Of a DNA stretch of 31,881 bases, positions 1 through 31,881 are shown piece after piece. The translations under genes and the position numbers were made by a program. The notes under the pieces were generated by a model, which did no database searches, was not told where the DNA came from, and worked only from the letters and a program-made list of their open reading frames with translations. This DNA comes from a virus. Numbering within the stretch: the first letter of the stretch is position 1; the number at the start of each line of letters is the position of its first letter. The DNA lies in the IMG/VR virus record IMGVR_UViG_3300046750_000091, positions 1 through 31,881 of that record; one strand, 5' to 3'.

Positions 1-1
1 G

Positions 2-72
2 GCTCGTCATGGGTGCGATAAAGGCACTATGGATAAATTAAAGGCCAAATATTGGTCTTGTAAGGCGTGGTA
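2..72 (+). CDS. Possible 3' end of an upstream gene (partial)
   Basis: One of the three forward frames is open from the left edge to a TAG at 70-72, giving 23 residues that end in Cys-Lys-Ala-Trp. The other two forward frames stop at 19-21 and 39-41. The stop lies 3 bases before the next gene's ATG at 76, which fits the tight operon seen downstream. The fragment is too short to identify. It could equally be non-coding leader with a chance open frame. Confidence 0.35.
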
Positions 73-75
73 GTT

Positions 76-309
76 ATGAGATTAGAAGTTAGCCAACTGG
101 TGTCGTTTGTTGCCTTGGGTCTTCTGGGTTGGGCCTCTATGCAGGTTTACCAGATGAATGCTCAGTTGATGGTCACGTCCTACAAAGTTGAAGAAAACTA
201 CAACATGATCAAGCCCATGTGGCAGGATTTTTTGGTAAGGAACGCACATCATGATCAGCCGCAGCCAAATGGCAAAGCAAATATCCACGCCACCAACAGG
301 GAGAGGTAA
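76..309 (+). CDS. Small membrane-anchored protein, unknown function
   Basis: A 77-residue protein with one hydrophobic segment at about residues 7-26 (LVSFVALGLLGWASMQV core), followed by a polar, charged C-terminal tail. I chose ATG 76 over GTG 67 because an AAGG at 62-65 is about 10 bases upstream of the ATG but only one base from the GTG. The stop is 1 base before the next gene. A single-span small protein at this place could be a holin/spanin-like or virion-associated factor, but no lysis enzyme is visible nearby, so the function is unassigned. Confidence is good that it is coding and low for any role. Confidence 0.6.
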   Translation: MRLEVSQLVSFVALGLLGWASMQVYQMNAQLMVTSYKVEENYNMIKPMWQDFLVRNAHHDQPQPNGKANIHATNRER

Positions 310-310
310 T

Positions 311-517
311 ATGAGTTTATACGAGAATATCCGAAAACGTCGAGCAAGCGGAAAGCCTATGCGTAACAAGGGCGACAAGGGTGCGCCTAGTAACCAAGAC
401 TTTGTTAATGCGGCTAAAACCGCGAAGAAGGCAAAGGGTGGTATGATAAATAAAGGCTACAAGAACGGTGGCTGTGTTATGGCTGGTCGCGGTGGGAAAT
501 ATAAAGGCGGAATGTAA
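311..517 (+). CDS. Small basic Lys/Gly-rich phage protein
   Basis: A 68-residue, strongly basic protein. The N-terminus is MSLYENIRKRR, then a GDKGAPSNQDFVNAAK segment, and the C-terminal third is Gly/Lys-rich (GGxxNKGYKNGG, GRGGKYKGGM). A strong ribosome site GGGAGAGG (299-306) directly precedes ATG 311, so I prefer it to an in-frame ATG at 251 that would overlap the previous gene. Small proteins with this MSLYxNI...GAPTxQDF layout recur in marine phages between head and tail genes (from memory, not a search). The basic composition suggests nucleic-acid or virion association. Function is unknown. The TAA overlaps the next ATG (TAATG). Confidence 0.75.
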   Translation: MSLYENIRKRRASGKPMRNKGDKGAPSNQDFVNAAKTAKKAKGGMINKGYKNGGCVMAGRGGKYKGGM

Positions 518-1182
518 TGACAACTTCTGGATCAAGAGATTTCAATCTCGATGTAGGTGAGCTTATCGAGGAAGCATACGAGCGGTGCGGTATAGAAGTA
601 CGCACGGGCTACGATGCCAAAACTGCTCGTCGATCTTTGAATCTCATGTTTGCAGAATGGGCCAACAGAGGGTTGAACCTGTGGACTGTTAAGTCTCATA
701 CGATTGATCTCACGCAGGGTCAGGCACAAGAAACTCTTTCTGACAATGTAGTTGATCTATTGGATGTTGTTCTTCGTAGAAACAATACTGACTACGAAGT
801 TCAAAGAATATCCAGGGGAGAGTACGCAACTCTGCCGAATAAAACAACGCAGGGAAGACCTAGCCAGTATTGGCTAAACCGTCAGATTAATCCAGTTCTG
901 AATCTTTGGGCTGTACCTGAGAACTCTACAGATCAAATTATTTATTATTTTGTTCAGAGGATCGAAGATGCTGACACATTGGTTAATACAACAGATCTGC
1001 CCTTCCGGTTCTATCCTTGTATGGCTGCAGGACTATCCTACTACATTGCTATGAAACGAGCACCAGAACGTGTACAGTTGTTAAAGACTGTTTACGAAGA
1101 AGAGTTCCAACGAGCAGCGGATGAAGATCAGGGGAGAACTCCTTTGAAACTTCAACCTAGTCTCAGTTATTTGAGGGTCTAA
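517..1182 (+). CDS. Tail accessory factor, P22 gp4-like (head-tail connector)
   Basis: A 221-residue protein that is largely helical. It has an N-terminal segment LDVGELIEEAYERCGIEV and a helical repeat typical of P22 gp4-type tail accessory factors, which bind under the portal and begin the tail. The Trp-rich middle (EWANRGLNLWTVKS) and the segment with Arg/Gly/Pro then Trp (GRPSQYWLNRQ) are common in this group. The length is somewhat above P22 gp4 (about 166 residues). It is preceded by small virion genes and followed by adaptor-type genes, as expected for a connector operon. It starts within the previous stop (TAATG). The assignment rests on recalled family features, without a profile search. 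Confidence 0.7.
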   Translation: MTTSGSRDFNLDVGELIEEAYERCGIEVRTGYDAKTARRSLNLMFAEWANRGLNLWTVKSHTIDLTQGQAQETLSDNVVDLLDVVLRRNNTDYEVQRISRGEYATLPNKTTQGRPSQYWLNRQINPVLNLWAVPENSTDQIIYYFVQRIEDADTLVNTTDLPFRFYPCMAAGLSYYIAMKRAPERVQLLKTVYEEEFQRAADEDQGRTPLKLQPSLSYLRV

Positions 1183-1508
1183 TGGCATACGCGAGTGGCA
1201 GCAAAGCATGGGGTATATCGGATCGATCAGGCCGTCGATACCGTCTTCGTGACATGAAGGTGGAGTGGACGGGGGCCAAGGTTGGTCCTGATGAGTTTGA
1301 TCCCAAGCAGCCTCAGTTGTTCCCACCAAAAGCGTATCCAGATCCTCAAGCATTGAGGAACCCGAGACCAGAAACAAATTTAGAGGAACAACGGGCGTTA
1401 CAGTGGGGATGGAATCCAGTGGGATTTAATTACTTGCCGGGCCTTTCCCCAGATGACAATTTACAGGCCACAGGATCTGTCGGCACAGCTACGGTGGTGA
1501 TAACATGA
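1182..1508 (+). CDS. Conserved phage structural-region protein, unknown function
   Basis: A 108-residue protein beginning MAYASGSKAWGISDRSGRRY, followed by a VGPDEFDPKQPQL segment and a Pro-rich centre. Proteins with this N-terminal GxSDRSGxRYRLRDMKxEW pattern sit beside connector genes in many marine phages, in my recollection, generally without an assigned role. It is tightly packed: its ATG shares a base with the previous TAA, and its TGA overlaps the next ATG by 4 bases (ATGA). The acidic/Pro-rich, low-hydrophobic sequence suggests a small virion component or head-tail joining factor. There are no catalytic motifs or membrane segments. Confidence 0.7.
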   Translation: MAYASGSKAWGISDRSGRRYRLRDMKVEWTGAKVGPDEFDPKQPQLFPPKAYPDPQALRNPRPETNLEEQRALQWGWNPVGFNYLPGLSPDDNLQATGSVGTATVVIT

Positions 1509-2152
1509 GCTTTACATATGATGAACTAAAGACGGCGATACAGGACTACACTGACAACACTGAGACAAGTTTTATTAACAACCTGCCTTTGTTTATCCGA
1601 GTCGCAGAAGAACGCATTTTAAAAAATGTACAGCTTGATTTGTTCCGTAAAAATGCCAATGCGATCATGGTTAAAAGTTCTGAGTACTTAGGATCTCCTA
1701 CAGATTTCTTGGCTCCGTTTTCATTAAGCTACACCGTTAATGGTGACAAAGTTTTTGTAGAGTTTAAGGACGTTTCCTTTTGTCAAACGTATACCCCAAA
1801 CGCTACGACAGAAGGTCAGCCTAAATACTACGCCCAGTTTGACGTAAATAATTTTTTACTGTCACCTTCCCCAGACGCAAACTATGACTGTGAAATGCAT
1901 TACTTTTATAGGCCCCTTAGTTTAACTGCGGGTGCAGGCTCTGAAACAACTTGGCTAAGTACCAATGCTGAGATGTGTCTTTTGTACGGCTCGTTAGTAG
2001 AGGCGAACATTTACCTCAAAGGTGAGCAAGATGTTATGCAAATGTATAACAGCAGATTTACAGAGGCTATGACCGCCCTTAAAATGTTGGGTGAAGCAAA
2101 AGAAACGACTCAAGAGTACCGAGTTGGACGAGTTATAAGGCAGAAACAATGA
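1505..2152 (+). CDS. Head-tail adaptor protein, SU10-type
   Basis: A 215-residue protein. The N-terminal helical region (TYDELKTAIQDYTDNTE) leads to NLPLFIRVAEERILKNVQLDLFR, the hallmark helix of the phage adaptor family best known from phage SU10. A beta-rich insertion follows (residues about 60-135, with YYRPL-type strands), then a C-terminal helical bundle where Thr/Trp-Leu leads to long helices. Adaptors form the dodecameric ring between portal and tail nozzle in podoviruses. It has 4-base stop/start overlaps on both sides, so expression is probably coupled to its neighbours. Having both a gp4-like and an adaptor-like gene is usual in this kind of connector cluster. Confidence 0.72.
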   Translation: MSFTYDELKTAIQDYTDNTETSFINNLPLFIRVAEERILKNVQLDLFRKNANAIMVKSSEYLGSPTDFLAPFSLSYTVNGDKVFVEFKDVSFCQTYTPNATTEGQPKYYAQFDVNNFLLSPSPDANYDCEMHYFYRPLSLTAGAGSETTWLSTNAEMCLLYGSLVEANIYLKGEQDVMQMYNSRFTEAMTALKMLGEAKETTQEYRVGRVIRQKQ

Positions 2153-2430
2153 TACAAATAGAAGCTTTTGAAAACTTTAAAGTGCGTACATCTAACGATG
2201 GAGGCCACAGTATAGATACGGTGGCAGAAATGTGCGCGGACAAACTTATGAGTGTTTCTGACACTGCTCCAGAAGAGATTAGGGTGCAGGCCGAAGCATT
2301 TAAAACACAAATGTTGAATGTTGTCTCTCATTACATTAAGATGGCAGTCAAGGAAGACCGCGCAACAATGTGCATTAAAATTCAGAAGGCTGGCTTTTCG
2401 GACCTAGCTGAACAACTAAGGAGAATCTGA
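2149..2430 (+). CDS. Small helical protein in connector operon, unknown
   Basis: A 93-residue protein, mostly helical and mixed-charge, with no membrane segment or cysteine-pair motif. Its start overlaps the adaptor stop (ATGA) and its TGA overlaps the next ATG (TGATG), so it is almost certainly a real, translationally coupled gene. The N-terminal half is acidic, and the C-terminal half contains a helix rich in Lys/Ala/Met (SHYIKMAVKEDRATM). It could be a minor virion component or a chaperone for the adjacent tail proteins. Nothing in the sequence decides this. Confidence 0.65.
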   Translation: MIQIEAFENFKVRTSNDGGHSIDTVAEMCADKLMSVSDTAPEEIRVQAEAFKTQMLNVVSHYIKMAVKEDRATMCIKIQKAGFSDLAEQLRRI

Positions 2431-2867
2431 TGGCCTTTACTGGTAACTACATGTGTACATCGTTCAAAAAAGAACTGATGACTGCTACACACAATTTTAG
2501 TGCTTCCGGCGGAAACACTTTTAAACTCGCATTGTATACAAATAGTGCTACATTTACGGCAGCAACTACAGCGTATACTTCGTCTAATGAGGTGTCTAAC
2601 TCAGGGAGCTACACTGCTGGAGGTGGTGCGTTAACCAACGTGACGCCGACAACTTCGGGCACAACAGCCTTGACAGACTTCGCTGATAAAGATTTTACGT
2701 CTGCTACAATTACAGCACGGGGCGCGTTAATTTATAACGACAGCGCTGCGGGAGACCCTACAGTCGCAGTTCTTGATTTTGGTTCCGATAAGACATCCAC
2801 AACAGGGACTTTCACTATCCAGTTCCCAGTAGCGGACGCGGCTAACGCGATCATTCGGATCGCCTAA
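2430..2867 (+). CDS. Beta-rich Thr/Ser/Ala structural protein
   Basis: A 145-residue protein with the composition of a phage structural beta-sandwich: high Thr, Ser, Ala and Gly, few charges and no cysteine beyond Cys9. The N-terminus MAFTGNYMCTSFKKELM precedes a strand-rich body with FKLALYTNSATF and a C-terminal FTIQFPVADAANAIIRI. Similar small proteins lie just ahead of tail fibre genes in other marine phages, in my recollection, and may be virion decoration or fibre attachment proteins. The 18-base gap to the next gene holds that gene's AAGGAG site. Confidence 0.65.
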   Translation: MAFTGNYMCTSFKKELMTATHNFSASGGNTFKLALYTNSATFTAATTAYTSSNEVSNSGSYTAGGGALTNVTPTTSGTTALTDFADKDFTSATITARGALIYNDSAAGDPTVAVLDFGSDKTSTTGTFTIQFPVADAANAIIRIA

Positions 2868-2885
2868 TTTTAAGGAGATCTCGGT

Positions 2886-5540
2886 ATGGCGCTTATTGTT
2901 GCTGATAGAGTCAAGGAAACTACAAACACCACCGGAACAGGTGCGTACACTCTCGGTGGTGCAGTCGCGGGGTTTGATGCCTTTAGTTCTGTAATGAGTA
3001 ACGCAGACACTGCGTACTATGCTATAACAGACGAGGTTAACTGGGAAGTCGGTCTAGGTACTTTTACCTCTTCCGGTGGAACAATGGCCCGAACAACTGT
3101 TCTTGACTCATCAAACAGTGGCAGCGCAGTAAACTGGGGGGCAGGAACAAAGTCTATTTTCCTGACATTACCTGCGGTTAAAGTAATACAAGAGGATGCT
3201 GGCGATAACATTACTGTCGGCAACAACATCATCGTTGGAGGAACTGTTGACGGCGTAGACATTGCTACTCGAGATGCGGTTCTGACCTCTACGACTACTA
3301 CCGCAAACGCAGCTTTACCTAAAGCTGGCGGTACAATGACAGGTAATTTAATTCTTAATGCCGATCCGACTGCTACATTACAAGCAGCCACCAAGCAGTA
3401 TGTAGATACGATTGCGGCGGCGGGAATACATTATCACCAACCTTGTCGAGCACAGGCAACGGCAAATCTTAATGCTACATATAACAACGGGTCTAGTGGT
3501 GTTGGAGCTACTTTGACTAACGCTGGAACACAGGCGGCATTGGTTATTGACGGGGTTTCTCTATCCTCATCGGATCGAGTTTTAATCCAATTACAGACTA
3601 ACCAAGCTCACAACGGTGTTTACACAGTTACTACAGTTGGTAGTGGTAGCACTAATTGGGTACTTACTCGAGCCACTGATGCTGATTCATATGGGCCAAG
3701 TGACCCAGACGCATTAGGGGAAGGCGATGCTTTCTTTGTTACTGAAGGTACAGTTCACGGTGGTGAGCTAGATGTGATGACTACGTCAGGTACTATTACT
3801 TTTGGTACAACTGCGATTGTCTTTGCGCTAGTTTCAGATGCTCCAATTTACACAGGTGGAACTGGGGTTTCTATTTCTGGAACTGTGGTATCTATAGGTC
3901 AGGCGGTTGCTACAAGCAGTAATGTGACGTTTAACCAAGTGACTGCTGCTCTGGTTGGTAATTCATCGACGGCTACCAAATGGGCTACGGGTAGAACTAT
4001 TACTTTAACAGGTGACACTACAGGAGTATCCGGTACTTTTGATGGTTCTGGTAACGCATCTATCAGCACTACAATAGCAGACTTACCTGGGAAACAGCCT
4101 TACTTAACTGTAGCAACTACCGTTTCTGGCGGTAAATTCTTGTTAGATGGCAGTTCTCAGCAGATCGCGCAACTACCTCGTTCTGTAACGATTCGGTTTG
4201 ATCAGTCTGATAGCAGTAACACGACTCACCCGTTGCGTTTAAGTACTACGTCTGACGGTACTCATGGAGGGGGCTCTGCTTATACCACTGGAGTTACGAC
4301 TGTTGGAACACCGGGGTCGGCAGGCTCGTATACTCAGGTTACAATACAACAGTCCGCTCCGAATACATTGTATTATTATTGCGCTAACCACTCCGGTATG
4401 GGCAGTAAAATTTCAACGGGCATAGATTTAACTCCGTCTGCCTCTCCTACATTCTCGTCCGTTACTGCGGATTTAACGGGTGATGTCACAGGGTCTGCAA
4501 ACACGCTATCAACCGCTCGAACAATCGGGATGACAGGTGATGTTGTTTGGACTTCCGCTGCATTTGACGGAAGTGGGAATGTCACTGGCACAGCAACGAT
4601 ACAAGCTAACTCTGTGGCTCTTGGAACAGACACAACTGGGAACTATGTTGCTGCAGGCGCTACCTCTGGTACGGGTATTTCGGGCTCTGTTTCCAGCGAA
4701 GGTGGGACTTTTACAGTCACTTCTAACGCAACTAGCGGGAACACTGGTGGAGCTATAGTTGCAAGGGATGGCTCTGGTAACTTTACTGCGGGTACTATTA
4801 CTGCCTCTTTAAGCGGGAATGCCTCTACTTCTTCTTCTACTTCGGGCAATGCAGCAACTGCTACGGCGTTGCAGACAGCAAGAAATATTGGCGGTGTATC
4901 ATTTAATGGTACAGCTAGTATTAACTTACCAGGGGTAAACACCGGAGGTAATCAAAGCACTTCTGGCAATGCAGCTAGTGCCACGGTTTTACAGACAGCA
5001 AGGAACATCGGTGGTGTGTCCTTTAACGGTTCAGCTAATATTAACTTGCCCGGAGTAAACACTTCGGGGAACCAAAACACTTCTGGCAATGCAGCGACTG
5101 CAACCACCGCATCAACGGCTAACGCCTTAAATACTTCAAATGATTATCGTGTAGATTCTTTCGGGGTCGGCACAAACGCTTCGGGAACAACTGGAGAAAT
5201 ACGGGCTACAAACAACGTCACAGCGTATTACTCAGATGATAGACTGAAGACACGTTTTGGAAATATTGAAAACGCTCTTGAGATGCTTTCGACTCTAAAC
5301 GGTTTCTACTATGAAGCTAACGAGACTGCAGTTTCTTTGGGTTATGATGTCCACAAAGAGGTTGGGATTTCAGCCCAAGAAGTGCAAAAGATACTTCCTG
5401 AGATTGTAGCCCCTGCCCCTATTGATGATAAGTACCTGACTGTGCGATATGAACGGATGGTCCCTCTTTTAGTAGAGGCAATAAAAGAATTGTCGGATAA
5501 AGTAACAGACCTACAAGACCGTCTAGATGAAATAGAATAG
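2886..5540 (+). CDS. Long tail fibre with S74 self-cleaving chaperone domain
   Basis: An 884-residue protein. N-terminal about 105 residues: predicted virion-attachment domain. Residues about 145-175 hold a phage-fibre repeat (PKAGGTMTGNLILNADPTA then TKQYVD). The middle is Thr/Ser/Gly-rich, with near-identical 40-residue repeats toward the end. Residues 781-884 match the peptidase S74 intramolecular chaperone: YYSDDRLK supplies the Ser783/Lys788 pair at the +5 spacing known from endosialidases, followed by GISAQEVQ and YERMVPLLVEAIKEL with a C-terminal coiled coil. This domain trimerises the fibre and then cuts itself off at the Ser. The role is receptor binding at the cell surface. AAGGAG at 2874-2879 supports the start. 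Confidence 0.88.
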   Translation: MALIVADRVKETTNTTGTGAYTLGGAVAGFDAFSSVMSNADTAYYAITDEVNWEVGLGTFTSSGGTMARTTVLDSSNSGSAVNWGAGTKSIFLTLPAVKVIQEDAGDNITVGNNIIVGGTVDGVDIATRDAVLTSTTTTANAALPKAGGTMTGNLILNADPTATLQAATKQYVDTIAAAGIHYHQPCRAQATANLNATYNNGSSGVGATLTNAGTQAALVIDGVSLSSSDRVLIQLQTNQAHNGVYTVTTVGSGSTNWVLTRATDADSYGPSDPDALGEGDAFFVTEGTVHGGELDVMTTSGTITFGTTAIVFALVSDAPIYTGGTGVSISGTVVSIGQAVATSSNVTFNQVTAALVGNSSTATKWATGRTITLTGDTTGVSGTFDGSGNASISTTIADLPGKQPYLTVATTVSGGKFLLDGSSQQIAQLPRSVTIRFDQSDSSNTTHPLRLSTTSDGTHGGGSAYTTGVTTVGTPGSAGSYTQVTIQQSAPNTLYYYCANHSGMGSKISTGIDLTPSASPTFSSVTADLTGDVTGSANTLSTARTIGMTGDVVWTSAAFDGSGNVTGTATIQANSVALGTDTTGNYVAAGATSGTGISGSVSSEGGTFTVTSNATSGNTGGAIVARDGSGNFTAGTITASLSGNASTSSSTSGNAATATALQTARNIGGVSFNGTASINLPGVNTGGNQSTSGNAASATVLQTARNIGGVSFNGSANINLPGVNTSGNQNTSGNAATATTASTANALNTSNDYRVDSFGVGTNASGTTGEIRATNNVTAYYSDDRLKTRFGNIENALEMLSTLNGFYYEANETAVSLGYDVHKEVGISAQEVQKILPEIVAPAPIDDKYLTVRYERMVPLLVEAIKELSDKVTDLQDRLDEIE
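4845..5103 (+). repeat. 120-bp tandem repeats inside the tail fibre gene
   Basis: The segment beginning GGCAATGCAGC starts at 4845 and again at 4965 and 5085, an exact 120-base (40-residue) spacing. The two full copies encode TSGNAA...LQTARNIGGVSFNG...INLPGVNT with only a few amino acid changes but many synonymous third-base changes. The third copy breaks off after about 20 bases. The drift in third positions with conserved protein sequence argues for maintained function of the repeat in the fibre shaft, not a recent duplication. Confidence 0.85.
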
Positions 5541-5549
5541 GAGAATTAA

Positions 5550-6185
5550 ATGCTAGGCTTTTCGCCATTCTCCGCCGGACCATTCTCCGCTAGTGGTGAA
5601 GCTAGTGCTCTTAATATCTTAACAGGGCAAGAGGCTACAGCCTCAGTCGGTACAGTACAGGTATTTGGATACGCTCCTTTTTCAGTGACAAGTCCTACTC
5701 CTGCAGTTGGTTCTGTTGGGCAAGTAACGGTTGACGCGGGTTCCACGGCTACCTTCTCCATAGGGGGTGCAACAGGTTCTGTTGGGCAAGTACTGGTTGA
5801 CGCGGGGGTAACCGCTACAGTTACAGGAGTTTCTGCAACAGGTTCTGTTAATCCAGTTACAGTGTTCAATCTTACTGTTGCCGCAGTCACTGGGCAGTCA
5901 CTCACTGGTACTGTTGGGAGCATAGCATACGTTAAAGCAGACGCTGTAGTTTCACCGACAGGGGTCACTGCCACAGGCGCAGTTGGTAGTATAACTGCAG
6001 GGATCGTCACCGTTGCAGAAGCAACTGGAGTTTCTGGCTCTGGTAGTGTAGGATCAATCACAATGACAGGTGGCGCAACGATTGTCCCAGATGGTGTCGA
6101 AGGCACTGGAGTGATGGGACAGGCTAACGTCTGGGGTACAATTATTCCAAATACAGGCACTGTTTGGACAGAAATACAAGCGTAA
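5550..6185 (+). CDS. Repeat-rich Val/Gly/Thr protein, probable fibre or virion component
   Basis: A 211-residue protein of very simple composition (Gly, Val, Thr, Ala, Ser), with hardly any charged residues after the first 60. A degenerate repeat of about 22-25 residues runs through it, each unit carrying (T/S)G(S/A)VGxVxV followed by a GVxATG-like turn (for example GSVGQVTVDAG and GSVGQVLVDAG). This predicts a stacked beta structure like that of fibre shafts or surface decoration. It lies between two fibre genes with an AGGAG site 5' of its ATG. A 249-codon antisense open frame across it is a by-product of the codon bias of the repeats. Exact function is unknown. Confidence 0.75.
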   Translation: MLGFSPFSAGPFSASGEASALNILTGQEATASVGTVQVFGYAPFSVTSPTPAVGSVGQVTVDAGSTATFSIGGATGSVGQVLVDAGVTATVTGVSATGSVNPVTVFNLTVAAVTGQSLTGTVGSIAYVKADAVVSPTGVTATGAVGSITAGIVTVAEATGVSGSGSVGSITMTGGATIVPDGVEGTGVMGQANVWGTIIPNTGTVWTEIQA

Positions 6186-6194
6186 GGAGTTTCA

Positions 6195-7061
6195 ATGCCT
6201 AGTACATATACTGATAATAGCGGGATTGAACTTCCAGCAAATGGGGAACAGTCCGGCACATGGGGTGAAACCGTAAACGATAACATGAATATCATTGACC
6301 GTTTGTCTAATGGTATCGGAACTATCTCATTAAGCGGAACGTCTCATTCTCTCATTACCTCAGATGGAGTTCTGTCTGATGGTCAATACAATACGTTGTT
6401 GTTGTCTGGGTCGCCTAGCGGCACAAATACAATTACAATTAGCCCCAACAGCAATCAACATATTTACACTGTTATTAACTCTAGCGGTCAAGACGCTGTC
6501 TTTACTCAAGGTTCTGGAGCCAACATAACGGTTAAGAATGGTTCCACTAAAATTATTTACGCAGATGGCGCAGGTTCTGGTGCAGCAGTTGTAGATATAA
6601 CCAACACCTTAGATATTAACGCTCTACATCTGTCTGGTGTAGCGGTAACTTCTTCTGCTGCAGAGTTAAACATTTTAGATGGCGTTACCTCCACTACTGC
6701 AGAGTTGAACATCTTGGATGGCGCAACCCTTGATGTTAACGAGTTAAACATCCTAGACGGCGCAACAGTTACTACAGCCGAACTAAACGTTTTAGACGGT
6801 ATTCCTGCTACTCTAACGGCTACTGAGTTAGGCTATGTAGACGGAGTAACCAGTTCTATACAGACTCAACTAAATAATTTGTTGACAGGTCCTAGTATAA
6901 CAAGTCCTGTGACAGTTACAGGAGGCACTGCAAGTTGGGTACTTACTGCTTCCGGAACTACACTAACCTTTTCTTACAACGGAGTTCCTAAGATACGATT
7001 TGATGGTTCTACTGGAGACATCACCGCAACTGGGAACATCACAGCCTACGGGAGTTTATAA
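6195..7061 (+). CDS. Tail fibre protein with ELNILDG repeats
   Basis: A 288-residue protein. The N-terminus MPSTYTDNSGIELPANGEQS followed by GTWGETVNDNMNIID is a conserved attachment motif of marine phage fibres (recalled). The middle is a beta-rich domain (NTITISPNSNQHIYTVIN). Residues 157-217 hold five copies of an ELN(I/V)LDG-type motif at 13-15 residue spacing, a known fibre-shaft repeat. The C-terminus (FDGSTGDITATGNITAYGSL) resembles the end of fibre proteins that precede a chaperone domain, but here no S74 domain follows. It is likely a side fibre or a shaft that pairs with the glycine-rich protein coded next. AAGGAG lies just upstream of the ATG. Confidence 0.8.
   Translation: MPSTYTDNSGIELPANGEQSGTWGETVNDNMNIIDRLSNGIGTISLSGTSHSLITSDGVLSDGQYNTLLLSGSPSGTNTITISPNSNQHIYTVINSSGQDAVFTQGSGANITVKNGSTKIIYADGAGSGAAVVDITNTLDINALHLSGVAVTSSAAELNILDGVTSTTAELNILDGATLDVNELNILDGATVTTAELNVLDGIPATLTATELGYVDGVTSSIQTQLNNLLTGPSITSPVTVTGGTASWVLTASGTTLTFSYNGVPKIRFDGSTGDITATGNITAYGSL
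6663..6845 (+). repeat. ELNILDG repeat array in fibre gene
   Basis: Five in-frame units (residues 157, 170, 183, 196 and 211 of the fibre) read ELNILDG, ELNILDG, ELNILDG, ELNVLDG and ELGYVDG. The first four are spaced exactly 13 residues (39 bases) apart and the last 15. The linkers are Thr/Ala-rich. At DNA level the copies differ in several third positions, so the array looks old and selected. The degenerate last unit marks the end of the shaft. Confidence 0.85.
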
Positions 7062-7064
7062 TCA

Positions 7065-7928
7065 ATGCCAGTTCCTACAGGTACAGCCAGTTTACAGGAC
7101 ATTCAAAACGAGTTTGGCGGAAGCCATCCAATCGGGATTAGCGAATACTACGGTGCAGCGGCGGGAGTTCCTGCCAGCGGCACAATTTCTATTAACGATT
7201 TCAGAGGCAAGTCCAATACATTTGCGTTTACCTTGACATCTAACCAACAAAACTACGATGTTCGAGCAGCGGCACTTAGCGCGGGATGGGACGGGTCATC
7301 CGAAGTTCAGCTTACAATTAACTCTGGAGTCACTGTTTACGCAAGCAGCACGTCGAACTATGCTTGCTCGTTTTCTGGGTCTTTCCCTTCTGGGGCTAAG
7401 TTAATTAATAACGGGATTATTGTTGGTCGCGGAGGAAATGGTGGCAACGGATACGCAGGCAACGGTGCATGTTACGGGTATGCTCCGTATGGTGGTGGAT
7501 CTACAGGAGGCACAGGTGGCCCCGGTCTTTACACTTCGGTGGCGTTAAGTGTTACGAATAATAACCGTATTTCCGGTGGCGGCGGAGGTGGCGGTGGTGG
7601 CTACCCATCCAACTTTTCTTGGGGCGGATCTGGTGCTGGCGGAGGTCTTGGTATCTCTAGCGGAGGAAGCCCCGGAACTCACGGCTATGGATATGGCAAT
7701 GGTGGGAATTTGACTGCCTTCGGCTACGGCGGAACCCCTAGATCTCAACCGGGCAGTGGCTGTCCTTGGGTTGAAGTGGGTGGTCGCGGAGGAAATGGTG
7801 GGACTTATGGCGCGGGTGGATCGGCTCCTGGTTCTTCTTCTGCACCAGGTGTCGGCGGCAACTACATAACTGGCAACAGTAACGTTACTTGGGTTGCAAC
7901 TGGTACTCGGAACGGTGGAGTAGCCTAA
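7065..7928 (+). CDS. Glycine-rich adhesin-like tail fibre tip
   Basis: A 287-residue protein. Residues 1-50 contain a marine-phage attachment motif (PTGTASLQDIQNEFGGSHP, then GTISINDFRGKSN). Residues about 55-115 form a beta domain (FTLTSNQQNYDVRAAALSAG). Residues about 120-285 are extremely glycine-rich, with runs such as GGGGGGGG and many GGxGG, GYG and SPG/APG steps. Such glycine-rich modules form packed polyglycine-II helices in adhesins of T-even-like and Salmonella phage S16-like fibres, where the loops bind receptors. This makes it the best candidate for host-range determination. Three oxygenase genes follow within 0.6-1.7 kb. Confidence 0.75.
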   Translation: MPVPTGTASLQDIQNEFGGSHPIGISEYYGAAAGVPASGTISINDFRGKSNTFAFTLTSNQQNYDVRAAALSAGWDGSSEVQLTINSGVTVYASSTSNYACSFSGSFPSGAKLINNGIIVGRGGNGGNGYAGNGACYGYAPYGGGSTGGTGGPGLYTSVALSVTNNNRISGGGGGGGGGYPSNFSWGGSGAGGGLGISSGGSPGTHGYGYGNGGNLTAFGYGGTPRSQPGSGCPWVEVGGRGGNGGTYGAGGSAPGSSSAPGVGGNYITGNSNVTWVATGTRNGGVA

Positions 7929-7929
7929 G

Positions 7930-8307
7930 TTGCCTCAAGAGTTTCAAGTTGCTTTCTTTGACGAAGAAAGAGGAACCATAGGTATTGTCTGGGACGGCAT
8001 GGAGAATCCCATGGCTGTCGAGCTCCCCATAGATGGAGCGGGGTACTACCCTTCTAAACAAGACCTAATTCAGTATATAGCTGGGTTTGTCCCAAGAAAT
8101 ACAATTAACAGTCCTCGACAAAAAGCTTTAGAAAAAGGCATACCTAATGTTGATGTTGTTCGAGATCTCGTAGATCCCGACCTTATGGTTATGGACTATG
8201 TAGCAACGCCTAAAGAACTAGAAGACATCATAGACGAGCAGCAGCGTGACGATTTCAGAAACGGTGTGCTAGAAGTTCTGGAAGAAATAGGTTTGTTTAA
8301 AAGATGA
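7930..8307 (+). CDS. Acidic protein of unknown function
   Basis: A 125-residue protein read from TTG 7930. GGTGGAG about 9 bases upstream is the only ribosome site, and no ATG or GTG lies near, so the rare start is likely. The sequence starts PQEFQVAFFDEERGTIGIVWDG, a beta-rich portion, then an acidic helical C-terminal half (LEDIIDEQQRDDFRNGVLEVLEEIG). No catalytic motif is seen. Its TGA overlaps the next gene's ATG (ATGA). The place between the adhesin and the oxygenase genes suggests either a fibre-assembly helper or the first gene of the accessory island. Confidence 0.65.
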   Translation: MPQEFQVAFFDEERGTIGIVWDGMENPMAVELPIDGAGYYPSKQDLIQYIAGFVPRNTINSPRQKALEKGIPNVDVVRDLVDPDLMVMDYVATPKELEDIIDEQQRDDFRNGVLEVLEEIGLFKR

Positions 8308-8504
8308 ACTTGTTGCAGGAAAAAATGTTTACGGACAAAGAGACTGTGGCAAAGAGACTTGCGGTGTGCGGCTCTTGTCCTAGAAAAAAACTATCTAGGA
8401 TTGTAAAAGTCTGGTCATACTGTGCTGAATGCCACTGTCCTTTAAAAGCAAAGACAGTTTTAAAAAGAGAAAGCTGCCCATTAGGAAAATGGAACTTTGT
8501 CTAG
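8304..8504 (+). CDS. Cysteine-rich mini-protein, probable zinc binder
   Basis: A 66-residue basic protein with CxxC (residues 22-25), then YCAECHC (Cys at 39, 42 and 44) and a final CPLG (Cys 58). The CxxC plus CxxCxC pairing and the KxxxCPLGKW ending resemble a small conserved zinc-ribbon-like family often found next to fibre and oxygenase genes in marine phages (recalled, no search). The first eight residues overlap nothing else. The start overlaps the preceding stop by four bases, and the last 8 bases overlap the next TTG start. Function is unknown. Metal binding is an inference from the cysteine spacing. Confidence 0.7.
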   Translation: MNLLQEKMFTDKETVAKRLAVCGSCPRKKLSRIVKVWSYCAECHCPLKAKTVLKRESCPLGKWNFV

Positions 8505-9069
8505 TAGTATTCTTGTTGGTTCTTTCGGCCTACCTGATTCCTTTATAGATTATATTAATGGTGCGGATTTTCCTTGGAACTACGTTCATAGATCTACATC
8601 AGACGGCCTTTCATTTATGGGCCATACGCTTGTTTGCCGTAAAGATGAAGATCGTTGGAAGCCTAACTCAGAACATTGGCCCACGGTTTACAAAGCGTTT
8701 GCTGCATTCTGTGATCGAAACAACATTGAGTTTACTGAAATTCAACGTTGTGCAATTAACATGACTTTTTCTCGTCCTGACTATCCTTGTAGTGATGCAC
8801 ATGTGGATAAAACAACAGATCACAAAGTTCTTTTAGTCTACTTGAACTCTGATTGCACAGGGGACACTATAATCTACAGTGATACATACAAGCAGGGAAC
8901 AACGGGGGTTGCATTTTTTGACACAAAAGAGTTTAATGAGCTCAAAGAAATTAAAAGAATAAGCCCAGAAAAAAACAAAGCTGTTGTTTTTGACGGGGCT
9001 CATTATCATGCAGCAGAGTTTCCTGTTGCGGGGCAAAGAAGGCTAGTTTTAGTAGCTAACTTTAGATAG
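8497..9069 (+). CDS. 2-oxoglutarate/Fe(II)-dependent oxygenase-like protein 1
   Basis: A 190-residue double-stranded beta-helix candidate. HxD is at His102-Val-Asp104 in DAHVDK, the distal His is best placed at His171 in HYHAAEFP, and the co-substrate Arg at 181/182 in GQRRLVLVANF. These make up the iron facial triad and 2-oxoglutarate site. The family uses O2 to hydroxylate or oxidise a substrate, here unknown. It starts at TTG 8497 inside the previous gene; no in-frame ATG or GTG precedes the conserved region. It is the first of three successive oxygenase-like genes whose sequences differ greatly, so they are not a recent tandem duplication. Confidence 0.75.
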   Translation: MSSSILVGSFGLPDSFIDYINGADFPWNYVHRSTSDGLSFMGHTLVCRKDEDRWKPNSEHWPTVYKAFAAFCDRNNIEFTEIQRCAINMTFSRPDYPCSDAHVDKTTDHKVLLVYLNSDCTGDTIIYSDTYKQGTTGVAFFDTKEFNELKEIKRISPEKNKAVVFDGAHYHAAEFPVAGQRRLVLVANFR

Positions 9070-9077
9070 GGGGGCAC

Positions 9078-9641
9078 ATGCCTAACGAAATTATCTACTG
9101 GCAGTGGGAAAAAGAAATTTCTCCAGAAGTTTGCACTCGGTTAATTTCCGAGAACAGACGAAACCTACAAGCAGCCAGAACCGTAGGGCCCGGTGGTCAA
9201 GATATGGTGGTAGACAGGCGAAGGAGTAGAGTAAACTTTGACGTAACCACTGAGGTTGAGGAAATGTGTTTGCATTATTTGTGGCTTGCAAACAGAGATG
9301 CCTTTGGATTTGACCTGTGGCCTAACGAAAAAAATAGAAACTTTAAGGCTCAGTTTTTAGAGTATAACGCAGAAGAAAAGGGCCATTTTGATTGGCATCA
9401 AGATAGTTACCACCACGGGACTGCACGTTCCAACCGGAAGCTAACTCTGATTTGCCAATTAACTGATCCTAGTGAATATAAGGGCGGAGAACTAGATATA
9501 GGTATGGGCGGTGTTCCGTTAAGACCGGGACAAGGGACCATTGTAGTGTTCCCAAGCTACATGATTCACAGGATTAGTCCTGTGACCGAAGGCAGGCGCA
9601 ACTCTTTTGTTGCTTGGGTAGAAGGACCGGAGTGGAAATAA
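9078..9641 (+). CDS. 2-oxoglutarate/Fe(II)-dependent oxygenase 2 (prolyl-hydroxylase-like)
   Basis: A 187-residue protein with a complete 2OG-Fe(II) oxygenase core: Tyr96 and Gly102 leading to His107-Gln-Asp109 (HFDWHQDSY), a GGELDIG strand after the metal site, distal His164 in YMIHRISPV, and Arg173/174 with FVAW. The layout is the prolyl-4-hydroxylase/PiuC-like fold, soluble and cytoplasmic. Substrates in this fold include peptidyl proline, other side chains and small molecules, so the substrate here is open. A GGGGGG stretch lies just before ATG 9078. The TAA overlaps the next ATG (TAATG), which suggests coupled production with oxygenase 3. Confidence 0.85.
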   Translation: MPNEIIYWQWEKEISPEVCTRLISENRRNLQAARTVGPGGQDMVVDRRRSRVNFDVTTEVEEMCLHYLWLANRDAFGFDLWPNEKNRNFKAQFLEYNAEEKGHFDWHQDSYHHGTARSNRKLTLICQLTDPSEYKGGELDIGMGGVPLRPGQGTIVVFPSYMIHRISPVTEGRRNSFVAWVEGPEWK

Positions 9642-10186
9642 TGAGCTTAGAACAAGAAGAATTTTTAAAAGAACACGGATACTTTGTTGTACATGATGTG
9701 ATGCCAAAGGACGTGTGTGAGAATCTTGCAAAAGAATTTGCGCGTGATGCAGAGTATATTGGGGTTAAAGATGACCTATGTCCGTCTGTTAATGGTTTAT
9801 ATAACCACATGCCTTTTGTCAGAACTTTAGTTGGTTTAGTGCCGCACATAAGTCATTTAGTGGGTGAAGCTGTTTTGCCAACATATGCTTATGCCCGTCA
9901 CTACAATCATCAGGGGGCTGATCTAAAAAGGCACAAAGACCGTCCAGCCTGCGAGTTAAGCATGACTCTTAACATACGAAAAACGCACGATTGGCCTATT
10001 TGGTTAACGGATCGTAAGGGTAACGATGTGTCGATTGACTTGCCCGTAGGCTCTGGGTTATTATACCACGGAATAGAACTCGAACATTGGCGTCACCCGT
10101 ATACAGGATCAGATCATATTAATGTGTTTTTGCATTGGGTGAGGGCTTTTGGGGCGTACTCGAACTACGTTTTTGACAGGGGCTGA
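9641..10186 (+). CDS. 2-oxoglutarate/Fe(II)-dependent oxygenase-like protein 3
   Basis: A 181-residue protein counted from ATG 9641. I rejected the longer frame from 9614, which would overlap oxygenase 2. The start DxxGYFVVHDVMPKDVC-like N-terminus resembles phytanoyl-CoA/2OG oxygenases. The metal site is His98-Lys-Asp100 (LKRHKDRPACELS). The distal His is probably His149 in LEHWRHPYTG, and HINVFLHWV is the closing strand. The usual Arg is replaced by, or shifted toward, Arg151/His165, so activity needs testing. It is followed by a 57-base gap, the largest in this half of the window, so it ends the accessory island. Confidence 0.7.
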   Translation: MSLEQEEFLKEHGYFVVHDVMPKDVCENLAKEFARDAEYIGVKDDLCPSVNGLYNHMPFVRTLVGLVPHISHLVGEAVLPTYAYARHYNHQGADLKRHKDRPACELSMTLNIRKTHDWPIWLTDRKGNDVSIDLPVGSGLLYHGIELEHWRHPYTGSDHINVFLHWVRAFGAYSNYVFDRG

Positions 10187-10220
10187 TAGACTCTAGCAAA
10201 AACCAAGACGTTAGTGTATG

Positions 10221-10238
10221 ATCCCTATAACAGGGGAT
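10221..10238 (+). promoter_or_regulatory. Hairpin covering the ribosome site of the tail hub gene
   Basis: ATCCC at 10221-10225 can pair with GGGAT at 10234-10238, with an extra U-G pair and a 6-base loop. The 3' arm contains AGGGGA, the only good ribosome site for ATG 10244. It sits in the one real gap (10187-10243) between the oxygenase island and the tail hub gene, so it could tune translation of the large structural genes. No clear sigma-70 promoter could be assigned in the gap. Confidence 0.35.
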
Positions 10239-10243
10239 TGTAT

Positions 10244-12103
10244 ATGACTCTTCAAAAACTTCAATTTAAACCTGGGTTTATCCAAGATGTTACCGATTAC
10301 ACCAGTGAGGGTGGATGGCGAACAGGGGATAAAGTCCGGTTTACTCTGGGTTTTCCAGAAACAATCGGTGGATGGTCTCGGTTTACAACAGGAACTATGC
10401 TCGGGACGTGCCGAAATCTGCATGTATTCAGCACTCTTACTGGTACAAACTATGTTGGTGCGGGTACAAACTTAAAGCTTTACATCGTATCTGGTTCCGA
10501 CCCAATAGATATTACGCCTATAAGACTTACTACTGCCGCAGGTGATGCAACGTTTGGTGCAACAAACGGGAGTGACGTAATAACTGTTACAGACACCGCG
10601 CATGGTGCAATACTTAATGACTTTGTAACCTTTAGCGGAGCAGTATCTCTTGGTGGAACAATTACTGCTGCAGTATTAAACAAAGAATATCAAATTACGT
10701 CAGTTCCTGACGCTAATACATACACGATTACGGCTTCTGTTAATGCAAATGGAAGTGACACAGGCAATGGTGGTAGCAGCGTTGTTGCAACATACCAAAT
10801 CAACACGGGTTTGAACACGGTGGTTTCCGGATCTGGTTGGGGCGCGGGTTATTGGGGCCGTAGCACTTGGAGTTCCGCAGCCGATACTAGCGTTGCAGGC
10901 AGTCAGCTTCGGCTTTGGTCAATGGACAACTTTGGAGAAGATCTTCTTTCGAATGTCCGAGGCGGCGGCATCTATTACTGGGATTCCTCTAATGGCACAG
11001 GCGCAAGGGCCGTGGACATTACCACTATTAGTGGCGCAACAAGCCCACCTCAAGTTGCCAATATTGTTCTTGTGTCTGAAAGAGATCGACATGCTTTGGC
11101 TTTCGGGTGTGATCCGCAGGCAGACGCAGGCAATCAAGACCCTTTGACTATCAGGTTCTCGAACCAAGGATCTGTATCAGATTGGGCGGCTACCGCAACA
11201 AACACTGCGGGAGAACTTAGAATAGGCACAGGAACTGAAATTGTTGCTGCAGTACAAACCAAACAGCAAATTATTGTGATCACAGATAGATCTGTATCTG
11301 CGATGCAGTTTATTGGAACTCCGTTTACTTTTGGTATTACGGAAGTTTCTACCAACACTTCTATCATTTCTCAGAACTCAGCTATAGCATTTGGTGATTT
11401 TGTTTTCTGGATGGGCGACAGGGTGTTCTATCAATACGATGGTAACGTGAAAATTATCCCATGCCCGATTCAAGAATATATTTTTGACAATATAAACCTT
11501 GATCAACTGTCTAAAGTTGTAGCTGCCAACAACAGCAAGTTCAACGAGATTTGGTGGTTTTATCCATCAAAAGGAAATCTCAACAACGATAGCTATGTAG
11601 TGTATAACTACGCGGATCAGACTTGGTACTTCGGAACGTTAGATAGAACTGCTTGGACCGAGCACGGAGTTTCTGGATTTCCTTTAGCCGCGTCTCCGGA
11701 TGGTTATATTTATTCTCATGAAATTGGAATGTCTGACGGTAGCACTAACCCTCCTAGCCCAATCAACGGATACATTGAATCTAGCAGCTTTGACATAGGT
11801 GAGGGCGACCAGTTTATGGCAATTCGTAGGATTATACCTGACGTTGGATTTAGGGCATCTACTGGAACTCCTACCGCAACGTTTACATTAAACGCAAAAG
11901 ATTATCCAGGGGGAGGAGTTGAGCAGACAGAAAGTGGATCAGCCACGCGCACTTCCTCAACACCTGTTGAGAAATTTACAAATCAAATCGACGTGCGTCT
12001 TCGTGGTAGGTCTGTGTCTTTGAAGGTCGAGTCAAACGAGGTTGGGACTCAGTGGAGATTAGGTTCACCACGGGTTGACATACGACCAGATGGGAGACGA
12101 TAA
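10244..12103 (+). CDS. Tail hub/nozzle-type protein, P22 gp10-like (DNA stabilisation)
   Basis: A 620-residue protein from ATG 10244 (AGGGGA 6 bases upstream). I rejected the GTG at 10214, which has no ribosome site. The N-terminus LQKLQFKPGFIQDVTDYTSE with GGWRTGDKVRF, FPETIGGWSRF and CRNLHVF is the conserved start of marine-phage proteins related to P22-type packaged-DNA stabilisation or tail nozzle proteins (recalled). Trp-rich beta segments follow in the middle (GRSTWSSA; WSMDNFGEDL; NFGEDLLSNVRGGGIYYWD), as expected for a beta-propeller. A C-terminal beta domain closes it. P22 gp10 is about 470 residues; this one is longer. It closes the channel below the adaptor ring. Confidence 0.65.
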   Translation: MTLQKLQFKPGFIQDVTDYTSEGGWRTGDKVRFTLGFPETIGGWSRFTTGTMLGTCRNLHVFSTLTGTNYVGAGTNLKLYIVSGSDPIDITPIRLTTAAGDATFGATNGSDVITVTDTAHGAILNDFVTFSGAVSLGGTITAAVLNKEYQITSVPDANTYTITASVNANGSDTGNGGSSVVATYQINTGLNTVVSGSGWGAGYWGRSTWSSAADTSVAGSQLRLWSMDNFGEDLLSNVRGGGIYYWDSSNGTGARAVDITTISGATSPPQVANIVLVSERDRHALAFGCDPQADAGNQDPLTIRFSNQGSVSDWAATATNTAGELRIGTGTEIVAAVQTKQQIIVITDRSVSAMQFIGTPFTFGITEVSTNTSIISQNSAIAFGDFVFWMGDRVFYQYDGNVKIIPCPIQEYIFDNINLDQLSKVVAANNSKFNEIWWFYPSKGNLNNDSYVVYNYADQTWYFGTLDRTAWTEHGVSGFPLAASPDGYIYSHEIGMSDGSTNPPSPINGYIESSSFDIGEGDQFMAIRRIIPDVGFRASTGTPTATFTLNAKDYPGGGVEQTESGSATRTSSTPVEKFTNQIDVRLRGRSVSLKVESNEVGTQWRLGSPRVDIRPDGRR

Positions 12104-12357
12104 TGTCTACGACTAACATTACAATCCCGTATTTTGCAAAAGCTCCGGACTTATACAGCCCAGAGTACACTGCACAGGTAACGCGCCAGTTCTCTTTGTT
12201 GGCGCAACAGCTAGTAAACCCCGGTCCTATACGGGCTGAGACCCTTAATTTATCAGGTCTTGGGGTATACGCAAACAACACTGCAGCAAAAGCTGGCGGT
12301 TTGGTCGAAGATGATGTATATAAGACATCAACAGGTGAATTGAGGATAGTGGTATGA
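12103..12357 (+). CDS. Small virion-region protein, unknown
   Basis: An 84-residue protein. Its ATG overlaps the previous TAA (TAATG) and its TGA overlaps the next ATG (ATGA), giving strong context for a real gene. The sequence has a helical centre (VTRQFSLLAQQLVNP) and a C-terminal beta hairpin (GLVEDDVYKTSTGELRIVV) like the short strands that end phage collar or fibre-linking proteins. No catalytic or metal-binding motif is seen. It may be a minor tail component. Confidence 0.65.
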   Translation: MSTTNITIPYFAKAPDLYSPEYTAQVTRQFSLLAQQLVNPGPIRAETLNLSGLGVYANNTAAKAGGLVEDDVYKTSTGELRIVV

Positions 12358-12506
12358 GTGATTCAGAAAGAACTCCCGAAGAAATTGAAGAGTTAAATAG
12401 ACGTAGAGAAATGAGCGGGACTCCTGCAAAAGGCGATAAACCTGCGTCAAAAGACGTTACCGCCTCTGTTACGGGACCTGATCCAATGGGTGGGGGTGTC
12501 TGGTAA
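12354..12506 (+). CDS. 50-residue acidic/basic mini-protein
   Basis: A 50-residue open frame from ATG 12354 (overlapping the previous TGA as ATGA) to TAA 12504-12506 (overlapping the next ATG as TAATG). Both junctions follow the exact coupling pattern of the surrounding genes, so it is very probably translated although short. The N-terminal half is charged (SDSERTPEEIEELNRRRE). The C-terminus ends in a turn-rich GPDPMGGGVW. It may be disordered with a helix at residues 8-20. Function is unknown; it could be a scaffold or linker for the glycine-zipper protein coded next. Confidence 0.6.
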   Translation: MSDSERTPEEIEELNRRREMSGTPAKGDKPASKDVTASVTGPDPMGGGVW

Positions 12507-13282
12507 TGGGTCTCTTATCTTCGTTAGGTAGTCTTGTAGGAATGGCAGTTGGTGGTCCTGTAGGGGCCGCAGTTGGTGGTGGGATTGGAACCTTGGGAGA
12601 GGGCGGATCTTTATCAGATGCTCTTAGCTCTGGTATAGGTAACGCATTAACGGCAGGAACTTTAGGAAAAGCTGGATTAATTGGTAACGCTCTTGGCGGC
12701 GGTGCAAGCGCAGCGACTCGAGGCGCAGGCATAGCTTCTTTGTTTGGCGGTTCTATGGGCGGCATGATGGGCGGTGCTCAACCAATGAGTGCAATAGCAA
12801 GTGGTGCTATGGGTAACGCAGGCGGATACGGTCCTATGCAAGGCGGCATAGCTCAAAACTTAATGCAGGGCATTGGAATAACAGACGCTAACGGGCAGAC
12901 TAATCCTCTTATGGGCGGTATTATGCGTGAGATGTTGTATCAACAACGCAGACCACGGTTCGAGAATCTGATGTCCGACACAGAAATGGCACAGTACAAT
13001 ACAGGGGAAAGACGCCCCGACTACAGAGGGACAGCGGTCCCAGGTACTCCTCGGGTTCAGACTCGAGCCATGGGTGGAATGATCGAGGGCCCCGGATCAG
13101 GGACCAGTGACTCTATTCCCGCAACTATTTATCAGAACGGTGGCCCTGTCCAAGAGGCTCGTCTATCTGATGGTGAGTTCGTAATGACTGCAGATGCTGT
13201 TAAAGGCGCAGGCGGTGGAAATAGAGGCGCAGGCGCAGCTAAGATGTACGAACTTATGAACCAATTTGAACGGAGGGCTTAA
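12506..13282 (+). CDS. Glycine-zipper internal virion/ejection-type protein
   Basis: A 258-residue protein. Residues 1-100 are a glycine zipper rich in small residues (LVGMAVGGPVGAAVGGGIGTL; SSGIGNALTAGTLGKAG), suited to insert into or span a membrane. A Met/Gly-rich stretch follows (GGSMGGMMGG). Near the C-terminus, ARLSDGEFVMTADAVKGAGG resembles the SDGEFVM/PGEFVL motif of phage tail-length or internal proteins. In podoviruses such proteins leave the capsid and help DNA cross the envelope. The neighbours are virion proteins on both sides. A 98-codon antisense frame here only mirrors the Gly/Ala codons. Confidence 0.65.
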   Translation: MGLLSSLGSLVGMAVGGPVGAAVGGGIGTLGEGGSLSDALSSGIGNALTAGTLGKAGLIGNALGGGASAATRGAGIASLFGGSMGGMMGGAQPMSAIASGAMGNAGGYGPMQGGIAQNLMQGIGITDANGQTNPLMGGIMREMLYQQRRPRFENLMSDTEMAQYNTGERRPDYRGTAVPGTPRVQTRAMGGMIEGPGSGTSDSIPATIYQNGGPVQEARLSDGEFVMTADAVKGAGGGNRGAGAAKMYELMNQFERRA

Positions 13283-13285
13283 CTT

Positions 13286-14407
13286 ATGGCGACTGAAAAC
13301 GAGTACATCACCAAGAGTATGAACCTCCTTCCTGAGTATCAGGAGATGTTTCTTAAAGATTTATTAGCAAACATTTACCAAACAGATGAAGACACAGGCG
13401 AGATATCTGGTATCGCGGCTGTAAGTCCATTGTATGGCGAAGCAGTTTTAGATGCAGAAGGCAATCCAATGTTCGAGGCTGCAGACGGCAGCGGTTTTAC
13501 TTCGGATCCTTCATTAGCAAAGACAGATCAGTACGGTACTCCTATCGAAGGAACTCAAGGTGGCGTTGCTGCCCCTGACGTAATGCGTTTTACAGACGCA
13601 CAGACGGATGCTATCCGTCGAATGACAGGTTACACTGACCCCGAAACAGGGGAAGTTGTTTATGAAAGCGGCCTTGGTGCATACCAACCTTATTTAAACA
13701 AAGCAGAAGAAACCTACGACAAAGGTATAGCTTCTATTGCTGGTAGTACTGGTGCGTATGATCCTACTTCATATAAAGAATTTTACGATCCATTCGTAGA
13801 AGACGTGATCGATGTAACTATGCAAGACATAGATCGAGCGGGTCAGATAGAAAACATGGATCAACGTGCTCAGTCTGTTGGTGCTGGAGCGTTTGGCGGG
13901 TCTCGTCAAGCCATCCAAGAATCCGAACTGCAGCGAAATATTATGGATCAGAAGGCGAGAACTGGTGCTCAACTTCGTTCTGCAGCATATACTGGTGCTC
14001 AGAACCAAGCTCAGTCTGCTTTCGAAAACCAAATGAAACGCGGTCAGAGTGCAGGTCAACTGTTCCAAGGTCTAGGAACTGGCATCGGAGCACTCGGGGA
14101 AGCAGCCCAAGGTCTAGGCATGACAGACATAAACTCGTTGTTTAATGTCGGTCAGCTTGAGCAAAACCAACTTCAAAAAGAATATGATGTACAACGTGCA
14201 GGTCAACTCGAGGAAGCATACGAGCCTTTCTCTAGGTTCTCCTACATGAGAGACATCCTGTCGGGTGTCCCATCAAGCGGCACTTCTTTGGCAGCGGCGG
14301 CTACACCACAAGCCAGCCCCATGAGCAACGTAATGGCAGGGGCAAACATATACGGTGGCGCACAAGGACAAGGAAACATTTTTGGCGGGTTAGGTAAACT
14401 CGTCTAA
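13286..14407 (+). CDS. Internal virion protein candidate
   Basis: A 373-residue protein. The N-terminal portion has EYITKSMNLLPEYQEMFLKDLL and an acidic beta-rich middle containing the repeated EGNPxFEAxDGSG-like turns. Residues about 200-270 form a Gln/Ala-rich helical core (AFGGSRQAIQESELQRNIMD, then GAQLRSAAYTGAQNQAQSAF) that looks like a coiled-coil or ejection-channel segment, followed by GQLFQGLGTGIGALGEAAQGLG, a small-residue amphipathic stretch. The combination of a Gln/Ala helix and glycine zipper is typical of podovirus core proteins. GGAGG about 10 bases upstream supports ATG 13286. Confidence 0.6.
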   Translation: MATENEYITKSMNLLPEYQEMFLKDLLANIYQTDEDTGEISGIAAVSPLYGEAVLDAEGNPMFEAADGSGFTSDPSLAKTDQYGTPIEGTQGGVAAPDVMRFTDAQTDAIRRMTGYTDPETGEVVYESGLGAYQPYLNKAEETYDKGIASIAGSTGAYDPTSYKEFYDPFVEDVIDVTMQDIDRAGQIENMDQRAQSVGAGAFGGSRQAIQESELQRNIMDQKARTGAQLRSAAYTGAQNQAQSAFENQMKRGQSAGQLFQGLGTGIGALGEAAQGLGMTDINSLFNVGQLEQNQLQKEYDVQRAGQLEEAYEPFSRFSYMRDILSGVPSSGTSLAAAATPQASPMSNVMAGANIYGGAQGQGNIFGGLGKLV

Positions 14408-14421
14408 GGCAGGGCATAAGC

Positions 14422-15444
14422 ATGGATAACGTATACAACCGCAGTCTATTCTCTAAGAACAACAGGCCTGCTCGACAAAAGTTGCAGAAGATGGGCGGGA
14501 TTATGGCCTCATCTCCCGAGCTTATGCAAGCGGCACAGAGAGTTGGTAGTACACCTGATCAGAATATGGGTGGAGCAGGGGCTAGTAAAATGGCGAATCT
14601 TGGACCTCCGCCTATGCCTATGGCTCCTCCCATGCCTATGCCTAGCTCAGTTCAAATGCCAACTCCTCCTATGAAACCTATGGCGTATGTCGAGGGCGGA
14701 GAAGTAGAGGCTGTAGACATTACAAAAACTCCGACAACATCTTTGAATAATCCAGGGTTTGCCACTGAGTTTGAGAAATACTTAGGTACGACTCCTATGT
14801 TGGCAAACAAATTAGACAAGGCTTTTGATTCTAGAGAAGAAGCGGCGGCGGAAGCGGCAAAAACTAAAGATGCTATTGACGCTGCAATCGCCACAGAAAA
14901 TACAGAAAACATTGTTAACACGGTCTTAGATCAGGCAGGGATGCCTTTGAACGAGGACTCTAAGAAAGAGTTTGCTCGGTCCGTGTTCGGGATGGAAGAT
15001 GTGAACGACATCGATGAGATAAATAAACGTATTGCAGACGTGGCTATCGGATCATCAATCGGCAAAGGCCCAGACGCTTTTGCAGAAGCAGTGATACTTG
15101 GTCTAGGTGAATACAAGAAAACTGCTACGGCCCGTGCCGCTGCTAAGTCAGGCGGAAAGTCAGGCATGTCACCTCTTGAGCCTTTCGCAGATGCGGTTCG
15201 TGATCTCGCAGGTAAACTTGTGGCTGCTCGAGGCGTTGATATTGATACTGCAATGCAGCAAGCCGCTGCAGCATTAGCTCCGTACTACGGTGCTGGTGGC
15301 GGTGTTCCGGTTACATCCCCGTCAGGTCCTAGCTTAGACGAGCGAAGAACATTGGTTGAGCAAGCTTTAAAACAACAGCCTGATAAACGAGAGTTGATTC
15401 TTAAACAAGCTGAACAAGATGGTGTTAACATCGAGGGGCTATAA
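14422..15444 (+). CDS. Internal virion protein candidate, Met/Pro-rich N-terminus
   Basis: A 340-residue protein. Residues 1-90 are basic then Met/Pro-rich and probably disordered (PPPMPMAPPMPMP at about 55-75). The rest is an Ala-rich, mixed-charge helical protein (REEAAAEAAKTKDAIDAAIATE; LAGKLVAARGVDIDTAMQQ). The C-terminal helix is Gln/Lys-rich (EQALKQQPDKRELILKQAEQD). It lies between a glycine-zipper pair and the giant virion protein, in the order common for internal core proteins. The TAA overlaps the next ATG (TAATG). No enzymatic motif or transglycosylase signature was seen. Confidence 0.6.
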   Translation: MDNVYNRSLFSKNNRPARQKLQKMGGIMASSPELMQAAQRVGSTPDQNMGGAGASKMANLGPPPMPMAPPMPMPSSVQMPTPPMKPMAYVEGGEVEAVDITKTPTTSLNNPGFATEFEKYLGTTPMLANKLDKAFDSREEAAAEAAKTKDAIDAAIATENTENIVNTVLDQAGMPLNEDSKKEFARSVFGMEDVNDIDEINKRIADVAIGSSIGKGPDAFAEAVILGLGEYKKTATARAAAKSGGKSGMSPLEPFADAVRDLAGKLVAARGVDIDTAMQQAAAALAPYYGAGGGVPVTSPSGPSLDERRTLVEQALKQQPDKRELILKQAEQDGVNIEGL

Positions 15445-18400
15445 TGGCTGATAATCCGTACCTAGACTTGGACAAGCCTAAAGAGACTGTCGAAGACTCC
15501 AACCCATACCTGCAAGCAGAAGACACTGGGCGCAATCGAGAGCAGTTCGGAGAAGGAACTATTGCCCGTGAGTTTGTCGAGGGTGTTGGCTCTGGTTTGA
15601 TCGGCATCGGAGAAGGTGTCGTGGGCCTTGGAGCATTAGGCGTGGACCTCGTTGCAGGCACAGATTATGCGGATAACGTCACAGAGACGGCTGAGTATCT
15701 TAGAGATGTAGCGGGTTTTGATCCCGAAGGCATCGTGGGTAAAGGCGCAGAAGTAATCACACAATTTGTCGTACCTGGGGTGGGTGTTGCTGGCAAAGTA
15801 GGCAAAGGGTTTATGAAAGCTAGACAACTTGCTGGTAAGACAGGAAAGCTTTCTAAGACTGAACGAACCAACCTAGCACTGAGAGAACTTGGTGCAGTTG
15901 CTGGGGTTGAGATGGCAGTGTCCGGAGACAACAGCACTACCATTGGGGATTGGGTCGAGATGGGTCCAACTCAAACTACAGACTTGATCGGGCTTGAGGG
16001 CACAGAAAAAAATCTGGCTCGAGTAGGTAACAGGCTTAAAGTTATGGCAGAAGCAGGGGTCATAGGCGGAACAATCCAAGCAGGCTTGTCCAAAGCGGGT
16101 AAGACTATTGGGGACGCGAAGGTTACAAAAGATGTAGCGGGTGCAACAAAACGTAAGATCGATGCTGCAGGCACTTATCTTGACGAACTGGTGGACAAAC
16201 GAACCTTGAACGCGCCGGGCGATGACCTGTCTGGTCTAGAGAAAGGTATAGCTGAAGCAGTTATCTTTACTCGATACCGTGGAGCAACTCCTGCACAGAT
16301 CGCAGAGAAACGTCTGTTGTTAGATGGTCAGATTAAACCTGAGTTAGACAAAGCCGGACGTATCTTTAACAATATTGAAGCTGACTTGGACAAAGTTATA
16401 AAGGCTATGCCGAGTGGTTCTACGTTGGATAAGACCGACACGCTAAACAAAGTCCTAGATTATATGCGGATCTCAGATCCTGCTGCAAAGAAAACTGCGT
16501 TTAACTCTTTGCCTAAAGAGATACGTCGAGACGCAGCTAAGATGCGTGATCATGTGGACACACTGAGCCAAGGCGTATTAGACAGTAAGTTTTTGAACGA
16601 TAACAACTTCATGACTAAAGATGGTCGTATGATTAAAGACGTTATCCAAGATGGACTCGGCAGTTATGTTCGACGCAGATACAAAATATTTGAGGATGCG
16701 AACTACACTCCGGATGAAAAAACAATAAAGGTGGCTGACAATTACTTCCGTAAAAACAAGCGGTTAATTGGTAAAGAGCTAACTAGGTTGGCAAGAGCAG
16801 ACGTTGACGATGTATTCAATGACCAGTTTTTAAGATCTAACGGCCTTGATCGTACAGGCACGGGGGATAAACAGATCATTACTGTTCTGGGTCAGCCTAC
16901 CGACACAGTCGTAAAGAAAGCCCGTGAAGGATACTTGAACAGGTACTCGTTGAAGAAGAACGAGAAGTTGAAGGGCGGCTTTGTTGCAAAAGACCGTTTG
17001 GATACAGGGATGTTTATCTCCAGGGAAAAGATTGCTCCGGCTCTACGTTCTCTTTTAGGAGAGGTCGATGATCCTCGAGCCGCTGTCCTTGGTACTGTGG
17101 CAGACTTGGCTCAGTTCAATGCTATCGACGATTACTTTGGCACTATTGCTAAGATGGCAGAGACAAACACAGGCATAGGAAAGTTCTTTCGTAACGGGAA
17201 AGATTTAAGTGAGGCTCAAAAGAAAGAGTTAACCCGCCGTGGATATATCAAACTAGGTGGGGATGATGGCGCAGCAAGTGTCCTCGGATCTACAGGTAAG
17301 AACGCTGACGCAGAAAAACTAATTGGTCGAACAGGTTGGGGTAGCTTGGACGGACACTACGTCCCCAAGCAAATCTATAAAGATCTTACTAATCAGGTGG
17401 CTGGCGAATCTAACTGGGGCGTGGAAATGCTGAAGGGTGGTTTAGGTGTTGCCCTTAAAGCCAAGGGTTTATCCCAGTATTCCAAAACAGTTCTGTCTCC
17501 AATCACTCAAATTCGAAACTTCACAACCGCTGTTATGTTTGCAACGGCAAACGGGAACATGCCTGTGCTTGGTCGAGGAAGTAACTTCAAGGATTCTGCA
17601 ACGGCAGTCTTCTCGGATATCTTTAACAAGGGCAGCGAGGCTGTGTTTGATGATCTAGCTGACGCTCAACGCAGAGGAATCTTAGGAACAAATGCAGAGT
17701 TAAGGGAGATTCAAGACCAGTTAAGTAAAGGTATTGGGTACTCAAACTCCGCAGAAGTTCGTCCTAGAAACTTTATCGAGGCTGTCAGAGGTAAGACAAC
17801 TGACAACAAATACGCAAAAGGTGTGGGTAAAGTAGCTTCTGGTTTTGAGAAAGCATATCAGGGATCAGACGATCTTTGGAAATACTTCTCGTACCATTCT
17901 GAGCAGGCTAAGATACGACACGCATTGGACGGAGTGTCCGAAGCAGACAAGATTAAGTATCTGACTAAGAACATGGATGATGTTACTATCGAATCGCAAC
18001 AAGCAATTCGAAATGGAACTGCTGATATTGATGAGTTGATCAAGACTCGCGCTGCACAGATCGTGCGAGACACTGTGCCAAACTATAACAAAGGTGCATC
18101 TGAGTTTATCAAGCTTGGACGAAAGCTGCCGTTTGGAAACTTCATCACGTTCCCTGCTGAAATGTATCGTACAAGTTTTAATATTGTTCGCCAAAGTTTG
18201 GACGATATGGCTTCGGACATCCCTGCTATACAGGCTAGAGGTCGGCAACGTATGATTGGGTTTGCAACTACTACTGCAGTTGTTCCTGCCGCTGCGCTAG
18301 AAATGGCATACGCTGTGACAGACGTGACTCGAGAAGAGATGGAAGCGTTCAAGAGATCCTTTGGTGCACCTTGGATGAAAGGCGCAACTCTGATTCCAAC

Positions 18401-19559
18401 AGGTCGAACAGAAGACGGGAAGATCAAGTACATCAATTACAGTACCTCGAATCCGTATGACGTGCTGTCTAGGTTTGCCAACCGCGCTCTTACTGAAGCG
18501 GACGCTGCTATGGCAGAAGGAAAAGACCTTGATCAGTGGATCGTGGATGTAGGTATCGGAACGTTAGGCGAGGCGTTTGCTCCGTTCTTAGACGAAGCCA
18601 TGCTAACAGACGCCCTTTTAGATATCTCTTACCGTGGTGGGCGCACATCTACAGGGGCTCAAGTATATAACCCCGAGGACAATGGAGCTACCAAACTATT
18701 CAAGATGTCAGGTCATGTGGCGAACACAATGATTCCAAACGTTCTGGCTGTCGCGGATATATCTGGTGGTAAAATTGAGGCCAGCCGCGCAGTTCGCGGT
18801 CTTGTCGGAGACGGACTTGGCATCGATGCCATATCTTCTCAAGACAAAATGGGGCGTCAAAGAACTTGGAAGCAGGAGCTTGCGAGGTTGTCTACTGGTG
18901 TATCCGAGCAAGAGTTTGATCCAAAGCAAGGTCTTAGGTTTGCAGCCTACGGATTCCAACGGGGACAGACTGACGCGAAGCGGATGTTCAACAGCCTCAC
19001 AGATGATTTCGGAGTGACTCCGGCACAACTGTTGAAGGGTTATCAAGACGCTAACGAAGCGAAGTATCGCAATGACCGTGGCTACTACCGTATGATTCAA
19101 GACCTTCGGACCATGGGCATCTCAGATTCTGAGATCCGTAGGACTCTTAAAGAGAACAACATCGGTGGTATTAAAGGTATTATGAGAGGTGAGTTTGAGC
19201 CATTTAAAATTACGCCTGACACATATAAGAAGCTTCTAAGAGTAGATGCCCTGGATAGTTTGCCTCGAGACGCAATCCAAAATGTGCAGGACAACATGAG
19301 AAATCTTCCGCTTGATCCACAAGTTAAAGACAGACGTGAGATAAAACCTGTCGAGATTGCTCCTTCGGCTCCACAATCAAACCCGTACTTGCAGGCTCCA
19401 AGCAACCCTGCTCCTGCAAATCCGTATTTAAATCTGGATCAGAGCAGTTTGCCACAAGCTCCAATACGGCAAGCCAGTAACAGAGGTCCCATAAGTCCTG
19501 AGTTGTTAGGCGGCAATGCACAGGAACGTGCGGCTAACGCTTTCTTACAAGACAGTTAA
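15444..19559 (+). CDS. Giant internal virion/ejection protein (1371 residues) with NPYL motifs at both ends
   Basis: A 1371-residue protein, the largest in the window and the last of the structural operon. NPYL occurs at residues 4 and 20 and again at 1313 and 1326. Near the N-terminus is a Gly/Val/Ile-rich segment (about 46-75), which could be membrane-active, then a Lys/Gly region, and long helical stretches to about 1270 (for example KYFSYHSEQAKIRHALDGVS). Large helical proteins here are usually the last core protein, released first with the DNA. No lysozyme or transglycosylase catalytic motif was recognised. Its TAA abuts, with no base between, the opposing stop codon of the replication operon. 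Confidence 0.7.
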   Translation: MADNPYLDLDKPKETVEDSNPYLQAEDTGRNREQFGEGTIAREFVEGVGSGLIGIGEGVVGLGALGVDLVAGTDYADNVTETAEYLRDVAGFDPEGIVGKGAEVITQFVVPGVGVAGKVGKGFMKARQLAGKTGKLSKTERTNLALRELGAVAGVEMAVSGDNSTTIGDWVEMGPTQTTDLIGLEGTEKNLARVGNRLKVMAEAGVIGGTIQAGLSKAGKTIGDAKVTKDVAGATKRKIDAAGTYLDELVDKRTLNAPGDDLSGLEKGIAEAVIFTRYRGATPAQIAEKRLLLDGQIKPELDKAGRIFNNIEADLDKVIKAMPSGSTLDKTDTLNKVLDYMRISDPAAKKTAFNSLPKEIRRDAAKMRDHVDTLSQGVLDSKFLNDNNFMTKDGRMIKDVIQDGLGSYVRRRYKIFEDANYTPDEKTIKVADNYFRKNKRLIGKELTRLARADVDDVFNDQFLRSNGLDRTGTGDKQIITVLGQPTDTVVKKAREGYLNRYSLKKNEKLKGGFVAKDRLDTGMFISREKIAPALRSLLGEVDDPRAAVLGTVADLAQFNAIDDYFGTIAKMAETNTGIGKFFRNGKDLSEAQKKELTRRGYIKLGGDDGAASVLGSTGKNADAEKLIGRTGWGSLDGHYVPKQIYKDLTNQVAGESNWGVEMLKGGLGVALKAKGLSQYSKTVLSPITQIRNFTTAVMFATANGNMPVLGRGSNFKDSATAVFSDIFNKGSEAVFDDLADAQRRGILGTNAELREIQDQLSKGIGYSNSAEVRPRNFIEAVRGKTTDNKYAKGVGKVASGFEKAYQGSDDLWKYFSYHSEQAKIRHALDGVSEADKIKYLTKNMDDVTIESQQAIRNGTADIDELIKTRAAQIVRDTVPNYNKGASEFIKLGRKLPFGNFITFPAEMYRTSFNIVRQSLDDMASDIPAIQARGRQRMIGFATTTAVVPAAALEMAYAVTDVTREEMEAFKRSFGAPWMKGATLIPTGRTEDGKIKYINYSTSNPYDVLSRFANRALTEADAAMAEGKDLDQWIVDVGIGTLGEAFAPFLDEAMLTDALLDISYRGGRTSTGAQVYNPEDNGATKLFKMSGHVANTMIPNVLAVADISGGKIEASRAVRGLVGDGLGIDAISSQDKMGRQRTWKQELARLSTGVSEQEFDPKQGLRFAAYGFQRGQTDAKRMFNSLTDDFGVTPAQLLKGYQDANEAKYRNDRGYYRMIQDLRTMGISDSEIRRTLKENNIGGIKGIMRGEFEPFKITPDTYKKLLRVDALDSLPRDAIQNVQDNMRNLPLDPQVKDRREIKPVEIAPSAPQSNPYLQAPSNPAPANPYLNLDQSSLPQAPIRQASNRGPISPELLGGNAQERAANAFLQDS

Positions 19560-19584
19560 CTACAAGAACACTTTCTTCTTGTGG
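19560..19584 (+). terminator. Possible weak terminator at the convergent junction
   Basis: CTACAAGAA (19560-19568) can pair with TTCTTGTGG (19576-19584), with one G-U pair and a 7-base loop. TATTTACTTTT follows on the plus strand. This is the only structure near the end of the structural operon. The T tract is interrupted, so it would be a weak intrinsic terminator. It overlaps the last codons of the opposing gene. Confidence 0.35.
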
Positions 19585-20273
19585 TATTTACTTTTGTATA
19601 GCTTGGTAAAGGACTGAAAGAACTTAGTCGTTACTTTCTTTCTCTGTAGATCACTGCCTTCCTCAACAGCATGAGTCCAATCCTCTCTTTTAAAAGGCAT
19701 TACTTGTATCAATGGTGTCCCTGGTGAATACAATGTTTCTTCCGCAGGTCCCTTATAAATAAAAGGAAAGTTTACTTCGGTAAGACCATCAGTATCTACA
19801 ATGGCTGGTAGTATTTCGAAGTCTCCTCTGTGGTAAAACGGGGAGAAGAAAAGGCAAGAGTACCCCGGAGGAGTTTCAATTCTCCAAGGGCTTACGAACT
19901 TAAAGATAAGACCCCCGTCAGTTTCTTCCGCCAATGGCGATCCGTGGACCTGCTCTCTCCTATGATCTGTTATTACCTCAACGTTTGAATCAGGCCAGTG
20001 AAAACCTAACGTTCCGTTGCTTCCTTTTTTGACCAAGAGTTCCTGCCACAAAGGTATGATGTACCCAGAAGTTAAAAAATCTTGAACCGGAACACACGCT
20101 TTGAGGGTGAGATACTTATCTACAACCCCGTTTATAGCCGTCACGTCCAACTTTCTTTGTGGTCCTATATGACGAGTCATATCTTTGTACCAATTAGGTA
20201 CATGCTTTTTTGCAGGAGTTGGATGCTCTAACTCTATGTACTCTGGTTTTTGGGACGTGAATGTTATCTTCAT
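19560..20273 (-). CDS. Conserved phage protein, DUF6065-like, unknown function
   Basis: A 237-residue protein. The start MKITFTSQKPEYIELEHPTP and the internal pattern of VPNWYKDM, KACVPVQDFLTSGYIIPLWQ, SPWRIETPPGYSCLFFSPF, PAIVDTDG and GTPLIQVMPFKREDW remind me of DUF6065-type beta-barrel proteins, without a search. There is a basic C-terminal helix (TKLYKSKYHKKK). It is the last gene of the replication operon, overlapping the previous stop (ATGA). Conserved Trp/Tyr/Pro positions suggest a ligand-binding pocket. A modified-base or nucleotide role is possible from context only. Confidence 0.6.
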   Translation of the reverse strand: MKITFTSQKPEYIELEHPTPAKKHVPNWYKDMTRHIGPQRKLDVTAINGVVDKYLTLKACVPVQDFLTSGYIIPLWQELLVKKGSNGTLGFHWPDSNVEVITDHRREQVHGSPLAEETDGGLIFKFVSPWRIETPPGYSCLFFSPFYHRGDFEILPAIVDTDGLTEVNFPFIYKGPAEETLYSPGTPLIQVMPFKREDWTHAVEEGSDLQRKKVTTKFFQSFTKLYKSKYHKKKVFL

Positions 20274-20506
20274 TCATCTATCTCTCGATAGGTAAATCCT
20301 TCTCCTGTAACTGCTACATGTAGTCCTTTACCACCAAAGAGTTTTATAAGCTCGTCGGATTCCGCTTCGACTTCTGCTAATACCTCTCGATCTTTAAGGG
20401 CCGCAGCACAGTTTATAGCGATTGCTATGTAGTCTATGATGGCATCGATTTGTAATTGATGCATCTGTTTGAATCCTACAGTTTTAATGTCCTCTAGTTC
20501 CATCAT
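20270..20506 (-). CDS. Small helical protein after DNA polymerase
   Basis: A 78-residue protein started at ATG 20506, which overlaps the polymerase stop (ATGA), with GGGGAGAAA upstream. An alternative in-frame ATG at 20503 would shorten it by one residue. Helices dominate: MHQLQIDAIIDYIAIAINCA then LKDREVLAEVEAESDELIKLF. No catalytic residues are seen. It could be a polymerase accessory factor, but that is only inferred from position. Its stop overlaps the next gene's start by 4 bases. Confidence 0.6.
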   Translation of the reverse strand: MMELEDIKTVGFKQMHQLQIDAIIDYIAIAINCAAALKDREVLAEVEAESDELIKLFGGKGLHVAVTGEGFTYREIDE

Positions 20507-22437
20507 TCTATTTCTCCCCAATGGTCTTTGATATCAACGTCGATCTTGGATGGGATTGCTAAAGGCATTCCGGTCTCCATGATTTCTTTTATTTTAGATG
20601 CCTGTTCGTCACTCTCAATACTAAAACATAACTCGTCGTGCACAGTAAGCATCGGAGTAAGTCCTTCGTTGTAGCAATCAAGCATCGCCTTCTTAGTCTG
20701 GTCGGCTGCTGATCCTTGGATCAACTTGTTTAGTGCCTTGTATGTGAACGCTCTTCGTATGCCCCTGCCCCCAGGACCCCCGTACTCCTTCACAGCTTCG
20801 TCGTAAGGCAGCGGTTTGCCTATTCCGAATGTCACAGGCTCCCAAAGGTGGAAGCGGCATCTACGGCCCATTAGAGTGCGTATCTGACCGTTCTTATCCC
20901 CCTGCTTAGTGGCAAGGTCTGCCAAACCTTTTACGAAAGGAACCTTCGTGTGGTGTCGGCTGATCAAATCCTTGGCTGCTTCTTTAGAAATCCCAAGCTG
21001 ATCAGCTAGTTTTGCCACGCCCATACCGTACATGATTCCAAGGTTCACAGTCTTTGCTTGCTTACGAGTGATGTTTGCAAGGTCCGCTACCATTTGATGC
21101 AGGTCAACATCCCCTGTGTTAAACTCTGAAACGATCTGATCAACGATAGGATTGCGAATCGTGGACGGAACTAACGAAGCAAAGTGAACCAGTAACCTCG
21201 GCTCTTGGCTTGAGTAGTCAAACGATCCCCACTTCTGCCCCTCTTCGGGTATGAATATCCCCCGTATATAACGTTTGATATCTGGGTCCCGAGCAGGAAG
21301 CTGCTGTAGGTTTGGGTTTGAGGAAGAAAATCTTCCGGTAACCGTTCCCCCAGAATCCCTGCGGGTAGAGTGTAGCTCCGTGTGGATTCTTCCGTTGTGC
21401 TCATGACGCAGGATACTATCAATGAAAGTACTGTCGGCTTTGTCAAACTCTCTTAGCTTAACTAAGATCTGTGCAACTCTCTCCGGATGCTCGTTAAGAA
21501 AACTTTTTGTAAACGATGGAGCCCCTTTCTCTGTGCGAGGATATTCCATCTTCAACTTATCAAACATCTTTTGAATAGACGCAGATGCCCAGATGTCTAC
21601 TTCCATCCCTGCTTCTTTCTCCAACATCCCCCTAAGAAGTTTGCTTTGCTTTTGCAGAGCCTTTTTGTTTTCATCGGCTCGATCAAGATCAACACGCACA
21701 CCCTTGGTTCTCATGTCCAAGATACACCGGATCAATCCTGTCTCCATGTTCCAGACATCCCACAACTCTTCTTTGTCCAGATGAACTTTTAACGCAGTCC
21801 ATAGTTTAAGTGTGGCTACCGCATCTTGTTCCGCATAATCCCCCACAAATTTAGGAGGGAGCTTATACATTTCAGACTTAGGGTTGACTCCGAAATCTGC
21901 AGCCGCCGCCTTGAGTAGCTGTTCATTCTTTCGAACCCCTGCATAATCACGGGCCATAGCATCTAGGCCAAACGACCAACGGTTCTCATCGACCAAGGCT
22001 CCGGTCACCATGGTGTCGATGATCCTACCCTTAATCTCCACACCTTCTGCTCTCAACCAACCTGCGTCATAGGTTGCATTGTGCATAATCACATCCATCT
22101 CAGGAACTGATAGCTGTTTCTTGATCCACTTGAGCGTGATCCTCGGGTCCATGTTGTGACCGTTCTCATGCCGCATAGGAAAATACCCTTTGTATTCTCC
22201 GGCAGCGACAGCAATCCCAATGATATGTCCGTTGTTCGTGGCCCATCCAGGGCCGAGTGTGGTGAGGTTAGGGTCTTTTGTTTCCAGATCAACAGCCACC
22301 TCCTTGTACCCTGTAAGATCAGGGAACTCAGTTGGGATGTTCCAATCAGTTTCAATCACGTTCAACTCACCTTTGAGTTGGTAATTAAGATCACTGGAAT
22401 CACCGCTATCTTCTGTAAACAAAAACTTCTGACTCAT
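20503..22437 (-). CDS. polA: Family A DNA polymerase with 3'-5' exonuclease
   Basis: A 644-residue replicative polymerase. Exonuclease: ExoI Asp50/Glu52 (VDLETKD), ExoII around Asn120-Asp124 (NATYD), ExoIII Tyr201-xxx-Asp205. Polymerase: TGRFSSSNPNLQQLP at 367-381, motif A Asp407 (FDYSSQEPR), motif B Arg458-Lys462-Leu466-Tyr470 (RKQAKTVNLGIMYG) and motif C His600-Asp601-Glu602. Leu466 corresponds to Phe762 of E. coli Pol I. There is no 5' nuclease domain, like T7-type enzymes. It lies in the replication operon with primase, helicases and SSB. All key catalytic residues are present, so it should be active and proofreading. Confidence 0.95.
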   Translation of the reverse strand: MSQKFLFTEDSGDSSDLNYQLKGELNVIETDWNIPTEFPDLTGYKEVAVDLETKDPNLTTLGPGWATNNGHIIGIAVAAGEYKGYFPMRHENGHNMDPRITLKWIKKQLSVPEMDVIMHNATYDAGWLRAEGVEIKGRIIDTMVTGALVDENRWSFGLDAMARDYAGVRKNEQLLKAAAADFGVNPKSEMYKLPPKFVGDYAEQDAVATLKLWTALKVHLDKEELWDVWNMETGLIRCILDMRTKGVRVDLDRADENKKALQKQSKLLRGMLEKEAGMEVDIWASASIQKMFDKLKMEYPRTEKGAPSFTKSFLNEHPERVAQILVKLREFDKADSTFIDSILRHEHNGRIHTELHSTRRDSGGTVTGRFSSSNPNLQQLPARDPDIKRYIRGIFIPEEGQKWGSFDYSSQEPRLLVHFASLVPSTIRNPIVDQIVSEFNTGDVDLHQMVADLANITRKQAKTVNLGIMYGMGVAKLADQLGISKEAAKDLISRHHTKVPFVKGLADLATKQGDKNGQIRTLMGRRCRFHLWEPVTFGIGKPLPYDEAVKEYGGPGGRGIRRAFTYKALNKLIQGSAADQTKKAMLDCYNEGLTPMLTVHDELCFSIESDEQASKIKEIMETGMPLAIPSKIDVDIKDHWGEIE

Positions 22438-22757
22438 TTATTTAGCACCTTGTCTAATCTATTAGAGATCTCTTTCTCTCGATCAGAAAAATCTGACCCC
22501 AAAGCGCTATACCCACACTTATCAATCCAAGAATCCTCATGATCTAGCCCGTTCAAAAGACGGGCGGACTTAACCCAATCCATCATGATCGCAACATGTT
22601 GCGCTGTAATGTATCCATGAGTGCGTAGTGCCTCTCGTACTATTATATTCCATCCGTCAGCAATACGCGAGAAGTTATCGTGGGCATCTCCATAGTCCTT
22701 GGCTCTCTGCCCATTGATCAGTTCTTTTGCCTGATCCAATACTTTATCTCTTTTCAT
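22434..22757 (-). CDS. DUF6378-like small protein
   Basis: A 107-residue helical protein. The motif INGQRAKDYGDAHDNFSRIA at 13-32 and the C-terminal AIMMDWVKSARLLNG plus DHEDSWIDKCGYSALG match the pattern I know as DUF6378, a small phage family. By fold it may be related to all-alpha NTP pyrophosphohydrolases (MazG-like), which fits the acidic residues, but the catalytic set was not verified. It is placed between helicase and polymerase with ATGA-type overlaps on both sides, so it is likely co-expressed and might clean or tune nucleotide pools. Confidence 0.7.
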   Translation of the reverse strand: MKRDKVLDQAKELINGQRAKDYGDAHDNFSRIADGWNIIVREALRTHGYITAQHVAIMMDWVKSARLLNGLDHEDSWIDKCGYSALGSDFSDREKEISNRLDKVLNK

Positions 22758-24283
22758 AGCGTGTACCTATACTTGTTACTGGATTGTAGGATATACAGAT
22801 TGTGCCGCGCTCTTGTGATGGCGACATAAAATGCTCGGTGTTCATCATCGGGAAATCTAGTGTCATAACAAGCCTTGGTCGAAGCAGTCCAAACCATACA
22901 GTTGTCATCTTCACCGCCCTTCATGGCGTGGAAAGTCGATACCTTGATACGAGGTTCTGATAGAAGATTCTCTCCTCTGCGAAAGATAGCGTCGATGTAC
23001 TCCTGCTCCGCACCAGATACGTTGAAGATTTCATACCCCCCGTAAGCTGCATCTTTCAGTAGACCGTAATCTTTCATCAGTTCTCTCATAGACAACATGG
23101 TCTCTGCGGGTAAGGCATCGAGCAACTGCGTAGCTCCTCGGCGCACAACTGCATCTACGCCCTGTTTCTTTACAGACTCGTAGATCCTTTTGACCTCGGG
23201 CAACGTTATAGACTCATCTTTACACAGGCTTTCCCAAGCCAATAGGTTGTGCACTAACGTTTCGGAAAGACTAGACTTACCATTGCGTGAGTATTTGTAA
23301 CCCTGTCCTCGCAACCAGTTCGCCATCTCAGATACATATCCATTAGTCCTTGCCATCAATGTCCAAGACCCCTCATGGATTGGAGCTTCAGACAGGTAGT
23401 TGACGTACTCTACCTTGCCTTCTTCCTCACGGGCAGTGAACACCTTCTCATGCCGACCAGTAATTCTTTTAGATATTGACTGCGCGAGTCGGTGAACCGA
23501 CTTGGGAATGCGATACGACTGACTAAGAACCTCGATGTTGTCAGAACTTTTGTTGAACTCTGATACTTCGACCCCCGTCCATCGGTGGATAGCCTGATCA
23601 TCATCCCCTGCAATCCAAACAAACTCAGACTTTTCCGCTATCTTTCTCGCCATATCCCACTGCAGTGGAGTGAAGTCTTGAGCCTCATCAATAAACAAGT
23701 AGTCCAGATTAGGAGTCTCACCGTGCTCGATAAACTTCTCGATCATGTCTACAAAATCATACTTGTCTGTAGACATTTTGTATTCAGCTAACTGTTTAGA
23801 TAGCTGATCCAACTTGGCGTGGAACAAATTCCAATCGGCTTCCTCATTGTACTCCTGATCGATACTGATCTTTCTCAAACGTGCGCGATTATCTAGCTGA
23901 AGATACCGAGCACCTGACCCTCCAACCGTGGGCAATGTAACACCACCGTCTAAAGACGTGTAGTCTTTGCCTTCAAACGTCAGGCCAATCTCTCTGCCTA
24001 TGTTGGCATAGTCCTCGGGCCCCATGATATCAGTAGTCTTGAGACCCAGACTATGGAATCCAAAGGCATGTGTAGTCTTCATGTAAGGAAAGTCTTTGGG
24101 CTCTAGCTTGAACTTAACACAGGCTCGAGCAATCATTTCCTCGATGGCCTTTCTTGTAAAAGAAATAACTCCAATACGAGAGGGATGAGCGCCGGAGTCT
24201 AGTGCCGCCTCTATCTCTTGTATCAAGCGATAAGTTTTACCACACCCAGGTGGACCTAGCAGAAGCTTACTGTTCTGTATCAT
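22754..24283 (-). CDS. Superfamily 1 DNA helicase, UvrD/Rep-like
   Basis: A 509-residue ATP-driven DNA helicase. Walker A is GPPGCGKT (10-17), Walker B DEAQD (199-203, FIDEAQDFTPLQWD), motif III GDDDQAIHRWTG (226-237), motif IV QSYRIP (255-260), motif V STFHAMKGGE (449-458) and motif VI AFYVAITRAR (484-493). The size is small, about 500 residues, because the accessory domains of UvrD are reduced. It most likely unwinds or clears DNA near the fork for the family A polymerase coded nearby. The start follows AGAGGAAAA and overlaps the AlpA-like gene by 17 bases. Confidence 0.92.
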   Translation of the reverse strand: MIQNSKLLLGPPGCGKTYRLIQEIEAALDSGAHPSRIGVISFTRKAIEEMIARACVKFKLEPKDFPYMKTTHAFGFHSLGLKTTDIMGPEDYANIGREIGLTFEGKDYTSLDGGVTLPTVGGSGARYLQLDNRARLRKISIDQEYNEEADWNLFHAKLDQLSKQLAEYKMSTDKYDFVDMIEKFIEHGETPNLDYLFIDEAQDFTPLQWDMARKIAEKSEFVWIAGDDDQAIHRWTGVEVSEFNKSSDNIEVLSQSYRIPKSVHRLAQSISKRITGRHEKVFTAREEEGKVEYVNYLSEAPIHEGSWTLMARTNGYVSEMANWLRGQGYKYSRNGKSSLSETLVHNLLAWESLCKDESITLPEVKRIYESVKKQGVDAVVRRGATQLLDALPAETMLSMRELMKDYGLLKDAAYGGYEIFNVSGAEQEYIDAIFRRGENLLSEPRIKVSTFHAMKGGEDDNCMVWTASTKACYDTRFPDDEHRAFYVAITRARHNLYILQSSNKYRYTL

Positions 24284-24494
24284 AGTCTTTTCCTCTTGGT
24301 CGTTGGTTAACCCAATCCTCTATCTCTTCGAGAACCCAACGGCTGGCGGATCTTCTATTGTGCTCACTGCCAAGCACGATAGGTTGGGGGAAGCTTGAGT
24401 CTGTTTGTGCCAGTTTGTAAACGTATGACTTAGATACCCCAAGCAGATCGGCTACTTCGGATACCCTCATCAGCTTGTTAGAACGGGATGTCAT
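24267..24494 (-). CDS. AlpA-like helix-turn-helix regulator
   Basis: A 75-residue DNA-binding protein. MRVSEVADLLGVSKSYVYKL (from residue 9) is a textbook winged/AlpA-type helix-turn-helix, followed by FPQPIVLG and WVLEEIEDWVNQR, the AlpA/excisionase wing region. The ORF can be extended upstream to 24536, but AAGGAGA 5-6 bases before ATG 24494 makes this start better. It overlaps the end of the primase gene. AlpA-type proteins regulate early genes or excision. Inside a replication operon it may repress that operon or a host prophage-like target. Confidence 0.75.
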   Translation of the reverse strand: MTSRSNKLMRVSEVADLLGVSKSYVYKLAQTDSSFPQPIVLGSEHNRRSASRWVLEEIEDWVNQRPRGKDYDTEQ

Positions 24495-26010
24495 TTGATA
24501 TCTCCTTAATTGGTAGTTCAACTTCGCCTTCGTCAAAGGCAGGAATTATCCAACACCTAAGAGTAGATTTTATTTCGCCTTTCGGGCTGCGCTTAACGAT
24601 GTTCTGCTTGCCAGTGTCTCCACCCATGTCTCGAATCATCTGCATAAGCTGACCTCTGGTTGGCCCAGAGAATCTACGGTGATGCAGGTACTCCAACAAA
24701 CCATCTAGTTTAAACTTCGTTGTACCTCCATCCGTCCATGGCTTGCCCATATCCATTTCCTCTGGGGACATGGCTCGTACATGGCTTGTGCAATAGTTAC
24801 GCAAGTGATCTTTAAACTGTCCTGCGATTGTCAGTTCCGGAGGCACTTCTAAGAAGGTCGCACCTTGCATCAAACTATTGACCAGTTGCTGCCACTTCTG
24901 AGGTTTCATAGTCGGAGGCATCATGTTCTTTTGATCCATGCAAGCACGTTGGAACAACGTCTGATTCTGGAGTTGCTCAGTGCTCAACTGTATTCTGTCT
25001 CCATCCACGTCCATAAAAAACAGGCGAGGCTCAGACAGCATGATCGTAAGACCGCCAACAGTGACAGCGTCCGGTGCATCATTACCTATCCCAAACTTTC
25101 TCGTAGCGCATACTGCAGGATCACAGTAACTCCGCATCGGTTCATCTTTACAGGTGTAGAGATATTCTTTTTTCTCATGCTGCTTTGTGAGATTTACGAT
25201 CTCACTCGAGGGCAGAGGCGGACTAGCTAGTGTCCGGTTGTACCCTTCAAACTCTTGTTGCCACTGATCTGGGCTCTTCATCTTGCAGTACCGAGCCACG
25301 TTAAACAGCGTGTTGTTTCTAAACTCTGTTACAGGTCCATCTGAAAACAAATGCTCGAGGCAAGGAGGTCCATCAGTAAAGTGTTGGCGGGGCTTGGATA
25401 AGCGCATCCCCTCGAGGTCGCTTAAAGATACCCTGGATTTATCCACTGTGTCTAGAAACTCGTCTAACTCCATAGCCTCTGTCTTAGAATTAAAGGCATA
25501 CCGTTGTGGTAGATCCGCGTTAAAGTATGGCATGTTGATAAAGTTACCAACGTCCCCTCTTTCCGCGATGATGGTGTCCTGTTTGGGGAACACCTCACAA
25601 CCACTGTGTCCTAATGCAATGGACATCTCAGTCAAATAATCTCGGATGTCTGCAGCTTGTTCCCAATCTTTTAAGAACAAATACAAGTGAGCACCGCCCG
25701 ACTTGGATCGACAATGAACCAAAGGAAGCTTTAACTTCTGGATTTTGTCCTGCATTTCGTTGTGGTTTAGATCGTATACATCTATGTCAAGCGCACCGAA
25801 CTGGCACTTGTTCTCTTCATTTATAGGGATTGCTCCTACACCGCTCTTCCCGTCGATGTGCAACTGCACTAACGCCTCGGTCAATGGCTCTCGGACAATC
25901 ATGCTTTTTGAATCTGCTTTTCCATTGCGGCCCACCCGTCCTACGGTTGTAGTACCGTGTGCAGATTTGGCCCCAAGAAAAGAGGCAAGCAATCTTCCTG
26001 CTTGTGTCAT
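24478..26010 (-). CDS. Archaeo-eukaryotic primase (AEP)-type primase
   Basis: A 510-residue protein. The AEP catalytic motifs are Asp75-x-Asp77 (FGALDIDVYD), Ser-x-Ser-Gly-Gly-x-His108 (CRSKSGGAHLY) and FPKQD with GNFINMPYF (141-163), consistent with AEP/TOTE-like primases that make primers for replication. A cluster of cysteines at 217, 242, 287, 296 and 301 is likely a Zn or Fe-S site. The C-terminus reads IKEISNDIPF, like the tip of SSB. The start follows AGGAGA 5 bases before ATG 26010. It lies immediately downstream of a terminator, so its level is probably below that of the SSB-like protein. Confidence 0.8.
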   Translation of the reverse strand: MTQAGRLLASFLGAKSAHGTTTVGRVGRNGKADSKSMIVREPLTEALVQLHIDGKSGVGAIPINEENKCQFGALDIDVYDLNHNEMQDKIQKLKLPLVHCRSKSGGAHLYLFLKDWEQAADIRDYLTEMSIALGHSGCEVFPKQDTIIAERGDVGNFINMPYFNADLPQRYAFNSKTEAMELDEFLDTVDKSRVSLSDLEGMRLSKPRQHFTDGPPCLEHLFSDGPVTEFRNNTLFNVARYCKMKSPDQWQQEFEGYNRTLASPPLPSSEIVNLTKQHEKKEYLYTCKDEPMRSYCDPAVCATRKFGIGNDAPDAVTVGGLTIMLSEPRLFFMDVDGDRIQLSTEQLQNQTLFQRACMDQKNMMPPTMKPQKWQQLVNSLMQGATFLEVPPELTIAGQFKDHLRNYCTSHVRAMSPEEMDMGKPWTDGGTTKFKLDGLLEYLHHRRFSGPTRGQLMQMIRDMGGDTGKQNIVKRSPKGEIKSTLRCWIIPAFDEGEVELPIKEISNDIPF

Positions 26011-26021
26011 GGGTGTCTCCT

Positions 26022-26061
26022 AAAAAAAGGCTCACGCTAACGGCCCGTGTCAGCGTGAGCC
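26022..26061 (-). terminator. Strong intrinsic terminator between SSB-like gene and primase gene
   Basis: GGCTCACGCT (26029-26038) is an exact inverted repeat of AGCGTGAGCC (26052-26061), giving a 10-bp GC-rich stem with a 13-base loop, followed on the minus strand by seven T (26028-26022). This is a perfect rho-independent terminator for transcripts of the SSB-like gene. It probably attenuates expression of the primase and the following replication genes. Confidence 0.9.
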
Positions 26062-26068
26062 AAACTAC

Positions 26069-26866
26069 TTAAAACGGGATGGAATCATCATCCTGTACAG
26101 AACTCACAGTTGCCTGATGTTCTGGGTCTTTAGCAGCTTTTAGTTCTCCGGCAGCAACACTGCTGCGGAAGGTGAGAGCCTCTTGAAGAAGGTCACGGTC
26201 ATTGACCAAACCAATCTTCTCGATTGAATAGTTAAACCAAGTACCTTGGTCATTGCTTTCCTCGACAGTGCTGAACTTCCACTGGGTTGCGAACAACGGT
26301 GGTAGAACCATGGCCCCTGTCTTCGGATGCTTAACCTTTTGCATTGCGATCTGTGTCTTCCAACGGCGACTGACCTTCAACTGTGTGGACTTCATGTCGA
26401 TCACAACAGGTTGAGAGATACCATCGGCATCGATCACCAAACAAAAGTGTTGGTCTGACTTGACCAGTTCATTACCGTTAGGCAATATTTCTTTTGAGCC
26501 AGAGCGAGTAGTCTGTTGAAGAACCGGATCGGTTGCATCAATCTCGCCTTGGTAACCGCCGCCCATGTCACGCGGGATAAACTCAAGGTACTTTGTGCTT
26601 TGATAGCAGGGCAATACTGTGATGCCCTCTTCACCAGAGAACTTATCTCCAGTAACAGTGTTGAACATATCCCCTTGCTCTGCACCTTCAATGTACTCTG
26701 CTTCCCTCTTCTTTAACTGGGGAGACATAGCTTGAAGTATACGAACAAACGGGATCTGCATTTCGTCTGCGGCAAAGGTTGCACCTTCACCTGCAAACTC
26801 TAAGATATCGTCCATGATATCGGTTGAGACTGCGGTCTCTTTCTTTTTTGCAACTGCGTTAGCCAT
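26069..26866 (-). CDS. Single-stranded DNA-binding protein candidate
   Basis: A 265-residue protein. The core has IPFVRILQAMSPQLKKREAE and a beta-rich region with FCLVIDADGISQPVVIDM and SRRWKTQIAM. The acidic C-terminus ends VQDDDSIPF, very like the DDDIPF tail by which bacterial SSB recruits partners. OB-fold identity is not proven. It is the second gene of the replication operon, right before the terminator, as expected for a highly made SSB. The start has GAGGA 6 bases upstream and shares a base with the previous TAA (TAATG). Confidence 0.72.
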   Translation of the reverse strand: MANAVAKKKETAVSTDIMDDILEFAGEGATFAADEMQIPFVRILQAMSPQLKKREAEYIEGAEQGDMFNTVTGDKFSGEEGITVLPCYQSTKYLEFIPRDMGGGYQGEIDATDPVLQQTTRSGSKEILPNGNELVKSDQHFCLVIDADGISQPVVIDMKSTQLKVSRRWKTQIAMQKVKHPKTGAMVLPPLFATQWKFSTVEESNDQGTWFNYSIEKIGLVNDRDLLQEALTFRSSVAAGELKAAKDPEHQATVSSVQDDDSIPF

Positions 26867-27426
26867 TATGATTTCCTCTTGATTACAGCGGTGTTAGAAA
26901 TGAATGCCCCGAACAGGTCGAGATCGATTGGTTTACCATCAGTGATTCGTTCTTTGACGAATGCTTTCAATGTTGATGGGTGGACATGTGTCTTGGTCTT
27001 AGGTTCGAAGCCTCGTTCACGCAGGACGCCGACTGCGTCTCCTGCCAAGTTGTCTTCGCCTTTACCAAACGACACAGTGATATCGTTCTTAATGATATCA
27101 TCGAGCCCGTTTGATCTGAGCCAATCGAACGCTTGATCTTTGTTCGCGACAGGGATTGATGCTGCCACAATCATTTTACGTTCTACGGTCATACCGTCTA
27201 CATCCAAACGCTCGACGCCCATCTCATCCATCAAGGCAGGGATGCCTTCAACAGATAGTTTGTGCTTCTCTGCTTTGAGTGCTTTAATGTGGGACTCGGC
27301 ATCCTCGATCTGGGACTCAACGTTTCGCAACGTGCGTACCAAATGACTAAGCTGTTTGCCTGTCCCTGTATCAACTCGACTGACTGCGTCAGCCTCATCG
27401 AATATGTCTTCAAATATATCGTTCAT
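26866..27426 (-). CDS. Coiled-coil protein, first gene of the replication operon, unknown
   Basis: A 186-residue protein. Residues about 27-65 form a coiled coil (LVRTLRNVESQIEDAESHIK). The rest is alpha/beta, containing VERLDVDGMTVERKM and FGKGEDNLAGDAVGVLRERG, ending in a basic KRKS. Similar marine-phage proteins accompany the SSB-like gene (recalled). It could be a recombination, DNA-binding or SSB partner protein. GAGGAAAAA lies about 8 bases upstream of the ATG. It is the first gene after the divergent promoter region, so it is expected to be made early and abundantly. Confidence 0.65.
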   Translation of the reverse strand: MNDIFEDIFDEADAVSRVDTGTGKQLSHLVRTLRNVESQIEDAESHIKALKAEKHKLSVEGIPALMDEMGVERLDVDGMTVERKMIVAASIPVANKDQAFDWLRSNGLDDIIKNDITVSFGKGEDNLAGDAVGVLRERGFEPKTKTHVHPSTLKAFVKERITDGKPIDLDLFGAFISNTAVIKRKS

Positions 27427-27483
27427 AAGTTTTTCCTCTTCAGGGTTGATTTGTGTGGTAACCTCATGCTATCCACAATATAG

Positions 27484-27513
27484 ACAATAGTGGAGGTATG
27501 TGATGGATGTCAA
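27484..27513 (-). promoter_or_regulatory. Candidate sigma-70 promoter of the replication operon
   Basis: On the minus strand, TTGACA (plus 27508-27513) is followed 18 bases later by TATTGT (plus 27484-27489), a 6/6 and 4/6 match to the consensus, with transcription expected to begin near 27477 and a leader of about 50 bases to ATG 27426. The -35 box overlaps the first codons of the oppositely directed SNF2 gene, so the two genes' control is linked. A plus-strand promoter for the helicase (TTGTGT-17-CACAAT) is weaker. Not proven. Confidence 0.45.
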
Positions 27514-28972
27514 CTACAAATTTAAACTTAAACCTTTTGATCACCAGGTAACGGCGCTCGAGCAAGGGTGGGATCGTCCGGAGTTTGGATACTTCATGGA
27601 GATGGGGACCGGAAAGTCAAAGGTATTGATCGACAACATAGGTATGTTGTTCCTCGCAGGTCAGATAAATTTTGCATTGGTGATCGCACCGAAGGGTGTT
27701 TATCGGAACTGGGTGGCTAAAGAAATCCCAGAGCATATGTCTAACGAGGTTCCGCATCGAGTGATTCGGTGGGTGTCAGGTGGTAACAAGAAACAACAGG
27801 CGGAAGTGCAGTCTGTTAAAGAACCGTTCTCTGGCCTGACAATATTTGTCATGAATGTCGAAGCATTCTCTAGTCTCAAAGGAAGTACAGCAGGTAAATG
27901 GTTGAGTCGTGCGCTTGGTCCTTACGGGCTCATAGCTATCGATGAGTCTACAACTATTAAGAACCACAAGGCCAAGCGCTCGAAACAACTAATGAAAATT
28001 GCAGAAGGTTTCAAGTACAGAAGACTCTTGACAGGGTCTCCAGTTACAAAAAGTCCTATGGATATCTATTCGCAGTTCGAATTTATGCGTAAAGGTTTGC
28101 TTGGTCATGAATCCTACTACTCTTTTCAAGGTAGATACGCTGTCACGCAGCGTCGAAGCATGGGCGCTCAAGCTTTCCAACAGATCGTAGGGTACAAGAA
28201 CATCGATGAACTTACAAATAAGATTGACATGTTTGCCTATCGGGTTCTCAAGAAAGACTGTCTCGATCTTCCGGATAAAATTTACACCGCTCGATACGTT
28301 ACACTGACAAGTGAGCAGCTAAAGATGTACGAAAACCTACAGCAACAGGCGCTCGTTATGTTCGAGGATGGAGAAATGGTGTCGGCCCCTGCAATTATTA
28401 CGCAGATGCTTCGGCTGCAGCAGGTAATGTCCGGACATCTCAAGACTGATGATGGAGAAATGAAGTACTTTCCATCACGCCGCATGGATGCCCTCGATGA
28501 AATCATGGAAGAACACCAGGGCAAAGCTATTATCTGGTCTAGATTCCGGTATGACATCAAACAAATCACCGACATGCTCAATAAAAAGTTTGGCCCTGGA
28601 TCTGCAGCAGCATACTTCGGAGACACAAAGGATGATGAACGCAATCAGATAGTAAAGAACTTTCAGAATCCGAACCACCCGCTAAGATTCTTTGTCGGGA
28701 ATCCATCAACAGCGGGTTATGGTCTAACGTTGACCGAAGCTAACCTTGTGGTGTACTATGCCAATGACTACAACTTGGAGACACGCATCCAATCTGAGGA
28801 TCGGGCCCACCGGATCGGGCAAAAACACAACGTTACATACGTTGACCTGATCACAGAAGGCACAATCGATGAGAAAATTGTGGAGTCTTTGAGAGGAAAG
28901 ATAAACATCGGAGCCAAAGTGCTCGGAGAAGAGGCAAGAGAATGGCTAAGTTTGAAGCCCACGAAGAAATAA
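27503..28972 (+). CDS. SNF2-family helicase/ATPase
   Basis: A 489-residue SF2 protein. Walker A is MGTGKS (34-39), motif II DEST (147-150, LIAIDESTTIKNHK), motif III LLTGSP (175-180), a C-terminal lobe with GYGLTLTEANLVVYYAND, and motif VI DRAHRIGQ (433-440). This set is that of SNF2/Rad54-like DNA translocases. The start is ATG 27503 (GGAGG 6 bases upstream), not the GTG at 27500. It is separated and divergent from the other replication genes, with its own small partner downstream. The role is probably fork remodelling or recombination-dependent replication. Confidence 0.9.
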   Translation: MDVNYKFKLKPFDHQVTALEQGWDRPEFGYFMEMGTGKSKVLIDNIGMLFLAGQINFALVIAPKGVYRNWVAKEIPEHMSNEVPHRVIRWVSGGNKKQQAEVQSVKEPFSGLTIFVMNVEAFSSLKGSTAGKWLSRALGPYGLIAIDESTTIKNHKAKRSKQLMKIAEGFKYRRLLTGSPVTKSPMDIYSQFEFMRKGLLGHESYYSFQGRYAVTQRRSMGAQAFQQIVGYKNIDELTNKIDMFAYRVLKKDCLDLPDKIYTARYVTLTSEQLKMYENLQQQALVMFEDGEMVSAPAIITQMLRLQQVMSGHLKTDDGEMKYFPSRRMDALDEIMEEHQGKAIIWSRFRYDIKQITDMLNKKFGPGSAAAYFGDTKDDERNQIVKNFQNPNHPLRFFVGNPSTAGYGLTLTEANLVVYYANDYNLETRIQSEDRAHRIGQKHNVTYVDLITEGTIDEKIVESLRGKINIGAKVLGEEAREWLSLKPTKK

Positions 28973-29196
28973 TAGAAACCATGGTGGACTTTAAGAAAGG
29001 ACTTCGGACTCTCGATACAGGGACCAAGGTCCTTGCCGAACAGACGGGGCTCGAGGATGATGTCGCCCGTGCATTACTCAGAGGCATGAACAAATCATAC
29101 TCAACAGTCACGCAGATCAGAGGCTACTCAAAAGAAAAACCCTATCAGATCGAAGGCAAGAATAAAAAAAGGCTCCTTAAAAAAGGAGCCTGTTAG
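28942..29196 (+). CDS. Small basic partner of the SNF2 helicase, unknown
   Basis: An 84-residue protein whose ATG 28942 lies 31 bases before the helicase stop, in another frame. Helical: EAHEEIIETMVDFKKGLRTL, then VARALLRGMNKSYSTV. The C-terminus is very basic (KGKNKKRLLKKGAC-like), fit for DNA binding. Its last codons contain the minus-strand terminator hairpin, so the coding sequence and terminator share bases. It may be an accessory of the helicase. The function was not recognised. Confidence 0.6.
   Translation: MAKFEAHEEIIETMVDFKKGLRTLDTGTKVLAEQTGLEDDVARALLRGMNKSYSTVTQIRGYSKEKPYQIEGKNKKRLLKKGAC
29164..29190 (-). terminator. Strong minus-strand terminator inside the end of a plus-strand gene
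   Basis: GGCTCCTT (29171-29178) and AAGGAGCC (29183-29190) form an exact 8-bp inverted repeat with a 4-base loop. Seven T follow on the minus strand (29170-29164). It should stop leftward transcription of the small-gene cluster before it runs into the convergent helicase pair. On the plus strand the following TGTTAGTTTGG is a poorer T tract, so plus termination is probably weaker. Confidence 0.88.
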
Positions 29197-29248
29197 TTTG
29201 GTAGCATAGGACTACCGAGCAGTGTATGGAATACCCTAACAATACATG

Positions 29249-29428
29249 TTAAGTGTCATGCTGTCGAGAATGAAAGTCATGTGCCTGACGTATCAACACT
29301 GACAGTTGTCGAGCCATGGACCTTTGTTCTTTCTCTGCGATCAAACGCAGCAAGTCATGATCCTCTTTTATTAATCCAACGTTCTGAAACTTTTGTTTCT
29401 CAGACTCTTTCATCTTTTTTCTAGCCAT
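29249..29428 (-). CDS. Small ribbon-helix-helix-like DNA-binding protein
   Basis: A 59-residue basic protein from ATG 29428. The longer frame from 29470 has no ribosome site, while GGGGG lies a few bases upstream of 29428. The sequence MARKKMKESEKQKFQNVGL leads to DHDLLRLIAEKEQRSMARQLSVLIR, a strand plus two helices like Arc/CopG repressors. It is the last gene of the leftward small-gene cluster. An inverted repeat lies immediately upstream and may be its operator. Role: probably a repressor of its own or of nearby early genes, inferred from fold and site. Confidence 0.6.
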   Translation of the reverse strand: MARKKMKESEKQKFQNVGLIKEDHDLLRLIAEKEQRSMARQLSVLIRQAHDFHSRQHDT

Positions 29429-29429
29429 G

Positions 29430-29484
29430 TCAGCCCCCAGTTGTTTTGTAAATGTTGATTGTACATACACAAGTTGGGGGCTGA
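29430..29484 (-). promoter_or_regulatory. Long inverted repeat upstream of the RHH-like gene, possible operator
   Basis: TCAGCCCCCAGTTGT (29430-29444) and ACAAGTTGGGGGCTGA (29469-29484) are inverted copies with one base insertion/mismatch, about 24 bases apart. They flank a -10-like TACAAT on the minus strand within the spacer. Dyad arms of this length around a start region fit a repressor operator, possibly used by the ribbon-helix-helix protein coded just downstream. As a cruciform or RNA hairpin it could also mask the ribosome site. Confidence 0.5.
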
Positions 29485-29500
29485 ACGCAAGTAGTTAGAT

Positions 29501-30025
29501 TTAGACAGGCAAGACTATGCGATAAGACTCTGTGCTTTCCAACGGTTGGTCTTCGTCGGAAAGAAACTCGTCTATTCGAGACATAGAAATGTTATCTTCT
29601 TCCAAGTGTTCAGCTAATTCGTCTGCAGTCCACCACTCAGGGCTCTCAACCATGGTGGCTCGGATCACTGCGAAGTCTTGAACCTTTGGATCTACTAAGA
29701 CGGGCTTGGATTCTTCAGCTTGCTCAACCGTGGTGGCTCGAACACAGCGCCAAGGTATGTGGGCTCTCTTGTCCGCGTAGTTTGGTACGCATCTTGCATC
29801 AACCAAATCCCCTCGATCAAAGTTCAGAAGGTTTACGATACGAGCATTGAAGAATACTGCTTCCCCCTCATCGGTTATACCAAACGCGCTCCTAGATTCA
29901 GTTAAATTTTCAATCATCACATACATAGATTCTGTATTGAAGTTATGCTCTGAGGTGTGAGTGAAATTTTCCAACTGCTTACGCGCTTGGTGGTTGTTCA
30001 TGTATGCTGTCCTTATCTTATGCAT
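29501..30025 (-). CDS. Early-region protein with possible OB-like domain
   Basis: A 174-residue protein. The middle (EAVFFNARIVNLLNFDRGDLV, then DARCVPNYADKRAHIPWRCVR) looks like an OB-fold-type beta barrel known in some marine-phage proteins of unknown role. The acidic C-terminal third repeats a VRATxVE-like segment (VRATTVEQAEE, then VIRATMVESPEW), followed by an acidic helix. ATG 30025 overlaps the previous TAA (ATGCATAA). ATG 30001 also has an AAGGACA site and cannot be excluded. Acidic, cytoplasmic and of unknown function; ssDNA or RNA mimicry is conceivable. Confidence 0.6.
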   Translation of the reverse strand: MHKIRTAYMNNHQARKQLENFTHTSEHNFNTESMYVMIENLTESRSAFGITDEGEAVFFNARIVNLLNFDRGDLVDARCVPNYADKRAHIPWRCVRATTVEQAEESKPVLVDPKVQDFAVIRATMVESPEWWTADELAEHLEEDNISMSRIDEFLSDEDQPLESTESYRIVLPV

Positions 30026-30320
30026 TTGAAATGTCCTTTAACGGAAGTTTGTCTCGTTTAATAATATTGCAAACCATTGTCTCCGATACACACAACAGGT
30101 CTGCAATCGTGGTCACGTCTAGTTTTTTATGCAAAAGAATATTTATCCGGCGAGATCTTTCGCTAATCTTTTGCTCCGGAGTAGAAGGAGAACGTCTTTT
30201 AATTCCCGTTCTTAGTGATTCCTGGTTGTGCATGTGAGCAATTCTAGGCTTCTTAATAACGTCCATTTGATTCTGTTTGATCCATGCCCTTCGAAACCTG
30301 TGCTCTTGTTCCGGTGTCAT
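30018..30320 (-). CDS. Small helix-turn-helix protein
   Basis: A 100-residue basic protein. The N-terminus has many Lys/Arg (FRRAWIKQNQMDVIKKPR), then a Ser/Pro linker, and LDVTTIADLLCVSETMVCNI near the C-terminus is a helix-turn-helix of the small homeodomain-like type. GGGAGG 5 bases before ATG 30320 is a strong ribosome site. The start overlaps the previous TGA (ATGA). Probably a DNA-binding regulator of the small-gene cluster or of later genes; no ligand domain. Confidence 0.6.
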   Translation of the reverse strand: MTPEQEHRFRRAWIKQNQMDVIKKPRIAHMHNQESLRTGIKRRSPSTPEQKISERSRRINILLHKKLDVTTIADLLCVSETMVCNIIKRDKLPLKDISNA

Positions 30321-30520
30321 ATGTTCCTCCCTTTCTGTCTGAGGTTACTGGTGAAAGAACGTAGTTCCCCCACCGCGTTAAAGATTTCATCGTTGAGTGA
30401 AGGTCTCGCGTCTTTGCGAAACCTTTCTTCCTGCAGACGATCAACTTTATTCCTTAAATAAGTAAGGTTCTGCTCCTCTGCGGGTGTTAGTGTCTTAGTG
30501 CATTCTTTCTTTAGGGACAT
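30317..30520 (-). CDS. Small basic coiled-coil protein
   Basis: A 67-residue, strongly basic protein with an amphipathic helix (LTPAEEQNLTYLRNKVDRLQ) and Arg/Lys-rich continuation. The start lies within the end of the upstream gene (26-base overlap), with AGAGGA about 11 bases before the ATG, and its stop overlaps the next ATG, the coupling pattern of this cluster. No known family recognised. Possibly a DNA- or RNA-associated early protein. Confidence 0.5.
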   Translation of the reverse strand: MSLKKECTKTLTPAEEQNLTYLRNKVDRLQEERFRKDARPSLNDEIFNAVGELRSFTSNLRQKGRNI

Positions 30521-30899
30521 TGTTTAATCGATCCTCTGCTGATTTAGATGAAATTTGTGACAGCATTTTGAATCCGAACTCCATGTCTTGAGGACTCCAG
30601 AACTGAGATGCCATAGTCATGAGAGTAGCAACCACATCGTCTGGATCCATATCCTCCGGCAATACTCGCATGAGATTGTGAACAAGATGTCCCTTTTCCA
30701 TTACGCTTTCTGGATAAAACTCAGAGTGAGTGTCCATCATACCATCAAACACTAGAGACACAGTCCAATATTCAAACTTCTTTGAGTCTAGGTTTAGTTC
30801 CGGAAGTATGTGGTCGATCCAATCTTGAACCTCGATCCATGTGTCCATGAACGCGGCCTCGAAACCCGAGTGTTCGGTCTTCGTTGTTATTTGATACAC
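30495..30899 (-). CDS. Unknown early-region protein
   Basis: A 134-residue acidic protein from GTG 30899, one base after the previous TAA, with GGGAAAA about 8 bases upstream. Its sequence has Trp-rich helices (DTWIEVQDWIDHILPELNLD), then YWTVSLVFDGMMDTHSEFYP and PEDMDPDDVVATLMTMAS. It is mainly helical, with no Cys motif and no membrane segment. Not recognised. It could be a host-takeover protein, as such unrelated acidic proteins are common in phage early clusters. Confidence 0.55.
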   Translation of the reverse strand: MYQITTKTEHSGFEAAFMDTWIEVQDWIDHILPELNLDSKKFEYWTVSLVFDGMMDTHSEFYPESVMEKGHLVHNLMRVLPEDMDPDDVVATLMTMASQFWSPQDMEFGFKMLSQISSKSAEDRLNNVPKERMH

Positions 30900-30900
30900 G

Positions 30901-31047
30901 TTATTTTCCCTTTCTCATCCAATTAATTTCCTCAAGTAACTCTAGCTTTTCAGCCGTTACTTTCTCCAACGCCTTCAGCAGTCTTGCTATCTCGTTGGTT
31001 TGCTTTGCCATCTTGGAATGCATGGCTGCAGTTCTTTTATCAGACAT
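30901..31047 (-). CDS. 48-residue coiled-coil mini-protein
   Basis: An open frame from ATG 31047 (overlapping the previous gene's TGA by 8 bases) to TAA 30903-30901, one base before the next GTG. The protein starts MSDKRTAAMHSKMAKQTNEI and continues as a leucine-rich, mixed-charge helix (ARLLKALEKVTAEKLELLEEI) predicted to form a coiled coil. It ends in a basic RKGK. Small size plus tight junctions on both sides support a real gene. Function unknown; a dimeric regulator or adaptor is possible. Confidence 0.55.
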   Translation of the reverse strand: MSDKRTAAMHSKMAKQTNEIARLLKALEKVTAEKLELLEEINWMRKGK

Positions 31048-31231
31048 CTAGATCCTCGAAACCTTCGTCCTCGATATCGCCATAGCCGTTGCAATACTCG
31101 CAGTCCTCGAGCCGCGTGTCTAAATATCCAACGTCACGGTTTATGTTGTGAGGTACAGCGTACTCTACCTCGACTTGTCCATGCCCGTCACATTCTGGGC
31201 ATGGCATTCTTCGTTCTTTAACACTGCTCAT
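31040..31231 (-). CDS. Two-CxxCxGxG zinc protein (DnaJ-type zinc motif)
   Basis: A 63-residue protein from ATG 31231 (AGAAGGA about 8 bases upstream, better than 31276, which lies in the upstream gene). It has CPECDGHG (residues 11-18) and CEYCNGYG (44-51), two full CxxCxGxG repeats as in the DnaJ zinc domain or in small zinc proteins, separated by 25 residues, then an acidic tail. Two repeats can bind one zinc. It has no J domain. It may be a mini-chaperone or zinc-binding regulator. HMO-2011-type phages are reported to carry a DnaJ-like central domain inside their polymerase, so a free-standing version is of interest. Confidence 0.7.
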   Translation of the reverse strand: MSSVKERRMPCPECDGHGQVEVEYAVPHNINRDVGYLDTRLEDCEYCNGYGDIEDEGFEDLDV

Positions 31232-31235
31232 TGAT

Positions 31236-31469
31236 TTATCCTTCTCTGTTAATCTCCAACCAATTATGTCCCTCATTATCGATGGCTTCTTTGATTCTGT
31301 CCAACTCTATTTCGAATTGTTTGTTGTATCTTTGGTTGTAGGTTCCCGTCTGCTTAGATGCAGCAGACAATTTATCCACAGTCCAATGATGAACTGTGTA
31401 GATTATGCTTTCTGAAAGTCTCTCTTCAGAGGGAGCCTGATGCCCCCGTATCGCGCCATTTTTTGTCAT
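31236..31469 (-). CDS. Unknown early-region protein, 77 residues
   Basis: A 77-residue protein from ATG 31469 with AGGAGA just upstream. Helical, with mixed charge (TVDKLSAASKQTGTYNQRYN, then EIELDRIKEAIDNEG). No metal-binding or HTH signature. It lies between two other small genes in the leftward cluster, 4 bases from the zinc-protein start. Not recognised. Confidence 0.55.
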   Translation of the reverse strand: MTKNGAIRGHQAPSEERLSESIIYTVHHWTVDKLSAASKQTGTYNQRYNKQFEIELDRIKEAIDNEGHNWLEINREG

Positions 31470-31477
31470 GATATCTC

Positions 31478-31609
31478 CTAGAAATCTGGTTCGCCGTGCT
31501 CATCGAGCACTGGCATTCTGAATTTATATTCTCGGGGCTCTGGCTTTGGTCGGGGCTCCTCTTCTTCAAGAGGAATAACCCCGAGCCTACGCAGTTCCGC
31601 CTCATCCAT
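31478..31609 (-). CDS. 43-residue acidic mini-protein
   Basis: An open frame from ATG 31609 (sharing the ATGGATGA junction with the upstream gene's TGA) to TAG 31480-31478, 8 bases before the next gene. The protein MDEAELRRLGVIPLEEEEPR continues Pro/Glu-rich and ends VLDEHGEPDF. The junctions fit the cluster's coupling pattern. Composition suggests it is disordered. No function assigned. Confidence 0.5.
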   Translation of the reverse strand: MDEAELRRLGVIPLEEEEPRPKPEPREYKFRMPVLDEHGEPDF

Positions 31610-31881
31610 GGACAGGAATCTTGCCCATGTAATACATTAACGCAATATCTTCGGGCATGTCGTTGAGGATCTTACGGCGAACCTTCTGATTCGGAAGCTT
31701 AGTCCAATCACCATTAGTGACAGGTGGATGCCAATCAGATTGATAGACGCCCTCTTCGTTCTCAAACAAGAACAAACATTTCTTCTTCATGGCGCGTTTC
31801 ATATCCTTCCGAGCAAGGTGCTCGTCCAAACGTTTACCGCACCATGTCTCCAGATCCTCACCCCATCCCTCTGGAAAGAGT
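31602..31881 (-). CDS. Unknown gene, 5' part beyond the window
   Basis: The frame read leftward is open from the right edge (the first complete codon begins at 31880) to a TGA at 31604-31602, at least 92 residues. An in-frame TTG at 31829 could look like a start, but the frame continues upstream with coherent residues (EGWGEDLETWCGKR), so the gene is probably longer. The sequence then has Lys-rich KDMKRAMKKKCLFLFENEEG, Trp/Pro-rich SDWHPPVTNGDWTKLPNQ and a helical C-terminus ending in GKIPVHG. Not recognised. Confidence 0.6.
   Translation of the reverse strand, partial: LFPEGWGEDLETWCGKRLDEHLARKDMKRAMKKKCLFLFENEEGVYQSDWHPPVTNGDWTKLPNQKVRRKILNDMPEDIALMYYMGKIPVHG

Follow-up and report, generated by a model that had tools for sequence, protein, structure and literature searches.

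Here, we describe a small gene in the 31,881-nt window, which is the whole stretch analyzed and comes from the IMG/VR virus record IMGVR_UViG_3300046750_000091, together with the DNA directly upstream of it. The gene lies on the minus strand (29249–29428, stop codon included) and encodes a 59-aa ribbon-helix-helix (RHH)-like protein, P0001, recognized by profile matches. Its start at ATG 29428 is supported because most relatives begin with M-A/P-R-K-K. It closes a leftward unit; between it and the convergent rightward genes, the terminator scan listed a terminator-like hairpin with a T tail on the minus strand (29170–29191). The neighboring upstream gene (29501–30025, minus strand) encodes 174 aa with no Pfam or PHROG match, and its stop codon stands 10 nt before the −35 element described below. 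No terminator-like site was listed on the minus strand between these two genes, and the gene order permits read-through, of which the upstream gene is a possible source. Similarly, a same-strand upstream ORF (ORFs called mechanically) ends just before the promoter, or inside it (L037, L038, L040, and L148), in all 25 cluster representatives. The upstream gene also contains an 18-nt direct repeat (94%; 29645–29662 and 29723–29740, 78 nt apart) that codes for two similar peptide stretches. Across the family, the C-terminal parts encoded by the gene before the RHH gene differ by lineage (L060, L070, L073, L104, and L145 vs. L010, L021, and L058) beside a constant promoter cassette, as if recombination breaks fell at the RHH promoter.

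Relatives of P0001 were found in 161 stretches of viral contigs at E ≤ 1e-3, of which 80 were kept, and the protein alignment comprised 39 distinct proteins, all from these 80 loci. Pfam RHH_5 was matched by 38 of the 39 at E ≤ 0.1 (best 1.1e-5), in agreement with the assignment made in an earlier note on this DNA. The window protein alone matched RHH_5 at E 0.022, under the curated cut-off, and the PHROG Arc-like family at E 0.015. Two hits to solved structures (E 0.044 and 0.27) were set aside, and an AlphaFold2 single-chain model gave one helix over residues 8–58 (pLDDT 75.6, pTM 0.37); the single chain did not confirm the RHH fold. In the alignment, M1, N16, L19, D23, H24, L27, E34, Q35, R36, S37, M38, R40, Q41, L42, S43, V44, and I46 were invariant, and F14 and G18 were nearly so. 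By the strand-helix-helix register of Arc and PutA, we take F14, N16, and G18 to face the DNA; these predicted contacts are invariant or at least 90% conserved, and DNA preference should therefore be alike across the family.

Among named phages, neither the DNA of the window nor, at E ≤ 1, the protein P0001 had a match, and 60 pattern matches in bacterial and archaeal genomes included no relative. The best named matches of the record's DNA polymerase were 023Pt_psg01, DSL-LC04, and the Pelagibacter phages HTVC023P and HTVC027P (47–53% identity). No paper that combines RHH, Pelagibacter, and phage turned up in a literature search, which says little. The suggestion that the locus takes part, with an AlpA-like gene, in phage decision-making or lysogeny gained no backing from 10 records (fragments or of uncertain completeness), none of which had a tyrosine integrase or resolvase match. 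In DSL-LC04 (L174), a gene labelled RNA polymerase sigma-G factor (12306–12563) occupies the position of the AlpA-like gene, in the interval between primase and the UvrD-like helicase; homology is by position only, and the label looks doubtful.

Upstream sequences were drawn from the 80 loci, 15 further contigs, and 3 others, leaving out L082 (match not from the first residue) and L144 (same contig as L071); 97 loci and the window remained, with 57 distinct sequences over the last 70 nt. TTG-N20-TA was present upstream of the RHH start in all 57, and a spacer of 17 was best or tied-best in every one with no spacing bonus (49 alone, 8 tied). The family form is (A)C-TTGCAA-N17-TATAAG, with ACAA 7 nt further on. 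The −35 element of the window is TTGCGT (29485–29490, minus strand; family TTGCAA, with TTG as its first three bases in 57/57) and the −10 element, 17 nt past it, is TATGTA (29462–29467, minus strand; family TATAAG), a weak version. C, A, and A at positions 8–10 after the −10 element were conserved at 97, 100, and 93% (weighted) and at a fixed distance, and AC preceded the −35 element in most sequences. T4-type late promoters consist of TATAAATA with no −35 element; the module here is not of that type, the family element being TTGCAA-N17-TATAAG. We infer that this sigma-70-like module is used as the promoter of the RHH gene, with transcription starting at about 29455, placed 7 nt past the −10 element.

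The module was found once per record in each of the four records scanned with a weight matrix: the site scored 28.7 against 7.8 for the next best place in the window, 28.8 against 6.3 in G001, 47.4 against 8.5 in G002, and 46.3 against 5.8 in G006. The matrix was trained on the same sites, which inflates their own scores, but the gap to other places is still informative. At the last position of the −10 element, G or A stands in place of T, with G in 93% (weighted) of the 57 promoter sequences; sigma-70 promoters prefer T there, and the G may be a requirement of the RNA polymerase or of a bound regulator. The distance from the −10 element to ATG (29429–29461 in the window) falls mostly into two classes about 10–11 nt apart among the window and the 57 upstream sequences, and sequences of the long class carry two copies of the ACAA box at an 11-nt period, as in ACAAATGGACTACAAA of L021.

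A perfect 10-bp dyad, TCAGCCCCCA/TGGGGGCTGA, adjoins ATG 29428, with arms at 29475–29484 and 29430–29439. The full arms, ACAAGTTGGGGGCTGA (29469–29484) and TCAGCCCCCAGTTGT (29430–29444), are spaced 24 bases apart directly before the ATG, exactly as had been described, and their inner TTGT/ACAA is set off from the 10-bp core by a small mismatch. On the minus strand the order is TTGCGT-TCAGCCCCCA-ACTTGTG-TATGTA-...-ACAAC-TGGGGGCTGA-C-ATG. The 5′ arm is anti-Shine-Dalgarno and fills positions 1–10 of the spacer between the −35 and −10 elements, and the 3′ arm carries the Shine-Dalgarno GGGGG (29434–29438) and ends 1 nt before the ATG, in a region that is G-rich across the family at −10 to −6. The loop (29440–29474) holds the −10 element and the putative transcription start. 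As the earlier note had it, the dyad overlaps the gene's own presumed promoter; the TACAAT that it pointed to is present in the spacer, but is not conserved, the same place reading TAAAAC in L006 and TGAGGT in L008, the two nearest variants.

Besides the dyad, the 31.9-kb window has just one other perfect inverted repeat of at least 10 bp with a loop of at most 60. Both have at least 7 G/C; in 100 dinucleotide shuffles, repeats of this length averaged 1.51, and those with at least 7 G/C averaged 0.11. The other one belongs to a strong terminator-like hairpin on the minus strand (26029–26061; 13 pairs, T7 tail) inside the replication gene cluster. The C5 and G5 cores had been thought unlike their surroundings; such runs are not unusual, since GGGGG occurs at 13 and CCCCC at 14 places in the window. 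The RNA of 29500–29400 (minus strand) folded at −28.3 kcal/mol (z −3.69), and 0 of 200 shuffles were as low. A repeat search of the window at default settings did not list the dyad. The dyad was also considered as an intrinsic terminator, but no T tract follows it on either strand and it is absent from the terminator scan, and as a known RNA family, for which cmscan of 29200–30100 gave one match (E 2.5), far under the cut-off. Within the whole record, TCAGCCCCCA occurs only at the two dyad places, and a half-site search of the window gave a single one-mismatch match, AGGGGGCTGA at 9912; no second site appeared in the four records scanned for the module. Together with the single module per record, this gives no support to the switch over the early cluster that had been envisaged.

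We then compared the arms across the family. They were retained in all seven closest loci (L003–L009), the conservation in relatives that the operator idea had called for. L021, L033, and L060 retain GCCCCCA and have lost the outer part of the arm, and a group of 11 sequences carries TTGTCCTCCA/TGGAGGACAA or changed or decayed forms of it (decayed in L010 and L016). Exact-dyad searches of viral contigs with the two arm types gave 8 and 17 places, all on contigs with the RHH gene. Among the 25 cluster representatives, the duplex energy of each promoter spacer with its own ribosome-binding site averaged −13.2, compared with −11.25 (sd 0.52) for permuted partners, and 0 of 5000 permutations were as low; at least 8 consecutive Watson-Crick pairs were found in 9 of the 25 representatives, whereas the frequency of such stems was 4.8% among swapped pairs and 0.5% among shuffles. 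Counted by any member, such a stem was present in 10 of the 25 clusters (16 of the 57 distinct sequences) and lacking in 15. The clusters chosen for weak pairing had no excess (mean −7.2 own vs. −8.15 swapped). Compensatory changes between and within the two arm types were seen at pairs 3 (CG/TA), 6 (GC/TA), 7 (AT/GC), 8 (CG/TA), and 10 (CG/GC) in the 17-sequence alignment. Such covariation cannot by itself tell an operator from an RNA stem. Among one-sided stem changes in this alignment, read by eye, G-U pairs did not clearly outnumber broken ones, so this comparison does not distinguish RNA from DNA either. Because the arms are retained or compensated in some lineages, yet 15 of the 25 clusters lack a stem of at least 8 pairs, the hairpin looks lineage-bound, selected where present and dispensable elsewhere.

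Predicted exposure of the Shine-Dalgarno depended on which transcript was folded. In the window, the predicted unpaired fraction of its core was 0.00 with 150 nt of upstream sequence and 0.61 in the own-promoter transcript; the corresponding predicted means were 0.00 vs. 0.40 in group A (6 sequences) and 0.10 vs. 0.69 in group B (11 sequences). L008 has the same stem as the window, yet its Shine-Dalgarno was poorly exposed even in the own-promoter transcript (predicted 0.13). When only the 5′ part of the window sequence was shuffled, exposure of the whole ribosome-binding region was unremarkable (p = 0.10). In 10 sequences with other candidate arms, predicted exposure did not differ between transcripts (0.30 vs. 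0.31), and hairpins there are doubtful. The swap test on weaker alternative hairpins (L104, L073, L145, L136, and others) singled out L145 most, and the change in exposure across these hairpins was not consistent.

Based on these results, we consider it fairly probable that the hairpin forms only in read-through mRNA and hides the Shine-Dalgarno, making the dyad an RNA device around a nested promoter and not an operator. The RHH gene would have its own sigma-70-like promoter at the end of the leftward unit, and since the 5′ arm lies inside the promoter spacer, only mRNA running in from the upstream gene could carry it and form the stem. In such mRNA the 5′ arm would pair with the Shine-Dalgarno region, up to 2 nt before the ATG, and block translation, whereas mRNA from the own promoter would start in the loop, lack the 5′ arm, and leave the Shine-Dalgarno freer. 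The dose of the RHH protein would then be set by its own promoter alone, which would be sensible if that promoter were autoregulated or timed. This reading is favored because the 3′ arm is the Shine-Dalgarno itself, because the long transcript would include the 5′ arm and the short one would not, because the arms change while the predicted DNA-reading residues do not, and because loop length differs between the two groups, 35–36 nt against 23 nt. Not every lineage has the device: 15 of the 25 lack a stem of at least 8 pairs, though the upstream gene is co-directional there too.

The earlier note had suggested that the dyad may be the operator of the RHH protein. On this view, RHH dimers would occupy the two arms, perhaps through a DNA loop, and shut down the promoter of their own gene. 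RHH proteins often autoregulate, the dyad overlaps promoter and start, it is found only before the RHH gene, and all of the closest loci keep it. Nevertheless, we regard an operator at the arms as unlikely: TCAGCCCCCA is replaced by TTGTCCTCCA, or the arms vanish, where the predicted contacts F14, N16, and G18 are invariant or nearly so, and the half-site is not kept wherever the DNA-reading residues are (10 of 25 clusters with at least 8 pairs, and at least two arm sequences). A family-wide operator at the dyad is argued against because the stem occurs in so few lineages while the predicted contacts barely vary; moreover, the difference in loop length is not a whole number of helical turns, and one arm is fixed by the needs of the Shine-Dalgarno. 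Should the promoter be under RHH control, its operator would more plausibly be the family-wide ACTTGC/TATAAG/ACAA module than the arms. That the operator is this other, family-wide part of the promoter (AC before TTGC, TATAAG, and ACAA 7–10 nt past the −10 element), with the dyad a separate RNA device or incidental, is a reading that we hold possible without leaning toward it, and it is compatible with the hairpin. The conserved C, A, and A at a fixed distance, the frequent AC before the −35 element, and the single occurrence of the module per record fit it, but the ACAA box could simply be a transcription start or a ribosome enhancer, no clear symmetry was seen in it, and the pairing of the arms is left unexplained.

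Two further readings leave the RHH protein aside. The stem may serve the upstream message, through 3′-end protection or processing, with no role in RHH translation. It is stable and starts 16 nt past the upstream stop codon, but it has no T tract and goes unlisted by the terminator scan, which places a terminator-like hairpin after the RHH gene instead, and the 3′ arm of the aligned dyad-bearing sequences falls on the Shine-Dalgarno when it could have lain free of it; we find this quite improbable. Least credible of all is coincidence, with a C-rich spacer complementary to a G-rich Shine-Dalgarno by chance. The long stem is indeed missing in most clusters, but own pairs beat every one of the swapped sets, stems of at least 8 pairs far exceed their frequency among swaps, and compensatory changes fall outside the G-rich core (pairs 6–8 and 10). 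Returning to the read-through hairpin, we offer, as a speculation more likely wrong than right, that nested promoter and hairpin together act as an insulator: the RHH protein would repress its own promoter via the family-wide module, the hairpin would shut off read-through synthesis, and feedback would stay tight, the arms having been re-invented across lineages with the anti-Shine-Dalgarno strand always in the spacer. In this scenario, the arm sequences of the different lineages would be unrelated (TCAGCCCCCA, TTGTCCTCCA, and perhaps TCGTGTCC, ATGCCCT, and CCATGTGG).

Silencing of read-through is known from mobile elements: in the IS10 and IS50 transposase genes, a message entering from outside is folded and not translated. 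The purpose would be alike here, namely silencing the read-through message, whereas the setting differs, mobile-element ends there and a phage regulator here. In phage T4, the genes e, soc, 49, and I-TevI are named with this hairpin architecture (PMC3014915). As described for gene e, upstream transcripts hide the ribosome-binding site, two late-promoter transcripts lack the 5′ strand, and the measured effect of the hairpin is 100-fold; T4 relatives retain the promoter in the DNA coding the 5′ strand, and some phages have gene e without apparent structure (PMC3014915). The present locus resembles gene e in that the long transcript hides the Shine-Dalgarno or AUG and the near-promoter transcript lacks the 5′ strand (here predicted), and in the patchy spread of the structure. 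It differs in that T4 has late promoters, a late lysis gene, and a measured effect, whereas the present locus has a sigma-70-like promoter, a gene for a small RHH regulator, and an effect that is computed. The I-TevI hairpin is described as limited to upstream-promoter transcripts, with a promoter near the gene leaving the ribosome-binding site free, and other homing endonucleases as similar (PMC2988022). The presumed limitation of our hairpin to upstream-promoter transcripts is shared with I-TevI, I-TevII, I-TevIII, segB, and Aeh1 mobE, but those hairpins go with late promoters and endonuclease genes, and no regulator gene is among the cases that the source names (PMC2988022).

A Shine-Dalgarno hairpin specific to read-through is already established for T4, and the present case is probably the same arrangement on a regulator gene of uncultivated phages. 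The locus also cautions against reading every dyad that overlaps a promoter as an operator, and similar devices could be sought purely in sequence, by the pairing of a promoter spacer with the ribosome-binding site behind it. If our reading is right, the trick of T4 late genes would extend to other, uncultivated phages, where the hairpin encloses a housekeeping-like promoter and guards a small regulator.
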